NCBI GenBank assembly: GCA_020161295.1
Contig: JAIUOA010000013.1
Coordinates: 1-64,000, forward strand
DNA from: Bacillota bacterium
Lineage (GTDB): Bacteria; Bacillota; Clostridia; Peptostreptococcales; Acidaminobacteraceae
Direction of reading: 5' to 3'
DNA length: 64,000 nt
In this document: positions 1 through 64,000 of the stretch, in pieces
Layout of the letters: each line of letters opens with the position of its first letter
Position numbering within the stretch: the stretch's first letter is position 1
The notes under the pieces: generated by a model
The model's database searches: none
What the model saw: only the letters and a program-made list of their open reading frames with translations
What the model was told of the DNA's origin: nothing
Position numbers and translations under genes: made by a program

Positions 1-168
1 GGACGGGATAAGCGCTGAAGGCATCTAAGCGCGAAGCCCCCCTCAAGATGAGATTTCCCATCCAGAAATGGAGTAAGACCCCATGAAGATAATGTGGTAA
101 TAGGCCTGAGGTGTAAGTGCAGTAATGCATTCAGCTGACAGGTACTAATAGGTCGAGGACTTGACCTC
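1..168 (+). rRNA. 23S ribosomal RNA, 3' end (partial)
   Basis: The first ~168 bases match the conserved 3' terminal part of bacterial 23S rRNA, including the stretch around 121-160 with GGTACTAATAGGTCGAGGAC, which normally ends the molecule. The 5' part lies outside the window. The exact 3' end is an estimate (about 165-170). The 5S gene follows in the same orientation, so this is the distal end of an rRNA operon. Confidence 0.95.
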
Positions 169-216
169 AAACTTGTAAACAATTGTCGTTTTATATGTAG
201 TTTTCAGTGTACGAAT

Positions 217-399
217 ATACGCAACTTCGTTGCGTAGCCGACGATGAAAGCTTGCTTTCGTGGAGGCAGTACATTCTAAAATTGAGTTGGTTACGTTAAA
301 ATTCCCTCCTGGAAATCTTCGATTTCTGGGGATGCATAGCCGAGCAGTAACCGAAGGTTACGACCAGGCTAAGTCGGGGAGTTTGACGGAGTCAAACTC
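217..399 (+). other. 23S-5S spacer: run of five hairpins
   Basis: The spacer between 23S and 5S holds consecutive perfect inverted repeats. They are 218-236 (7-bp arms TACGCAA/TTGCGTA), 246-259 (GAAAG/CTTTC), 312-326 (GAAAT/ATTTC, with CCC/GGG outside), 347-361 (GTAACC/GGTTAC, enclosed by TAGCC/GGCTA at 337-341 and 367-371) and 379-399 (9-bp arms GAGTTTGAC/GTCAAACTC with a 3-nt loop). No open reading frame here is convincing. A role in pre-rRNA folding and processing is an inference; RNase III-type processing of rRNA spacers is established generally. Confidence 0.6.
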
Positions 400-405
400 G
401 TATAT

Positions 406-522
406 ATCTGGTGATGATGGCGGAGGGGCAACACCTGTTCCCATACCGAACACAGAAGTAAAGTCCTCCAGCGTCGAGGGTACTTGGCGGGTAGCTGCCT
501 GGGAGAGTAGAACGTTGCCAGT
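406..522 (+). rRNA. 5S ribosomal RNA
   Basis: Conserved 5S rRNA sequence of about 117 nt with the typical central segment around CCATACCGAACACAGAAG (441-458). The terminal helix closes properly: CTGGTGATG at 408-416 pairs with CGTTGCCAG at 513-521, allowing G-U pairs. It is directly followed by an intrinsic terminator, which marks the end of the rRNA operon. No tRNA gene is seen behind it. Confidence 0.95.
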
Positions 523-527
523 TAAGA

Positions 528-565
528 AACCTTCTTGCAAATATGATTTGCGAGAAGGTTTTTTC
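528..565 (+). terminator. Intrinsic terminator of the rRNA operon
   Basis: Arms AACCTTCT and AGAAGGTT (with an inner GCAAAT/ATTTGC stem) are followed by a T run at 559-564. It lies six bases behind the 5S gene. Confidence 0.9.
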
Positions 566-619
566 GTTTGCATAACATTAAGATTTCAACTAATAGGAAA
601 ATAAAAATCCAGCCCAAAA

Positions 620-665
620 TAAAAAACACCTCATTTGTTCACTTAGCAAATGGGGTGTTTTTATG
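620..665 (-). terminator. Terminator of dinB (works on both strands)
   Basis: Inverted repeat AACACC-T-CATTTG / CAAATG-G-GGTGTT, flanked by an A run on the left and a T run on the right. Read on the minus strand it terminates dinB, whose stop codon lies just upstream at 673. It also insulates the rRNA operon from dinB. Confidence 0.85.
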
Positions 666-672
666 TCGATCT

Positions 673-1734
673 TCAGAATAGACTTTCGAGCATGTTGAAC
701 TGTTTATAGTCCACGTCTTCAAGATTCGAAAAAGTTAGTCCGATAAGTCTGACGGGTTTCGCTAGTTCGATAGATTCAAATAAGCGATGCAATGTTTCTT
801 GGAGGACGCGGTAATCATTCGTATGATATTCCATGCTATGGCTTTTGGTAAAATGCTCGAAGTCGAAATATTTGATTTTGATGGTGAGGGTTTTCGCCAT
901 GAGCCCTTTTTCATCGAGTTTTTTATGAATTCTAATCAGGTATTGCTCGAGAATTCCCATTAGCATGGCGCGATCATCTGAGTCAACTTCAAGCGTTGTC
1001 TCCTTACCATATGACTTACGTTCGCCATACTCCTTAACGGGACGTTCGTCAATACCGTGGATACGGTCGACGATTTCCTTTGCCCATGATTCACCGATGA
1101 TGTTGTTAAGAAGGTCAGTGGGGTATTGATAAAGGTCTTCGATAGTGAAAATTCCGATGCGATTCAACTTTTCACAGGTTTTTTTACCGAGACCATGTAT
1201 TTTAATGATAGGTAGTGGGAGAAGAATCGATGGAATATCGGATTGCTTTATTTCGAAAATCCCGTTGGGTTTATTCCAATCGGATGCCAACTTTGCAAGG
1301 AACTTGTTATAGGAGATGCCAACCGATATGGTCAATCCAGTTAGCGCAAACACTTTTTCTTTGAGATCTCTGGCGATTTCCCATGGATCTCCAAGTTCCG
1401 TGACATCTATATAGGCTTCATCGATGGAGACTTGTTGCATCACGTCGAATGTTTCCTCTACCATGGAGAAGATCTGTTTGGAAATCTCACCGTAACGCCG
1501 CATATTTCCGTAAACATAGAGTCCGTTAGGACAGAGCTTTTTAGCCACGACGATGCTCATGGCACTTCGAACCCCATAAACACGTGCCTCATAAGAACAA
1601 GTAGAGACGACGCTGCGATCTGAATCGCCGCCGACGATTAAGGGCTTGCCACGATATTCAGGATGGTCAAGCTGTTCAACGGATGCAAAGAAGGCATCGA
1701 TATCAAAATGGATGATTTTTCGTAAATGGGTCAT
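673..1734 (-). CDS. dinB: DNA polymerase IV (Y-family translesion polymerase)
   Basis: Error-prone Y-family polymerase that copies past DNA lesions. The 353-residue length is normal for DinB. The catalytic acidic residues are visible: D11 in DIDAFFASVE near the N-terminus, and D105-E106 in SIDEAYID. F16 sits at the steric-gate position that excludes ribonucleotides. The middle contains helix-hairpin-helix-like sequence (IHGLGKKTCEKLNRIGI), followed by the little-finger domain. The C-terminal end (QFNMLESLF) could serve as a sliding-clamp binding motif, which is inferred. The gene is transcribed alone, away from the lacI operon, with its own promoter, a LexA-like box and a terminator, so damage-inducible expression is likely. 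Confidence 0.95.
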   Translation of the reverse strand: MTHLRKIIHFDIDAFFASVEQLDHPEYRGKPLIVGGDSDRSVVSTCSYEARVYGVRSAMSIVVAKKLCPNGLYVYGNMRRYGEISKQIFSMVEETFDVMQQVSIDEAYIDVTELGDPWEIARDLKEKVFALTGLTISVGISYNKFLAKLASDWNKPNGIFEIKQSDIPSILLPLPIIKIHGLGKKTCEKLNRIGIFTIEDLYQYPTDLLNNIIGESWAKEIVDRIHGIDERPVKEYGERKSYGKETTLEVDSDDRAMLMGILEQYLIRIHKKLDEKGLMAKTLTIKIKYFDFEHFTKSHSMEYHTNDYRVLQETLHRLFESIELAKPVRLIGLTFSNLEDVDYKQFNMLESLF

Positions 1735-1743
1735 TAGGCACCT

Positions 1744-1757
1744 CGTACATATGTTCG
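1744..1757 (-). promoter_or_regulatory. LexA (SOS) box-like operator of dinB
   Basis: On the minus strand the sequence is CGAACATATGTACG. This differs by one base in one half-site from the Gram-positive LexA pattern GAAC-N4-GTTC. It lies between the dinB -10 element and the start codon, where LexA binding would block transcription. Assignment rests on the motif and on the established SOS control of Y-family polymerases. Confidence 0.55.
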
Positions 1758-1763
1758 GTTTCT

Positions 1764-1792
1764 ATTATACCGCATTCTTTCGACTTCGTCAA
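1764..1792 (-). promoter_or_regulatory. Sigma-A-type promoter of dinB
   Basis: On the minus strand, TTGACG (1792-1787) and TATAAT (1769-1764) are separated by exactly 17 bases. It points away from the divergent lacI promoter. Confidence 0.8.
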
Positions 1793-1800
1793 AAACCACT

Positions 1801-1828
1801 TTTTGAGCGCCGAGTTATATGGTATAAT
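1801..1828 (+). promoter_or_regulatory. Promoter of the lacI-glycogen operon
   Basis: A perfect -10 TATAAT lies at 1823-1828, with a weaker -35 TTTTGA at 1801-1806 (16-base spacing). The start of transcription would fall inside the operator palindrome immediately downstream. Confidence 0.65.
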
Positions 1829-1834
1829 CTATAT

Positions 1835-1858
1835 GAAAACGTTACCGATAACGTTTTC
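1835..1858 (+). promoter_or_regulatory. LacI-family operator at the lacI transcription start
   Basis: Two 10-bp arms, GAAAACGTTA and TAACGTTTTC, form a perfect palindrome around CCGA. Each arm contains AACGTT, typical of LacI/GalR-family sites. The position, directly behind the -10 element of the regulator's own operon, suggests autoregulation by the adjacent LacI-type protein (inferred). Confidence 0.7.
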
Positions 1859-1882
1859 AGTTTATAGACGTGGAGGGACCAA

Positions 1883-2905
1883 GTGAAGAACCTCAACATT
1901 AAGGACATCGCAAAGATGGCGGGGGTTGGTGTCAGTACCGTATCCCGTGTCATCAATCAACACGCGGACGTAAAAGAAGAGACGCGCCAGCGCGTATTAG
2001 AAATTATCGAATCCACGAACTTCATCCCAAACAATAGTGCACGAAACCTTAAGCGCACGGAGTCCATGGACGTGGGAATCCTGATCAAAGGAATGTATAA
2101 CCCTTTTTTCGCACGGATGATTGAAACGATTGAAAAACAATTGTCCCATTCGGGATACTCGGCGATTATTCACTATAATATTGATCATTCAAAAGATATT
2201 GATGCCGCCTATGAATTTATCATGGAAAAGAAGCTTAAAGGCATTATTTGTCTCGGGGGTGATTTTGATAGGGTTACCGAGAAAGAGGTTAAACGCTTAA
2301 AAGTGCCTTTGATTATGGCCTCTACTGAGGTGCCTGAAGCACTTGATAAATCGCTCTTTTCTAGTGTGATGATCGACAATGAAAACGCCGCATATAAGGC
2401 AGTGGAATACTTAGTCGCCATTGGCCACGATAAGATCGGACTGATTACCTCTGGTGAAGAGGACAAATCAGTGGGCACTATCCGAACAGAAGGCTATATA
2501 AAAGCCCTTAATGCGCATGGCATTCCTAAGAGAGACCATTATTTTGAAGTGGGCGCTTATACATTCGAGACGGGCTATGAAGCCATGAAGCGCTTGCTCA
2601 TAAAAGCACCTGATCTTACGGCTGTTTTCGCCATATCAGATATTATGGCCATCGGTGCAGCAAAGGCGATAATTGAAGCAGGTAAAAGAATACCCGAGGA
2701 TATTTCACTTATCGGTTTCGATGACATCGACTATGCGGCTTACTTTAACCCACCACTCACAACGGTTCACCAGCCAGTGGAAGAGATTGCAGTGGCCACG
2801 GCGGACCTCATGGTGGGCATACTAGACGATGATTTGGCACATCGACATTTAGAGTATGAGACGAATCTCGTGGTTCGTCAGTCAAGCATTACGATGAGAC
2901 CCTAG
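1883..2905 (+). CDS. LacI-family transcriptional regulator
   Basis: DNA-binding repressor/activator of the LacI/GalR family, 340 residues. The N-terminal helix-turn-helix is clear (residues about 4-24, IKDIAKMAGVGVSTVSRVIN), followed by a periplasmic-binding-protein-like sugar-sensing domain ending in the typical LTTVHQPVEEIA segment. The start is GTG behind GGAGGG. It heads an operon of alpha-glucan breakdown genes with only 9 bp before the next gene, so it most likely senses a maltodextrin- or glucose-related ligand and controls this operon. A CcpA-like global role is less likely because of the pathway linkage, but cannot be excluded. Confidence 0.9.
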   Translation: MKNLNIKDIAKMAGVGVSTVSRVINQHADVKEETRQRVLEIIESTNFIPNNSARNLKRTESMDVGILIKGMYNPFFARMIETIEKQLSHSGYSAIIHYNIDHSKDIDAAYEFIMEKKLKGIICLGGDFDRVTEKEVKRLKVPLIMASTEVPEALDKSLFSSVMIDNENAAYKAVEYLVAIGHDKIGLITSGEEDKSVGTIRTEGYIKALNAHGIPKRDHYFEVGAYTFETGYEAMKRLLIKAPDLTAVFAISDIMAIGAAKAIIEAGKRIPEDISLIGFDDIDYAAYFNPPLTTVHQPVEEIAVATADLMVGILDDDLAHRHLEYETNLVVRQSSITMRP

Positions 2906-2914
2906 GAGGAATTC

Positions 2915-5095
2915 ATGAAAATTTTTGAGTCTAAAGATGGCATCAACTATATTCGCAGAGGGCAAATGATTCCCACAGAAACCGTTGTTAATATGCCCGA
3001 TTTTCACTTGATCGAAAACCGAAAAGCGATCGGGACGCTGATAGAGTCCAAAGGTCTTACTGAATGGTCCTTTTCTTTATCTGCAAATGACGTGGTTTAT
3101 GGTCTAGGCCAAAACATGCGTGGATTAAACAAGCGCGGATTCGTGTATGAGTCATTTTGCTCCGATGACCCGAATCACACGCCAGATAAGCGTTCTTTAT
3201 ATGGCGCACATAATTTCTTCGTCGTGCTCGGTGAAGAAAATTGGGGGCTTTATATCGATTTTGCAGGCAAAGTGACGTATGATATAGGCTTTGAAGATAA
3301 AAATCAGCTTAAAATCACCATTGAAGGCGTAGATTTCGACGCTTATGTGTTTAAAGGCACCTTTGAGTCCATTACAAAGCAGTTCAGAGCGCTAATAGGA
3401 CCGAGCTATGTACCGCCCAAGTGGGCCTTCGGTTATCAGCAAAGTCGCTGGAGCTATGAAGATGCCACCGTCGTTAAGGAAATCGCCGACCGTTTTGATT
3501 CGGAAGATATCCCATGTGATGCCATCTACTTAGATATCGACTATATGGAACGCTTTAAAGACTTTACGATCAGTGATGAACGCTTCCCAGAATTCAAATC
3601 ATTTGTTAAAGATTTAAAAGCACGCGACTTGAAGCTGGTCCCCATCATCGATGCGGGCGTGAAGGTGGAGGAAGGCTATTCCGTCTATGAAGAAGGTGTT
3701 GAAAAACACTACTTTGTCACAGATGATAAGGGAAAACCGTTTAGTGCGGCTGTCTGGCCAGGTAAGGTTCACTTTCCAGATTTCTTAAACGCCGATGTTC
3801 GCGAGTGGTTTGGTAACGCCTATCATGAAATGCTTGAGATGGGGATTGAAGGGTTTTGGAACGACATGAACGAGCCCGCCATTTTCTATTCGGAGAAAGG
3901 GTTAAATGAAGCCATCGCGTTCGTCAGTGCACAAGCGGGTCAGAACCTTGATATTTATACTTTTTTCACATTAAAAGACAAGATCATGGGCTTATCAAAT
4001 GCCTTAAGTGATTATAAAGCCATGTGGCACCGTATGACTACCCGTTCTGGTGAGCTTAAGGTGAATCATTACGATGTCCACAACCTTTACGGGTATAACA
4101 TGACACGTGCTGCGGCAGAGGGTTTTAAACGATTTGATTCGGATAGACGCTTTTTTATGCTTACCCGAGCATCACATATCGGCATGGCGAAGCACTCAGG
4201 AATATGGACGGGTGATAATCACTCCTGGTGGGAACACCTTAAGTTAAATGTTCAGATGATGCCGTCGCTTAGCATGGCTGGCTTTTTATACAGTGGTGCG
4301 GATACCGGCGGTTTTGGTGGCAATGTCAGTGCCGAACTGATGGTGAGATGGATGCAGTTCAGCACGTTCACGCCACTGCTCAGAAACCATAGCGCCATGG
4401 GCACGCGTCGACAAGAGCCTTGGCAGTTTGATCAAGCGACTTTAAAGATCATCAGAGATCAAATCAGAATGCGCTACGCACTCGTGCCGTATTTATACGC
4501 CGAGTTCATGAAAGCGAATCAAGACCAAACGCTTCTTTTTGCACCGCTGGCATACGCTTATGGCGATTCTCGATCTTTGCTAGTCGAAGACCAAGTGCTA
4601 TTTGGTGAAGGCCTCATGTTAGCACCTGTCATCGAGCAGAATGCCTTAGGACGTTATGTGTATTTACCCGAAGACATGGTGCTATGGAAAGCATCCTCTG
4701 TGGAAAATTTAAATCAAGAATCATTTGTAAAAATGGAACACGGGGATCATTATTTACCGCTTGCCATAAATGAATCGGCAGTGTTTATTAGAAAAAACCA
4801 TTTATTGGTTCTTACCGAACCGAGAAATAGGGTGAGCAAGCTGAGCTACGATCACCTAACGGTGATTGGATATGTAGAAGATGAAGCAACCTATGACCTT
4901 TATGATGACGATGGCGTCACTAACCAGTTTGAAAAGGGGATTCATCATAAGACTAGACTAACAGTGGTGAGAGTGGGTGAAACCTATCGCCTCTCTGTCG
5001 ATACGACAGTGACCACTTTAGGAAATATAGAACTTTATATCATCGATAAAAATGGAAAAACCCATCATTTGAAACAAGAAAAAGGCGTGCTTTAG
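2915..5095 (+). CDS. Glycoside hydrolase family 31 alpha-glucosidase
   Basis: Predicted to release glucose from the non-reducing ends of maltose/maltodextrin-type alpha-glucosides. The 726 residues contain an N-terminal beta-sandwich (with YGLGQNMRG), the GH31 barrel and C-terminal beta domains. The catalytic nucleophile is D317 in WNDMNEP and the acid/base is D434 in WTGDN. There is no signal peptide, so the enzyme is cytoplasmic and probably acts on imported or stored glucans. It lies 9 bp behind lacI with AGGAGG before the ATG. Substrate linkage (alpha-1,4 or alpha-1,6) cannot be read from the sequence. Confidence 0.92.
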   Translation: MKIFESKDGINYIRRGQMIPTETVVNMPDFHLIENRKAIGTLIESKGLTEWSFSLSANDVVYGLGQNMRGLNKRGFVYESFCSDDPNHTPDKRSLYGAHNFFVVLGEENWGLYIDFAGKVTYDIGFEDKNQLKITIEGVDFDAYVFKGTFESITKQFRALIGPSYVPPKWAFGYQQSRWSYEDATVVKEIADRFDSEDIPCDAIYLDIDYMERFKDFTISDERFPEFKSFVKDLKARDLKLVPIIDAGVKVEEGYSVYEEGVEKHYFVTDDKGKPFSAAVWPGKVHFPDFLNADVREWFGNAYHEMLEMGIEGFWNDMNEPAIFYSEKGLNEAIAFVSAQAGQNLDIYTFFTLKDKIMGLSNALSDYKAMWHRMTTRSGELKVNHYDVHNLYGYNMTRAAAEGFKRFDSDRRFFMLTRASHIGMAKHSGIWTGDNHSWWEHLKLNVQMMPSLSMAGFLYSGADTGGFGGNVSAELMVRWMQFSTFTPLLRNHSAMGTRRQEPWQFDQATLKIIRDQIRMRYALVPYLYAEFMKANQDQTLLFAPLAYAYGDSRSLLVEDQVLFGEGLMLAPVIEQNALGRYVYLPEDMVLWKASSVENLNQESFVKMEHGDHYLPLAINESAVFIRKNHLLVLTEPRNRVSKLSYDHLTVIGYVEDEATYDLYDDDGVTNQFEKGIHHKTRLTVVRVGETYRLSVDTTVTTLGNIELYIIDKNGKTHHLKQEKGVL

Positions 5096-5122
5096 ATCTT
5101 AGGTCTAGCACCTTCCTTTTTT
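5087..5122 (+). terminator. Possible weak terminator/attenuator before glgP
   Basis: GTGC (5087-5090) pairs with GCAC (5108-5111), and TAGA/TCTA extends the stem after a 2-nt bulge. CCTTCC and a T run follow. It overlaps the end of the GH31 gene. Partial termination here would separate upstream and downstream expression, but the hairpin is modest. Confidence 0.35.
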
Positions 5123-5128
5123 AAAAAA

Positions 5129-5144
5129 ATGGAAACGTTTCCAA
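5129..5144 (+). promoter_or_regulatory. cre-like / LacI-family operator in front of glgP
   Basis: Perfect 14-bp palindrome TGGAAACGTTTCCA at 5130-5143. It fits the cre pattern bound by CcpA in Firmicutes (TGNAANCGNNNNCA) and also resembles the lacI operator's AACGTT core. It abuts the AAGGAGG ribosome binding site of glgP, so a bound protein would act as a roadblock to transcription coming from upstream. Which regulator binds is not decidable from sequence. Confidence 0.65.
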
Positions 5145-5154
5145 GGAGGAAAAT

Positions 5155-7521
5155 ATGAAAAAAGTCACTGAGACGATCAGTTGGGTAGTGAAATCAGAAT
5201 TTGGTAAGCAATTATCAGAAGCAAGCGAGCAAGAAATCTACTATGCGCTTTCTAAAGCCATTATGATGGAAACCGCTGATAACTGGGAAAAAAGTAGAAA
5301 AGCATATGGAAAGGGCAAGCAGGCGTTTTACTTGTCGGCTGAGTTCCTTATGGGTCGCGCACTCGGAAACAACCTTATGAATTTAGAATTATACCATGAT
5401 GTAAAGGATGAACTTAAGGCACTCGGAGTCGACCTTAACCGCTTAGAGGAAATCGAAGAGGACGCTGGTCTAGGTAACGGCGGTTTAGGCCGTTTAGCCG
5501 CATGCTTCCTCGATTCAGCGGCAACCATGAATGTGCCACTTCATGGCTATGGTATTCGTTATGACTTTGGTATTTTCAAACAGTATTTTGAAGATGGATT
5601 CCAAAAGGAAATGGCCGATCACTGGCTTAAAAATGGCGATCCATGGTCGATCAGACGCACTGATGAAGCGGTTACGGTACATTTTGAAGACGGCGATGTT
5701 TTGGCGGTGCCATATGATACACCGATCATCGGCTATGGTACGAATAATGTGAACACACTGAGATTATGGAAGGCAGAGCCATTGGTACCATTTGATTTCG
5801 ACCTCTTTAACGATCAAGATTATGATAAGTCTGTCGCTGTTAAGAACCGTGCAGAGGATATCTCGAGAGTGTTATATCCTAACGATTCCACTAACGACGG
5901 AAAAATCTTAAGATTAAAGCAACAATACTTCTTCGTTTCCGCATCACTTCAAGAAGTGGTTAGAAAGTTCAAAGCAGTACATGGAAAGCACTTTGAAAAG
6001 TTTGCGGCATTTAATGCGATTCAGCTTAATGACACGCATCCTGTCGTGGCGATTCCAGAGCTGATCAGAATTTTAGTGGATGAGGAGCATTTGACCTTTA
6101 AAAAGGCATGGCACATCGCACAAGAGACATTTGCCTACACGAACCACACCATTCTTAATGAAGCGCTTGAAAAATGGTGGGTTGGTTTCTATAAGGAGCT
6201 CTTACCGCGTATCTATGAAATCATCGAGAAGCTCGATAAGCAGTTGCAACATGATTTGAAAGAACTCGGCTATTCAAAAGAGCAAATTAAGCCGATGCGC
6301 ATTATCCAAGATAACATGATTCATATGGCTTACCTTGCCATCTATGGCACGAAAGCCACAAACGGGGTTGCTGCGCTGCATACGGAAATCCTGAAGGATC
6401 AAGAGCTCAAGGAGTGGTATGCACTCTATCCGGATCGCTTCCAAAACAAGACAAACGGTATCACTCAAAGAAGATGGTTGCTTTTAGCGAACAAAGAATT
6501 ATCTGAGATGATTACAAACCTGCTTGGTAGTAAAGCATGGGTGACTGAGCTGGATGCACTAAGACAGCTTGAAAAATTCGCAGGAGACGAAAAAATCCTC
6601 GCTGACTTTATGGCGATTAAAGGTGAAAAGAAACGTCAGCTTGCAGAAGTGATTAAAGAAGTGGAAGGCATCAGCGTCGATCCGAATAGCATTTTCGATA
6701 TTCAGATCAAACGCCTACATGAGTACAAGCGTCAGCTTTTAAATGCATTCCAGATTTTAAACATGTATTTTGATATTAAAGAAAATCCACAAATCGATAT
6801 CGTTCCTAGAACGTTCATTTTCGGCGCGAAAGCGGCACCGGGATACTTTAGGGCGAAGGGCATCATCAAATTTATTAACGAAATTGCGAAGCTTGTTAAC
6901 GACGATAAAGAGGTGAATGGCCGAATCAAAGTGGTATTCGTTCAGAATTATCGCGTATCATACGCTGAGAAGCTCTTCCCGGCAGCTGACCTATCTGAGC
7001 AGATATCGACAGCCGGTAAAGAGGCGTCAGGTACAGGTAATATGAAGTTCATGCTTAACGGTACACCGACCATCGGAACGCTTGATGGGGCAAACGTTGA
7101 AATCGTCGAAGAGGCTGGACTTGAAAACAACTATATTTTCGGAGCTGAGGTTGAAGAAATCGAAGCCATTAAAAACAGCTATGATCCAGTGGCGATCTAT
7201 AATGCACATCCTAGACTTAAAAAGATCATCGATACCCTTATCGATGGCACCTTTGACGATGGTGGCACTGGCATGTTTGAAGAGCTCTATAATGCTCTTT
7301 TAAAAGGCGCATCATGGCATAAAGCGGACAACTACTTTATCTTAAAGGATTTCGATAGCTATGTGGCAGCTCAAAAACGCGTTGATCACGACTTTAGAGA
7401 TAAAATGGGTTGGGCGAGAAAGTGCTTCATGAACATGGTCGGTGCAGGTAAATTCAGTAGCGACAGAACTATCCTAGAATATGCGAAAGACATTTGGAAT
7501 ATCCAGCGCGTTGATGTATAA
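5155..7521 (+). CDS. glgP: Glycogen/maltodextrin phosphorylase (GT35)
   Basis: Phosphorolysis of alpha-1,4-glucans to glucose-1-phosphate, using pyridoxal phosphate. The 788 residues are the normal bacterial length. The cofactor lysine is K631 in the hallmark EASGTGNMKFMLNG. The N-terminal EEDAGLGNGGLGRLAACFLDS and the IQLNDTHP segment are family signatures. It is preceded by a cre-like palindrome overlapping the ribosome binding site region and followed after 32 bp by the sugar kinase. The operon supplies glucose-6-phosphate both from free glucose (kinase) and, with a phosphoglucomutase elsewhere, from glucose-1-phosphate. No glycogen synthesis genes are present in the window. Confidence 0.97.
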   Translation: MKKVTETISWVVKSEFGKQLSEASEQEIYYALSKAIMMETADNWEKSRKAYGKGKQAFYLSAEFLMGRALGNNLMNLELYHDVKDELKALGVDLNRLEEIEEDAGLGNGGLGRLAACFLDSAATMNVPLHGYGIRYDFGIFKQYFEDGFQKEMADHWLKNGDPWSIRRTDEAVTVHFEDGDVLAVPYDTPIIGYGTNNVNTLRLWKAEPLVPFDFDLFNDQDYDKSVAVKNRAEDISRVLYPNDSTNDGKILRLKQQYFFVSASLQEVVRKFKAVHGKHFEKFAAFNAIQLNDTHPVVAIPELIRILVDEEHLTFKKAWHIAQETFAYTNHTILNEALEKWWVGFYKELLPRIYEIIEKLDKQLQHDLKELGYSKEQIKPMRIIQDNMIHMAYLAIYGTKATNGVAALHTEILKDQELKEWYALYPDRFQNKTNGITQRRWLLLANKELSEMITNLLGSKAWVTELDALRQLEKFAGDEKILADFMAIKGEKKRQLAEVIKEVEGISVDPNSIFDIQIKRLHEYKRQLLNAFQILNMYFDIKENPQIDIVPRTFIFGAKAAPGYFRAKGIIKFINEIAKLVNDDKEVNGRIKVVFVQNYRVSYAEKLFPAADLSEQISTAGKEASGTGNMKFMLNGTPTIGTLDGANVEIVEEAGLENNYIFGAEVEEIEAIKNSYDPVAIYNAHPRLKKIIDTLIDGTFDDGGTGMFEELYNALLKGASWHKADNYFILKDFDSYVAAQKRVDHDFRDKMGWARKCFMNMVGAGKFSSDRTILEYAKDIWNIQRVDV

Positions 7522-7553
7522 TTATTGATGAATTATACAAATAGGAGGCATCG

Positions 7554-8501
7554 ATGTATATTGGGATCGATTTAGGCGGCACCAACATCGCAGGCGGGTT
7601 AGTGAATCGCGCTGGTGAGATTATAAAAAAAGTATCCATTCCTACTGGGCGTGAGCGTGGTAGTGAGGCAGTCATCGAGGACATTTATTCAGTGATCATG
7701 AGATTGATGGCAGAAAACACCACTGGTGAGACAGTGAAGGGAATTGGAATCGGCATACCAGGTATCGCTGATCCCCACACAGGGGAAGTCCTCATTTGTG
7801 TGAACCTCCTTTGGTACAATGTCCCTTTAAAAGAGAAGCTTGCTGAAAAAATCAATTTACCGATCTATATCGATAATGATGCTACAGTGGCAGGTGTTGC
7901 AGAATTCCAGGTGGCTCAGAAGGGCAAGTATAAGGATGCGGTGATTCTGACGCTGGGCACCGGCGTTGGTGGTGGCATCCTGGTAGACGGTAAGGTCGTA
8001 TCGGGACATCATGGAATCGGATCAGAGCTCGGACATATGATTATCGGAGAATCGTTATACACCTGTAATTGTGGCAGAAACGGTTGCCTCGAAACCTTTG
8101 CTTCCTCTACCGCCATCATCCACTATGCGAAGCACCTCATCGCATCTGGCCGTGAGACATCCATGCTGGATGCAGTTGGTGGCGATTTGAGTAAAATTTC
8201 GGGAGAAGTTATCTTCACTGAAGCGAAGCGCGGAGATGCGGTTGCGATGGAGGTTGTCGATCGCCTTGTTAAATACCTGAGCATCGGTATCATCAACATC
8301 GTTTGTTCGCTAGATCCAGAAGCGATTTTCTTAGGTGGCGGAATCGCCATGGCAGGAGATTTCTTGCTCGATAAGGTTCATGCGTGTTTAGAGGATCTGA
8401 AGTACTTTAAGGGATCACCGATTGCTAAAGTGGAAATCGCTAAATTTAAAAATGACGCAGGTATCATCGGTGCAGCCATGTATGCCATGATTCACCACTA
8501 G
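7554..8501 (+). CDS. ROK-family sugar kinase, probable glucokinase
   Basis: ATP-dependent phosphorylation of glucose is the expected role. The 315 residues show the ATP-binding [10 protein letters not shown] (6-15), the catalytic aspartate D109 in IDNDAT, and the ROK zinc site formed by H161 and C171, C173, C178 (CNCGRNGC). There is no helix-turn-helix, so it is an enzyme rather than a ROK repressor. It lies between glgP and pgi, which fits phosphorylation of glucose freed by the GH31 enzyme. ROK members with other hexose specificity are known, so glucose is inferred from context. Confidence 0.9.
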
Positions 8502-8524
8502 GATTATTAAGAATGGAGACGAAG

Positions 8525-9823
8525 ATGAGCATAAAATTTAACTTTGAAAATGCGTTAATCAACGCGCATGAGTATCATTATTTAAAACCAGTTATCGAGG
8601 CGGCTCATAAGACGCTTCATGCTGGAGATGGACCTGGAAACGATTACATCGGCTGGGTTGATTATCCATCATCATTTGACCTAGCTGAGTTTGAGCGTAT
8701 TAAGGCGGCTGCTAAGCGTATCAATGAAATGGCTGACGTTTTAATCGTCATCGGCATCGGCGGTTCATACCTCGGTGCAAAGACTGTAATCGATGCACTT
8801 ACCCATACTTTCTATAACGAACTGCCAAAGGAAAAGCGCAAAACGGCGAAAATCTACTTTGCAGGTCAAAATATCAGTAGCACTTACCTCAGCGACCTCA
8901 TGGAAATGGTGGAAAACGAATCCGTTTGTTTAAACGTCATTTCAAAGTCAGGCACCACCACTGAGCCGGCGATCGCTTTCCGCGTCCTCAAAAAAGCGCT
9001 GGAGAAAAAGTACGGCGTCGAGGAAGCAAAAAACCGCATCTTCGCCACCACTGACGCGAAAAGCGGTGCACTTCGCACACTGGCGACGGCAAACGGTTAT
9101 GAGACTTTCGTCATCCCATCAAACGTAGGCGGCAGATATTCAGTCATCACCCCTGTGGGACTGCTGCCGATCGCCACCGCCGGCATCGACATCGATGCGT
9201 TCATGGCAGGCGCGGCCGATGGACAAACCGCTTTCAGTAACCCGAACATCGATGAAAACCCTTGTTACCAATACGCCCTCATGAGAAATGTCCTCTATAA
9301 TAAAGGAAAAGCAATTGAAGTGTTAGTGAATTACGAGCCTTCCATGGCATTTCTCGCAGAATGGTGGATGCAGCTTTATGGAGAGAGCGAAGGCAAAGAT
9401 GGCAAAGGCATCTTCCCGACGAAGATGAATAACACCACCGATCTCCACTCCATGGGCCAAATGATTCAGGACGGCCCACGTCACGTTTTCGAAACGGTAG
9501 TACGCGTAGAAAAGGTTGAGAAGGAAATCGTTCTTGAACTGGAGGATAACGACCTCGACGGTCTTAACTACCTCGCAGGCAAGACCATGAGCTATGTTAA
9601 CGAAAATGCCTTTAAAGGAACCTTGGAAGCTCACGTGGATGGTAACGTACCGAATCTCGTGGTCACCATCGAGAAACTGGATGCGTTTAATTTAGGAAAA
9701 CTCATGTACTTCTTCATGAAGGCGTGTGGTGTTAGTGGTTACGTATTAGGGGTCAACCCATTTGACCAACCGGGTGTTGAAGCCTATAAAAAGAACATGT
9801 TCAGATTGTTGGGCAAGAAATAA
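8525..9823 (+). CDS. pgi: Glucose-6-phosphate isomerase
   Basis: Interconverts glucose-6-phosphate and fructose-6-phosphate, the last step linking this operon to glycolysis. Signatures include [20 protein letters not shown] and [18 protein letters not shown]. The chosen ATG at 8525 gives 432 residues and has GGAG six bases upstream. An in-frame ATG at 8513 would add METK but has a poorer ribosome binding site. It is the last gene of the operon, with a strong terminator about 55 bp downstream. Confidence 0.96.
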
Positions 9824-9877
9824 GGCTGACTATATCTAGTTAGTACTTGCGACCTATATCACTATATATGGTGTAAA

Positions 9878-9913
9878 ACGGAGAAAAATCAATCGTTTTT
9901 TCTCCGTTTTTTT
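9878..9913 (+). terminator. Terminator of the glycogen operon
   Basis: Arms ACGGAGAAAA and TTTTCTCCGT, followed by an extended T run. Confidence 0.9.
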
Positions 9914-9921
9914 ATGTTTTT

Positions 9922-9950
9922 TTGGAGGATTTCCGTAGACAGCGTATAAT
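9922..9950 (+). promoter_or_regulatory. Promoter of nrdJ
   Basis: TTGGAG (9922-9927), 17-base spacer, TATAAT (9945-9950). The leader of about 90 nt carries two NrdR-like boxes. Confidence 0.7.
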
Positions 9951-9957
9951 GTCGGTG

Positions 9958-10004
9958 CTACAATATGTAGGTGTAATGGCACTATTCAATACTAAATATA
10001 GTAT
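9958..10004 (+). promoter_or_regulatory. Pair of NrdR-like boxes in front of nrdJ
   Basis: Box 1 (9958-9973) has core ACAATATGTAG. Box 2 (9989-10004) has the near-perfect core ACTAAATATAGT inside a 7-bp dyad AATACTA/TAGTATT. The NrdR consensus core is roughly ACWAWATATWGT. The two boxes are 31 bp apart, three helical turns, which is the spacing known for cooperative NrdR binding at ribonucleotide reductase promoters. They lie just behind the -10 element, so binding would repress. Confidence 0.7.
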
Positions 10005-10045
10005 TCAAATTTTATAGAAATAAGTAAACAAGAGGGGTGTGAATC

Positions 10046-12397
10046 ATGAAAGTAGTGAAAAGGGATGGCGCGGTTGTCGAATTTGAAGTGGGAAAAATCG
10101 TCAGAGCAATCGAAAAGGCCATGCAAGAGACGACACTAGGTGTAGACAAACCGTTATGCCAAGCCATCGGTGAGCAAATCATCGAGGTGACAACCCGTAG
10201 AGATGTACCGATCTCTGTCGATGAAATTCAAGATTTAGTAGAAGAGCTACTCATGGAAAGTCCACGTAAGGATGTGGCTAAGAAGTACATAATCTACAGA
10301 AACGAAAAAGACAGCACACGGATCACCCGTAAGAGAGAAGACCATCGCTTACTCACTGATGAATTCATCAGTAAATATAAACATATGAATTCGCCGATGC
10401 AGCAATTGGGTGAGCTCGTCTACTATAGAACCTACTCTAGATGGCTTCCTGAAGAAAAAAGACGCGAGTATTGGTGGGAGACCGTTAGACGTGCGGTTGA
10501 GTATAACTGCACCATTACGAAGACGAACCGTTCTGAAGCAGAGGAACTTTTCGATAACATCTTCCACTTAAGACAGTTCTTATCTGGAAGAACGTTCTGG
10601 GTGGGCGGCACACCAGTGGCTAAACACTATCCGATGGCGAACTATAACTGCAGCTTCCAAATCATCAACAACTTTAGCGCATTTAAAGACATTTTTTACC
10701 TTCTCATGATCGGTTCGGGCGTGGGCATTAGAATCCTTAAGGAAGATGTGGCAGGACTTCCAAAGGTAAGAACCGATTTCGAAGTGGTTCATAAAGATTA
10801 CGCACCGCTTCCACGTAACGAGAGAGAAGATAACACGAGCTTAGAGTTCTTCTATAATAATACGGTAAAAATCACCATCGGCGACTCAAAAGAAGGCTGG
10901 GTACAGTCACTAGACTTCTTTATGCAGCTCATTCACAGTAACGAGTACCGTAATATCAAGACGATCATCATCGATTACGATCATGTTCGCCCTAAAGGTG
11001 AGAAGCTTAGAACGTTTGGTGGAACGGCTAGCGGTCACACGAGCCTTAAAAACATGTTCCATAAGATTGACCGCGTCGTTAAAAAAGCGGGTATCCTGAG
11101 CGAATCGAAGCTCGTTAAACTCAGACCGATCGATTGCCTCGATATCGCGAACGTCATCGGCGAGAATGTCGTGGTCGGTGGCGTGAGAAGAACGGCTGAA
11201 ATCGTTCTGGTGGATGCGGATGACCAAGAATCAATCGAAGCAAAATCGAAATTATACACCATGGAAGACGGAAAATGGATTGTCAATGAAGAGATTCTCC
11301 ATCGTCAAATGAGTAACAACTCGATTTACTATAAAGAAAAACCGACACGTGAAAAGTTAAGATGGCAGCTTGAGCGCATGAGATATTCTGGCGAACCAGG
11401 CTGGGTAAATGAAGTGGCAGGCGCTAAAAGAAGACCGAACTTTAATGGTGTCAACCCATGTGGGGAGATCCTTCTGGATAACAAGGGGCTTTGTAACCTG
11501 ACCACCATCAACGTGTTTGCATTTGTGGACGAAAACGGTAAACTCGACGTTCAAGGCTTATTAAAGGCTCAAAGACTTTCTGCACGTGCAAGCTACCGTA
11601 TGACCTGCGTCGAGCTCGAGCTTCCGATGTGGAATAACGTTCAGCAGCGTGATAAGCTGTTAGGATGTTCGTTGACAGGCTGGATGGATATGATCAACGC
11701 CACGAAGATGTCGCGTGATGAGCAAGCAAATCTTCTTAGATTATTGCGTGATGCGGCTAAGAAAGAAGCGGAGATGTATTCGGCTGAACTGGGTGGCAGA
11801 GTGCCTGTACTCGTCACGACTGTCAAACCTGAAGGCACACTATCACAACTTCCTGTGGTTTCTAGTGGTGTTCACCATTCACACTCGCCTTACTACATTC
11901 GCCGCGTGAGAATCAACTCTCACGATCCACTGGTTAAGGTTTGTGAGGAGTTGGGTTACCCAGTACTTCCTGAAGTAGGCCAGGAATGGGAAACGTGTAC
12001 GACGAAAGTGGTTGAGTTCCCAGTTAAAGCGCCAGTGGGCATTACGAAATACGATGTTTCAGCCATTGAACAGCTCGAAACTTACAAACTTTTTATGGAA
12101 AACTACGTGGATCATAACTGTTCAATCACAGTTTCTGTCAGACCAGAAGAGTGGGAACTTGTTGAAGAGTGGGTTTATGAAAATTGGGATGATACAGTTG
12201 CCTTATCGTTCTTGCCACTTGAGGATAGCTTCTATCAGCTAATGCCATATGAAGCTATTGAAGAGGCGGAGTATAATCGACGCGTGGCAGAGATGAAACC
12301 TTTTAGACCATCTTTGATTACCAAGTATGAAAAAGAAGAAATCGAACTGGATTTCGGTACAGATGGTTGCGACACTGGCGCATGCCCTGTAAGGTAA
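10046..12397 (+). CDS. nrdJ: Adenosylcobalamin-dependent ribonucleotide reductase (class II)
   Basis: Reduces ribonucleotides to deoxyribonucleotides with a B12-generated radical, without need for oxygen. The 783 residues carry an N-terminal ATP-cone-like allosteric segment (about 1-95, beginning MKVVKRDGAVVEFEVGKI). Active-site cysteines are in YNCSFQ and in VNPCGEILL, the latter being the radical-cysteine motif. A C-terminal redox pair CDTGAC is just before the end. The size and CxxxxC tail fit the monomeric RTPR-like type rather than large NrdJ. It is a single-gene unit with its own promoter, NrdR-like boxes and terminator. I see no cobalamin riboswitch in the leader. Confidence 0.93.
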   Translation: MKVVKRDGAVVEFEVGKIVRAIEKAMQETTLGVDKPLCQAIGEQIIEVTTRRDVPISVDEIQDLVEELLMESPRKDVAKKYIIYRNEKDSTRITRKREDHRLLTDEFISKYKHMNSPMQQLGELVYYRTYSRWLPEEKRREYWWETVRRAVEYNCTITKTNRSEAEELFDNIFHLRQFLSGRTFWVGGTPVAKHYPMANYNCSFQIINNFSAFKDIFYLLMIGSGVGIRILKEDVAGLPKVRTDFEVVHKDYAPLPRNEREDNTSLEFFYNNTVKITIGDSKEGWVQSLDFFMQLIHSNEYRNIKTIIIDYDHVRPKGEKLRTFGGTASGHTSLKNMFHKIDRVVKKAGILSESKLVKLRPIDCLDIANVIGENVVVGGVRRTAEIVLVDADDQESIEAKSKLYTMEDGKWIVNEEILHRQMSNNSIYYKEKPTREKLRWQLERMRYSGEPGWVNEVAGAKRRPNFNGVNPCGEILLDNKGLCNLTTINVFAFVDENGKLDVQGLLKAQRLSARASYRMTCVELELPMWNNVQQRDKLLGCSLTGWMDMINATKMSRDEQANLLRLLRDAAKKEAEMYSAELGGRVPVLVTTVKPEGTLSQLPVVSSGVHHSHSPYYIRRVRINSHDPLVKVCEELGYPVLPEVGQEWETCTTKVVEFPVKAPVGITKYDVSAIEQLETYKLFMENYVDHNCSITVSVRPEEWELVEEWVYENWDDTVALSFLPLEDSFYQLMPYEAIEEAEYNRRVAEMKPFRPSLITKYEKEEIELDFGTDGCDTGACPVR

Positions 12398-12449
12398 TCA
12401 TCCTATACAATCGGTTAAAATCATAAAAAGCATTAATGACTCAATTAAG

Positions 12450-12490
12450 CAAGTCATCTAGAGGGAAAGCCCTCAAGATGGCTTGTTTTT
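12450..12490 (+). terminator. Terminator of nrdJ
   Basis: Arms CAAGTCATCT and AGATGGCTTG (one G-U pair) with a nested GAGGG/CCCTC hairpin, followed by TTTTT. Confidence 0.85.
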
Positions 12491-12610
12491 GTTATAAAGA
12501 CTGTTTTTTCTTGTTTTTTTCAAGAAGAAGAAGGAATATCAAAGAATGTATAGAATATTACAAATAATGCAAAAATTCAAATAAATCCACTTTGAGAGGA
12601 GAATTTTCGA

Positions 12611-14689
12611 ATGAAAAACTATGCAGTTGACAAAATTAGAAACGTGGCATTCTTAGGACATGGAGGTAGTGGAAAAACAACTTTAACCGAAGCTTTATTG
12701 TTTACCACAAAAGTAACGTCAAGAATGGGTAGAGTTGACGATGGTAATACAGTTTCGGATTATGATAAAGAAGAAATCGCGAGAAAGTTCAGTATCGGAA
12801 CCTCTCTAATTCCGATTGAGTGGCATGATCATAAATACAACTTTTTAGATACGCCTGGGTACTTCGATTTTGTGGGAGAGACCTTAAGTGCGTTACGTGT
12901 TGCTGGTGGCGCCGTAATCCTCGTGGATGCCTCTTCAGGAATCGAAGTTGGTACTGAAAAGGCATGGAACTTCACTGAAAAACGAAATATGCCGAAAATC
13001 ATCTTTATCAACAAAATGGATAAGGATAATGTAAATTACGTAAAACTCATCAAGGATTTGAAAGATACATTTGGAAAGAAAATCGCACCATTTTGCATTC
13101 CCATAGGTGAAGGCGCAGACTTTAAAGGCTTCGTCAACGTCGTGGATCAAATTGGCCGCGAATTTAATGGCACACAATGTGTGGACGCGCCGATTCCTAA
13201 GGATATGGAGCAACGTGTTAGACCGATTAGAGACATGCTCATCGAAGCCGTAGCAGAAGCAGATGAAGAGATGATGATGAAATTCTTCGAAGGAGAAACC
13301 TTTAGTAATGAAGAAATTCACGAAGGTCTTCGTAAGGGTGTAATCGCAGGTGATATCGTACCCGTCATCGTCGGTGCTGTGGAAAAGAGAATTGGTATTC
13401 ATACCATGATGGACATGATCTTCGATTACTTCCCAACACCAAAAGAACTTAATGGCGGCGTTTATAAGGGCATGAATCCTGATACGGAAGAAGAAATCGA
13501 AAGAGTCCTCGATGAAAAAGAGCCGTTTTCAGCATTTGTATTCAAAACCATCGTCGACCCGTTCGTGGGTAAAATATCACTCTTTAAAGTCTACTCAGGC
13601 GTCGCTAAGAAGGATATGGAAGTCCTAAATGCGAACCGCGATGAGAAAGAGAGAATCGCCTCCCTTTTCCTTCTCAGAGGTAAAGAGCAGCTTGAGGTGG
13701 AGAAGGTCATCGCAGGTGATATTGGCGCCACAGCTAAGCTGCAATATACCTCGACAGGTGATACGTTATGCGATAAAGAAAAACCGATTAAATACGTGGG
13801 CATCAATATGCCTAAACCGGCACTCTTTATGGCGATTGAACCAAAATCCAAGGGTGACGAAGAAAAAATTCATGCTTCACTCCATCGTATGACAGAAGAA
13901 GATCCTTCATTCAATATCGAAAGAAATAAAGAAACGAAGCAAACCTTACTGGGTGGTCAGGGAACCATGCAGGTTCAGGTAATCACGAGCCGCCTTAAAA
14001 ACCTTTTCGGCGTTGAAGTCAACCTTGATAACCCTAAGGTTGCTTATAGAGAAACGATCAAAGGCGTGGCCACAGTCCAAGGTAAACATAAGAAACAATC
14101 AGGTGGCGCTGGTCAGTATGGTGATATCCATGTGAAGTTTGAACCAAGCAACGAAATGTTTGTCTTTGAAGAAAAAATATTCGGTGGTTCGGTACCGAGA
14201 CAGTATATCCCAGCAGTTGAAAAAGGTCTCCAAGAATCATTAGAGCACGGTGTCCTCGCTGGCTGTCCAGTGGTCAACCTCAAAGCGACGCTCCTTGACG
14301 GTTCATATCACCCTGTTGACTCATCAGAGATGGCGTTTAAACTCGCGGCACACTTGGCGTTCAAAAAGGGTATGGAGATGGCACAACCAATTCTACTTGA
14401 ACCAATCGCACACGTGGAAATCTACGTGCCAGATGAGTTCATGGGCGATATCATGGGAGACATGAACCGTAGACGTGGACGAATTCTGGGAATGGAGCCT
14501 AACGAGGCGGGTTATCAAAAGGTTATCGCAGAAGCACCGCAAGCAGAAATGTTCGCTTATGCCACCGATTTAAGATCCATGACACAGGCGCGTGGATGGT
14601 TTAGTATGAGCGTTGAACGTTATGAAGAAGTGCCGATGCAAATCGCCCTTAAAATCATTGAACAAGTAAAGAAAGATAACGAAAAATAA
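12611..14689 (+). CDS. EF-G-like translational GTPase paralogue
   Basis: A second EF-G-family protein (692 residues), distinct from the fusA in the str operon. The P-loop GHGGSGKTT, DTPGYFDF and NKMDKDNV give a complete GTPase site, followed by EF-G domains II-V. The usual switch I motif QEQERGITI is replaced by YDKEEIARKFSI, a mark of the EF-G paralogue group whose role is not well defined. It may be a ribosome-associated GTPase with altered activity. It is monocistronic, with GAGAGGAG before the ATG and a terminator behind. A tandem repeat has expanded its last codons into the 3' flank. Confidence 0.9.
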   Translation: MKNYAVDKIRNVAFLGHGGSGKTTLTEALLFTTKVTSRMGRVDDGNTVSDYDKEEIARKFSIGTSLIPIEWHDHKYNFLDTPGYFDFVGETLSALRVAGGAVILVDASSGIEVGTEKAWNFTEKRNMPKIIFINKMDKDNVNYVKLIKDLKDTFGKKIAPFCIPIGEGADFKGFVNVVDQIGREFNGTQCVDAPIPKDMEQRVRPIRDMLIEAVAEADEEMMMKFFEGETFSNEEIHEGLRKGVIAGDIVPVIVGAVEKRIGIHTMMDMIFDYFPTPKELNGGVYKGMNPDTEEEIERVLDEKEPFSAFVFKTIVDPFVGKISLFKVYSGVAKKDMEVLNANRDEKERIASLFLLRGKEQLEVEKVIAGDIGATAKLQYTSTGDTLCDKEKPIKYVGINMPKPALFMAIEPKSKGDEEKIHASLHRMTEEDPSFNIERNKETKQTLLGGQGTMQVQVITSRLKNLFGVEVNLDNPKVAYRETIKGVATVQGKHKKQSGGAGQYGDIHVKFEPSNEMFVFEEKIFGGSVPRQYIPAVEKGLQESLEHGVLAGCPVVNLKATLLDGSYHPVDSSEMAFKLAAHLAFKKGMEMAQPILLEPIAHVEIYVPDEFMGDIMGDMNRRRGRILGMEPNEAGYQKVIAEAPQAEMFAYATDLRSMTQARGWFSMSVERYEEVPMQIALKIIEQVKKDNEK

Positions 14690-14738
14690 AGATAACGAAA
14701 AATAAAGCTAACGAAAAATAAAGCTAACGAAAAATAAA
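14675..14738 (+). repeat. Four tandem copies of a 16-bp unit across the stop codon
   Basis: Units at 14675, 14691, 14707 and 14723. Copies 1-2 read GATAACGAAAAATAAA and copies 3-4 read GCTAACGAAAAATAAA. The first copy contains the last codons and the TAA of the EF-G-like gene, so the others lie in its 3' untranslated region. This looks like slipped-strand expansion. Confidence 0.95.
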
Positions 14739-14775
14739 GCGATATGACTTAAATCGCAAGGAAATAGGGGAAAAA

Positions 14776-14813
14776 GAGGGAGGACTCATCTAATTGATGA
14801 GACTCCCTTTTCA
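14776..14813 (+). terminator. Terminator of the EF-G-like gene
   Basis: GGGAG and CTCATC arms pair with GATGAG and CTCCC, followed by TTTTC. Confidence 0.85.
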
Positions 14814-14866
14814 TTCTTCAGAAATCTTGTTAAACTATATAAAACAAATGTTCTTCTGGAGGCGAT

Positions 14867-17329
14867 ATGCTGACCTACAATTTTGACGAAAAATCAAACG
14901 ATGTGATTAATTATGCCTTTGCGGAAGCGCGTGATTTAGGACATCAGTTTATCGGTACGGAACATCTTTTATTAGGTCTGGCATTGATTAAGGGTTCTAA
15001 GGTCAATGAGACCTTTTTATATTACCGGATTACGGCTAAGGACATCCGAACGGAATTGATTAAGCTCATGGGCGAGATCAGCGATTTCGAAGGCATCGTC
15101 GATTATACGTTAAGGGCGAAAGAGTGCCTGGAGAGAAGTCATCAATTTGCTGTAAAATCCAACTATGGTGAGATTTTGCCTGAGCATCTGTTTATGGCGA
15201 TTCTTTCGGATAAGCAGTCGGTCGGTTATCGCGTGCTTACGAAGCTCAGCCTAGACATGACGAAGGTTGCCACCGACTACGTTATGGATCTCGAAGAACC
15301 TTCAAATCTGTTAAAAGTGCATCAAATGGGCGCTCACGAGGTGAAGCTCATGGATTTCGACCAGGATTATGACCGTTCCCTATCGACGGTGATAGCCGCA
15401 TTCTGTACAGACCTGACCGAGTGGATTAAGGACCGACCAGACGAAGAAATCGTAGGCAGGGAAGAAGAAATCGATCGTTTAATTCAGGTTCTTACGCGCA
15501 AACAGAAAAATAATCCTTGTTTAATCGGCGATCCTGGTGTGGGAAAGACCGCGATTGTCAGAGGGTTTGCAAAACGTGTGGCAATCGGTAATGTGCCTGA
15601 AAATTTGAAGAACGCCCGCATATTGGAAGTTAACATCGGTGGACTTGTATCTGGGACCATGTATCGTGGCCAGTTTGAAGAACGAATGAATGAACTCATC
15701 AAGCTGCTTACCTCAGATGACCGTAACATCGCTTTTTTTGATGAAATTCATCATCTGATTGGAACGGGGGCAACAGGTGAAAAATCACTGGATGCCATCG
15801 GTATGCTAAAACCCTATTTGGCCAGTGGCAATCTGAGGTTAATCGGTACCACCACCTATCAGGAGTATCAAAAGTACATCGAACCCGATCAAGCCCTCGT
15901 AAGGCGCTTATTGCGAATCGACGTGGGTGAACCGAGTCCTGAGATGACAGAAAAAATGCTAAAGCGGATTAAAGTTCATTATGAGACCCATCATCAGGTG
16001 GTCATCACTGACCGTGCTGTTAAAACAGCCATTGAACTAGCCATGCGTTATATACTCGACCGGAAGCTACCCGACAAAGCGATTGACATCATCGATGAAG
16101 CGTGTTCACGAAAGCGAAGTGAAATGCTTCAAACCGTTGAAATCGTGGAGGAAATCAAATACCGCCTTCATAAGCTGAAGCAAGAAAAGGAAGCCCTGAT
16201 ACTGGAAATGAAGTTTCTGGAGGCTTCCAAAATCGGGCAGGAAGAGAAGCGTATTCTTAATCGCGTCGAACAAAACCAGGAAGCGAAGGCGATTATGTCG
16301 TCCAGGCGCATGGTTGTGGATCAGTCGGAGATAGAAGCGGTTGTTTCCGAATGGGCTAAAATACCTGTGAATCGGCTCTCCACACACGATCGGGAGCGTT
16401 TAACGACTCTGGAAAGTTCGCTGGGAAGCCGCGTCATCGGACAACCAAACGCAGTGGCCACCGTTTCAAAAGCCCTTAAACGCTTCAGGGTGGGCATAAA
16501 AGATCCTGATAAACCCATGGGTAGTTTTCTCTTCGTAGGTCCGACCGGTGTCGGGAAAACTGAACTTGCAAAAGCCATCGCTGAACTCTATTTTGGAGAT
16601 GAAAAAAACCTTATTAGGCTGGACATGTCAGAGTACACGGAGCGATTCACCTTATCGAAGCTAATCGGTTCACCGCCAGGATATGAAGGCGCAAAAGAAG
16701 GCGGAATTTTGACGAATGCCATCTCAAGAATGCCGTATTCTGTTGTGGTTTTCGATGAAATCGAAAAGGCACACTATGAAGTGACCAACATTTTGCTCCA
16801 AATCATGGACGAAGGAAAATTGACCGATGGACGCGGGAAAACCTATGATTTTAAAAACGCGCTCATTATCATGACCTCGAACTTAGGGGCTGAAGAACCG
16901 ACTTATAAACAGGTGGGCTTCGGATCAAGTCAGGCGGATAACGACCTAGAGATCCGGATAAGAGAAGCGAGTAAAAAGTATTTTCGGCCGGAGTTTATCA
17001 ATCGTCTTGATGAAATCGTGTTATTTAGTCCGTTACCTGAGGCGGCACTGTCTAAGATCGTAGAAATTAAAGTGAGTGAGCTGACGAAGCTCCTTGAACA
17101 AAGGGGAATAGCCTTAACAGTCGATGAAGATGTGTATGAAACAATAGCGAAGCAGAGCTATGATGTGGTATATGGCGCTAGACCTATCGCGAGGGCCATC
17201 GACCGATTGATTAAAGATCCGCTTTCTGAACTGATGCTCCTCACTGACACATTAACAGAGGTCCATGTTGAAGTGGTAGATGTAAAAATACATTTGAGAG
17301 GAATCCCTGATGTCGAAACAGAAAACTAG
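14867..17329 (+). CDS. clpC: ClpC-type AAA+ unfoldase (Clp protease ATPase)
   Basis: Class I Hsp100 unfoldase that feeds ClpP. The 820 residues start with a Clp-N double repeat (LGHQFIGTEHLLLGLAL, then LPEHLFMAIL). The first AAA+ module has Walker A GDPGVGKT and Walker B AFFDE. A short coiled middle domain follows, then the second AAA+ module with GPTGVGKT and VVVFDEIEKAH and a C-terminal D2-small domain. The usual partners ctsR, mcsA and mcsB are absent upstream, and no CtsR-type repeat is seen. The clpC-radA pairing is the common Firmicutes order. The start follows TGGAGG. Expression is probably from an unrecognised promoter within 14815-14866. Confidence 0.92.
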   Translation: MLTYNFDEKSNDVINYAFAEARDLGHQFIGTEHLLLGLALIKGSKVNETFLYYRITAKDIRTELIKLMGEISDFEGIVDYTLRAKECLERSHQFAVKSNYGEILPEHLFMAILSDKQSVGYRVLTKLSLDMTKVATDYVMDLEEPSNLLKVHQMGAHEVKLMDFDQDYDRSLSTVIAAFCTDLTEWIKDRPDEEIVGREEEIDRLIQVLTRKQKNNPCLIGDPGVGKTAIVRGFAKRVAIGNVPENLKNARILEVNIGGLVSGTMYRGQFEERMNELIKLLTSDDRNIAFFDEIHHLIGTGATGEKSLDAIGMLKPYLASGNLRLIGTTTYQEYQKYIEPDQALVRRLLRIDVGEPSPEMTEKMLKRIKVHYETHHQVVITDRAVKTAIELAMRYILDRKLPDKAIDIIDEACSRKRSEMLQTVEIVEEIKYRLHKLKQEKEALILEMKFLEASKIGQEEKRILNRVEQNQEAKAIMSSRRMVVDQSEIEAVVSEWAKIPVNRLSTHDRERLTTLESSLGSRVIGQPNAVATVSKALKRFRVGIKDPDKPMGSFLFVGPTGVGKTELAKAIAELYFGDEKNLIRLDMSEYTERFTLSKLIGSPPGYEGAKEGGILTNAISRMPYSVVVFDEIEKAHYEVTNILLQIMDEGKLTDGRGKTYDFKNALIIMTSNLGAEEPTYKQVGFGSSQADNDLEIRIREASKKYFRPEFINRLDEIVLFSPLPEAALSKIVEIKVSELTKLLEQRGIALTVDEDVYETIAKQSYDVVYGARPIARAIDRLIKDPLSELMLLTDTLTEVHVEVVDVKIHLRGIPDVETEN

Positions 17330-18668
17330 ATTTGTATGTCAAAATTGCGGCGCAATTTCTCCGAAGTGGCTTGGGAAATGTCTGGATTGTGGGGCGTGGA
17401 ACTCTCTTGTGGAGGAGCTTGAAACCAAGCCTGAGAAGGCGCAAACACTGAATATTGGCAGTGAGACGAAACCCCTTAGATTAAAGGAAATCGTTTCTGA
17501 TCATGAAGAAAGGTACACCACGAAAATAAAAGAACTGGATATCGTTCTGGGCGGCGGGCTAGTAAAGGGGTCGCTGATCCTAGTGGGTGGTGATCCAGGT
17601 ATTGGAAAGTCGACGCTTCTATTACAAGTGGCCAGCAACATCGCATCACAGAAGAAAACGGTGCTTTATGTTTCAGGTGAAGAATCGGTGAAACAGACGA
17701 AGCTTAGGGCGCAAAGGCTTGCCGTAGATAACGATGACTTATATATCGTCTCTGAAAATAACATTGATCGAATTAAGTTTCATGTGGAGCAGCTAAAACC
17801 GGAAGTGCTGATCGTCGACTCGATCCAAACCGTCTATAATGCCGAAATTTCATCGGCACCTGGAAGTGTCAGTCAGGTGCGTGAAGCCACGAATCAATTT
17901 ATGAACATCGCAAAAAAGTTTGGGGTTTGCACCTTTCTCGTCGGTCACGTGACGAAGCAAGGCGCTATCGCTGGACCGAAGGTCCTTGAACACATGGTTG
18001 ACACCGTGCTTTATTTTGAGGGAGAGGGTCATAATCTCTTTAGGATACTAAGAGCAGTAAAAAACCGTTTTGGCTCTACGAATGAGATCGGTGTCTTCGA
18101 GATGTCTAGTCATGGCCTTTTGGAGGTTGAAAATCCATCGAAAATTTTCTTGTCGAATACGGAGAAAACCAGTGCAGGTTCTGTAATCGTACCTGCGCTA
18201 GAAGGCACGCGAACAGTCTTGGTGGAAATGCAGTGCCTGGTCTCTCAAACGACTTATAACTTGCCCAGAAGAATGGCCATCGGGATCGATTTTAATAAAC
18301 TCGTTCTACTAACTGCGGTGCTTGAGAAAAAAATAGGCATGTCCTTATACAGTCAGGATATCTACTTAAATGTCGTAGGTGGTGTCAGTATCGATGAACC
18401 TTCTGCCGACTTGGCCATCGTCATGGCAGTCGCCTCCAGTTTTAGAGAGATCATCGTACCAAATGACATGATCATCTTCGGCGAGGTGGGGCTTACAGGC
18501 GAAATCAGGGCAGTGAATCAAGTTCAGCAGCGGATCAATGAAGCGGCTAAAATGGGCTTCAAAAAAGCCATCATTCCACATGGCAACCTGAGCGGACTAG
18601 AAAAGCCACCGGGCTTCACTGTCGTTGGTCTTAAACACGTGGATGAGATGCTGAAGTACTTTCTTTAA
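17310..18668 (+). CDS. radA: DNA repair protein RadA
   Basis: RecA-like ATPase/helicase that processes recombination intermediates. The 452 residues have an N-terminal zinc finger (CQNCG...CLDCG), Walker A GGDPGIGKST, the diagnostic KNRFG motif, and a C-terminal Lon-protease-like domain (GGVSIDEPSADLA). The ATG overlaps the clpC end by 20 bp, indicating translational coupling. A strong terminator follows at once. Confidence 0.97.
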   Translation: MSKQKTRFVCQNCGAISPKWLGKCLDCGAWNSLVEELETKPEKAQTLNIGSETKPLRLKEIVSDHEERYTTKIKELDIVLGGGLVKGSLILVGGDPGIGKSTLLLQVASNIASQKKTVLYVSGEESVKQTKLRAQRLAVDNDDLYIVSENNIDRIKFHVEQLKPEVLIVDSIQTVYNAEISSAPGSVSQVREATNQFMNIAKKFGVCTFLVGHVTKQGAIAGPKVLEHMVDTVLYFEGEGHNLFRILRAVKNRFGSTNEIGVFEMSSHGLLEVENPSKIFLSNTEKTSAGSVIVPALEGTRTVLVEMQCLVSQTTYNLPRRMAIGIDFNKLVLLTAVLEKKIGMSLYSQDIYLNVVGGVSIDEPSADLAIVMAVASSFREIIVPNDMIIFGEVGLTGEIRAVNQVQQRINEAAKMGFKKAIIPHGNLSGLEKPPGFTVVGLKHVDEMLKYFL

Positions 18669-18684
18669 TTTTCAAAAATAAAAT

Positions 18685-18730
18685 AGCGCCTTGAGGGAAA
18701 TCGATCGGATTAGCCCTCGAGGCGCTTTTT
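18685..18730 (+). terminator. Terminator of clpC-radA
   Basis: AGCGCC-TT-GAGGG pairs with CCCTC-GA-GGCGCT, followed by TTTTT. It separates the operon from the convergent minus-strand gene. Confidence 0.92.
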
Positions 18731-18764
18731 GGTGATGAAATATTTGATTCAGTTCAATTTTTGA

Positions 18765-19160
18765 TTAGTACAAGCTATATCGACCTAACGTGCTGATCTT
18801 TTTATACTCTTTCAGGAGAACATCGTATAGGCTGATGTCCATGGTGTTGCATATGGCAGCGATATAGAACTCAAGGCGTCCGAGTTCCTCTTCGATCTTT
18901 TCTCTGCAGACGGGGCAAGGTTTGCCTTGAAGGTGTTCGGATTTGAACTCCTTAAGCGCTTCATAAGAAAGATCTTCAGGCAGTTCATTTTTAGCGACAT
19001 TTAGTTGGACACATCCACAGCTCGTGATGGACTTCACCACCGCGCGATTTGCTTTTGCTGCAGAATCACTCATTTTGCTGAGTATATCTAATAAATTCGC
19101 ATGGCGAATCAAAACTTCATCCACTTTGTCTTGAAATTCATCGTAAATTACGTCTTTCAT
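18765..19160 (-). CDS. Small cysteine-containing protein, DUF1573-like
   Basis: Protein of 131 residues starting MKDVIYDEFQDKVDEVLIRHANLLDILSKMSD in type, helical, with cysteines in SITSCGCVQL and GKPCPVCREK and a further single cysteine (AAICNT). CPVC could bind a metal. It resembles the short DUF1573-type proteins encoded near radA/carD in Clostridia (from memory; not searched). Function unknown. The ATG at 19160 sits behind AAGGAGG; a longer frame starting at 19178 would put that binding site inside the gene. It stands alone on the minus strand between radA and carD. Confidence 0.7.
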   Translation of the reverse strand: MKDVIYDEFQDKVDEVLIRHANLLDILSKMSDSAAKANRAVVKSITSCGCVQLNVAKNELPEDLSYEALKEFKSEHLQGKPCPVCREKIEEELGRLEFYIAAICNTMDISLYDVLLKEYKKISTLGRYSLY

Positions 19161-19258
19161 ATGGCCTCCTTTTTGCATACAATTTCTAAGGACATTCTAT
19201 CACAAAAGCCAGTAAACGGAAAGCCTAAATGGATTTTAAGAGGGCGAATAAAATAGTG

Positions 19259-19287
19259 TTGACATTCAATTTGACGAATAGTAAAAT
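19259..19287 (+). promoter_or_regulatory. carD promoter P1
   Basis: TTGACA (19259-19264), 17 bases, TAAAAT (19282-19287). Confidence 0.8.
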
Positions 19288-19296
19288 TAAAGTTTA

Positions 19297-19325
19297 TTGA
19301 ACTACCTGATTTTTTAGGGTATAAT
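19297..19325 (+). promoter_or_regulatory. carD promoter P2
   Basis: TTGAAC (19297-19302), 17 bases, TATAAT (19320-19325). It lies 38 bp downstream of P1 in the same direction, giving a tandem promoter. Confidence 0.85.
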
Positions 19326-19355
19326 AAGGAAAAAGGGCTGCATGGAGGTCAAGGA

Positions 19356-19838
19356 ATGTTTAAGGTTGGAGATAAAGTTGTGTACCCTATGCATGGCGCA
19401 GGGATTATAGAAGCGATTGAACACAAGGAACTTATGGGTTCAGATAAGGAATTCTACATCTTAAAGTTGCCGACGAAGAACATGAAAGTCATGATTCCCA
19501 CTGATAACGCTGAGGGATTAGGGGTAAGAAGAGTTGTTGATAAAGTGATTTTTAACGAAGTCATCCATATTTTATCGCTTCATAAGGAATCGATGCCTGA
19601 TAACTGGAACAGAAGATATCGTGCGAATTTGGAAAAGGTGAAGACGGGCGATATTTTCGAAGTGGCTAACGTCGTAAGAAATCTTGAGATTCTCGATCGC
19701 GAGAAGGGACTCTCCACAGGTGAGAGAAAAATGCTTAATAATTCAAAGCAAATTTTGGTAAGTGAATTGACGCTCGCTAGAGATTTGAAGGAAGAGGATG
19801 TCGTGACATTGGTGAACGCCACCATAGGAAGTAACTAA
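19356..19838 (+). CDS. carD: CarD/CdnL-family RNA polymerase-binding regulator
   Basis: Binds the RNA polymerase beta subunit and influences open-complex stability. The 160 residues begin with the RNAP-interaction Tudor-like domain (MFKVGDKVVYPMHGAGIIEAIEHKE), followed by an all-helical DNA-binding region. TGGAGG lies 11 bases before the ATG. It is expressed from two tandem consensus promoters, consistent with a constantly needed global factor. The next gene may be read from the same transcript or from an extended -10 element in the gap. Confidence 0.93.
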   Translation: MFKVGDKVVYPMHGAGIIEAIEHKELMGSDKEFYILKLPTKNMKVMIPTDNAEGLGVRRVVDKVIFNEVIHILSLHKESMPDNWNRRYRANLEKVKTGDIFEVANVVRNLEILDREKGLSTGERKMLNNSKQILVSELTLARDLKEEDVVTLVNATIGSN

Positions 19839-19864
19839 AGTGACTTTCGCTTTTACTTTGACTA

Positions 19865-19916
19865 TGTTACAATCAAATAGAACCAGTAGATAATGAGCAT
19901 CTTCGGATGCTCAATT
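19865..19916 (+). promoter_or_regulatory. Extended -10 element and UUCG hairpin before the PIN/TRAM gene
   Basis: TG-T-TACAAT at 19865-19873 looks like an extended -10 without a clear -35. It is followed by a 7-bp hairpin GAGCATC/GATGCTC closing a TTCG loop (19895-19912) and AATTTTAT. The hairpin may be a weak carD terminator or a stable leader structure; sequence alone does not decide. Confidence 0.45.
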
Positions 19917-19937
19917 TTATGTGAAAGGAGGTTTGAG

Positions 19938-21035
19938 ATGATCGAAAAGATAATTAAATATATCATAACGTTCATCGGACTGAGCTCTGGAATTGCAGTG
20001 GGCCTACAAGTTGCCGATTTTCTTTATGAGAATAACCCCTTCAATTTGCATGAGATGGTCTATCAGATCGCCTCGCCTGCAATTGTGGGGATCGTCTTCG
20101 CACTAATTGCCTACATGGCTTCTAGGCTGTTTATCAAGCTCGGTCAGAAGTTGGCACAGATCACTCAATCGGAACTCGAAAAAATTCCACAACAAGATTT
20201 TTTATTTGGACTTATAGGATTAATTTTTGGCCTTATTATCGCTTTTTTAATTAGTGGACTTTACGAAATTATTCCGATTCCCATGGTCGCCAACTCATTA
20301 AAGATATTGACGTTTATCTTCTTTGGTTATTTGGGCATCAGCTTGGCACAGAAGAACATAAAAGATCAATCAAGGCTTGCAGACCTAGCGAAACGCATGA
20401 CGGCTCAAAAGCCGATTAAAACTGTAAGTTCAGGGCCACTCGTAAAATCTAAAATCCTCGATACCAGCGTCATTATCGATGGACGGATTGCAGACATCTG
20501 TAAAACCGGTTTTATAGAAGGCGAAGTTATTATCCCGGAATTTGTTTTAAGTGAGCTTAGGCATATTGCAGACTCTTCAGATGCGCTGAAACGAAACCGA
20601 GGCAGAAGAGGACTCGACATCTTGAAAATTATTCAAAAGGATCTCCCTATCGTCGTCAAAATCGTCGATACGGATTTTGATGATGTTGCCGAGGTGGACG
20701 TGAAGCTCATCAAGCTGGCGCAAAAGATGAATGGCTGTATCGTCACAAACGATTACAACCTTAACAAGGTAGCTTCTCTTCAGGAAATTTTGATTCTAAA
20801 CATCAACGAGCTTGCCAATGCGGTTAAGCCGGTGGTTTTACCGGGTGAAGAAATGCTGGTTCAGATCATCAAAGAGGGTAAAGAATCGAACCAAGGGGTT
20901 TCTTATCTCGACGATGGGACCATGATTGTCGTGGAAGATGGGCGCAAATTTATTAATGAAAATATTCAGGTCATCGTCACCAGTGTGTTGCAAACCGCTG
21001 CAGGCAGAATGATCTTCGCAAAATCAAAGAGTTGA
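19938..21035 (+). CDS. Membrane-anchored PIN/TRAM-domain protein (YacL family)
   Basis: 365 residues with four hydrophobic segments in the first ~140 residues, then a PIN nuclease-like domain (DTSVIIDGRI with acidic residues, VTNDYNLNKVA) and a C-terminal TRAM domain (LPGEEMLVQIIKEGKESNQGV-type start). Probably a membrane-tethered RNase-like protein; substrate unknown. The ATG at 19938 follows AAAGGAGG; an upstream in-frame start would run through the hairpin. The carD - PIN/TRAM - ispD order is conserved in Firmicutes. Confidence 0.88.
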   Translation: MIEKIIKYIITFIGLSSGIAVGLQVADFLYENNPFNLHEMVYQIASPAIVGIVFALIAYMASRLFIKLGQKLAQITQSELEKIPQQDFLFGLIGLIFGLIIAFLISGLYEIIPIPMVANSLKILTFIFFGYLGISLAQKNIKDQSRLADLAKRMTAQKPIKTVSSGPLVKSKILDTSVIIDGRIADICKTGFIEGEVIIPEFVLSELRHIADSSDALKRNRGRRGLDILKIIQKDLPIVVKIVDTDFDDVAEVDVKLIKLAQKMNGCIVTNDYNLNKVASLQEILILNINELANAVKPVVLPGEEMLVQIIKEGKESNQGVSYLDDGTMIVVEDGRKFINENIQVIVTSVLQTAAGRMIFAKSKS

Positions 21036-21041
21036 TGAAGC

Positions 21042-21073
21042 GCCATGGAGGAATCAACTCCATGGCTTTTTTT
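21042..21073 (+). terminator. Terminator behind the PIN/TRAM gene
   Basis: 9-bp arms GCCATGGAG/CTCCATGGC followed by seven T residues. It precedes ispD, so ispD-ispF either depend on read-through or on a promoter I cannot see. Confidence 0.9.
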
Positions 21074-21091
21074 ATCACATGAGGGGGAACC

Positions 21092-21814
21092 ATGATACAG
21101 GGTAAACACGTAGGTGCATTAATCCCAGCGGCAGGTTCTGGTACGCGCATGGGTGGTAGCCTGAGGAAACAATACATGACGCTTCAAGGGCGTGAGATTT
21201 TGGAGTGGACCCTCAGTAGACTTCTGTTGAACGCTCAAATCGATGAAGTTAAGATTATCGTACCTGAGGAAGATGTCGCGACGGTCTCTGATAAAGTCAG
21301 TTCATGGCGTAAACGATATGAATTTTCCATGGAGATACAGGTAATCACAGGAGGCGAAACCCGTCAAGCATCAGTGTATAACGGGCTTTGTGCCTTGTCG
21401 GATGCAGTGGAGTATGTGGTCATCCACGATGGCGTCCGCCCTTTCGTAAAAAGCGTATGGGTAGAGCGCTATATTTCCAAACTGGAAGAAAGACCGGAAA
21501 TCGCAGGTGTCATCGCTGGCACGGCGGTTACGGACACGCTAAAACGCGTCGATGAAAATCACGTCATAAATGGAACGGTGGACCGCTCGCAGATATGGGC
21601 AGTGCAAACGCCTCAGATTTTTAGATTTGAAACCCTTAAAATGGCACATGAGGACGCCATTAAGACAAAAGCCGTTGTGACGGATGATGCAGCTATTTTG
21701 GAGCTTTCTGGGCATCACGTGATCATTGAACCCAGCGATCCATCAAACATTAAGATCACCAAGCCATTCGACCTCGTACTTGCAGAGGTTATTCTAAATT
21801 CGGAAAAGGAGTAA
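21092..21814 (+). CDS. ispD: 2-C-methyl-D-erythritol 4-phosphate cytidylyltransferase
   Basis: MEP-pathway enzyme joining MEP and CTP to CDP-ME for isoprenoid synthesis. The 240 residues start with the nucleotide-binding [17 protein letters not shown], with the typical HDGVRPF and TDDAA motifs. The start lies behind GAGGGGG. It is followed 7 bp later by ispF, the usual pairing; ispE is not in the window. Confidence 0.96.
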
Positions 21815-21821
21815 TCGCTCT

Positions 21822-22310
21822 ATGAAAATAGGAATAGGATATGACGTCCACCAACTTGTAGAGGAACGGGCGCTGATTCTGGGGGGCGTGGAAATTCCAC
21901 ATCACCTAGGGTTACTTGGCCATTCTGACGCGGATGTATTAACCCATGCGATCATGGATGCCATCCTCGGCGCGCTGGGGAAGGGCGACATCGGTAAGCA
22001 TTTCCCGGACACATCGCAAACCTTTAAGGACATTTCGAGCTTGATCCTTTTGGATGAGGTCCGTGAACTGCTCATAGCGGAAGGCTATGAAATCGGCAAC
22101 ATAGACTCCACCATCGTGGCGCAAAAGCCGAAACTGGCACCCTATATCGAACAGATGAAAATGAATCTCGCGAAGCATCTGTTATGTGATGTCTCGAAAA
22201 TCAACATTAAAGCCACCACCACTGAAAGGCTTGGATTTGAAGGCCTAGAGCAGGGGATGTCCAGCCAGGCGGTGGTACTCATTTTTAAAAAGGGGTGTGC
22301 CAATGACTGA
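21822..22310 (+). CDS. ispF: 2-C-methyl-D-erythritol 2,4-cyclodiphosphate synthase
   Basis: Converts CDP-ME 2-phosphate to the cyclodiphosphate. The 162 residues show the zinc ligands in GYDVHQL and the [17 protein letters not shown] signature, plus [10 protein letters not shown]. It is coupled to ispD (7-bp gap) and its end overlaps the next small gene by a few bases. Confidence 0.97.
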
Positions 22311-22560
22311 GCATTACAAATTCAATCAGAATAAAATGTGCGAGTTCTTCCCATGTCATAGAGGGGTAGAACCCGAGAAATTCAACTGCCTTTTCTGCTA
22401 CTGTCCGCTTTACATGCTAAAAAACGAATGTGGTGGCAATTTTAAGATGACGCATGGCATAAAAGACTGCAGTGATTGTACGATCCCTCATGATGAAAAC
22501 AGCTATGCAACCATCATGTCCAAAATGAAGCAGGTGATTGAAAGAGGCTCTGATTTTTAG
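22303..22560 (+). CDS. Small cysteine-rich putative metal-binding protein
   Basis: 85 residues with nine cysteines arranged as [23 protein letters not shown] and [10 protein letters not shown]. This looks like the bacterial 'cysteine-rich small domain' family (PF04071 by recollection), thought to bind metal and sometimes found near cobalamin genes. Function unknown. The ATG at 22303 has AGGGG upstream and overlaps the ispF end by 8 bp, so it is coupled to ispF. A GTG six bases earlier is possible. The promoter of gltX lies inside its last codons. Confidence 0.8.
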
Positions 22561-22566
22561 TATAAT
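22538..22566 (+). promoter_or_regulatory. Promoter of gltX
   Basis: TTGAAA (22538-22543), 17 bases, TATAAT (22561-22566). The leader would be only about 15-17 nt, so no T-box or other leader control fits here. Confidence 0.85.
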
Positions 22567-22589
22567 AGGTCGAATACAGGAGGTAGTAC

Positions 22590-24077
22590 ATGAAACCGAG
22601 ATTGAGATTTGCGCCCAGTCCAACTGGATATGTCCATATAGGTGGACTTAGAACGGCTTTATATAATTATCTATATGCAAAACAAAATGAAGGGACCTAT
22701 CTGATTCGCATCGAAGATACGGACCAGACACGTTTAGTTGAAGGTGCCATCGAGGGCATGATCGAAGCCATGACCTGGGCAGGCGTCATGCATGACGAAG
22801 GGCCATTTATCGATGCTGAGACCAGAATGATTACTGAAAAAGGCGATTTTGGACCTTATATTCAGTCAAACCGACTCGATATCTATAAAAAGCATGCGCT
22901 TGACCTGATCGATAAGGGACACGCGTATTATTGCTTCTGTTCAAAGGAGCGTTTAGAGGAAGTCAGAGAACATCAAAAGGCGGAAGGCTTGACCCCTAAA
23001 TATGATGGACATTGCCGCTTATTATCAAATGAAGAAATCCAGCAAAAGCTTGCTGCTGGCGTCGATCACGTGGTCAGACTCAAGCTTCCTGAAAATCGCG
23101 TAATCGAGTTTAACGACCTTATAAAAGGAACCGTTTCAGTGAACACGAACGATATTGATGATCAAGTGCTCATGAAGACAGACGGTTTCCCGACCTATCA
23201 TATGGCAGTTGTGGTGGATGACCATTACATGGGCATTACACATGTGGTACGCGGTGATGAATGGTTGATTTCCACACCAAAGCATCTTTATACGTATGAA
23301 GCCTTTGGTTGGGACCCACCTCAGTTCGTACACCTTCCGGTTATTCTCAGCCACACGAAGAAAAAGCTCAGTAAGCGTGAAGGCGATGTGGCCGTGGAAG
23401 ATTTCAGAAGACGCGGTTATCTGCCAGAGGCACTCATCAACTATATCGCCTTGGTAGGCTGGTCACCAGAAGATGGTGAGGAGATCATGTCTATGGAAAC
23501 GCTCATTTCGAAGTTTTCATTTGACAGGGTGTCGAAGTCCAGTGGCGTTTTCGATGTGGATAAGCTTAACTGGATGAATAACCATTATCTTCGTCAACAT
23601 GACCTAGACCAGTTGACAGACCTTGCCAAACCACATTTGATTAAAGCGGGCTTCACCACTGAAGCTGATTTTGATTCACAATTTGACTGGCTGAAAAAAA
23701 TCGTCGATGTTCTGCGTGAGCGTCTAAATAAACTGGAAGATTTAAGCCTATATAGCACGTTTTTCACCAGAACCGATGTCGAGCTTGAGGATGATGAAGC
23801 GAGAGAAATCGCATCTCTAGAGCATATTTCCGATTTGATGAAGCTATTCCTGGAAAAACTGGAAGCAGCAGAGGCAGTTACAGCGGAGTGGATGAAAAAT
23901 GCGCTCAAGGAAATTCAGAAAGAGACGGGACATAAAGGTAAAAACCTGTTTATGCCGGTTCGCGTGGCGATAACAGGACAGGTTCATGGCCCAGATATCG
24001 CAGTGGTCTCTGAAATATTAGGAAAAGAAACGCTTAAAACGCGTGTGAGTTACTTTATTACACACTTTTGTAAATAG
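22590..24077 (+). CDS. gltX: Glutamate--tRNA ligase
   Basis: Class I aminoacyl-tRNA synthetase charging tRNA-Glu (and probably tRNA-Gln, later amidated). The 495 residues contain the HIGH-type motif [16 protein letters not shown] and the KMSKS-type motif KKLSKREGD. It has its own promoter and a terminator, so it is a single-gene unit. cysS, which often follows gltX in Firmicutes, is not present. Confidence 0.97.
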
Positions 24078-24079
24078 GT

Positions 24080-24112
24080 AAAACTCGGGGTTCATTGGAC
24101 TCCGAGTTTTAA
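24080..24112 (+). terminator. Terminator of gltX
   Basis: 9-bp arms AAAACTCGG/CCGAGTTTT. The A and T tracts make it able to work in both directions. Confidence 0.85.
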
Positions 24113-24161
24113 ATGTAATTGGTGATATTGAACTCCGTACGATCGGCAGAAAGAGGAACAC

Positions 24162-24599
24162 ATGAATGAATTTCTTAACCATCTGGAGATAAAACCTCTA
24201 GATGAAACAGCAGTGCGTATGATGAATCCGCTCAAGCTTGCTTATATCGGAGATGCCGTTTATGAGCTCTACATTAGAACGTTTATGATCAGTCGTGCGA
24301 ACAAAACCCCGCATGAGATGAATAAACTTGCGCTTAAATACGTCAAAGCCTCCTCACAGGCACAGATTGTGCGTAGTCTTCAGGATTACCTCACGGAAGA
24401 AGAGTGGGATCTCATCAAACGCGGGCGTAATCAAAAAACGCCGACGGTCCCTAAAAATGCTTCTTTAAGCGATTACCGTTATGCCACCGGATTCGAGACG
24501 TTACTTGGGTACCTCCATTTGATAGGAAATCATGTTAGGTTGAGTCAAATTATCTCTAGAGCCATCATCAATATTGAAAATGAGGTGTCCAATGACTAA
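24162..24599 (+). CDS. mrnC: Mini-ribonuclease III
   Basis: Compact RNase III-type enzyme that trims 23S rRNA precursors in Firmicutes. The 145 residues have the catalytic signature LAYIGDAVYELYIR but no double-stranded-RNA-binding domain, as expected for MrnC. AGAGGA lies before the ATG. The next gene overlaps its stop codon. Relevant in this window because it could act on the structured 23S-5S spacer type seen at 217-399. Confidence 0.95.
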   Translation: MNEFLNHLEIKPLDETAVRMMNPLKLAYIGDAVYELYIRTFMISRANKTPHEMNKLALKYVKASSQAQIVRSLQDYLTEEEWDLIKRGRNQKTPTVPKNASLSDYRYATGFETLLGYLHLIGNHVRLSQIISRAIINIENEVSND

Positions 24600-24900
24600 T
24601 CCATTCAAAAAAATTTCAACTAAGGACTGGATACTCATCACTGTTACACTGATATTGTTCACGGTGTTATGTATAAAGTCCATCGTGTTAGATCCCTATA
24701 AACCCGTAGAAGGACAATCCTTAAGTGCGATGGAAGAAACCATCGACACTTTCTATGATGGCTTTCTGTATGAAAAGAACATCGTCGTGATCAGAATCGT
24801 CGACATTAAAGTAGAACAAGATGTAGAAATCGCGAAAGTCCGAAAGTATTTATTAGGCGTGCTCCCGTTTGGTGACGGGTACGTTGAACGTAAAAGATAG
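24592..24900 (+). CDS. Unknown single-pass membrane protein
   Basis: 102 residues, not recognised. One transmembrane helix (WILITVTLILFTVLCIKSIVL, residues about 11-31) is followed by a ~70-residue soluble part with EGQSLSAMEETIDTFYDGFLYEKN. The ATG at 24592 overlaps the mrnC stop and is preceded by GAGGTG; it is 10 bp ahead of thyX. Probably translated as part of mrnC-thyX-rlmB. The soluble part is likely extracytoplasmic, since KKISTKDW before the helix is positively charged. Confidence 0.75.
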   Translation: MTNPFKKISTKDWILITVTLILFTVLCIKSIVLDPYKPVEGQSLSAMEETIDTFYDGFLYEKNIVVIRIVDIKVEQDVEIAKVRKYLLGVLPFGDGYVERKR

Positions 24901-24909
24901 GAGGCCGTT

Positions 24910-25677
24910 TTGAGAGTTGAACTGATTGCACATACGCCAGAGCCAGAACGCATCGTCGCAGCATCGGCGAAATTATGCTATTCCCCCGTTAGTGCGGTGT
25001 CGTTACTTGATGATTTAGATCCGCTAAAGACGATGACTTTTCTCGATAAGCTAATGGATTTAGGGCATCATTCCCCACTGGAACACATCTCATTTACCTT
25101 CGCTGTGGAAGGCGTAAGTCGTGTATTGACCCATCAACTCGTTAGACACCGTATCGCGTCCTATTCCCAGCAATCGCAACGCTATGTAAAACTCGAACAG
25201 TTTGAGTACATCACCCCGCCGGCGATTTCGGAGAATGCCGAAGCAAAAGCTATTTTTGAAAAAGCGATGAATGCTGATCAAGAAACCTATCATCAGTTGG
25301 TAGAGCTGCTCGAAGCCTCCTATACTGAGCGGTACTTGTCTGAAGGGATGAATATGCAACGCGCAAAGGCTGCAGCTGAGAAATCGGCAATCGAAGACGC
25401 GCGCTTTGTTTTTCCTAATGCCTGTGAAAGCAAGATCGTCGTGACCATGAATGCACGTAGTCTCATCAATTTTTTTGAACACCGATGCTGCAACCGCGCT
25501 CAGTGGGAAATAAGAAACTTAGCAGATGAAATGCTTTTTCTGGTTCGTAGAATCGCACCCACCATATTTAAACACTCAGGGCCAAAATGCGTGAGTGGAC
25601 CATGCCCTGAGGGGAAAATGACGTGTGGAAAAATCGTGGTGGTTAGAAATAAATACCGTATGGATGAGGAGGTATGA
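24910..25677 (+). CDS. thyX: Flavin-dependent thymidylate synthase
   Basis: Makes dTMP from dUMP with FAD and methylene-tetrahydrofolate. The 255 residues contain the ThyX motif RHR-x7-S (R79-R81 and S89, [11 protein letters not shown]). The start is TTG, nine bases behind AGGAGG. With the class II reductase NrdJ this suggests oxygen-independent deoxynucleotide supply. The stop is followed by rlmB after one base. Confidence 0.96.
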
Positions 25678-25678
25678 T

Positions 25679-26416
25679 TTGGAAGATATAATTTATGGTA
25701 GAAACCCAGTTTTTGAAGCCATCGAATCAGGACGCGAAATCAACAAACTCGTCTTTTTAGAAGGCTCTAAGGATAAAGCGTTACAGAAGATCATCGATGC
25801 GGCTAAACTAAAAAAAATCGTGATGCAGTTCAGCGATCGAAAACACCTCGATAAGTTAGCGGAAGGCGAGAATCATCAAGGTGTTATCGCTTATGTAGCA
25901 CCTTATGCGTATTATGAGGTTGAGGATTTGCTTGCCAAGGCAGCCGCGAAAAACGAACCGCCATTTTTGATTATTTGCGATGAAATAACAGATCCCCATA
26001 ATCTGGGTAGCATCATTAGGACGGCGAACGCTGTAGGGGCGCATGGTGTCATCATCCCTAAAAGGAGGAGTGCTGCCATCAACCAAACGGTGGTCAAAAC
26101 ATCCTGTGGCGCTGTGGAATATGTTCCAGTGGCCCGCGTCACGAACATTACTCAGACGATTGGCTATCTTAAAGAGGCGGGTGTCTGGATCGCCGGAACG
26201 GACATGGGCGCGCCTACTTATTATAAGGCTAATTTGACAGGTGCCATCGCCATCGTCATCGGGAACGAAGGAGACGGGATCAGTCGTCTGGTGAAGGAGT
26301 CCTGTGACTTCATGATTTCCTTGCCGATGTTAGGTGAGGTGAGTTCGCTAAATGCGTCTGTGGCGGCAGGTGTCGTCATGTACGAAATTGTCCGTCAAAG
26401 ACAATTAAAATCTTAA
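25679..26416 (+). CDS. rlmB: 23S rRNA (guanosine-2'-O-)-methyltransferase RlmB/TrmH family
   Basis: SpoU-class SAM-dependent 2'-O-methyltransferase with a deep trefoil knot. Motifs: HNLGSIIRTANAVGAHGVI, IAIVIGNEGDGIS and ISLPMLGEVSSLNASVAAGVVMYE. The most likely start is TTG at 25679, six bases behind GAGGAGG and giving LEDIIYGRNPV, 245 residues. Upstream in-frame starts at 25625 or 25664 overlap thyX and put the binding site inside the gene. The exact rRNA target is by family analogy. Confidence 0.92.
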   Translation: MEDIIYGRNPVFEAIESGREINKLVFLEGSKDKALQKIIDAAKLKKIVMQFSDRKHLDKLAEGENHQGVIAYVAPYAYYEVEDLLAKAAAKNEPPFLIICDEITDPHNLGSIIRTANAVGAHGVIIPKRRSAAINQTVVKTSCGAVEYVPVARVTNITQTIGYLKEAGVWIAGTDMGAPTYYKANLTGAIAIVIGNEGDGISRLVKESCDFMISLPMLGEVSSLNASVAAGVVMYEIVRQRQLKS

Positions 26417-26436
26417 GTGTGCCAAATGTTGTACAC

Positions 26437-26466
26437 TTGACGTTTGAAGTTTTTTTCATATATAAT
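26437..26466 (+). promoter_or_regulatory. Promoter of sigH
   Basis: TTGACG (26437-26442), 18 bases, TATAAT (26461-26466). A dyad AAGTGT/ACACTT (26415-26438) overlaps the -35 region and could be an operator. Confidence 0.7.
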
Positions 26467-26523
26467 GTTTTTATGAATTGGCATCATCAAATACTCTTTA
26501 TCCCGCATAGGAGGACATCTTAG

Positions 26524-27156
26524 ATGGAGTTGGTTGAAGCGATACGAGAAGAACATCTTGATGATGAGTTTATTGTCGAGCAAGCACGAAGCGGTGATCC
26601 AAAGGCACAGGAGTTTTTGATAAAAAAGTATAAGAACTTCGTCAGATCTAAAGCCCGTTCCTATTTTCTCATCGGCGCAGATCGTGAGGATATCGTGCAA
26701 GAGGGTATGATCGGTCTGTTTAAAGCGATGCGAGATTATCAACCAGATAAGGTGACGTCATTTAAGTCCTTTGCAGAGCTGTGTATTAAACGTCAGATTA
26801 TCACAGCGATTAAAACGGCAACACGGCAAAAGCATATCCCGCTCAATTCCTATGTTTCACTTAATAAACCCCTTCACGATGAAGAATCTGACCGAACACT
26901 TTATGATATCATGACCAGTAGTTGCAGGGAACTCAATCCCGAACACCTGATCATCAAGCGTGAAGAGCTTAGTCACATCGAAGAGAAAATGGGTGAAGTG
27001 CTGAGTGATCTGGAATGGAAGGTGCTCAATGCCTATCTTGAAGGCAAGTCTTATCATGAAATTTCCATTGAAATGAACAAACATGTCAAGTCGGTGGATA
27101 ATGCGCTCCAAAGGGTTAAGAAGAAGTTAGAGAAGTATTTGACAAACGTGAATTGA
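26524..27156 (+). CDS. sigH: RNA polymerase sigma factor SigH (sporulation/transition type)
   Basis: Sigma-70-family factor of 210 residues. Region 2 is clear (FLIKKYKNFVRSKARSYFLIGADREDIVQEGMIGLFKAMRDY), as is region 4 with a helix-turn-helix (LSDLEWKVLNAYLEGKSYHEISIEMNKHVKSVDNALQR). It matches the Firmicutes SigH group, which directs early sporulation and post-exponential genes. The position between rlmB and tuf/rpmG/secE is the standard one in Clostridia. AGGAGG is before the ATG. tuf copy 1 follows after 64 bp without a clear promoter. Confidence 0.95.
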   Translation: MELVEAIREEHLDDEFIVEQARSGDPKAQEFLIKKYKNFVRSKARSYFLIGADREDIVQEGMIGLFKAMRDYQPDKVTSFKSFAELCIKRQIITAIKTATRQKHIPLNSYVSLNKPLHDEESDRTLYDIMTSSCRELNPEHLIIKREELSHIEEKMGEVLSDLEWKVLNAYLEGKSYHEISIEMNKHVKSVDNALQRVKKKLEKYLTNVN

Positions 27157-27220
27157 CGGCTGAAACAGCTTAGTTGGGCTGTGAAATAGGTGCATAAAAA
27201 ACAAGGGAGGAATTAAGAAA

Positions 27221-28411
27221 ATGGCAAAGCAAAAGTTTGAAAGAAACAAACCACATTGTAATATCGGTACAATCGGTCACGTAGACCACGGTAAAACGAC
27301 ATTAACAGCAGCAATCACAAAAGTATTATTCGAAAAATACGGCCTCGGCGCAAAAGTAGATTTCGACAACATCGATAAAGCACCAGAAGAAAGAGAAAGA
27401 GGTATCACGATCTCTACAGCACACGTAGAGTACGAGACACCAGCAAGACACTACGCTCACGTAGACTGCCCAGGCCATGCTGACTATGTTAAGAACATGA
27501 TCACAGGTGCAGCACAAATGGACGGATCAATCCTCGTAGTATCAGCAGCAGATGGTCCAATGCCACAAACAAGAGAGCACATCCTTCTTTCTAGACAAGT
27601 AGGCGTACCATATATCGTCGTATTCCTTAACAAGTGTGACATGGTAGATGACGACGAGCTTCTTGAACTCGTAGAGATGGAAGTAAGAGATCTTCTTTCA
27701 CAATACGACTTCCCAGGCGATGATACACCAATCGTAAGAGGATCAGCACTTAGAGCGCTCGAGGGAGATCCAGTATGGGCAGACAAAATCGTTGAGTTAT
27801 TCAACATCATCGATGAGTACATCCCACAACCAGAGAGAGCAACAGACAAGCCATTCCTTATGCCAGTAGAAGACGTATTCTCGATCACAGGTCGTGGAAC
27901 AGTAGCTACAGGAAGAATTGAAAGAGGAATCATCAAGGTTCAAGAAGAAGTAGAAATCGTTGGCCTTGCAGAAGCACCAAGAAAAGTAGTTGTAACAGGC
28001 GTAGAGATGTTCAAGAAGCTTCTTGATGAAGGTCAAGCAGGCGACAACGTAGGCTTACTCCTCCGTGGCGTTCAAAGATCAGAAATCGAAAGAGGCCAAG
28101 TACTTGCTAAGCCAGGAACAATCAAGCCACACACTAAGTTCGAAGCGCAAGTTTACGTACTTACAAAAGAAGAGGGTGGAAGACATACACCATTCTTCAA
28201 AGGCTACAGACCACAGTTCTTCTTCAGAACAACTGACGTAACAGGTTCAATCGAGTTCGCACCAGGCGTTGAAATGTGTATGCCTGGCGATAACATCGAA
28301 ATGAACATCGAACTGATCGCACCAATCGCGGTAGAAGAAGGTTTAAGATTCTCTATCCGTGAAGGTGGTAGAACAGTAGGCGCTGGTTCAGTTATCAAAA
28401 TTACTGCATAA
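27221..28411 (+). CDS. tuf: Elongation factor Tu, copy 1
   Basis: Delivers aminoacyl-tRNA to the ribosome. The 396 residues carry [17 protein letters not shown] and NKCDMVDD. Preceded by GGGAGG. Bases 27221-28410 are identical to the second copy at 43011-44200; even the codons match, and the first difference is the third base of the stop codon (TAA here, TAG there). It follows sigH, and I find no convincing promoter in the 64-bp gap, so it may rely on the sigH promoter or one inside sigH. Confidence 0.99.
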
Positions 28412-28425
28412 GTGAAAATCGGTAG

Positions 28426-28465
28426 TTGTTTTTTACCTAAAAGTGTTGTAGAATACTATAGGTAA
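28426..28465 (+). promoter_or_regulatory. Promoter-like element and dyad behind tuf copy 1
   Basis: TTGTTT (28426-28431), 17 bases, TAGAAT (28449-28454). The same stretch contains an inverted repeat TTACCTA/TAGGTAA (28433-28439 and 28459-28465). A transcript from here would run only about 75 nt to the next terminator. Alternatively the dyad is a weak tuf terminator. Confidence 0.35.
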
Positions 28466-28511
28466 TTTAATTAAGAACAAATGCTATATTTTCTAATGTT
28501 ATTTAGAAGAT

Positions 28512-28539
28512 AAGGACTAGTGGCAACTAGTCCTTATTT
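28512..28539 (+). terminator. Terminator between tuf copy 1 and rpmG
   Basis: 10-bp perfect arms AAGGACTAGT/ACTAGTCCTT with a GGCA loop, followed by ATTTA. It separates sigH-tuf from the rpmG operon. Confidence 0.85.
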
Positions 28540-28601
28540 AACTTGCTTTTTAAGATGAATATTTGTTAATATTATTTCCCGCGTAAACTGACGTGGTTTT
28601 G

Positions 28602-28630
28602 TTGACATGCATTTTGTTTTATGGTAGGTT
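28602..28630 (+). promoter_or_regulatory. Promoter of rpmG-secE-nusG-rplK-rplA
   Basis: TTGACA (28602-28607), 17 bases, TAGGTT (28625-28630), with TGG before the -10 giving an extended -10. Confidence 0.75.
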
Positions 28631-28703
28631 AGATTAGTAATGTTATAGTGGAGTATAGTGTGCATTGCCAGGCACGGACATTATTGGTTTAGGAGGTGTC
28701 GAG

Positions 28704-28853
28704 ATGAGAGTTAACATCACGTTAGCATGTACTGAGTGCAAAAACAGAAATTACAATACGACGAAAAACAAGAAAAACAACCCAGACAGAATTGAAATGA
28801 GCAAATACTGCAAGTTCTGTAAAAAGCACACAGATCACAAAGAAACCAAGTAA
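28704..28853 (+). CDS. rpmG: 50S ribosomal protein L33 (zinc type)
   Basis: 49 residues from the ATG at 28704, behind TTAGGAGGTG. Two CxxC pairs (CTEC and CKFC) show the zinc-binding form. An upstream in-frame start at 28665 would place the ribosome binding site inside the gene. The first gene behind the 28602 promoter. Confidence 0.95.
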
Positions 28854-28888
28854 TAGGTTTCAAATACTATTTGAAGGGGTTGAGATAA

Positions 28889-29095
28889 ATGGCTTCTAGT
28901 AATGTGAAAGAAAACAAGTTTAGTGCAGGCAAGTTTTTCAAAAGTGTTAAAAGTGAAATCAAAAAAGTAACTTGGCCAACTCGTAAAGATGTATGGAATT
29001 ACACATTGGTTGTACTAGCTATGTGTGCTTTTTCCGCAGCGACGATCGGTGTGCTAGATTTAGTTTTTAAATTTCTCTTCAACTTACTTGCTTAG
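28889..29095 (+). CDS. secE: Preprotein translocase subunit SecE
   Basis: 68-residue single-helix SecE that clamps SecY. The conserved amphipathic SEIKKVTWPTRKDVWNYT precedes one transmembrane segment (LVVLAMCAFSAATIGVLDLVF). The standard position between rpmG and nusG. Confidence 0.96.
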   Translation: MASSNVKENKFSAGKFFKSVKSEIKKVTWPTRKDVWNYTLVVLAMCAFSAATIGVLDLVFKFLFNLLA

Positions 29096-29135
29096 AACTG
29101 ATTCAGCAACTATGGGAGGAGGTTTAACCTGAGAC

Positions 29136-29663
29136 ATGGCAGATGCTAGTAACGCAAAATGGTACGTAGTACACACGTATTCCGGTCATGAGAATAAAGT
29201 TAAGGCGAACATCGAAAAAATCGTCGAAAACAGAGGCATGGAAGACGTTATTTTACAAGTTGTCGTGCCGACGGAAACGGTCGTCGAAATCAAAGCTGGT
29301 AAAAGAAAAGACAAATCGAAAAAAATCTTCCCAGGTTATGCATTGGTTAAAATGATTATGACAGACGAATCTTGGTATGTCGTACGTAACACACGAGGAG
29401 TAACAGGGTTTGTCGGACCTGGCTCTAAGCCGATTCCGTTAACTGACGAAGAAGTTGAAAACATGGGTCTTGAGAAGAGATCGGTGCATGTCGATTTTGC
29501 AGTCGGTGATACAATCACTGTAATTTCCGGTCCATTTGAGAACTTTATTGGAACGGTAGAGGAAATCCATATGGAAAGACAATCGATCAAAGCGATGATT
29601 TCGATGTTTGGTCGCGAGACGCCTGTGGAACTCGAGTTCGATCAAGTTAAAAAGAATTTTTAA
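29136..29663 (+). CDS. nusG: Transcription termination/antitermination factor NusG
   Basis: 175 residues with the NGN domain (WYVVHTYSGHENKVKANIE) and a C-terminal KOW domain (VGDTITVISGPFENFIGTVEEI). Binds the RNA polymerase clamp and couples transcription to Rho or ribosomes. It precedes rplK by 14 bp with respect to the chosen rplK start. Confidence 0.97.
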   Translation: MADASNAKWYVVHTYSGHENKVKANIEKIVENRGMEDVILQVVVPTETVVEIKAGKRKDKSKKIFPGYALVKMIMTDESWYVVRNTRGVTGFVGPGSKPIPLTDEEVENMGLEKRSVHVDFAVGDTITVISGPFENFIGTVEEIHMERQSIKAMISMFGRETPVELEFDQVKKNF

Positions 29664-29677
29664 GGAGGTGAATGTCA

Positions 29678-30103
29678 ATGGCAAAAAAAGTAACTGGTAT
29701 GGTAAAATTGCAAATTCCAGCAGGTAAAGCGACGCCAGCACCACCAGTAGGTCCTGCATTGGGTCAACAAGGTGTTAACATCATGCAATTCGTAAAAGAA
29801 TTCAATGCGAAGACTGCTGATCAAGAAGGTATGGTTATTCCTGTAGTAATCACTGTTTACCAAGATAGATCGTATACTTTTATCACTAAAACGCCACCAG
29901 CTGCAAACTTATTAATTAAAGCTGCAGGTATCAAAGGCGGTTCAGGAGAACCAAACAAGAAAAAAGTTGCGACTGTTAAAAGAGCTAAAATCAGAGAAAT
30001 CGCTGAACTCAAAATGCCAGATCTTAACGCAGGTAGCGTAGAAGCTGCGATGAGTATGATCGAAGGTACTGCGAGAAGTATGGGTATCGTTGTTGAAGAT
30101 TAA
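29678..30103 (+). CDS. rplK: 50S ribosomal protein L11
   Basis: 141 residues from the ATG at 29678 ([20 protein letters not shown]...). GGAGG ends nine bases before it; an ATG six bases earlier is only three bases from the binding site and less likely. Part of the GTPase-associated centre of the ribosome. Confidence 0.98.
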
Positions 30104-30135
30104 TTGGCTGATCATTTCGGATCAGTTGTAATGTA

Positions 30136-30160
30136 GTGGGAGGATTATCCGCGTAACCAC
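30136..30160 (+). promoter_or_regulatory. Candidate L1-binding site in the rplA leader
   Basis: GTGG (30136-30139) pairs with CCAC (30157-30160), and GGA/TCC (30042-like core at 30142-30144 and 30148-30150) forms a short second helix across an asymmetric internal loop (GA opposite GCGTAA). The shape, two helices with an unequal loop, resembles the L1 site on 23S rRNA and L1 mRNAs. It sits just before the rplA ribosome binding site. Assigned by resemblance only. Confidence 0.35.
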
Positions 30161-30173
30161 GAAGGAGGAAAAA

Positions 30174-30866
30174 ATGCCAAAAAGAGGTAAAGCTTATCAA
30201 GAAGCTTCAAAGCTTGTTGAAAGAAACAAGCTGTACGAGCTCGATGAAGCGATTAAATTAGTGAAGCAAACTGCGAAAGCAAAGTTTGACGAAACGGTTG
30301 AATTACACATCAAACTCGGTGTTGACGGTAGACATGCTGATCAACAAGTTAGAGGTGCTATCGTATTACCACACGGAACAGGTAAAACTAAAAAGGTGTT
30401 GGTAATTGCAAAAGGCGAAAAAGCAAACGAAGCTGAAAAAGCGGGTGCTGATTTCGTTGGCGCTGAAGACATCATCAACAAGATCCAAGCTGAAAACTGG
30501 TTTGATTACGATGTTATCGTAGCGACACCAGACATGATGGGTCAACTCGGTCGTTTAGGTAGAGTTTTAGGTCCTAAGGGCTTAATGCCAAACCCTAAAT
30601 CAGGAACAGTTACTTTCGATGTTGAGAGAGCTGTTAATGAAATCAAAGCTGGTAAAGTCGAGTACAGATTGGACAAAACGAATATCGTTCACGTTTCAAT
30701 CGGTAAAGTATCTTTCGATGAAACTAAGTTGACTGAGAACTTGAACGCACTTGTTGAAGCGGTTGTTAAGGCGAAGCCTGCTGCTGCTAAAGGTACTTAC
30801 CTCAGAAGTGTTACAATTACTAGCACGATGGGCCCTGGTATCAAAATCAACGCTGCGAAATTATAA
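30174..30866 (+). CDS. rplA: 50S ribosomal protein L1
   Basis: 230 residues, normal L1 length, with [11 protein letters not shown] at the start and the conserved [21 protein letters not shown] segment. Preceded by GAAGGAGG. The stop codon is immediately followed by the -35 box of the rplJ promoter. Confidence 0.98.
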
Positions 30867-30895
30867 TTGACAACGCGTCAATTCTCTGGTAGAAT
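30867..30895 (+). promoter_or_regulatory. Promoter of rplJ-rplL
   Basis: TTGACA (30867-30872), 17 bases, TAGAAT (30890-30895), with TGG before the -10. It begins at the base after the rplA stop codon. Confidence 0.88.
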
Positions 30896-30921
30896 TGCTT
30901 TGTCTTAAAAAAGTAAATAAA

Positions 30922-31029
30922 CCGTAGACAGTAGGTGCTAACGCTTAATTTCCTACCGAGGTAAGGATATATAGTTTATCTAGATAAATTATGACCTCTC
31001 TTGTCTACGGAAGAGAGGTTTTATTTTTA
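30922..31029 (+). ncRNA. L10 leader (autoregulatory mRNA structure with terminator)
   Basis: CCGTAGACA (30922-30930) pairs with TGTCTACGG (31002-31010), enclosing GTAGG...CCTAC (30931 on) and CGAGGT/GACCTC elements typical of the L10 leader family. The 3' strand overlaps a terminator hairpin ACCTCTCTT/AAGAGAGGT (30994-31002 and 31011-31019) followed by TTTTATTTTTA. The two folds exclude each other. In the established model, L10(L12) binding to the leader favours termination before rplJ. Confidence 0.85.
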
Positions 31030-31046
31030 AATAAGGAGGTGGACAA

Positions 31047-31544
31047 ATGTCAAATAATTTAGAAGCGAAAAAAGTTGCTGTAGAAGAGATTAAAGAAAAG
31101 TTCGCGACCGCAAAATCAGCTGTTTTAGTTGACTATAGAGGCTTAACTGTTGAAGAAGTGACTGAACTTAGAAGTAAGTTTAGAAAAGCGGGTGTTGATT
31201 ACAAAGTTTATAAAAACAACCTTGTAAAGATCGCGATTAAAGACACGCCATTCGAAGCTCTTTCTCAAGATTTGACGGGTCCAAACGCTATCGCATTCGG
31301 TATCGAAGATGCTGTTATACCTGCAAAAATCATTAAAGATTTTGCTAAGGGACACAAAAACTTAGAATTAAAAGCGGGCGTTGTTGAAGGTTCTTATTGC
31401 AACCTTGAACAAATTATCGCAATCGCAGATCTTCCATCAAAAGAAGTGCTTATCGGCAGATTCCTTGGAAGTATCAAAGCTCCAGTTTCAAACTTTGCTT
31501 ATTTCTTATCGAATCTTATCAAAGAAAGAGAAGCAAACGCTTAA
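31047..31544 (+). CDS. rplJ: 50S ribosomal protein L10
   Basis: 165 residues, the stalk base protein that carries L7/L12 dimers on its C-terminal helix (ending FAYFLSNLIKEREANA). It lies behind an L10 leader with attenuator, so it likely controls its own synthesis. AAGGAGG is before the ATG. Confidence 0.97.
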   Translation: MSNNLEAKKVAVEEIKEKFATAKSAVLVDYRGLTVEEVTELRSKFRKAGVDYKVYKNNLVKIAIKDTPFEALSQDLTGPNAIAFGIEDAVIPAKIIKDFAKGHKNLELKAGVVEGSYCNLEQIIAIADLPSKEVLIGRFLGSIKAPVSNFAYFLSNLIKEREANA

Positions 31545-31588
31545 TTGACGTAAAAATATGAAATGAAAATTACCCGGAGGTGTTTAAA

Positions 31589-31954
31589 ATGACTAAAGAA
31601 CAAATTATTGAAGCTATTAAAGGCATGAGCATTTTAGAAATTAAAGAATTAGTTGAAGCTTGTGAAGCAGAGTTTGGTGTTTCTGCATCTGCTCCTGTAA
31701 TGGTTGGCGCTGTAGCTGCTACTGCTGAAGCTGTAGAAGAGCAAACTGAATTCGATGTTATCTTAGCTAATGCTGGCGCTAAGAAAATCGGCGTAATCAA
31801 AGTGGTTAGAGAGCTTACTGGTCTAGGACTCAAAGAAGCGAAAGATCTCGTAGATGGCGCTCCTCAAACATTAAAGCAAGGTATCTCTAAAGAAGAAGCT
31901 GAGAAAATCAAAGCGGCTTTAGAAGAAGCTGGCGCAGCAATCGAATTGAAATAG
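31589..31954 (+). CDS. rplL: 50S ribosomal protein L7/L12
   Basis: 121 residues with the N-terminal dimerisation region, an alanine-rich hinge and the factor-binding C-terminal domain ([35 protein letters not shown]). The ATG at 31589 is nine bases behind GGAGG; a GTG at 31580 overlaps that site. A terminator follows. Confidence 0.98.
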
Positions 31955-31962
31955 TTTCAAAC

Positions 31963-31993
31963 AATAGCCACCAATCACATGGTGGCTATTTTG
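31963..31993 (+). terminator. Terminator of rplJ-rplL
   Basis: 11-bp arms AATAGCCACCA/TGGTGGCTATT followed by TTG. The T run is short, so read-through into rpoB is possible. Confidence 0.8.
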
Positions 31994-32047
31994 ACTCATT
32001 ATTTCTAGTGCTTTATAACTTAAGATGCTACAAAAAATTGAAGACTT

Positions 32048-32156
32048 CATTCTAAACAAACTTATAATTGGTGGTTGACACGTCTCGACATGTGTGATAC
32101 TATTTTATAATGCTATAAGTATGTTTAGAATGGAGTTTTCTGCGTTTCTAAACAAA
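32048..32156 (+). repeat. Three copies of TTCTAAACA around the rpoB promoter
   Basis: CATTCTAAACA at 32048-32058 is perfectly inverted as TGTTTAGAATG at 32122-32132, and TTCTAAACAAA recurs at 32146-32156. The first copy is upstream of the promoter and the other two form a 9-bp hairpin in the leader. Function unknown. Confidence 0.8.
32075..32103 (+). promoter_or_regulatory. Promoter of rpoB-rpoC
   Basis: TTGACA (32075-32080), 17 bases, TACTAT (32098-32103), with TGA before the -10 (extended -10). The predicted leader is about 120 nt. Confidence 0.85.
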
Positions 32157-32171
32157 AGATGGGTATGTTAG

Positions 32172-32189
32172 AAAAGGATTTGTCCTTTT
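32172..32189 (+). other. Second leader hairpin of rpoB
   Basis: 7-bp arms AAAAGGA/TCCTTTT with a TTTG loop lie between the TTCTAAACA hairpin and the rpoB start. It has no clean T run, so it is not a standard terminator. Confidence 0.5.
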
Positions 32190-32229
32190 ATAATACAACG
32201 ACTTTTATTACACAAGGGGTGAAAATTTA

Positions 32230-35200
32230 ATGCCACAACCTGTAATGCTCGGAAAAACGAAAAGAATGAGTTTCGCCAGAATTAATGAGTTACTTGAGAA
32301 ACCGAATTTGATTGAGATCCAAAGAAAATCATATGAGTGGTTTCTCGAAGAAGGCTTAAAAGAAGCTTTCAAAGACATCTCGCCGATTGAAGACTACACT
32401 GGCAATTTAAGTTTGGAGTTTATCGATTATGAACTCGATGAAGATCCAAAGTATGATGTGGAAGAGTGTAAAGAGCGCGATGTGAATTATGCAGTACCAT
32501 TAAGGGTACAAGTGAGATTCATTAACAAGGAAACGAGCGAAATCAAAGAGCAAAAAGTATTCATGGGTGATTTTCCATTAATGACAGATAAGGGAACTTT
32601 TATCATTAATGGTGCTGAAAGGGTTATTGTTAGCCAGTTAGTAAGATCGCCAGGTCCTTATTACGATGGAAAAATCGATAAGGTGGGTACTAAATTATTT
32701 TCAAGTACGATTATTCCAAATAGAGGCGCATGGCTCGAGTACGAAACAGACTCGAACGATGTTGTTTCCGTTCGTATCGACAGAACGAGAAAGCTTCCAG
32801 CAACTACTTTAATCAGAGCGTTAGGTCACCATTCTAACCATGAGATCCTCTCTATGTTTGGTGAAGATGAGAAGCTTATCAAAACACTTGATAAAGATAG
32901 TACGGTTAATCAAGAGGAAGGTCTAATTGAAATTTATAAAAAGCTGAGACCAGGTGAACCCCCAACTGTTGAAAGTGCGCGTAATTTAATAAATTCACTA
33001 TTTTTTGACGAGAAGCGTTATGACCTTGCTAAGGTTGGACGTTATAAGTTCAATAAAAAGCTTGGCGTGTCCAATCGAATTGAAGAGCGTGTTGCAGCTG
33101 AGAACATCATCCATCCATTAACAGGCGAAATCCTTGTTGAGAAGGATGGTAAAATTTCGATTGATATGGCAGCCATCATAGAAAATGCTGGCGTTAAGCA
33201 AGTAGATGTCTATGGAGATGACGACAAAATCGCGCGTGTCATCGGTAACCATTTCGTAGATATCCACGAGTATATCCAGTCCGATTTGTTAAAGGTAAAA
33301 GAAAAAGTTTACTATCCGGTACTTAGAGAGATTTTAGATACTTGTGACACCGTGGCTGAACAGTTGGCTGCTGTAGAAGCGAGAATGTCTGAGCTCGTAC
33401 CAAGACATATTATTCCAGCCGATATTTTAGCATCCTTCAGCTATATCCTCAATTTAAATTGGGGTGTTGGTAACGTGGATGATATCGACCATTTGGGTAA
33501 CCGTAGAATTCGTTCGGTTGGTGAACTCCTTCAGAACCAATTCAGAATTGGACTTTCTAGAATGGAACGTGTCGTTCGCGAGCGTATGACGATCCAAGAC
33601 ATGGAAGCGATTACACCTCAGGCGCTGATCAATATCAAACCTGTGGTTTCTGCCATTAAAGAATTCTTTGGTAGTTCACAGTTGTCCCAGTTCATGGACC
33701 AAACAAATCCGCTTGCTGAACTTACTCATAAAAGAAGACTTTCTGCACTTGGACCTGGTGGTCTCTCAAGAGAGAGAGCGGGCTTCGAAGTGCGTGACGT
33801 TCACCATTCCCACTATGGTAGAATGTGTCCGATTGAAACGCCAGAGGGACCAAACATCGGTCTTATCGGTTCACTCAGTACATTCGCACGCATTAATGAA
33901 TATGGTTTTATAGAGTCTCCTTATAGAAAAATCAACAAAAAAAATAATCATATCACAGATGAGATCATCTATATCACGGCTGACGTTGAAGAGAAGTATA
34001 CAGTTGCGCCGGCAAATGAGCCCGTAACGGAAGATGGATTCTTCGTAAATGATAGAATCGTCGCGAGACGTCGTTCTGATATTAAAGAGTTTCCTGCTAG
34101 TGAAATTGATCTCGTAGAAGTTTCTGCACTCCAAATGGTTTCTGTTGCAACGGCGATGATTCCATTCCTTGAAAATGACGACGCCAACCGTGCCCTCATG
34201 GGTTCGAACATGCAACGTCAGGCTGTACCACTCGTTAGAGCGGAAGCGCCGATCATAGGTACAGGTATCGAGCATATAGCTGCGAAGGATTCTGGATCGG
34301 TTGTAAAATCACCTGTGGATGGCGTAATTGAATACGTTTCTGCAGATGAAATCGTCGTCCGTGGAAATGCAGATAAGAAGAAATACCGTTATAAATTACT
34401 CAAGTTCAAGCGTTCCAACCAAGGAACCTGTATCAATCAAAAGCCGCTCGTAAAAAAAGGTCAACAAGTCATTGCTGATGAAATCATCGCAGATGGTCCT
34501 TCAACCGATAATGGTGAAATCGCATTAGGAACAAACCTTTTGATCGGCTTCATGACTTGGGAAGGATACAACTATGAGGATGCGATTCTCATCAGTGAAG
34601 AACTTGTTATGGAAGACAAACTCAGCTCTATTCATATTGAAGAATATGAATCGGAAGCTAGAGATACAAAGTTAGGCCCTGAAGAAATCACACGCGATAT
34701 TCCAAATGTCGGCGAAGATGCACTTAAAAATCTCGATGCAGAGGGAATCGTTCGAATCGGCGCTGAAGTTAATTCAGGCGATATCCTTGTTGGTAAAGTA
34801 ACGCCTAAAGGTGAAACTGAGTTAACGGCTGAAGAGCGTCTGCTTCGCGCCATTTTCGGCGAAAAAGCGCGTGAAGTGCGCGATACTTCTTTAAGAGTAC
34901 CGCACGGTGAATCGGGAATTATTGTCGACGTCAAAAAGTTCGAAAGAGAAAATGGCGACGAACTCTCCCCAGGTGTAAACAAGTTGATCCGCGTTTACAT
35001 CGCTAAGAAAAGAAAAATCAGCATCGGCGATAAAATGGCGGGACGTCACGGTAATAAGGGCGTTATTTCCAGAATTTCTCCGATTGAAGACATGCCATTC
35101 TTAGAAGACGGCACACCGCTTCAAATCGTTCTTAACCCACTTGGCGTACCTTCGCGTATGAACATCGGTCAGGTACTTGAAGTCCACTTGGGACTCGCTG

Positions 35201-35922
35201 CTAAGAAAAATGGTTGGAAAGTAGCTACACCTGTATTTGACGGTGCAAGCGAGGTTCAAATCATGGATATTCTTGCAAAAGCCGGTTATCCAGCTGACGG
35301 AAGATTACGTATTCGAGATGGCCGCACAGGCGAAGCATTTGATAACAATGTTACCGTAGGGTACATGTATATGTTAAAGCTTCACCACCTTGTAGATGAT
35401 AAGATCCACGCAAGAAGCACCGGTCCTTACTCATTGGTTACACAACAGCCACTGGGCGGTAAAGCACAGTTTGGTGGACAGCGTTTTGGTGAGATGGAGG
35501 TTTGGGCACTTGAGGCGTACGGCGCTGCGCATACGCTACAAGAAATCCTGACTGTTAAATCTGACGACGTCGTCGGTAGGGTTAAAGCTTATGAAGCGAT
35601 TGTCAAAGGGGAGAATATCCCTGAACCTGGTATTCCAGAGTCCTTCAAAGTTCTTATTAAAGAATTACAGGCACTTGCGCTTGATGTAAAAGTACTTCGT
35701 GATGATGCTGGTGAAATTGAAATCGAACTCGTCGATGATGACGATGATGGTTTGGATTATAACACGGCGCTCAGAGAGCAAAAGATTACAAATGATGTCG
35801 AAAAAGGCGCATTTATTGATGATTTGGCTGATGATGAAGATATCAAGGAATCTGAAGAGGAAGAAGAACCTTTTGAGTCCGATGAAGACTTTTACGCTGA
35901 TGACGAGGAATATGACGAGTAA
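32230..35922 (+). CDS. rpoB: DNA-directed RNA polymerase beta subunit
   Basis: 1230 residues forming one half of the active cleft. Conserved segments include [32 protein letters not shown] (rifampicin region) and [13 protein letters not shown]. The last ~55 residues form a very acidic tail, rich in Asp and Glu and ending DDEEYDE. Such tails occur in Firmicutes RpoB and vary in length. AAGGGGTG is before the ATG. rpoC follows after 32 bp. Confidence 0.99.
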
Positions 35923-35954
35923 CTAACTTTTATTAGAGAAGGGAGAGGTAGCCC

Positions 35955-38900
35955 TTGATCGAATTCAATAATTTTGATTCCATTAGAATAGGTTTAGCTT
36001 CACCAAACAAGATTAGATCTTGGTCAAAAGGAGAAGTTAAGAAACCTGAGACGATCAATTATAGAACATTGAAACCAGAGAAAGAAGGTCTTTTCTGTGA
36101 AAAGATCTTCGGACCCACAAAAGACTGGGAATGTCATTGTGGTAAATACAAAAAGGTAAGATATAAAGGGGTCGTTTGTGACCGCTGTGGCGTCGAAGTT
36201 ACCAAATCTAAGGTAAGACGCGAGAGAATGGGCCATATCGAGCTCGCTGCACCTGTATCTCATATTTGGTATTTTAAAGGCATTCCTTCAAAAATGGGAA
36301 TCTTGCTCGACTTGTCGCCACGTTCTTTAGAAAAGGTACTTTACTTTGCCTCTTATATTGTCATCGAACCAGGTGAAACAAGCCTTGAGTACAAGCAACT
36401 CTTAACTGAGAGTGAATACTCACAATATAGAGAGAAGTATGGCAATACGTTTAGAGCGATGATGGGCGCTGAAGCAGTAAAGGAGATTTTACAACACGTT
36501 GATCTCGATGCGCTTGCCACTGAACTGAAGGCACAGCTTAAAGACAGCTCGGGCCAAAGAAAGATCCGAATTGTTAGAAGATTGGAAGTCGTTGAAGCGT
36601 TTAGACAGTCAGGTAATGATCCTGAATGGATGATTTTAGACGTCGTTCCAGTTATTCCACCAGATTTGAGACCGATGGTCCAATTAGATGGTGGACGTTT
36701 TGCCACAGCCGATTTAAATGATTTATATAGAAGAGTAATCAACAGAAATAACCGTTTGAAGCGCTTACTTGAACTGGGTGCTCCTGATATCATCGTTAGA
36801 AATGAAAAGCGTATGCTCCAAGAAGCAGTAGACGCGTTAATTGACAACGGTAGAAGAGGCCGTCCAGTAACTGGGCCTGGTAACCGTCCACTTAAATCGT
36901 TATCAGATCTCTTAAAAGGTAAACAAGGCCGTTTCAGACAGAACTTACTTGGTAAGCGTGTTGACTATTCAGGCCGTTCAGTAATCGTCGTTGGTCCGGA
37001 ACTCAAGTTCTACCAGTGTGGATTACCTAAGAAGATGGCACTTGAACTCTTTAAGCCATTCGTCATGAAGCGTTTGGTCAATGACGGTTTCGTACACAAC
37101 ATTAAGAGTGCGAAGCGTATGGTTGAGCGTGTCAAACCAGAAGTTTGGAATATCGTAGAGGAAGTCATCGCAGAGCATCCAGTACTTCTTAACCGTGCAC
37201 CTACACTTCATAGACTGGGTATTCAAGCGTTTGAGCCAGTACTTGTTGAAGGTAAAGCGATTCGTCTCCATCCACTTGTTTGTACGGCATACAACGCCGA
37301 CTTCGACGGTGACCAGATGGCGGTTCACGTACCATTATCTGTAGAAGCACAGGCAGAAGCTAGATTCTTAATGCTTTCTGTAAATAATATCCTTGCACCA
37401 AAAGATGGTCGTCCGATTACGACACCTACACAGGATATGGTTCTCGGCGCTTATTACTTGACGTATCAAAGTGAAGAGCAACCTGAAGTTAAAAAAGTCT
37501 TTAAAGACTTCGAAGAGCTCAATCTTGCGTACTATAACGGCGCCATCAGTCTTCATACCCGTGTAATCCTCAAAAAATATTTGCCTGATGAACAGAGATA
37601 TATCAGAGTAGAAAGTACGGTCGGTCGTTTCATCTTTAATGAAAAGATTCCGCAAAACCTTGGTTTTGTTGATCGTGAAAAAGATAAGTACTCACTCGAA
37701 ATCGATTTCCTCTGTAAAAAGAAGGATTTGGAAGAAATCATCGCAAAATGTTTTAATGAGTATGGCAACACCATTACTGCAGAGCTCTTAGACCACATGA
37801 AAGATATAGGTTTTAGATACTCGACTAGAGGCGCAATCACAGTATCCGTATCGGATATGGTTATTCCAGAAGCAAAGAAGGAACTGATTGCCACTGCTAG
37901 AAATACCGTTGATCAATATCAAAAAGCATTCAGAAGAGGTCTTATCTCTGAAGATGAGCGTTATGAGAAAATTATCCAAACGTGGACGAAGACAACTGAA
38001 GACGTAACGGATGCGCTCATGAAAAACCTTTCAAACCTCAACAATATCAAAATCATGGCGGACTCTGGTGCCCGTGGTTCTAAAAACCAAATTCGTCAGC
38101 TTGCAGGTATGCGTGGTCTCATGGCCAATGCCCTTGGTAAGACGGTTGAGATTCCAATCATTTCGAACTTCCGTGAAGGTCTGTCGGTACTCGAGTACTT
38201 CATCTCTACCACAGGAGCACGTAAAGGTCTCGCCGATACAGCCCTTAGAACAGCCGACTCTGGTTATTTGACTAGAAGACTTGTAGACGTCAGTCAAGAA
38301 GTCATCGTAAGAGAAATCGACTGCCAAACGAATGCAGGTATCGAAGTTGTTGAATTTAGAGAAGGTAACGAACTGATTGAACCATTAGCGGAGAGAATTT
38401 TAGGTCGCTATCCAGTTGAAGATTTGATTAATCCTGAAACAGGAGATGTGATTTGTTCGACGCACCAAATGATTAGCGAAAAAATTGCGGATAAAATCAT
38501 TCAAGCTGGGTATAAGTCAGTTAAAATACGTTCTGTTTTGACTTGTGACACACAATACGGCGTTTGTGCGAAGTGCTACGGACTTAACCTTGCGACTGGT
38601 AAACCAGTACACGTAGGTGAAGCAGTCGGCATTATCGCTGCTCAATCGATCGGTGAACCGGGTACACAGCTTACGATGAGAACGTTCCATACGGGCGGTG
38701 TTGCTGGTGGCGACATCACGCAAGGTCTCCCCCGTGTTGAGGAACTTTTCGAAGCCAGAAAACCTAAAGGTCTCGCTGTTATCGCTGAGGTAAATGGGGT
38801 AGTATCCTTTAAAGAAACAAAGAAGAAAAAAGAAGTGGTGATCACTAACGAAGAAACCGGTGAGCAACATACTTCTCTCATCGTCTTTGGTGCACGCTTA

Positions 38901-39479
38901 AAGGTAAAAGACGGCGAGCGTGTCCTTAAAGGTCAGTCCATTACGGAAGGCTCTATCAACCCACATGACTTACTACGCGTCGTTGGCGTTAACGGTGTGC
39001 GTGAATATATCATCAAAGAAGTTCAAAAGGTTTATCGTCTCCAAGGCGTTGATATCAATGATAAACATATTGAGATCATCGTGAAGCAGATGTTGTCGAA
39101 GATTAAGATTGATGAATCTGGAGATTCCTTATTATTACCAGGTAGCGTCGTAAGCCTTAAAGAGTTTAACCGCATCAACGATGCTTTATTAGCTGAAGGC
39201 GGTGAAGCTGCAGTAGGTACGCGTTCACTTCTGGGAATTACGAAAGCGTCGTTAGCCACTGAATCGTTCTTGTCTGCTGCATCATTCCAGGAGACGACAC
39301 GCGTGTTAACAGAGGCGGCCATCAATGGTAAGGAAGATCGATTGTTAGGTCTTAAGGAAAATGTCATCATCGGAAAACTCATCCCAGCTGGTACAGGGAT
39401 GCGCTATTACAAGGACATGACCGTGCGAACAGCTGATGATTTCGAGTTTTCAGACATTGAATCCATTAATAGTATTTAA
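35955..39479 (+). CDS. rpoC: DNA-directed RNA polymerase beta' subunit
   Basis: 1174 residues with the catalytic [12 protein letters not shown] motif, the N-terminal zinc finger (CHCGKY...CDRCG) and a second zinc cluster ([13 protein letters not shown]). The start is TTG ([17 protein letters not shown]) behind GAGAGG. No large lineage insertion is seen. The stop is 11 bp before the -35 box of the next gene's promoter. Confidence 0.99.
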
Positions 39480-39490
39480 CATAAAATTTA

Positions 39491-39519
39491 TTGACAGTAA
39501 AATTCGATGGTGTTAAAAT
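39491..39519 (+). promoter_or_regulatory. Promoter of the L7Ae-like gene and str operon
   Basis: TTGACA (39491-39496), 17 bases, TAAAAT (39514-39519), with TGT before the -10. Confidence 0.85.
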
Positions 39520-39558
39520 GATGAAGTGCATATTGGCGACTTCAAGGAGGGACACAGT

Positions 39559-39807
39559 ATGCAATTATGCGACCTCGCAAAGCATTCAAAAATCAATGTT
39601 GGCGTAAAACAGTCTACTAAGGCGATTGCAACAGACAGAGCTTCGGTTTTGTTTGTCGCGAACGATGCCGATCAAAACATCATTAAAAAAGTGATTGATT
39701 TGGCAGTTGAGAGATCCATTGAGATCGTTTACGTCGACACGATGAAAGAACTCGGGAGAGCATGTAATATTGACGTTGGTGCTGCGACAGCGGTTATTGA
39801 AAAATAG
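39559..39807 (+). CDS. L7Ae-family ribosomal/kink-turn-binding protein
   Basis: 82-residue L7Ae/L30e-like protein (YbxF type), known in Firmicutes to bind kink-turn RNA. It carries TKAIATDRASVLFVANDADQ and ends IDVGAATAVIEK. The ATG at 39559 is eight bases behind AAGGAGGG; a longer frame from 39526 would cross the binding site. It lies between rpoC and rpsL, the usual location. Confidence 0.9.
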   Translation: MQLCDLAKHSKINVGVKQSTKAIATDRASVLFVANDADQNIIKKVIDLAVERSIEIVYVDTMKELGRACNIDVGAATAVIEK

Positions 39808-39838
39808 ATAAATAAAAGGAAGGAGGTGCTGAAAAGGA

Positions 39839-40255
39839 ATGCCTACTATAAATCAATTAGTGAGAAAAGGAAGACTTGACATTGAAGAAAAATCAACTTC
39901 TCCTGCGTTACAAAGAAGTTTAAATACTTTAAAGAGAAAACAAGTCAAAATGAGCTCGCCACAAAAAAGAGGTGTTTGTACAAGTGTTAAGACTGTAACG
40001 CCTAAGAAGCCAAACTCGGCGCTTAGAAAAGTTGCAAGGGTTAGATTGACAAACGGTTTTGAGGTTACAGCTTATATCCCAGGTGTTGGCCACAACTTAC
40101 AGGAGCACAGCGTTGTTCTTATTAGAGGTGGAAGGGTTAAAGACTTACCAGGTTGTAGATATCACATCGTTAGAGGAGTACTTGATTCATCTGGTGTAAA
40201 CAACAGAATGCAAGCAAGATCTAAATACGGTGCTAAGAGACCAAAGAAAAAATAG
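39839..40255 (+). CDS. rpsL: 30S ribosomal protein S12
   Basis: 138 residues starting [12 protein letters not shown], with the decoding-centre segments [18 protein letters not shown] and [25 protein letters not shown]. The lysine in PKKPNS is where streptomycin-resistance changes arise in other bacteria; the wild-type-like lysine is present. Confidence 0.99.
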
Positions 40256-40266
40256 TGATTTAGCCG

Positions 40267-40295
40267 GCCTCTTCCGAAAGGAAGGGGCTTTATAT
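40267..40295 (+). terminator. Hairpin with GAAA loop between rpsL and rpsG
   Basis: GCCTCTTCC (40267-40275) pairs with GGAAGGGGC (40280-40288) around GAAA, followed by TTTATATAG. It may be an attenuator within the str operon. A smaller hairpin CGACA/TGTCG follows at 40326-40341. Confidence 0.5.
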
Positions 40296-40385
40296 AGTAA
40301 AACAATTCAATAGCAATTCGCACAGCGACAGTAAAATGTCGAGTACCGATGAATGACCAAAAGACATTATAAGGAGGGAAGAACA

Positions 40386-40856
40386 GTGCCTAGAAAAGGA
40401 AGCGTTCCAAAACGTGATGTATTACCTGATCCTATGTATGGAAGCAAGGTAGTTACAAAGCTGATCAATGCTGTTATGTATGATGGCAAGAGAGGCGTTG
40501 CTCAAAGTATCGTTTACGGTGCATTTGAGATGATTAAGGAGAAAACTGGTAAGGATCCTGGTGAAGTGTTCGAAACAGCAATGAACAACATCATGCCAGT
40601 TCTCGAAGTTAAAGCGAGAAGAGTGGGTGGTTCAAACTACCAAGTACCTATCGAAGTAAGAGCTGAAAGAAGACAAACACTCGGACTTAGATGGTTAATT
40701 ACGTATTCTCGTAAGCGCGGTGAGCGCACAATGCAAGAAAAACTTGCAAAAGAGATTATGGATGCAGCTAACAACACAGGTTCGGCAGTTAAGAAGAGAG
40801 AAGATACTCACAAAATGGCTGAAGCGAACAAAGCGTTTGCTCATTACAGATTCTAA
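40386..40856 (+). CDS. rpsG: 30S ribosomal protein S7
   Basis: 156 residues from GTG at 40386 ([20 protein letters not shown]), nine bases behind AAGGAGGG. An in-frame ATG at 40353 would overlap that site. S7 organises the 30S head and in other bacteria represses its own operon. Confidence 0.97.
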
Positions 40857-40870
40857 CAATATAATTTTGC

Positions 40871-40899
40871 GTTTAAGCTTAGTTAGACTAAGCTTAAAC
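40871..40899 (+). repeat. 13-bp perfect inverted repeat between rpsG and fusA
   Basis: Arms GTTTAAGCTTAGT and ACTAAGCTTAAAC with a TAG loop. It is not followed by a T run (CGTTTATCG), so it is unlikely to be a normal terminator. It lies 13 bases before the fusA ribosome binding site. Confidence 0.9.
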
Positions 40900-40923
40900 C
40901 GTTTATCGAAAGGAGGATAAATG

Positions 40924-42990
40924 ATGAGTAGGGGTTATTCACTTGAGAATACCAGAAACATCGGCATCATGGCGCATATCGACGCTGGAAAAACGACTAC
41001 TACCGAAAGAATCCTCTATTATACAGGTATCAACTACAAAATTGGTGAAGTACATGACGGCGGCGCGACGATGGACTGGATGGAGCAAGAGCAGGAGAGA
41101 GGTATTACCATTACTTCAGCTGCTACGACTTGTGTCTGGAAAGGAAAGAGAATCAATATTATTGATACGCCTGGTCACGTTGACTTTACAGTAGAAGTTG
41201 AAAGATCACTTCGTGTATTAGATGGTTCGGTAGCGGTTTTCTGTGCTAAAGGTGGGGTTGAGCCTCAATCTGAAGCGGTATGGAGACAAGCAGATAAATA
41301 CGGTGTACCTAGAATGGCGTACATCAATAAAATGGATATCACAGGCGCTGACTTCTTCAGAGTTATTAAAATGATGAAGGACAGACTTAAAGCAAATGCG
41401 GTTCCAATTCAATTGCCAATCGGTTCTGAAGATAAATTCCAAGGTATGATCGATTTAATGAATATGAAAGCATATTATTATAGAGATGATATCGGCGAAA
41501 AAATCGAAGAGTTAGAAATTCCAGAAGATATGAAAGAACTCGCAGAAGAGTACAGACATAATATGATGGAATCAATTGCTGAGTCCGATGAAGTCTTGAT
41601 GGAGAAATACCTTGAAGGCGAAGAGTTAAATGTCGACGAGTTAAAAGTTGCGCTTAGAAAAGCGACGATCAATAACGTTATCGTTCCTGTAGTTTGTGGT
41701 TCATCATACAAAAACAAAGGCGTTCAAAGAATGTTAGATGCAGTTGTTGATTTTATGCCTGCTCCAACTGACATTGCGGCTATCAAAGGCTTTGACGAAG
41801 ATGGTAATGAAGTTGCAAGACCTGCAAGCGACGATCTTCCATTCTCTTCACTTGCATTTAAAATCATGACAGATCCATTCGTAGGAAAACTGACGTTCTT
41901 CAGAGTTTACTCTGGAACATTAGATTCAGGCTCATACGTTACCAATTCAACGAAGAATAAAAAAGAAAGAATTGGCCGTATCCTTCAAATGCATGCGAAC
42001 AAGCGTGAAGAAATCAACAAAGTTTACTCAGGCGATATCGCAGCTGCTGTTGGTTTGAAGTACACTACGACTGGAGATACACTCTGCGATCCTGACAACA
42101 TCATTATTCTTGAGTCTATGGAGTTCCCAGAGCCTGTTATCCGTGTTGCGATTGAACCTAAAACAAGAGCCGGTCAAGAGAAGATGGGCGTTGCGCTCGC
42201 TAAACTTGCTGAGGAAGATCCTACATTCAGAACGTATACTGACGAAGAAACGGGTCAGGTTATTATTGCTGGTATGGGAGAGCTTCACCTTGAAATCATC
42301 GTCGATCGTCTTTTAAGAGAGTTTAAAGTTGAAGCGAACATCGGTGCGCCTCAAGTTGCTTACAAAGAAACGATTACTAAAGCGACAGATATTGATTATA
42401 AATACTCGAAGCAATCGGGTGGTAAAGGTCAATACGGTCACGTTAAGATTAAATTTGCTCCAAACGAGTCAGGTAAAGGTTATGCCTTTGAATCGACTGT
42501 TACTGGTGGTAGCGTTCCTAGAGAATTCTGGAAACCAGTTGACGAGGGTATCCAAGGTTCACTTAAAGCAGGTATCTTAGGCGGCTTCGAAGTTGTCGAC
42601 GTTACTGCAAATCTTTACGATGGTTCTTACCATGAAGTTGACTCTAACGAAATGGCGTTTAAACTCGCTGCTTCTATGGCTTTCAAAGAAGCGATGAGAA
42701 AAGGTGATGCGATTTTACTTGAGCCATTCATGAAAGTTGAAGTTACAGTACCTGAAGAGTATTTCGGTGACGTTATGGGTGATATCAACTCTAGACGTGG
42801 AAAGCTTGAAGGTATGGAGATGGTACATGGCGCGCAAATCATCAAAGCACATGTTCCGTTATCTGAAATGTTTGGATATGCTACGTCTTTGAGATCAAGT
42901 TCACAAGGTCGTGGTACTTATACAATGTTGTTCAGTCACTATGAACAAGTTCCAAGAAGTATCGCTGAAGAAATTATTGGTAAAAAATAA
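40924..42990 (+). CDS. fusA: Elongation factor G
   Basis: Ribosomal translocase GTPase, 688 residues from the ATG at 40924, which aligns with the usual start and is seven bases behind GGAGG. An ATG directly before it is also possible. Canonical motifs [22 protein letters not shown] and DTPGHVDF are intact, unlike the paralogue at 12611. Followed 20 bp later by tuf copy 2. Confidence 0.98.
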
Positions 42991-43010
42991 ACCTCAGGAG
43001 GAACCTAACA

Positions 43011-44201
43011 ATGGCAAAGCAAAAGTTTGAAAGAAACAAACCACATTGTAATATCGGTACAATCGGTCACGTAGACCACGGTAAAACGACATTAACAGCA
43101 GCAATCACAAAAGTATTATTCGAAAAATACGGCCTCGGCGCAAAAGTAGATTTCGACAACATCGATAAAGCACCAGAAGAAAGAGAAAGAGGTATCACGA
43201 TCTCTACAGCACACGTAGAGTACGAGACACCAGCAAGACACTACGCTCACGTAGACTGCCCAGGCCATGCTGACTATGTTAAGAACATGATCACAGGTGC
43301 AGCACAAATGGACGGATCAATCCTCGTAGTATCAGCAGCAGATGGTCCAATGCCACAAACAAGAGAGCACATCCTTCTTTCTAGACAAGTAGGCGTACCA
43401 TATATCGTCGTATTCCTTAACAAGTGTGACATGGTAGATGACGACGAGCTTCTTGAACTCGTAGAGATGGAAGTAAGAGATCTTCTTTCACAATACGACT
43501 TCCCAGGCGATGATACACCAATCGTAAGAGGATCAGCACTTAGAGCGCTCGAGGGAGATCCAGTATGGGCAGACAAAATCGTTGAGTTATTCAACATCAT
43601 CGATGAGTACATCCCACAACCAGAGAGAGCAACAGACAAGCCATTCCTTATGCCAGTAGAAGACGTATTCTCGATCACAGGTCGTGGAACAGTAGCTACA
43701 GGAAGAATTGAAAGAGGAATCATCAAGGTTCAAGAAGAAGTAGAAATCGTTGGCCTTGCAGAAGCACCAAGAAAAGTAGTTGTAACAGGCGTAGAGATGT
43801 TCAAGAAGCTTCTTGATGAAGGTCAAGCAGGCGACAACGTAGGCTTACTCCTCCGTGGCGTTCAAAGATCAGAAATCGAAAGAGGCCAAGTACTTGCTAA
43901 GCCAGGAACAATCAAGCCACACACTAAGTTCGAAGCGCAAGTTTACGTACTTACAAAAGAAGAGGGTGGAAGACATACACCATTCTTCAAAGGCTACAGA
44001 CCACAGTTCTTCTTCAGAACAACTGACGTAACAGGTTCAATCGAGTTCGCACCAGGCGTTGAAATGTGTATGCCTGGCGATAACATCGAAATGAACATCG
44101 AACTGATCGCACCAATCGCGGTAGAAGAAGGTTTAAGATTCTCTATCCGTGAAGGTGGTAGAACAGTAGGCGCTGGTTCAGTTATCAAAATTACTGCATA
44201 G
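43011..44201 (+). CDS. tuf: Elongation factor Tu, copy 2
   Basis: Last gene of the str operon (rpsL-rpsG-fusA-tuf), 396 residues. Reading frame identical to the copy at 27221 over 1190 bases, while the flanks differ from the base before the ATG and from the third base of the stop codon. This points to ongoing gene conversion limited to the coding region. The strong codon preference matches a highly expressed gene. A terminator follows. Confidence 0.99.
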
Positions 44202-44236
44202 TTATATTTCTAAAAAGAAATATTTAATTGCTCAAA

Positions 44237-44268
44237 TAACCCCTTGATAATCTCAAGGGGTTATTATA
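44237..44268 (+). terminator. Terminator of the str operon
   Basis: 11-bp arms TAACCCCTTGA/TCAAGGGGTTA followed by TTATAT. The -35 box of the S10 promoter lies inside its left arm and loop. Confidence 0.8.
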
Positions 44269-44272
44269 TAAT
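44244..44272 (+). promoter_or_regulatory. S10 operon promoter embedded in the tuf terminator
   Basis: TTGATA (44244-44249), 17 bases, TATAAT (44267-44272). The two elements overlap the terminator hairpin and its tail. It gives a leader of about 185 nt before rpsJ. Confidence 0.7.
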
Positions 44273-44278
44273 ATTGTG

Positions 44279-44463
44279 GTGCACTAATGCGATGACGCGA
44301 AAAGTTACTTAACTGTGAGAGAATTTTCGCCGAGAATTGTTCATACTTGATATGAGCGACGAGTTTTTTTCTGCTCACCTAACTGCGAAACACCCGGCGC
44401 GGTGGACGATAAAACTCGATTGCATGATCACGGTAAACATGCGATAAAAAAGGAGGTTTAGCA
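44279..44463 (+). promoter_or_regulatory. Structured 5' leader of the S10 operon
   Basis: The leader contains four possible helices. They are GCGAAAA/TTTTCGC (44297-44303, 44324-44330), GTTCATA/TATGAGC (44339-44345, 44351-44357), CGAGTTTT/AAAACTCG (44360-44367, 44411-44418; enclosing CACC/GGTG at 44376-44379 and 44401-44404 and GCG/CGC) and GCATG/CATGC (44422-44426, 44438-44442). The last lies just before AAGGAGG. No reading frame stands out. An autoregulatory role is inferred from length and position. Confidence 0.5.
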
Positions 44464-44775
44464 ATGGCTAACAAGCAAAAAATCAGAATCAGATTGAAAT
44501 CATTCGATCACAAAATCCTCGACAACACAGCACTCAAAATTGTTGAAGTAGCAAAAATGACAGGTGCAGATGTTGCAGGCCCAATCCCATTACCAACAAA
44601 AAAAGAAATTGTAACAATCTTAAGAGCGGTACACAAGTACAAGGATTCTAGAGAGCAGTTCGAAATCAGAACACACAAAAGACTGATCGACATTCTCAAT
44701 CCAGCTCAAAAGACGGTTGACGCGTTAATGAAACTTGAGCTTCCAGCAGGCGTTGACGTAGAAATCAAGCTTTAA
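44464..44775 (+). CDS. rpsJ: 30S ribosomal protein S10 (NusE)
   Basis: 103 residues ([20 protein letters not shown]...). First gene of the S10 operon, and also an antitermination partner of NusB in rRNA transcription by family knowledge. Confidence 0.99.
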
Positions 44776-44782
44776 TTATTAT

Positions 44783-44823
44783 TTGACTAAGATTTCGGTT
44801 TAAATAGATAAACCTGATTTTTT
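44783..44823 (+). promoter_or_regulatory. Possible internal promoter/attenuator between rpsJ and rplC
   Basis: TTGACT (44783-44788), 16 bases, TAGATA (44805-44810) resembles a promoter. The same stretch folds as GGTTTA/TAAACC (44797-44802, 44809-44814) followed by TG and six T residues, a small terminator-like hairpin. Which one is used, if either, is not decidable. Confidence 0.4.
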
Positions 44824-44878
44824 AGGATGATTGTCCAAGAGGCAATCCGCTGTAAGAATATTAGGAGGTGCGATACGC

Positions 44879-45511
44879 ATGGTAGGAATTATCGGTAAAA
44901 AAATCGGTATGACCCAAGTTTTCAATGAAGACGGCATCGTAACTGCAGTTACAGTTGTAGAAGTAACGCCTATGGTTGTTGCTCAAATCAAAACTGTTGA
45001 AACTGACGGCTACAATGCAATCCAAGTTGCAACTGGTGACGTGAAAGAAAAACACGTAAACAAGCCAATGAAAGGACACTTTAAAAAAGCAGGTATTCCT
45101 TTCAAAAAATTATTAAGAGAATTCAGAGTTGATAACCCAGCTGAATTCACAATCGGACAAACGATTACTGCTGATCTTTTCGCAGATGGTCAAAAGATTG
45201 ATGTAACTGGTACTTCAAAAGGTAAAGGTACAACTGGTCCGATCAGAAGATACAACCAATCAAGAGGACCTGAGACACACGGTTCTAAATACCACAGAGG
45301 TGGTGGTTCAATCGGTGCCAACTCTACTCCTGCAAGAGTTCTTAAAGGAATGCCAATGGCAGGTAGAATGGGTAACGAGCAAGTTACTGTACAAAACCTC
45401 GAAGTCGTGAAAGTCGACGTCGAAAGAAACCTTATGTTGATTAAGGGTGCAGTGCCAGGACCTAAAAATGGTCGTATCACAATTAGAAAAGCTATTAAAG
45501 CAAGCAAGTAA
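44879..45511 (+). CDS. rplC: 50S ribosomal protein L3
   Basis: 210 residues from the ATG at 44879 ([19 protein letters not shown]) behind AGGAGGTG. The peptidyl-transferase-proximal loop segment [22 protein letters not shown] is present. Confidence 0.98.
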
Positions 45512-45535
45512 TAGCTGATGAAAGGAGGAAGCACA

Positions 45536-46162
45536 GTGCCTAAGTTAGAAGTATTAAACGTTTCAGGACAAAAAGTCAGTGAAATCGAATTAAACGAACT
45601 CGTTTTCGGCATAGAGCCAAATATCCCTGTAATGCATGAAGTAGTAAAAAACTACTTGGCTAACCAAAGACAGGGTACACAATCTGCTAAAACAAGAGCA
45701 GAAGTTTCCGGTGGTGGTAGAAAGCCATTCAGACAAAAGGGAACTGGTAATGCAAGACAAGGATCAATCACTGCACCTCACTACATCGGTGGTGGTGTTG
45801 TATTTGCTCCAAAACCAAGAAGCTACAGATACACTTTACCTAAGAAAGTTAGAAGATTAGCTTTAAAATCAGCTTTCAGTGCTAAAGTGATGGATAACGA
45901 AATGATCGTGCTTGACGAGCTCAAAATGGCAGCTCCAAAAACTAAAGACATGATCAACATCCTTAACAACATCAAAGTTGCTGGTAAAAAAGTATTAATC
46001 GTTACTGGCGATGTAGAGCAAAACGTTGTTAAAGCTTCAAACAACATCGAAGGCGTTAAAACGACTTTCGTTGGTGAAATCAATGTATACGACATCTTGA
46101 ACCACGATTATTTCGTCGTGACCAAGAGCGCTGTTGAAAAACTTGAGGAGGTGTATGCATAA
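45536..46162 (+). CDS. rplD: 50S ribosomal protein L4
   Basis: 208 residues from GTG at 45536, behind AAAGGAGG. The exit-tunnel loop [26 protein letters not shown] is intact. L4 is the regulator of the S10 operon in enterobacteria; whether it reads the leader here is unknown. The stop overlaps the rplW start. Confidence 0.97.
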
Positions 46163-46452
46163 TGAGAACCTCTTATGATGTGATTGTTAGACCAATCGTA
46201 ACTGAGAACTCTATGCTTCAAACTTCTGACCGTAAATATACGTTCGAAGTATTGAAAGATGCAAACAAGACCGAAATCAAAAAAGCTGTTGAAGAAGTTT
46301 TCGGCGTAAAAGTTGAAAACGTAAACACGATGCACGTAAAAGGCAAGCTTAAAAGACAAGGTAGAACACAAGGATACACAAGAAGCTGGAAGAAGGCGAT
46401 TGTTAAGTTAACTGCTGATAGTAAAACAATCGAATTCTTTGAAGGCATGTAA
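46162..46452 (+). CDS. rplW: 50S ribosomal protein L23
   Basis: 96 residues, the tunnel-exit protein that docks trigger factor and SRP. Start codon overlaps the rplD stop (TAATG); GAGGAGG lies within the end of rplD. Confidence 0.98.
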
Positions 46453-46481
46453 TCATTAAAGACTCGAAGGAGGTATAAACA

Positions 46482-47312
46482 ATGGGTATCAAAAAATTTA
46501 AACCGACTTCACCTGCTAGAAGACAGATGACTATGTCTACCTTTGAAGAAATTACAAAGAAACAACCAGAGAAGTCTTTAGTTGTCGCTTTGAAAAAGAA
46601 TTCAGGTAGAAACAATCAAGGTAAGATTACTGTTCGTCATAGAGGTGGCGGTACCACTGTAAAATATAGAATGATCGACTTTAAAAGAAATAAAGACAAT
46701 GTACCTGCAAAGGTATCTGCAATCGAATACGATCCAAACAGATCTGCAAACATTGCGTTACTTGTTTATGCTGATGGTGAAAAGAGATACATCATTCATC
46801 CAAACGGCTTAAAAGTTGGCGATGTAATCGTTTCTGGTGAGCAACAAGACATTAAAGTCGGTAATGCTATGCCGTTAATGAACATGCCTGTTGGTACGAT
46901 TATCCACAACATTGAAATGAAGCCAGGCAAAGGCGCTCAGCTCGTTAGATCTGCAGGAAACTTTGCTCAGCTTATGGCAAAAGAAGGTAAGTATGCACTT
47001 CTTAGATTACCATCTGGCGAAACCAGATACGTAAGAAAAGAATGTAGAGCGACTATCGGTCAAGTTGGAAACATCGATCACGAAAACATTACCATCGGTA
47101 AAGCGGGAAGAACTAGACACATGGGTATTAGACCAACAGTCAGAGGTTCTGTAATGAACCCTAACGATCACCCTCACGGTGGTGGTGAAGGTAGATCGCC
47201 AATCGGTAGACCAACGCCTGTTACGCCATGGGGTAAACCTGCACTTGGTTACAAAACTAGAAAGAAAAGCAATCCAAACGATAAATATATCGTATCTCGT
47301 AGAAAGAAATAA
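46482..47312 (+). CDS. rplB: 50S ribosomal protein L2
   Basis: 276 residues with the near-invariant [23 protein letters not shown] segment at the peptidyl-transferase centre (split here only by notation). Preceded by GAAGGAGG. Confidence 0.99.
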
Positions 47313-47341
47313 TTTCGTAAACTGAAAGGAGGACATATAGA

Positions 47342-47614
47342 ATGAGTAGATCTCTTAAAAAAGGTCCTTTTGTCCATAAAGGTCTGTTGAGAAAAATCGA
47401 AGAGATGAATGCAAACGGCGAGAAGAAAGTTCTCAAAGTTTGGTCAAGATCATCGACTATTTTCCCACAAATGGTTGGTCATACAATCGCAGTACACGAT
47501 GGCAAAAAACACGTACCTGTATATGTAACTGAAGACATGGTTGGCCACAAACTCGGTGAGTTCGCGCCTACTAGAACGTTCAGAGGACACGCAGGCGATA
47601 AGAAGAGCAAATAA
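47342..47614 (+). CDS. rpsS: 30S ribosomal protein S19
   Basis: 90 residues ([20 protein letters not shown]). Binds the 30S head with S13. Preceded by AAAGGAGG. Confidence 0.99.
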
Positions 47615-47644
47615 GTTCAATAATCCGAAAGGAGGTACTACAGA

Positions 47645-47980
47645 ATGCAAGCTAAAGCGGAAGCTAAGCACATTAGAATTTCTCCTCGTAAAATGAAGCC
47701 AATCGCTGATTTGGTTAGAGGAAAAAACGTGAAAGATGCACAAAATATCTTAAAATTCACACCTAGAAAAGGTGCCGAAATATTCTTGAAAGTTTTAAAT
47801 TCAGCAATTGCAAATGCTGAAAACAACTTCCACATGGATGTAGACACTTTAATCGTTAAGGATATCTACGCAAACCAAGGACCAACGCTTAAAAGATGGA
47901 ACGCTGGATCGATGGGTAGAGCAAACCCAGTATTGAGAAGAAGCAGTCACGTTGGCGTTATCGTCGCTGATAAAGAGTAG
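47645..47980 (+). CDS. rplV: 50S ribosomal protein L22
   Basis: 111 residues with the tunnel beta-hairpin region ending PVLRRSSHVGVIVADKE. Preceded by AAAGGAGG. Confidence 0.98.
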   Translation: MQAKAEAKHIRISPRKMKPIADLVRGKNVKDAQNILKFTPRKGAEIFLKVLNSAIANAENNFHMDVDTLIVKDIYANQGPTLKRWNAGSMGRANPVLRRSSHVGVIVADKE

Positions 47981-47996
47981 AAGGAGGGTTTACTAA

Positions 47997-48758
47997 ATGG
48001 GTCAAAAAGTTAGCCCACATGGACTCCGCGTTGGAGTCATTAAAGATTGGGACTCAAAATGGTACGCAAATAAGAAAAACTTTGCTGATTTATTAATCGA
48101 AGATCATGAAATTCGTAAATATGTAAAGAAAAGACTCTTTACTGCTGGTGTTTCAAGAGTTTATATCGATAGAACAGCAAATGATAAAGTTCATGTAAAC
48201 ATCTTTACTGCTAAACCAGGTATGGTAGTTGGTAAAGGCGGAGAGAACATTAAAGTTCTCAGAGAAGAACTCGAAAAAATCACTAAGAAATCTATCCAAT
48301 TGGACATTTCTGAAGTAGACAATATTGATGTTGATGCACAACTCGTTGCTGAAAACGTTGCATTTTCGCTTGAAAAAAGGGTTTCTTTCAGAAGAGCGAT
48401 GAAGCAAGTAATCGGAAGAGCACTTAAATCAGGCGCAGAAGGTATTAAAGTTCAAACTTCTGGTCGTTTAGGCGGCGCTGAAATGGCGAGAACTGAAGGA
48501 TATTCTGAAGGTAATGTGCCATTATCTACATTAAGAGCTGATATTGATTACGGCTTTGCAGAAGCTGATACAACATACGGAAAGATTGGCGTTAAGGTTT
48601 GGATCAACAAAGGCGAAGTACTTCCAAGCGTAAGCGAAGAGACTAGACTTAGAAGAAAAGAAGCTAGAAAAGCGACTGACAAACGTCCACAAAAGCCTAG
48701 AAATGCTAACGCTGGTCCTAACAAAGGCCCAAGAAAGCCTAGAAACAACAATAATTAA
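47997..48758 (+). CDS. rpsC: 30S ribosomal protein S3
   Basis: 253 residues with the KH domain ([18 protein letters not shown]) and a long basic C-terminal extension of about 40 residues rich in Lys, Arg, Pro and Asn. The extension is longer than in some relatives. It lies 16 bp behind rplV. Confidence 0.98.
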
Positions 48759-48788
48759 TTCAAGTTTTGTGAAAGGAGGCTATTAACC

Positions 48789-49220
48789 ATGTTGATGCCT
48801 AAGAGAGTAAAACGCCGTAGAGTTCACAGAGGTAGAATGACAGGTACTGCTCAAAAGGGAAACACAGTATCTTACGGAGAATACGGATTAGTAGCGATGG
48901 AGCCAGTTTGGCTTACCGCGAATCAAATAGAAGCAGCCAGGATTGCGATCAATAGAAAGATTAAAAGAGGCGGTAAGGTTTGGATTAAAGTATTCCCACA
49001 CAAACCTGTCACTCAAAAGCCTGCTGAAACACGTATGGGTGCCGGTAAAGGTTCTCCAGAATACTGGGTTGCAGTAGTAAAACCAGGTAGAGTATTATTT
49101 GAACTTGCTGGTGTTGATGAAGAACTTGCAAGAGAAGCGATGAGACTCGCTGCAAACAAGTTGCCAATCAAATGTAAATTTGTTAAAAAGGACGACGCTA
49201 TCGAAAAGGGTGGTGAATAA
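48789..49220 (+). CDS. rplP: 50S ribosomal protein L16
   Basis: 143 residues ([19 protein letters not shown]), with the usual start. Organises the A-site tRNA region. rpmC follows two bases after the stop. Confidence 0.98.
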
Positions 49221-49222
49221 AG

Positions 49223-49417
49223 TTGAAAGCAAACAAAATGAAAGAAATGACTTCTCAAGAACTGAGTGAGAAAATGAACGAGTTGAAAAACGAGCTTTTC
49301 AACTTGAGATTCCAATTAGCGACTGGGCAATTAGACAACCCAATGAAGATCAAAGCTATTAAGAAAGATATTGCTCGTGTGAATACGGTCTTAAGACAAA
49401 AAGAGATCCAAGCATAA
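49223..49417 (+). CDS. rpmC: 50S ribosomal protein L29
   Basis: 64 residues, starting with TTG, 2 bp behind rplP, whose end supplies the GGTGGTGA ribosome binding site. Contains [25 protein letters not shown] and the final [10 protein letters not shown]. Confidence 0.97.
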
Positions 49418-49434
49418 GCAAAGGAGGTTGCGCT

Positions 49435-49689
49435 GTGGAAAGAGGCAGTAGAAAAGTTAGAGTTGGCTATGTGACAAGTGATAAAATGGATAAAACCATC
49501 GTGGTTACTGTTGAAGAGTTCATCCGTCACCCACTCTACGGTAAAAGAGTAAAAAGAACTAAAAAATTCAAAGCACATGATGAAGAAAACACATGTGGCA
49601 TTGGCGATAAAGTAAGAATTATGGAAACTAGACCACTTAGCAAAGACAAAAGATGGAGACTAGTTGAAATCGTGGAAAAAGCTAAGTAG
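49435..49689 (+). CDS. rpsQ: 30S ribosomal protein S17
   Basis: 84 residues from GTG ([21 protein letters not shown]) behind AAAGGAGG. OB-fold 16S-binding protein. Confidence 0.98.
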
Positions 49690-49712
49690 TTTAGCGAGAG
49701 GAGGAAACAAGC

Positions 49713-50081
49713 ATGATCCAAAACGAAACCCGTTTAAAAGTTGCTGATAACTCTGGTGCGAAAGAAATACTCTGTATCCGCGTTTTAGGTGGTTCAAAGA
49801 GAATGTATGGTAACATCGGAGATGTTATAGTAGCAAGTGTTAAAAATGCAACACCTGGCGGAGTTGTCAAGAAAGGCGATGTCGTTAAGGCAGTTATCGT
49901 AAGAAGTGTATTTGGTATTAGAAGACCTGATGGTAGCTATGTCAAATTTGATGAAAACGCTGCTGTAATTATAAAAGACGATTTATCTCCAATAGGAACT
50001 CGTATCTTCGGACCAGTTGCTAGAGAGTTAAGAGACAAGAAGTTCATGAAGATCGTTTCTCTAGCTCCAGAAGTTCTTTAA
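49713..50081 (+). CDS. rplN: 50S ribosomal protein L14
   Basis: 122 residues ([28 protein letters not shown]). Preceded by GAGGAGG. Confidence 0.99.
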
Positions 50082-50098
50082 ACTTAGGAGGTGTAGTA

Positions 50099-50410
50099 AT
50101 GCATATTAAAAAAGGCGATACTGTTATCGTAATTGCTGGTAAAGATAAAGGCAAAAAAGGTAAAGTATTAAGCGTAAACCCAAAAACAGACAGAATTATT
50201 GTTGAAAATGTAAATATGGTAACGAAGCATCAAAAACCATCTATGAAAGTTCAACAAGGTGGTAGAGTGCACAAAGAATCCGCAATCCATGTATCTAATG
50301 TCCTTATGTACGATGCGAAAGCAAAAGCGGGCACTAGAGTTAAATTTAAAGATTTGGAAAACGGAAAGAAAGTCAGAGTATCAGTAAAAACTGGCGAAGT
50401 GCTCGACTAA
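50099..50410 (+). CDS. rplX: 50S ribosomal protein L24
   Basis: 103 residues with the KOW motif VIAGKDKGKKGKVLSV. Assembly initiator of the large subunit. Preceded by TAGGAGGTG. Confidence 0.98.
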   Translation: MHIKKGDTVIVIAGKDKGKKGKVLSVNPKTDRIIVENVNMVTKHQKPSMKVQQGGRVHKESAIHVSNVLMYDAKAKAGTRVKFKDLENGKKVRVSVKTGEVLD

Positions 50411-50436
50411 TCTCAGTAAGAAAGGAGGTTTGACTC

Positions 50437-50976
50437 ATGGCAAGATTTAAAGATAAGTATAATAACGAAGTTGCTAAAGCGTTAATGGAAAAATTCAATT
50501 ATAAAAGCGTTATGGAGATTCCAAAGATCGAAAAAATCGTAATCAATATGGGTCTTGGTGACGGTAAAGATAACCCAAAGGTAGTTAAGGCGGCTGTTGA
50601 TGAACTCGCTACGATTGCTGGACAAGCACCAATTGTTACAAAAGCTAAGAAATCTGTAGCAAACTTTAAGGTAAGAGAAGGCATGAACGTTGGTGCTAAA
50701 GTTACACTTAGAGGTGAAAGAATGTATGAGTTCATTGATAGATTCATTACCATTGCATTACCAAGGGTAAGAGACTTCAGAGGCGTAAATGCAAATTCTT
50801 TCGATGGTAGAGGTAACTATACTTTAGGGATTAAAGAACAATTAATCTTCCCTGAAATCAACATCGATAAAGTTGAAACGGTTAGAGGTATGGATATCAC
50901 TTTCGTTACAACTGCAAAAACGGATGAAGAGGCAAGAGAATTATTAAAATTAATGGGAATGCCATTCGCGAAGTAA
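50437..50976 (+). CDS. rplE: 50S ribosomal protein L5
   Basis: 179 residues with the 5S rRNA-binding fold ([37 protein letters not shown]). Preceded by AAAGGAGG. Confidence 0.99.
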
Positions 50977-50989
50977 GGAGGGATTTACA

Positions 50990-51175
50990 TTGGCTAAAAC
51001 CAGTCTTAAGGTAAAACAAGCAAGAACTCAGAAGTACTCAACAAGAGAATACAATAGATGTAGAATCTGTGGAAGACCACATGCTTATTTAAGAAAATAT
51101 GGAATTTGCCGTATTTGTTTCAGAGAATTGGCGTACAAGGGACAAATTCCAGGTGTTAAGAAAGCTAGCTGGTAA
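50990..51175 (+). CDS. rpsN: 30S ribosomal protein S14 (zinc type)
   Basis: 61 residues from TTG behind AAGGAGGG. Four cysteines (CRICGRP and CRICF) show the short zinc-binding form. Confidence 0.98.
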
Positions 51176-51199
51176 GAAATCGGAAGGAGGTAATTACTC

Positions 51200-51598
51200 A
51201 TGGCAATGACAGATCCAATTGCTGATTTACTAACGCGTGTACGTAATGCGAATATGGTAAAGCATACATCGGTAGATGTACCAGCATCAAACGTGAAAAA
51301 TAAAATTGTAGAAATCCTTTTAGAGGAAGGCTACATTAAAGGTTTCGATATTATCGAAGACGGTAAGCAAGGCCTTATCAGAATCGAACTTAAATACGGT
51401 GAGAACAAAGAGCGCGTTATCACTGGCCTCAAGCGTATCTCTAAACCAGGTTTAAGAGTATATGCAAAGAAAACTGAAATCCCTAGAGTATTAGGTGGAT
51501 TAGGTTTGGCAATTATTTCTACTTCTAATGGTATTATCACAGATAAAGAAGCTAGAAAACTTGGCGTTGGTGGCGAAGTAATTTGCTACGTATGGTAA
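51200..51598 (+). CDS. rpsH: 30S ribosomal protein S8
   Basis: 132 residues ([18 protein letters not shown]), with the C-terminal [20 protein letters not shown] motif that binds 16S helix 21. GGAGG is nine bases upstream. Confidence 0.99.
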
Positions 51599-51623
51599 TA
51601 ATGAATAACTAGGAGGTGTGACA

Positions 51624-52169
51624 ATGTCAAGAGTAGGTAGATTGCCTATTACAATACCTCAAGGGGTTGAGTTCAAAATTTCTGCTACTAATTTAGTAAC
51701 AGTTAAAGGACCTCTAGGAGAATTGTCAGAGCAAATAGACAAAGACATTAGCATTCAAATTGATGGCGACACGTTAACAGTAACGCGTCCATCTGATAAT
51801 AAAAGACACAGAGCTTTACACGGTTTAACGAGAGCACTTTTAAACAACATGGTTATCGGCGTAACTCAAGGTTTTGAAAGAAAACTCCTCATCGTAGGTG
51901 TTGGTTACAAAGCTGCGAAGAACGGTAACAAACTTGACTTATCTTTAGGCCATTCTCATCCAGTTTCAATGGAAGATCCAGAAGGCATCACTACAGTATG
52001 TAATACACCAACAGAAATTGTTGTTAAAGGTATTAACAAACAACTCGTAGGAAACTATGCTTCTAAGATCAGAGAGTGGAGAAAGCCAGAGCCTTACAAA
52101 GGTAAAGGAATCCGCTTTGCTGATGAAACTGTCATCAGAAAAGAAGGTAAGACAGGTAAGAAAAAATAA
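51624..52169 (+). CDS. rplF: 50S ribosomal protein L6
   Basis: 181 residues from the ATG at 51624 (MSRVGRLPITIPQGVE), seven bases behind AGGAGG. A GTG six bases earlier is less well placed. Confidence 0.97.
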   Translation: MSRVGRLPITIPQGVEFKISATNLVTVKGPLGELSEQIDKDISIQIDGDTLTVTRPSDNKRHRALHGLTRALLNNMVIGVTQGFERKLLIVGVGYKAAKNGNKLDLSLGHSHPVSMEDPEGITTVCNTPTEIVVKGINKQLVGNYASKIREWRKPEPYKGKGIRFADETVIRKEGKTGKKK

Positions 52170-52186
52170 GAAAGGAGTAGCATAAA

Positions 52187-52555
52187 ATGGCTTCTAAAAC
52201 AAGTAGAAATGATAACAGAAAAGCGCGTCATGCTAGAGTGCGTAAAAACATTTCTGGAACGGCTGAGAAACCAAGACTCAACGTCTACAGATCTAATCAA
52301 AACATCTTCGCACAAATCATTGACGATGTTACTGGAAACACTTTAATTGCTGCTTCTAGCCTTGAAACTTCTATAAAAGAAAAAGTTTCACATACAGGTA
52401 ACAAAGAAGCTGCTAAATTAGTTGGTGAACTCGTTGCGAAAAAAGCGCTTGAAAAAGGCATTGAGAACGTAGTTTTCGACAGAGGTGGCTATCTTTACCA
52501 CGGTAGAGTTAAAGAGCTCGCTGAAGGTGCTAGAGAAGCAGGATTAAAATTCTAG
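52187..52555 (+). CDS. rplR: 50S ribosomal protein L18
   Basis: 122 residues, 5S rRNA-binding, with the basic N-terminus and the [24 protein letters not shown] ending (given here as its last ~24 residues region). Confidence 0.98.
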
Positions 52556-52571
52556 ATAGGGAGGTATATTG

Positions 52572-53078
52572 ATGAACCGTCAATTGATTGATGCGAGTAA
52601 GTTAGACCTCAAAGAACAGGTTATTAATATAAATCGTGTTACTAAGGTTGTTAAAGGTGGTAGAAATTTCAGATTCAGCGCACTTGTTGTTGTTGGTGAT
52701 GAGAACGGCCACGTAGGCATCGGTACTGGTAAAGCGAAAGAGGTTCCTGAAGCAATCTCTAAAGCAGTAGAAGATGCTAAGAAAAGATTGATTTATGTAC
52801 CAAGAGTTGGAACAACTGTACCACACCACATCGAAGGTCACTTCGGTGCAGGCAGCGTGAGAATCATGCCAGCTAAAGAAGGTACGGGTGTTATTGCTGG
52901 AGGTCCTGTTCGTGCGGTGTTGGAATTAGCAGGTTTAAAGGATGTTAGAGCGAAATCTTTAGGAAGTAATAATCCTAGAAATATGGTTAATGCAACGCTC
53001 GATGGTCTTACTAATCTTAAAACAGCTGAAAAAGTGGCTAAATTAAGAGGTAAGACTGTAGAACAAATTCTAGGTTAG
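52572..53078 (+). CDS. rpsE: 30S ribosomal protein S5
   Basis: 168 residues from the ATG at 52572 ([20 protein letters not shown]) behind GGGAGG; a TTG directly before it is possible. Conserved [20 protein letters not shown] and [12 protein letters not shown] are present. Confidence 0.97.
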
Positions 53079-53090
53079 GGGGTATGAACC

Positions 53091-53267
53091 TTGGCTACTA
53101 TTAAAGTAAAATTGGTCAAAAGTACAATTGGTGCGCTTCCAAAGCACAAGTTAACTGTTGAAGCTTTAGGCCTTAAAAAAATCGGTCAAGTGGTTGAAAA
53201 GCAAGACAATGCGCAAATGAGAGGCATGGTCCAACAAGTAAATCACTTAGTCAAAATTGTAGAGTAA
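53091..53267 (+). CDS. rpmD: 50S ribosomal protein L30
   Basis: 58 residues starting with TTG ([20 protein letters not shown], read as Met), eight bases behind a GGGGG binding site that overlaps the rpsE stop. The protein ends [10 protein letters not shown]. Short L30 of the usual bacterial kind, between rpsE and rplO as expected. Confidence 0.95.
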
Positions 53268-53289
53268 TCAACATAAAGGAGGTGCGACC

Positions 53290-53730
53290 ATGAGACTTCA
53301 TGATTTGAGACCAGCAGAAGGATCGACTAAATCTAAGAAGAGAGTCGGTAGAGGTACAGGTTCTGGTTTAGGAACAACTGCAGGCCGCGGTATGAATGGT
53401 CAAAATTCACGTGCAGGTGGCGGTGTAAGACCAGGCTTCGAAGGTGGTCAAATGCCATTATTCAGAAGAATTCCTAAACGTGGATTCAATAATAAATTTA
53501 AGAAACAATGGACTGTTGTCAATGTTGAAATCTTAAACGAGTTCGAAGACGGCACAGAAATTACACCAGAAGTTTTATTACAAACAGGTGTTGTAAGCAA
53601 ACTCAGTTACGGAATTAAGATCTTAGGCGATGGAGAATTGAATAAAAAGCTCACAGTAAAGGCTAACAAATTCACTCAGTCAGCGATTAACAAGATTGAA
53701 GCTGCTGGAGGAAAGGCAGAGGTGATTTAA
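53290..53730 (+). CDS. rplO: 50S ribosomal protein L15
   Basis: 146 residues ([20 protein letters not shown]) with the glycine-rich [20 protein letters not shown] region. The stop directly abuts the secY start. Confidence 0.99.
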
Positions 53731-54996
53731 TTGTTGTCTACACTTAGAAACGCTTGGAAAATTCCAGATTTAAGAGCGAGAATCCTCTTCACATTATTGA
53801 TGATCGTCGTTTTTAGATTAGGATCGGCAGTACCAGTACCAGGAATAGACAGTGCAGCGTTAGCAGCAGCATTTTCAAACTCTGAAGATGGTTTATTAGG
53901 TCTATTCAACCTCATGAGTGGTGGTAACTTTAAGACATTTACCATCTTTGCACTAGGCATCAGCCCGTATATTACAGCTTCAATTGTTCTCAATCTTCTT
54001 CAGATTGCATTTCCAGCTCTTGAAGCACTTGCAAAAGAAGGCGAAACTGGAAGAAAGAAAATTGTTCAATATACGCGCTACTTGACAGTCGTATTAGCAT
54101 TGATTCAAGGAATCGGCTTTAGCTTAGGTTATTTCCAAAGATTCTTTATCAATCCAGGTGCTTGGTCAACATTCATTGCTGTTTTAACATTGACAGCTGG
54201 AACAGCGTTTTTAATGTACTTAGGTGAAAAAATCACTGACAAAGGGATTGGCAATGGTATTTCATTGTTTATCTTTGCAGGGATTATCGCAAGCCTTCCA
54301 TCAACACTCTTAAACATGTATACGAATGTTACTTTGGGTCAATTGAATATTATTCAAGTTTTAATTTTCGGTGTACTCGCTGTATTCATTATCATGGGAA
54401 TCATCTTTATTCAACAAGGACAAAGAAAAATTCCTGTTCAGTACGCAAAAAGAGTTGTTGGTCGTAAGATGTACGGTGGACAAACAACGCACATTCCGTT
54501 AAAAGTAAATCAAGCTGGTGTTATTCCAGTAATCTTTGCAATTTCGATCTTAATGTTTCCAGCTACTGTTGCAGCCTTCTTCCCAGGAAGCGGATTTGCA
54601 ATCTTTGTTGGAAAATGGTTAGGACAAACAAGTATCATTTATAACTTGTTATATGCACTTCTCATCATATTCTTCACTTACTTCTATACGAACATCACAT
54701 TCAATCCAGTTGATGTGGCGGATCGTTTGAAGACAAACGGTGGATTTATTCCAGGTATTAGACCAGGAAGACCAACTGCTGAGCATCTCAGCAAATCACT
54801 TAACAAAATTACGATTGTCGGCGCATTATTCTTAGCTGTCATCGCTGTATTACCAAACTTCTTAGGTGCAATTACCAGTACTCAATTCAGCTTCGGCGGT
54901 ACATCAATCCTGATCGTTGTATCAGTATCACTTGAAACCATGAAGCAAGTTGAAGCACAAATGTTGATGAGACACTATGAAGGATTCTTGAATTAG
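53731..54996 (+). CDS. secY: Preprotein translocase subunit SecY
   Basis: 421 residues with about ten transmembrane helices forming the protein-conducting channel. The start is TTG at 53731 or the TTG right after it; AGAGGTGA lies in the end of rplO, so translation is coupled. Conserved signature SVPVPGID-like AVPVPGIDSAAL and the cytosolic loop KRVVGRKMYGGQTTHIPLKV. SecE is at 28889; SecG is not in the window. Confidence 0.98.
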   Translation: MLSTLRNAWKIPDLRARILFTLLMIVVFRLGSAVPVPGIDSAALAAAFSNSEDGLLGLFNLMSGGNFKTFTIFALGISPYITASIVLNLLQIAFPALEALAKEGETGRKKIVQYTRYLTVVLALIQGIGFSLGYFQRFFINPGAWSTFIAVLTLTAGTAFLMYLGEKITDKGIGNGISLFIFAGIIASLPSTLLNMYTNVTLGQLNIIQVLIFGVLAVFIIMGIIFIQQGQRKIPVQYAKRVVGRKMYGGQTTHIPLKVNQAGVIPVIFAISILMFPATVAAFFPGSGFAIFVGKWLGQTSIIYNLLYALLIIFFTYFYTNITFNPVDVADRLKTNGGFIPGIRPGRPTAEHLSKSLNKITIVGALFLAVIAVLPNFLGAITSTQFSFGGTSILIVVSVSLETMKQVEAQMLMRHYEGFLN

Positions 54997-55005
54997 GAGG
55001 CTGCT

Positions 55006-55650
55006 TTGAGATTAATATTACTAGGACCTCCTGGTGCAGGAAAAGGCACACAAGCTGAATTTATTGTGGATCAATTTCAAGTGCCGCACATATCGACTGG
55101 GGATATCTTTAGAAAGAACATTAAAGAAGGCACAGACTTAGGTCTGAGAGCAAAATCTTTCATCGATCAAGGTGCGCTTGTACCAGATTCTCTTGTAGTA
55201 GAAATTGTCGAAGCGCGTCTACAGGAAGCTGATTGCGAAAATGGCTTCCTGCTGGACGGTTTTCCGAGAACGGAATACCAAGCAGTTGAGCTTGACAAAG
55301 TACTCGAGAAAAGCGGTGTCAGCTTGACTGCGGTCATTAACATCAAGGTCAATCCGGAACTGCTGGTTTCAAGAGCTGTCGGCAGAAGAATCTGTAGAAG
55401 CTGTGGCGCAACCTATCACGTTAAGAACAACCCACCTTTGAAAGATGGCGTTTGTGACAAATGCGATGGTGAATTGTATCAGCGAAGCGACGATGTTGAA
55501 GAAACGGTTGCGAATCGAATCAACATTTATGTAAATGAAACTTCGCCACTCATTCATTATTATGAAGAGCGTGGGAAGTTAGTGAACATAGATGGTGAAC
55601 AAGATATCAAAGTTGTTTCAGCAGATATTGTGAAAGCACTAAGGGGCTAA
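55006..55650 (+). CDS. adk: Adenylate kinase (zinc LID type)
   Basis: 214 residues interconverting ATP, AMP and ADP. P-loop GPPGAGKGT at 7-15. The LID carries four cysteines (C130, C133, C150, C153), the Gram-positive zinc form. TTG start behind TAGGAGG, 9 bp after secY. Confidence 0.98.
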   Translation: MRLILLGPPGAGKGTQAEFIVDQFQVPHISTGDIFRKNIKEGTDLGLRAKSFIDQGALVPDSLVVEIVEARLQEADCENGFLLDGFPRTEYQAVELDKVLEKSGVSLTAVINIKVNPELLVSRAVGRRICRSCGATYHVKNNPPLKDGVCDKCDGELYQRSDDVEETVANRINIYVNETSPLIHYYEERGKLVNIDGEQDIKVVSADIVKALRG

Positions 55651-55653
55651 GAC

Positions 55654-56421
55654 ATGATCGTTATTAAAACGAGCAAAGAAATTGAGTTTATGCAAGAGTC
55701 AGGACGTATTGTTGCATTGGCTCACGAAATGATAAAAAATGCAATAAAGCCTGGGATTACAACAGGCGAACTTGATGCAATCGCTGAAGCGATTATTAGA
55801 GAAAACGGAGCGACACCCTCATTTAAGGGATATCATGGTTATCCGGCTTCGATATGTGCTTCAGTGAATGAACAAGTCATTCATGGCATTCCAGGAGGGA
55901 CAACCCTCAAGGAAGGCGACATCATTAGCATTGATATCGGCGCATTCAAAAACGGTTATCATGCTGATGCTGCTAGAACACATCCGGTAGGCAAAGTGAA
56001 CGATAAAGCTTTGGAATTGATTAAAGTCACTGAAGAGAGTTTCTTTGAAGGATTGAAGTATTGTAGAGTCGGTTATAGACTGTCTGACGTATCGCACGCC
56101 ATTCAGAAATATGCGGAGGAAAAAGGCTTCGGTGTCGTAAGAGACTTTGTCGGTCATGGAATTGGTAGACAAATGCATGAAGATCCTCCGATTCCAAATT
56201 ATGGTGCACCTGGTAGGGGACCACGTTTGGAAAAAGGGATGGCACTTGCGATCGAACCCATGATCAATTCTGGTGATTTTAAAGTTAGAGTCTTGGATGA
56301 CGAATGGACAGTGGAGACGATCGATCGTTCTTTATCTGCTCATTACGAAAACACAGTGATTATCACTGATGGAGATCCACTGATTATAACGTTTTCAAAT
56401 GATGAGGTGGAATCATGTTAA
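55654..56421 (+). CDS. map: Methionine aminopeptidase, type I
   Basis: 255 residues removing the initiator methionine. Metal ligands are in SIDIGAFKNGYHADAART (two aspartates), VGHGIGRQMHEDP, LAIEPMIN and the C-terminal YENTV region. 3 bp behind adk; overlaps the next gene by 7 bp. Confidence 0.98.
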   Translation: MIVIKTSKEIEFMQESGRIVALAHEMIKNAIKPGITTGELDAIAEAIIRENGATPSFKGYHGYPASICASVNEQVIHGIPGGTTLKEGDIISIDIGAFKNGYHADAARTHPVGKVNDKALELIKVTEESFFEGLKYCRVGYRLSDVSHAIQKYAEEKGFGVVRDFVGHGIGRQMHEDPPIPNYGAPGRGPRLEKGMALAIEPMINSGDFKVRVLDDEWTVETIDRSLSAHYENTVIITDGDPLIITFSNDEVESC

Positions 56422-56693
56422 GTGATTTCCAGGTCGGTCAACTTGTTAAGTCTAAAGCTGGACACGACAAGGGTGATGTCTTGTTAGTTGTTAGCATTCT
56501 CGATGATCATTATGTGATGGTTGTGGATGGTGAACGACGCAAAATCGATAAACCTAAAAAGAAGAAGGTGATTCACCTTAAATCTTTGAAAGTAATCGAT
56601 CATGACTTAAAACAACTTCTTGAAACAAATCAACCCATTAATGATGCGTTGATTAGACGAAAGATAAAAGACAACCTGAACGGTTCCGAGTAA
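56415..56693 (+). CDS. KOW-domain (L14e/L24e-like) RNA-binding protein
   Basis: 92 residues beginning MLSDFQVGQLVKSKAGHDKGD, a KOW-type start as in archaeal/eukaryotic L14e, followed by a basic stretch (DKPKKKKVIHLKSLKVI). The map-KOW-infA arrangement is frequent in Clostridia; the function is not established. Start overlaps the end of map (GAGGTGG behind it). Confidence 0.88.
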   Translation: MLSDFQVGQLVKSKAGHDKGDVLLVVSILDDHYVMVVDGERRKIDKPKKKKVIHLKSLKVIDHDLKQLLETNQPINDALIRRKIKDNLNGSE

Positions 56694-56708
56694 GGAGGGA
56701 TGATTCTA

Positions 56709-56930
56709 ATGGCAAAAAGCGATTCAATCGAAGTAGAAGGCGTTGTTGTAGAGGCATTGCCAAATGCGATGTTTAAAGTAAAGTTAGAAAATGGACATAT
56801 AGTATTGGCTCATATTTCCGGTAAATTGAGGATGAACTTCATCAGAATTTTACCAGGAGATAAAGTCACGTTAGATTTATCGCCTTACGATCTTACCAGA
56901 GGTAGAATCGTATGGCGTGGAAAGTCATAA
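56709..56930 (+). CDS. infA: Translation initiation factor IF-1
   Basis: 73 residues from the ATG at 56709 ([20 protein letters not shown]), the usual OB-fold IF-1 length. AAGGAGGG is nine bases upstream; an earlier in-frame ATG at 56700 is too close to it. Confidence 0.98.
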
Positions 56931-56942
56931 GGAGGGATAACA

Positions 56943-57056
56943 ATGAAAGTTAGACCATCAGTGAAACCAATGTGCGAAAAGTGTAAAATCATCAGACGTA
57001 AAGGTAAAATCATGGTGATCTGTGCAAATCCGAAACACAAACAAACACAAGGTTAA
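56943..57056 (+). CDS. rpmJ: 50S ribosomal protein L36 (zinc type)
   Basis: 37 residues ([20 protein letters not shown]...) with the zinc ligands CEKC, a third Cys and a His (CANPKH). Preceded by AAGGAGGG, 12 bp behind infA. Confidence 0.97.
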
Positions 57057-57072
57057 TTAAAACCGTGTAACC

Positions 57073-57105
57073 AAATATAAAGCGCGGCTGAACTACTTTA
57101 TATTT
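57073..57105 (+). other. 10-bp inverted repeat in front of rpsM
   Basis: Perfect arms AAATATAAAG/CTTTATATTT with a 13-nt loop, followed by GAAATATATTACC rather than a T run. It sits in the 104-bp gap between rpmJ and rpsM, the longest gap in this part of the super-operon. Could be a processing or translational control element. Confidence 0.55.
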
Positions 57106-57160
57106 GAAATATATTACCGACTTAAAGCATTAGTTTATACACATTAGGAGGTGTAATTTA

Positions 57161-57532
57161 ATGGCAAGAATTGCAGGTGTTGACTTGCCTAGAGAGAAGA
57201 GAGCTGTTATCGGCTTGACTTACATCTATGGTATTGGAAAACCTACTTCTCAAGACTTGTTAGCAAAAGCTGGCATCAGTGAAGATACGAGAATCAAAGA
57301 TCTTACTGAAGAAGAAGTAAGTAAATTAAGACAACTTATCGAAGATGATCATCTTGTTGAGGGTGACCTTAGAAGAGAAATCGCGATGAACATTAAGAGA
57401 TTAAAAGAAATTGGCTGTTACCGTGGCATCAGACATAGAAAAGGTCTTCCGGTTCGTGGACAAAAGACAAAAACAAACGCGAGAACTAGAAAAGGTCCTA
57501 AGAAAACTGTTAGCCGTAAGAAGAAAAAATAG
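57161..57532 (+). CDS. rpsM: 30S ribosomal protein S13
   Basis: 123 residues ([22 protein letters not shown]...) ending in a strongly basic tail ([12 protein letters not shown]). Preceded by TTAGGAGGTG. Confidence 0.99.
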
Positions 57533-57553
57533 GTGACAAAGGAGGCGTAAAAC

Positions 57554-57952
57554 ATGGCTGCTGCTAAAAAAGCACGTAAAGTGAGAAAAAAACGTGAACG
57601 CAAAAACGTAGAACGTGGCCAAGCTCATATTCAAGCGACATTCAATAATACAATCGTTACTTTGACGGATAATGACGGCAATGCATTAGCATGGTCTAGC
57701 GCAGGTAGCTTAGGTTTTAAAGGATCTAGAAAATCTACTCCTTATGCCGCTCAAATGGCTGCTGAAGCTGCATCTAAATCTGCTATGGAGCATGGTTTAA
57801 AATCTGTTTCGGTTTTCGTTAAGGGACCGGGTTCAGGCAGAGAAGCTGCTATTAGAGCACTTCAAGCTACAGGACTTGAGATTACATCAATCGCTGATGT
57901 AACACCAATTCCACACAATGGTTGTAGACCACCAAAAAGAAGAAGAGTGTAG
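57554..57952 (+). CDS. rpsK: 30S ribosomal protein S11
   Basis: 132 residues with [20 protein letters not shown] and the C-terminal [20 protein letters not shown]. Preceded by AAAGGAGG. Confidence 0.99.
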
Positions 57953-57979
57953 TTTATTCAGTATTAGGAGGTGTTTTAA

Positions 57980-58600
57980 TTGGCAAGATATACAGGACCA
58001 TCTTGTAGAATTTGTCGTAGAGAAGGCCAAAAGCTTTATCTAAAGGGTGACAGATGTTACAGCGACAAATGTGCATTAAATAGAAGACAAACTGCTCCTG
58101 GCCAGCATGGTGCTAAAAAAGGCAAGCTTTCTGGTTATGGTACTCAGTTAAGAGAAAAACAAAAAGTAAAACGATTCTATGGTGTTTTAGAAGGTCAATT
58201 CAGAACGACATATGAGCGCGCTGAAAAGATGCACGGCATCACAGGTGAAAACTTACTTCAATTACTCGAAATGAGATTCGATAACGTTGTTTACAGACTC
58301 GGTTTCGCAAACTCAAGAAAAGAAGCTAGACAATTTGTAACACATGGCCATTTCACTGTGAACGGTCGCAAAGCAGATATTCCATCGATGACGCTTGCTG
58401 TTGGTGATGTGATCCAGCTTAAGGACAAAAGCAAATCTTCAGATAAGTTTAAAGCTTTCGCTGAAGCTGCTAGAACAGCTCCAAGCTGGTTAGAAGTCAA
58501 CCTTGAGAAGATGGAAGGGAAAATTACAGCATTGCCTGTAAGAGATAATATCGATTTACCAATCGAAGAACACTTAATCGTTGAGTTGTACTCTAGATAA
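57980..58600 (+). CDS. rpsD: 30S ribosomal protein S4
   Basis: 206 residues from TTG behind TTAGGAGGTG. The N-terminus has four cysteines (CRIC...CYSDKC), the zinc form of S4, followed by the S4 RNA-binding domain ([23 protein letters not shown]). Primary 16S binder and assembly starter. Confidence 0.98.
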
Positions 58601-58663
58601 GGTATTAGTATTATTGCCCTCAAGTTTTTGTTTTGTGATTTAAGAGAAGGAGGGTCTTAAATA

Positions 58664-59614
58664 GTGATTGAAATTGAAAAACCAACCATTGAGTGTGTGG
58701 AAATGAGCAGTGATGGTAAATTCGGCAAATTTGTCGTTGAACCACTCGAAAGAGGCTATGCAACCACACTTGGTAACAGTTTAAGACGTATTTTACTTTC
58801 TTCTTTGCCGGGAACTGCGGTTCGTTGGATTAAGATTGAAAACGTTCTTCATGAGTTTTCAACTATTCCAGGTGTTAAAGAGGATGTCATTGAAATCATC
58901 TTAAACCTGAAAGAATTGTTTGCGAAAATTCATTCAGATGAAGATGTAAAGATTCTCAGAATCGAAGCATCAGAAGCGGGAGAGATTACAGCAGGTGACA
59001 TCATTGCTGATGCTGACGTTGAAATTTTGAACACAGATCTCCATATTTGTACACTTGAAGAGAATTCAAGAATTTACATGGAAATCGCACTCGGTCAAGG
59101 TCGTGGATACGTCACAGCAGAAAACAACAAAGAGGCTGGCTTGCCAATCGGTATCATTCCGGTAGACTCGATCTACACACCCGTTAGAAAAGTCAACTTT
59201 ACTGTGGATAAAACCAGAGTAGGCAAGATTGCAGACTACGATAGATTAGTACTTGAAGTTTGGACAGATGGTACGATCAAACCTGATGAAGCGACTTCAT
59301 TAGGCGCTAAAATTATGTCAGAGCACCTTAACCTTTTCATCGATATGACTGACAGCGTTAATGGCGTTGAAATCATGGTTGAAAAGGAAGAGGACATCAA
59401 AGAGAAGGTTCTTGAAATGACCATTGAAGAGCTTGACTTATCAGTTCGCTCATACAATTGTCTTAAGAGAGCTGGCATCAATACGGTGGAAGAACTGACT
59501 AATAGAAGCGAAGATGATATGATGAAGGTTCGTAACCTAGGTAAGAAATCACTTGAAGAAGTGAAGTACAAGCTCGCTGAGCTTGACCTAGGCTTAAGAG
59601 CTGAAGACGAGTAA
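58664..59614 (+). CDS. rpoA: DNA-directed RNA polymerase alpha subunit
   Basis: 316 residues with the dimerisation domain ([20 protein letters not shown]) and the C-terminal domain that contacts UP elements and activators ([23 protein letters not shown]). GTG start behind AAGGAGGG. Confidence 0.99.
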
Positions 59615-59627
59615 AGGAGGGAAACCG

Positions 59628-59969
59628 ATGGCAGCATATCGTAAACTTGGACGCCCATCGTCTCATAGACAGTTGATGTTGAGAAACCTTACAACATCGC
59701 TTCTTAAAAATGGACGCATCGAAACGACTGTTACTAGAGCAAAAGAAACTAAGAAATTTGCTGATAAAATGATCACACTCGCAAAGAGAGGCGATCTTCA
59801 TGCAAGAAGACAAGTTCTTTCTTTTGTAACTGAAGAAGCAGTTGTAAAGAAATTATTCGATGAAATCGCTCCTAATTACAAAGAGCGCAATGGCGGTTAT
59901 ACGAGACTTGTTCAGACTGGTCCTCGTAGAGGCGACGCAGCACCTATGTGCAAATTAGAATTAGTATAA
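59628..59969 (+). CDS. rplQ: 50S ribosomal protein L17
   Basis: 113 residues ([20 protein letters not shown]), end of the ribosomal super-operon, followed by a terminator. Confidence 0.99.
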
Positions 59970-59975
59970 TTAACG

Positions 59976-60007
59976 AGGGACTAAGTTTCGGCTTACGTCC
60001 CTTTATT
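59976..60007 (+). terminator. Terminator of the S10-spc-alpha super-operon
   Basis: AGGGAC and TAAG pair with CTTA and GTCCCT around a TTTCGG loop (one bulged C), followed by TTATT. Confidence 0.8.
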
Positions 60008-60043
60008 ACATAATATGTTAGTGCAAATCGCTCTAAACCGTCA

Positions 60044-60049
60044 TATAAT
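60044..60049 (+). promoter_or_regulatory. -10 element of the ecfA1-ecfA2-ecfT-truA operon
   Basis: TATAAT at 60044-60049, with only a poor -35 candidate (GTGCAA, 60021-60026). The start codon of ecfA1 lies 32 bp downstream. Confidence 0.5.
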
Positions 60050-60081
60050 ACATATAGGCCATAAGAAGGACGGGTGGAAAA

Positions 60082-60912
60082 ATGATTAGAACAGAGAATC
60101 TGTTTTTTAAATATGAAGATGAAAAAGATCCAGAAAAGTATGCAGTAAAGGACATTAATCTGCATATCGCGGATGGAGAGTTCGTGGTCATCATCGGCCA
60201 TAACGGCTCAGGCAAGTCTACTTTATCAAAGTTATTTAACGGTATATATCATCCAACCAGCGGTAAAATCATCATTGATGGACTTGATACATCTGATGAT
60301 AGCCTTATTTGGGAAATCAGAAAGCGCGCTGGAATGGTGTTTCAAAATCCAGATAATCAACTTGTGGCGACGATTGTCGAAGAGGATGTCGCCTTCGGAC
60401 CAGAGAATTTAGGTTTATCACCTGAAGAAATCAGAACACGCGTTGATGAAGCTTTAGAAAGTGTAAAAATGACGGCATTCAAACGTAAACCCCCACATCA
60501 TTTATCTGGTGGGCAGAAGCAGCGCGTCGCGATCGCAGGTATTCTCGCCATGAGACCAAAGTGTATTATATTCGATGAGCCGACAGCGATGCTTGATCCT
60601 TCTGGTAGAAGAGAAGTCATCCATACAATCCAGCACCTTAATCGATCAGAGAAAATGACCGTGGTTCATATTACGCATTTCATGGACGAAGCGGTACACG
60701 CCGATCGGATCATCGTCATGGATAAGGGGGCCATCGTACTTGAAGGAACGCCAAAAGAAGTATTTTCTCAAGTGGATGTTTTAAAGGAAATTGGCTTAGA
60801 TGTGCCTCAGGTCACACTGTTATCTTATGAATTAATAAAGTCTGGGGTAAGGGTATCCCCTGAAAATTTAACTGTTGAAGAGTTGGTGGAGAGCTTATGT
60901 CGATTAAAATAG
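60082..60912 (+). CDS. ecfA1: ECF transporter ATPase A1
   Basis: One of two ATPases powering energy-coupling-factor uptake of vitamins or metals. 276 residues with Walker [11 protein letters not shown]-loop VFQNPDNQ, signature LSGGQKQR and Walker B CIIFDEPT. Overlaps ecfA2 by 16 bp. No substrate-binding S component is encoded nearby, so the module is probably shared by several S proteins elsewhere (group II type). Confidence 0.97.
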
Positions 60913-61823
60913 TCAATTTAACGCACATTTATGATAAAAAGACACCTAATGAGACCGTAGCAATTGATCACATAAATTTAGAGATAGAAACAGGTGAATT
61001 TATTGGTTTAATTGGCCACACTGGCTCAGGTAAATCAACTCTGATACAACAGATGAATGGTTTGCTTAAGCCTTCAGACGGTGAAATTATCGTCAGTGGC
61101 TATAACATCACTGAAGGGCTAGATTTACCTCGAAATCAACGTAAGCGTGTAAGTAAATCAGAGGTAAATGAACGTAAACGGCGATTGATTGAAGTGCGTA
61201 AACGCGTGGGTCTTGTTTTTCAATACCCGGAATATCAACTGTTCGAAGAAACCATCGAAAAGGATGTCGCCTTTGGGCCAATCAATCTAGGTCTAGATGA
61301 GACGGAAGTAAAGTTACGTGTCATCGATGCCATGCAAACGGTTGGTATGCCATATGAGCAGTTTAAGGACCGTTCGCCATTTGAATTAAGCGGAGGGCAA
61401 AAAAGGCGAATTGCCATAGCAGGTGTACTTGCGATGAAACCAGAAGTGTTAATATTGGACGAACCAACAGCCGGATTGGATCCAAAAGGTAGAGATGAAA
61501 TTTTAGCACAAATTAAAGCCCTTCATGAAAAGGAAAAGCTAACTGTAATCATCGTCTCTCATAGCATGGAAGATATGGCCAAAATCGCTGAGCGTTTGAT
61601 CGTGATGAACAAAGGCAATGTGGTGCTTGATGGCACGCCAAAGGAAGTCTTTAGACATATCGACCTATTAGAAGAAATTGGCTTAGCGGTTCCTCAAATT
61701 TCATATCTTACCAGAGCATTAGTATCGCAAGGCTTTGAAATTGATCCTGACATTATAACAGTCGACGAAGCAAAGGATGCACTTCTTAATGTTTTGTTGA
61801 AACAAAAGGTGAAAAATGATTAG
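60897..61823 (+). CDS. ecfA2: ECF transporter ATPase A2
   Basis: Partner ATPase, 308 residues, with Walker [29 protein letters not shown] and VLILDEPT. It carries a highly charged insertion between the Walker A region and the Q-loop (about residues 79-104, with [22 protein letters not shown]), making it longer than ecfA1. Its end overlaps ecfT by 8 bp. Confidence 0.97.
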
Positions 61824-62610
61824 AGATATTACGATAGGACAATACTACAGCGTTGAGTCTCCCATCCATAAAATGGATCCCCGATTTAAGTTGATTGCAT
61901 CGATGCTGTATTTGATTTCATTATTCTTAATCAATCAGATGGTTGCTTATTTAGTGGTTATTTCATTTATAGGAATCGTCGTTAAGGTTTCAAAAGTTCC
62001 CTTTCAGTTCATCATGAAGGGATTAAAACCGGTGTTCATGTTGATTATCTTCGCTTTTTTAATCAACGTATTTTTGACACGAGGGACTTCTGACCCGTTA
62101 ATTGATATCGGTTTTATTACGATTTATTCAGAGGGAGTTGAGCGTGCCTTCTTTATGGCCATAAGACTTGTTCTGTTGATTGTAGGCACATCACTGCTGA
62201 CTTTAACGACTTCTCCGATTGAACTCACTGATGGGATTGAGTATTTACTTAATCCATTTAAGAGAATCGGGCTACCAGCGCATGAACTTGCCATGATGAT
62301 GACCATCGCTTTAAGATTTATCCCGACATTACTAGAAGAGACGGATAAAATTATGAAAGCGCAGATGGCGAGAGGTGCTGATTTTGAAAGCGGTAATCTT
62401 ATGAACCGTGCAAAGGCGCTGATTCCTTTGTTGGTTCCGCTATTTATAAGTGCGTTCAGGCGTGCAGACGAACTCGCTATGGCTATGGAAGCCAGATGTT
62501 ATAAAGGTGGTGAAGGTCGTACACGTATGAAGGTTCTGAGATATACCTCGCTTGATATCATCGGCAGCCTGGTGATGATCGTTTATATGGCCGCATGCAT
62601 CGCGCTTTAG
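61816..62610 (+). CDS. ecfT: ECF transporter transmembrane subunit T
   Basis: 264 residues with about five transmembrane helices. The two coupling motifs that contact the ATPases are visible (MARGADFES and MEARCYKGG). Joins A1, A2 and an exchangeable S component. Confidence 0.96.
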
Positions 62611-62618
62611 GGTGTGAC

Positions 62619-63428
62619 ATGAGAACAGTCGTCCTAAAAATTAAGTACGATGGCAGTCGTTATCATGGTTGGCAAAGGCAACAGCATCATAACAGCGTAC
62701 AAGAACAGCTTGAACGCGCGTTATCCAAGGCCTTTTCCCAGACGATAACGGTTGAAGGCTCTGGCAGGACGGATGCCGGGGTCCATGCAATTGGTCAAGT
62801 TGCTTCTTTTAAAGCGCAGATGACACTTCCTATTGAGCAAGTTAAGTTTGTCGTCAATCGATTACTGCCGACTGACATCTACATTACTGAAGCGGCTTTG
62901 GCAGAAGATTCTTTTCATGCCAGATATCATGCGGTGGGAAAAACCTATCAATATAGAATTTATACAGGACGTGAACGTGATCCTTTCAAAGCGCTCTATA
63001 GCTATCATTATCCACATGTGAAAGATTTAGAAGCGATGCGGTATGCAGCGAATCAATTTATTGGCACACATGACTTCAGAACGTTTATGGCGTCTGGTAG
63101 TGATAAAGAAGTGACCGTAAGAACCCTGTATCAGCTTTTGTTAGATGAGGATCATCATGATCAGGAAATAATTCTGACCATAACGGGGAACGGTTTTCTA
63201 TATAACATGGTCCGAATCATCACGGGGACGTTATTACATGTTGGTGCTGGGAAACTTTCTAAGGATGCTATAACGGAGATCATTTTAAGCAAGGAGCGAA
63301 GCAAGGCGAAATTCACAGTACCTGCTTGCGGACTTTACCTCAAAGATGTCTATTATGACGAAAATACTCTAAATGCGTTTCTGGGAGAAAATAAAATGAG
63401 TGGTCACGTTTTTGTTGACAGAATATGA
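62619..63428 (+). CDS. truA: tRNA pseudouridine synthase A
   Basis: 269 residues modifying positions 38-40 of tRNAs. Catalytic aspartate D52 in GRTDAGVHA. The ATG at 62619 follows AGGGTG; an in-frame start at 62595 would lie within ecfT. The rplM promoter -35 box falls in its last codons. The ecfT-truA-rplM-rpsI order is standard in Firmicutes. Confidence 0.96.
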   Translation: MRTVVLKIKYDGSRYHGWQRQQHHNSVQEQLERALSKAFSQTITVEGSGRTDAGVHAIGQVASFKAQMTLPIEQVKFVVNRLLPTDIYITEAALAEDSFHARYHAVGKTYQYRIYTGRERDPFKALYSYHYPHVKDLEAMRYAANQFIGTHDFRTFMASGSDKEVTVRTLYQLLLDEDHHDQEIILTITGNGFLYNMVRIITGTLLHVGAGKLSKDAITEIILSKERSKAKFTVPACGLYLKDVYYDENTLNAFLGENKMSGHVFVDRI

Positions 63429-63443
63429 GATATACTATAAAAT
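63415..63443 (+). promoter_or_regulatory. Promoter of rplM
   Basis: TTGACA (63415-63420), 17 bases, TAAAAT (63438-63443). Confidence 0.85.
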
Positions 63444-63449
63444 AGATTG

Positions 63450-63540
63450 TGGTCTGTAGAGTTTCTACATTCCTTAATGATGTAATCGAGAAATCCTGCC
63501 CCGGGTTTTTGAGATAAAAACGGTGAAATAATTTTGAAGG
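63450..63540 (+). ncRNA. L13-type ribosomal leader
   Basis: The leader begins with a hairpin TGTAGA-GTT-TCTACA (63455-63469), then TCCTTAATGATG and ATCCTGCCCCGGGTTTTT. This closely resembles the L13 leader family known in front of rplM-rpsI in Firmicutes, judged from memory and not aligned. It ends directly before the AAGGAGG of rplM. Confidence 0.6.
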
Positions 63541-63549
63541 AGGATTCAA

Positions 63550-63984
63550 ATGAAGTCTTACGTTGCTAAACCACTTGAGATTGAAAGAAAGTGGTATGTA
63601 GTAGATGCTGATGGCAAAACGTTAGGTCGTTTGGCGGCTGAAGTTGCAAAGATTTTAAGAGGAAAACACAAACCAATATATACACCACACGTTGATTGCG
63701 GCGACTTTGTAATCGTAGTAAATGCTGAAAAAATCAGAGTTACTGGCAAGAAAATGGATAATAAAATATACAGATGGCATACAGGTTACATTGGTAACTT
63801 AAAAGAGAGAACTTTCAGAGAGATGAACCAAAGATCACCTGAGAAAGTGATTGAACTTGCTGTTAAAGGCATGTTGCCACACAACTCTTTGGGTAGCCAA
63901 ATGTACACCAAATTGAAAGTATATGCTGGTGCTGAGCACAAGCACGAAGCTCAAAAACCAGAAGTTCTGGAAATTCAAGGATAA
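63550..63984 (+). CDS. rplM: 50S ribosomal protein L13
   Basis: 144 residues ([20 protein letters not shown]) with conserved [29 protein letters not shown]. rpsI is expected next; a GGGAGGG binding site at 63983-63990 fits its start just beyond the window. Confidence 0.99.
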
Positions 63985-64000
63985 GGGAGGGATTACTCAT

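Follow-up and report, generated by a model that had tools for sequence, protein, structure and literature searches.

A candidate RNA insulator enclosing the rpoB promoter at the rplL-rpoB junction of the Fusibacter clade

The ompA and ermC leaders carry stabilising stem-loops at their 5' ends, and IS10 and IS50 are protected against read-through by an upstream arm that pairs with the start of their own transcript. In Escherichia coli, the spacer between rplL and rpoB is described as an RNase III substrate (PMC2777011) that also contains an attenuator (PMC4670729). Even in this organism, the control of RNA polymerase output relative to the ribosomal proteins encoded upstream is incompletely understood (PMC4670729). 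Here we describe the same junction in clostridia of the Fusibacter clade, where an inverted repeat encloses the rpoB promoter and probably keeps the ribosomal genes and the RNA polymerase gene apart.

The window (the whole stretch of 64,000 nucleotides that was analysed) has the gene order tuf-nusG-rplK-rplA-rplJ-rplL-rpoB-rpoC, in which rplJ, rplL and rpoB were named by NCBIfam, and tuf, nusG, rplK, rplA and rpoC were read from their translations. The gap between rplL (31589..31954; ribosomal protein L7/L12, TIGR00855, E-value 2.1e-46) and rpoB (32230..35922; TIGR02013) covers positions 31955-32229, and both genes, as well as all elements of the gap described below, are on the forward strand. 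At the end of rplL there is a weak, terminator-like hairpin (31964..31989), formed by ATAGCCACCA..TGGTGGCTAT and a short TTT run, which in 11/11 genomes of the clade has the form GCCACC..GGTGGC and is followed by just 3-5 T. The preliminary description of this DNA had reported an 11-bp perfect inverted repeat around the rpoB promoter. This repeat is exact (32048-32058/32122-32132, with a loop of 63 nt), and it is the core of a longer, 27-nt inverted repeat that is 89% complementary, composed of arm 1 (32040..32066), expected only in read-through RNA, and its partner arm 2 (32114..32140). The rpoB promoter, TTGACA-N17-TACTAT with a TG before the -10 box (32075..32103; -35 at 32075, -10 at 32098), sits in the loop between the two arms, and its -35 is invariant in 11/11 clade genomes. 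Inverted repeats with exact arms of at least 11 bp (span of at most 150, loop of at least 10) occur three times in the 64-kb window, this one included, and 7 of 500 shuffles of 31955-32229 reached an arm of 11. The duplex that the leader can form with the DNA preceding the -35 was matched in 0/200 shuffles, and the read-through RNA from 32030 to 32150 folds at -39.6 kcal/mol (z -6.7), a value equalled by none of 200 shuffles.

From its spacing to the promoter, the transcript start can be placed at about 32110, which gives a putative rpoB leader of 32110..32229. The third copy of the repeat (32146-32156) is a direct repeat of copy 1 (32050-32060), TTCTAAACAAA, and had been proposed to pair with copy 2 as a leader hairpin; the pairing holds, limited to 9 bp (32122-32130/32146-32154). 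Arm 2 has, in this way, two potential partners, arm 1 in read-through RNA and, via 32122-32130, arm 3 (32146..32154) in RNA from the rpoB promoter itself, where arm 3 is the 3' strand of the predicted leader hairpin P1 (32122-32154). P1 is closed by the helix P0 (32110-32114/32162-32166; weak in the full-leader ensemble of the window genome, at 0.8 expected pairs), the two together forming a predicted structure at 32110..32166, which is followed by hairpin C (32167..32194), predicted in both states, and by the Shine-Dalgarno sequence AAGGGG (32214..32219). A degenerate second copy of arm 2 (32163-32184, 73% like 32119-32140) overlaps hairpin C and leaves the predicted folds unaffected. A reading of the region as a mobile or repeated element was dropped, since 31980-32260 has a single match within its own genome. 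No Rfam family matched at gathering score over 32040-32229, and the sole match in 26000-40000 was an ordinary L10_leader (RF00557, 84.2 bits) before rplJ, at 30904-31034.

Of the 41 genomes of the GTDB family that were searched, 36 have rplL, and the full layout is present in 11 genomes with five genus labels (G000-G003, G016, G018-G021, G024 and G034), which lie far apart on the rpoB nucleotide tree. Genomes with no rplL match (G017, G022 and G023), or with rplL but without rpoB behind it in the available DNA (G035 and G037), were not counted. In 68 loci, the pairing was scored as a duplex of 50 nt of leader with a stretch of at most 65 nt preceding the -35; nine further loci, in which no promoter was found, were left unscored. 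Conservation in close relatives had been named as a check on the repeat, and the enclosing repeat is kept, with no loss seen, in 11/11 Fusibacter-clade genomes with a readable rplL-rpoB junction (duplex z of -5.2 to -8.1). Among the 57 other loci, from 56 genomes of the order because L020 and L076 belong to one genome (G032), one reaches a z of -4.1 (L080), its sister L081 has -0.2, and all others have values above -2.3. The exact leader-start pattern occurs at 23 places in the genome contigs, 12 of them elsewhere and 11 before rpoB, the latter all in Fusibacter, Acidaminobacter or relatives. The first bases of the leader are also kept in more distant relatives, although in most of these the fold does not clearly surpass that of shuffled sequences. 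In two uncultured Clostridia (L044 and L058), TATAATGCTATAAGTATG is found before a phosphoglycerate kinase-like gene (read from sequence) and not before rpoB.

On the rpoB tree, the core of arm 1 has 0.89 changes per site. The DNA immediately upstream has 3.5, about four times the rate of arm 1, and the promoter spacer has 2.7; the values are 0.32 for the core of arm 2 and 2.82 for arm 3. The arm 1:arm 2 helix has 94.4% standard pairs (285 pair cells), compared with 34-53% after sliding one arm by 1-3 columns.

It had also been suggested that copies 1 and 3 compete for copy 2, and the predicted folds of 11/11 clade genomes agree with this. Ensemble folding of the read-through RNA gives 21.7-25.8 expected pairs between arms 1 and 2, 0.0-1.4 between arms 2 and 3, and no P0, whereas RNA from the rpoB promoter, taken from the inferred start, gives 8.0-12.9 expected pairs between arms 2 and 3. 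In the first 60-odd bases of this second RNA, P0 closes P1 in 11/11 minimum-energy structures, and from 0 to 35 of 500 shuffles of the 3' part, depending on the genome, give a leader hairpin as good. In full-leader ensembles, P0 is weak in G000, G019 and G034.

The explanation that we prefer, and to which we give about an even chance, is that the element between rplL and rpoB is an RNA insulator, i.e., a double strand that exists only in read-through RNA, is cut by RNase III, and has the rpoB promoter inside it. Judging from the sequence, read-through past the rplL hairpin is plausible, since the terminator scores of the rplL end are low, ranging from -10 to 21 in the clade, compared with 24-45 in seven and -2 to 8 in three of 10 other genomes of the family. 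Low scores without arm 1 are found in both Acidaminobacter genomes (L025 and L029) and in L022, and, as the 11 genomes are one clade, the association between a weak rplL terminator and arm 1 counts as a single event. Polymerases leaking past the weak hairpin would transcribe arm 1, the rpoB promoter region and then arm 2, which arm 1 would take at once into a stem whose near-perfect part has about 19 pairs and which, when extended, reaches about 26. In 11/11 genomes, the read-through RNA is predicted to contain, between rplL and rpoB, a stem roughly two turns long. RNase III would cut this arm 1:arm 2 stem, parting the rplJL RNA from the rpoBC RNA, and the cut read-through rpoB RNA would keep a processed 5' end without the leader hairpin. 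In contrast, polymerases starting in the loop, at the rpoB promoter, would never make arm 1, and their RNA would open with the P0/P1 hairpin and offer no RNase III substrate, such that the intact leader would be carried mainly by transcripts from this promoter. Processing by RNase III is the most likely fate of the stem because the enzyme is present (the gene was found, with TIGR02191 over the cut-off, in 4/4 genomes of the genus), the stem is long, and in E. coli this junction is known to be cut by RNase III and to have an attenuator. A promoter inside a hairpin that only read-through can form would be a simple rule for separating RNA polymerase output from that of the ribosomal proteins upstream. 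More tentatively, rpoB mRNA might carry a mark of its origin, with polymerase synthesis uncoupled from ribosomal-protein transcription by the origin of the transcript and with no protein regulator. This mark could then possibly be, and we put it forward with similar reserve, the 5' hairpin on transcripts from the rpoB promoter and the double-stranded cut site on those that read through.

The nearest rival to the insulator is that arm 1:arm 2 acts as a second, long-loop intrinsic terminator of read-through transcription, which transcripts begun in the loop, having no arm 1, would pass. The A-rich 5' arm and the 4-6 T found right behind GGAG in 11/11 genomes speak for a terminator, but the stem has few G-C pairs, a 47-nt loop and a T run lying partly within it, and the score of arm 1:arm 2 is negative in 10/11 genomes (although the score is ill suited to long loops); on balance, we consider such a terminator unlikely. 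Arm 1 is also A/T-rich and located at about -70 to -44, so that it could be a UP-like promoter element, its complementarity to the leader being the relic of an inverted duplication. However, the usual UP region ends short of about -70, and here the pairing reaches about that position, with ACT(C/T), which is not an A/T tract, being kept. The coordinated changes at the pair 32052:32128 and the absence of such pairing in 55/56 other genomes scored further argue against a UP-like element, which we find improbable.

The near-fixed spacing between arm 1 and the -35 in the clade speaks for an element acting at the DNA level, in which a regulator bound to the three copies would block the promoter or draw it into a loop. 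Nevertheless, the pair TGTTTAGAA-N10..20-TTCTAAACA occurs once in the genome, at rpoB, the pairing runs well beyond the 9-mer, and copy 3 drifts, at the 2.82 changes per site given above, while arms 1 and 2 do not. The changes of arm 1 in 32041-32058, which are few events, include three A-to-G facing U and two C/U facing G, with no U-to-C facing A, and the pair 32052:32128, which takes the forms C-G, U-A and U-G, has changed three times on either side. The covariation score of the arm 1:arm 2 helix was reached by 1/500 shuffles; changes on both sides are found in just 2/26 arm pairs, a count reached by 265/500 shuffles. Arm 2 is nearly invariant, hence the covariation rests on few events, and about 5 of the roughly 13 changes of arm 1 in 32041-32058 break a pair. 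For these reasons, the distinction between RNA and DNA constraint leans less on covariation, and is based mainly on how long the pairing is, on its matching the leader and on the lack of further sites. A DNA-level element is, in our view, very unlikely, and the looped operator pair contemplated in the preliminary description is disfavoured by the single occurrence of the paired motif and by the position that changes together in both arms.

Although the predicted folds are exclusive in 11/11 genomes, it is equally hard to credit that they serve as a sensor through which the origin of the RNA governs the translation or attenuation of rpoB, as the Shine-Dalgarno sequence is unpaired to 0.25-0.44 in read-through versus 0.32-0.39 in own-promoter RNA (difference of at most 0.09), hairpin C has 6.4-11.5 and 6.5-11.4 expected pairs, respectively (at most 1.5 of difference per genome), and arm 3:arm 4 pairing amounts to at most 2.1 expected pairs. 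Thus, of the switch by transcript origin that had been envisaged, the exclusive predicted folds stand, and an effect on a downstream attenuator or on how rpoB is translated is not supported. A four-arm attenuator, in which 1:2 frees arm 3 and 3:4 breaks hairpin C, was promising in G021 (arm 3 CTTTTTAAAC, arm 4 GTTTAAAAAG), and was ruled out by the low 3:4 pairing (at most 2.1 expected pairs) and a hardly altered hairpin C; a translation switch was ruled out by the near-equal Shine-Dalgarno exposure. With both features near-equal in the two states, the predicted difference between the two RNAs lies in their 5' region, a long double strand in one and a compact start hairpin in the other, and the modelled folds suggest a role in RNA processing or decay, not one in translation or attenuation.

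The rpoB upstream regions have a further common feature. The rpoB start was located in 74 loci, a set from which L039 and L134, where no start was located, are absent; promoters (score of at least 10) were chosen without looking downstream, and were obtained for 67 of the 74. In 64/67 of these rpoB promoters of the order, a TGC lies exactly 8-10 nt downstream of the -10 hexamer (32111-32113 in the window), and by this sequence criterion the predicted rpoB transcript start is nearly fixed across the order. At the class level, a promoter was found in 27 of 29 loci, and TGC is at the same place in 19/27; the TGC rule may be more general. In the window, the promoters of rpoB and of the str and S10 operons have TGC there (str and S10 at 39491-39535 and 44244-44290, the operon names being read from ORFs), 16 other promoter-like sites lack it, and in the str promoters of relatives the TG is mostly kept and the C is not. 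A search for 16S genes, with a view to rRNA promoters, gave no match in 4 genomes. The near-fixed TGC accounts for some of the leader-start conservation (32110-32113), but not for that of the arms, and we found no explanation for the near-fixed, initially transcribed TGC itself. In other families of the order, terminator-like hairpins with T runs were seen by eye directly before the rpoB ribosome site (L083, L085, L133 and L132), and these look as if rpoB were attenuated there.

Searches of open-licence papers returned no account of an rpoB hairpin of this type. An own-promoter rpoB RNA would open with a hairpin near its 5' end, as do the RNAs with the stabilising stem-loops of ompA or ermC; the likeness is one of position, and, unlike in these leaders, the rpoB hairpin is lost in the read-through RNA. 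The protection of IS10/IS50, and of IS200 (PMC3196728), against read-through also relies on an upstream arm that is present only in transcripts from outside and pairs with the start of the element's own transcript. There, folding conceals the ribosome site or halts transcription coming from outside, whereas the rpoB Shine-Dalgarno sequence is unaffected, and the sequence is single copy and not a mobile repeat. The E. coli rplL-rpoB site shares with the clade the junction itself, a terminator-like rplL hairpin, which in the clade is putatively leaky, and, after it, a double-stranded stem in the read-through RNA, which in the clade is predicted (PMC2777011, PMC4670729). The likeness is one of layout, cleavage in the clade being presumed, and, unlike in E. 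coli, the clade has the rpoB promoter enclosed by the stem, which is in competition with a leader hairpin. The proposed insulator resembles the E. coli site in kind, with a promoter inside it as the difference.
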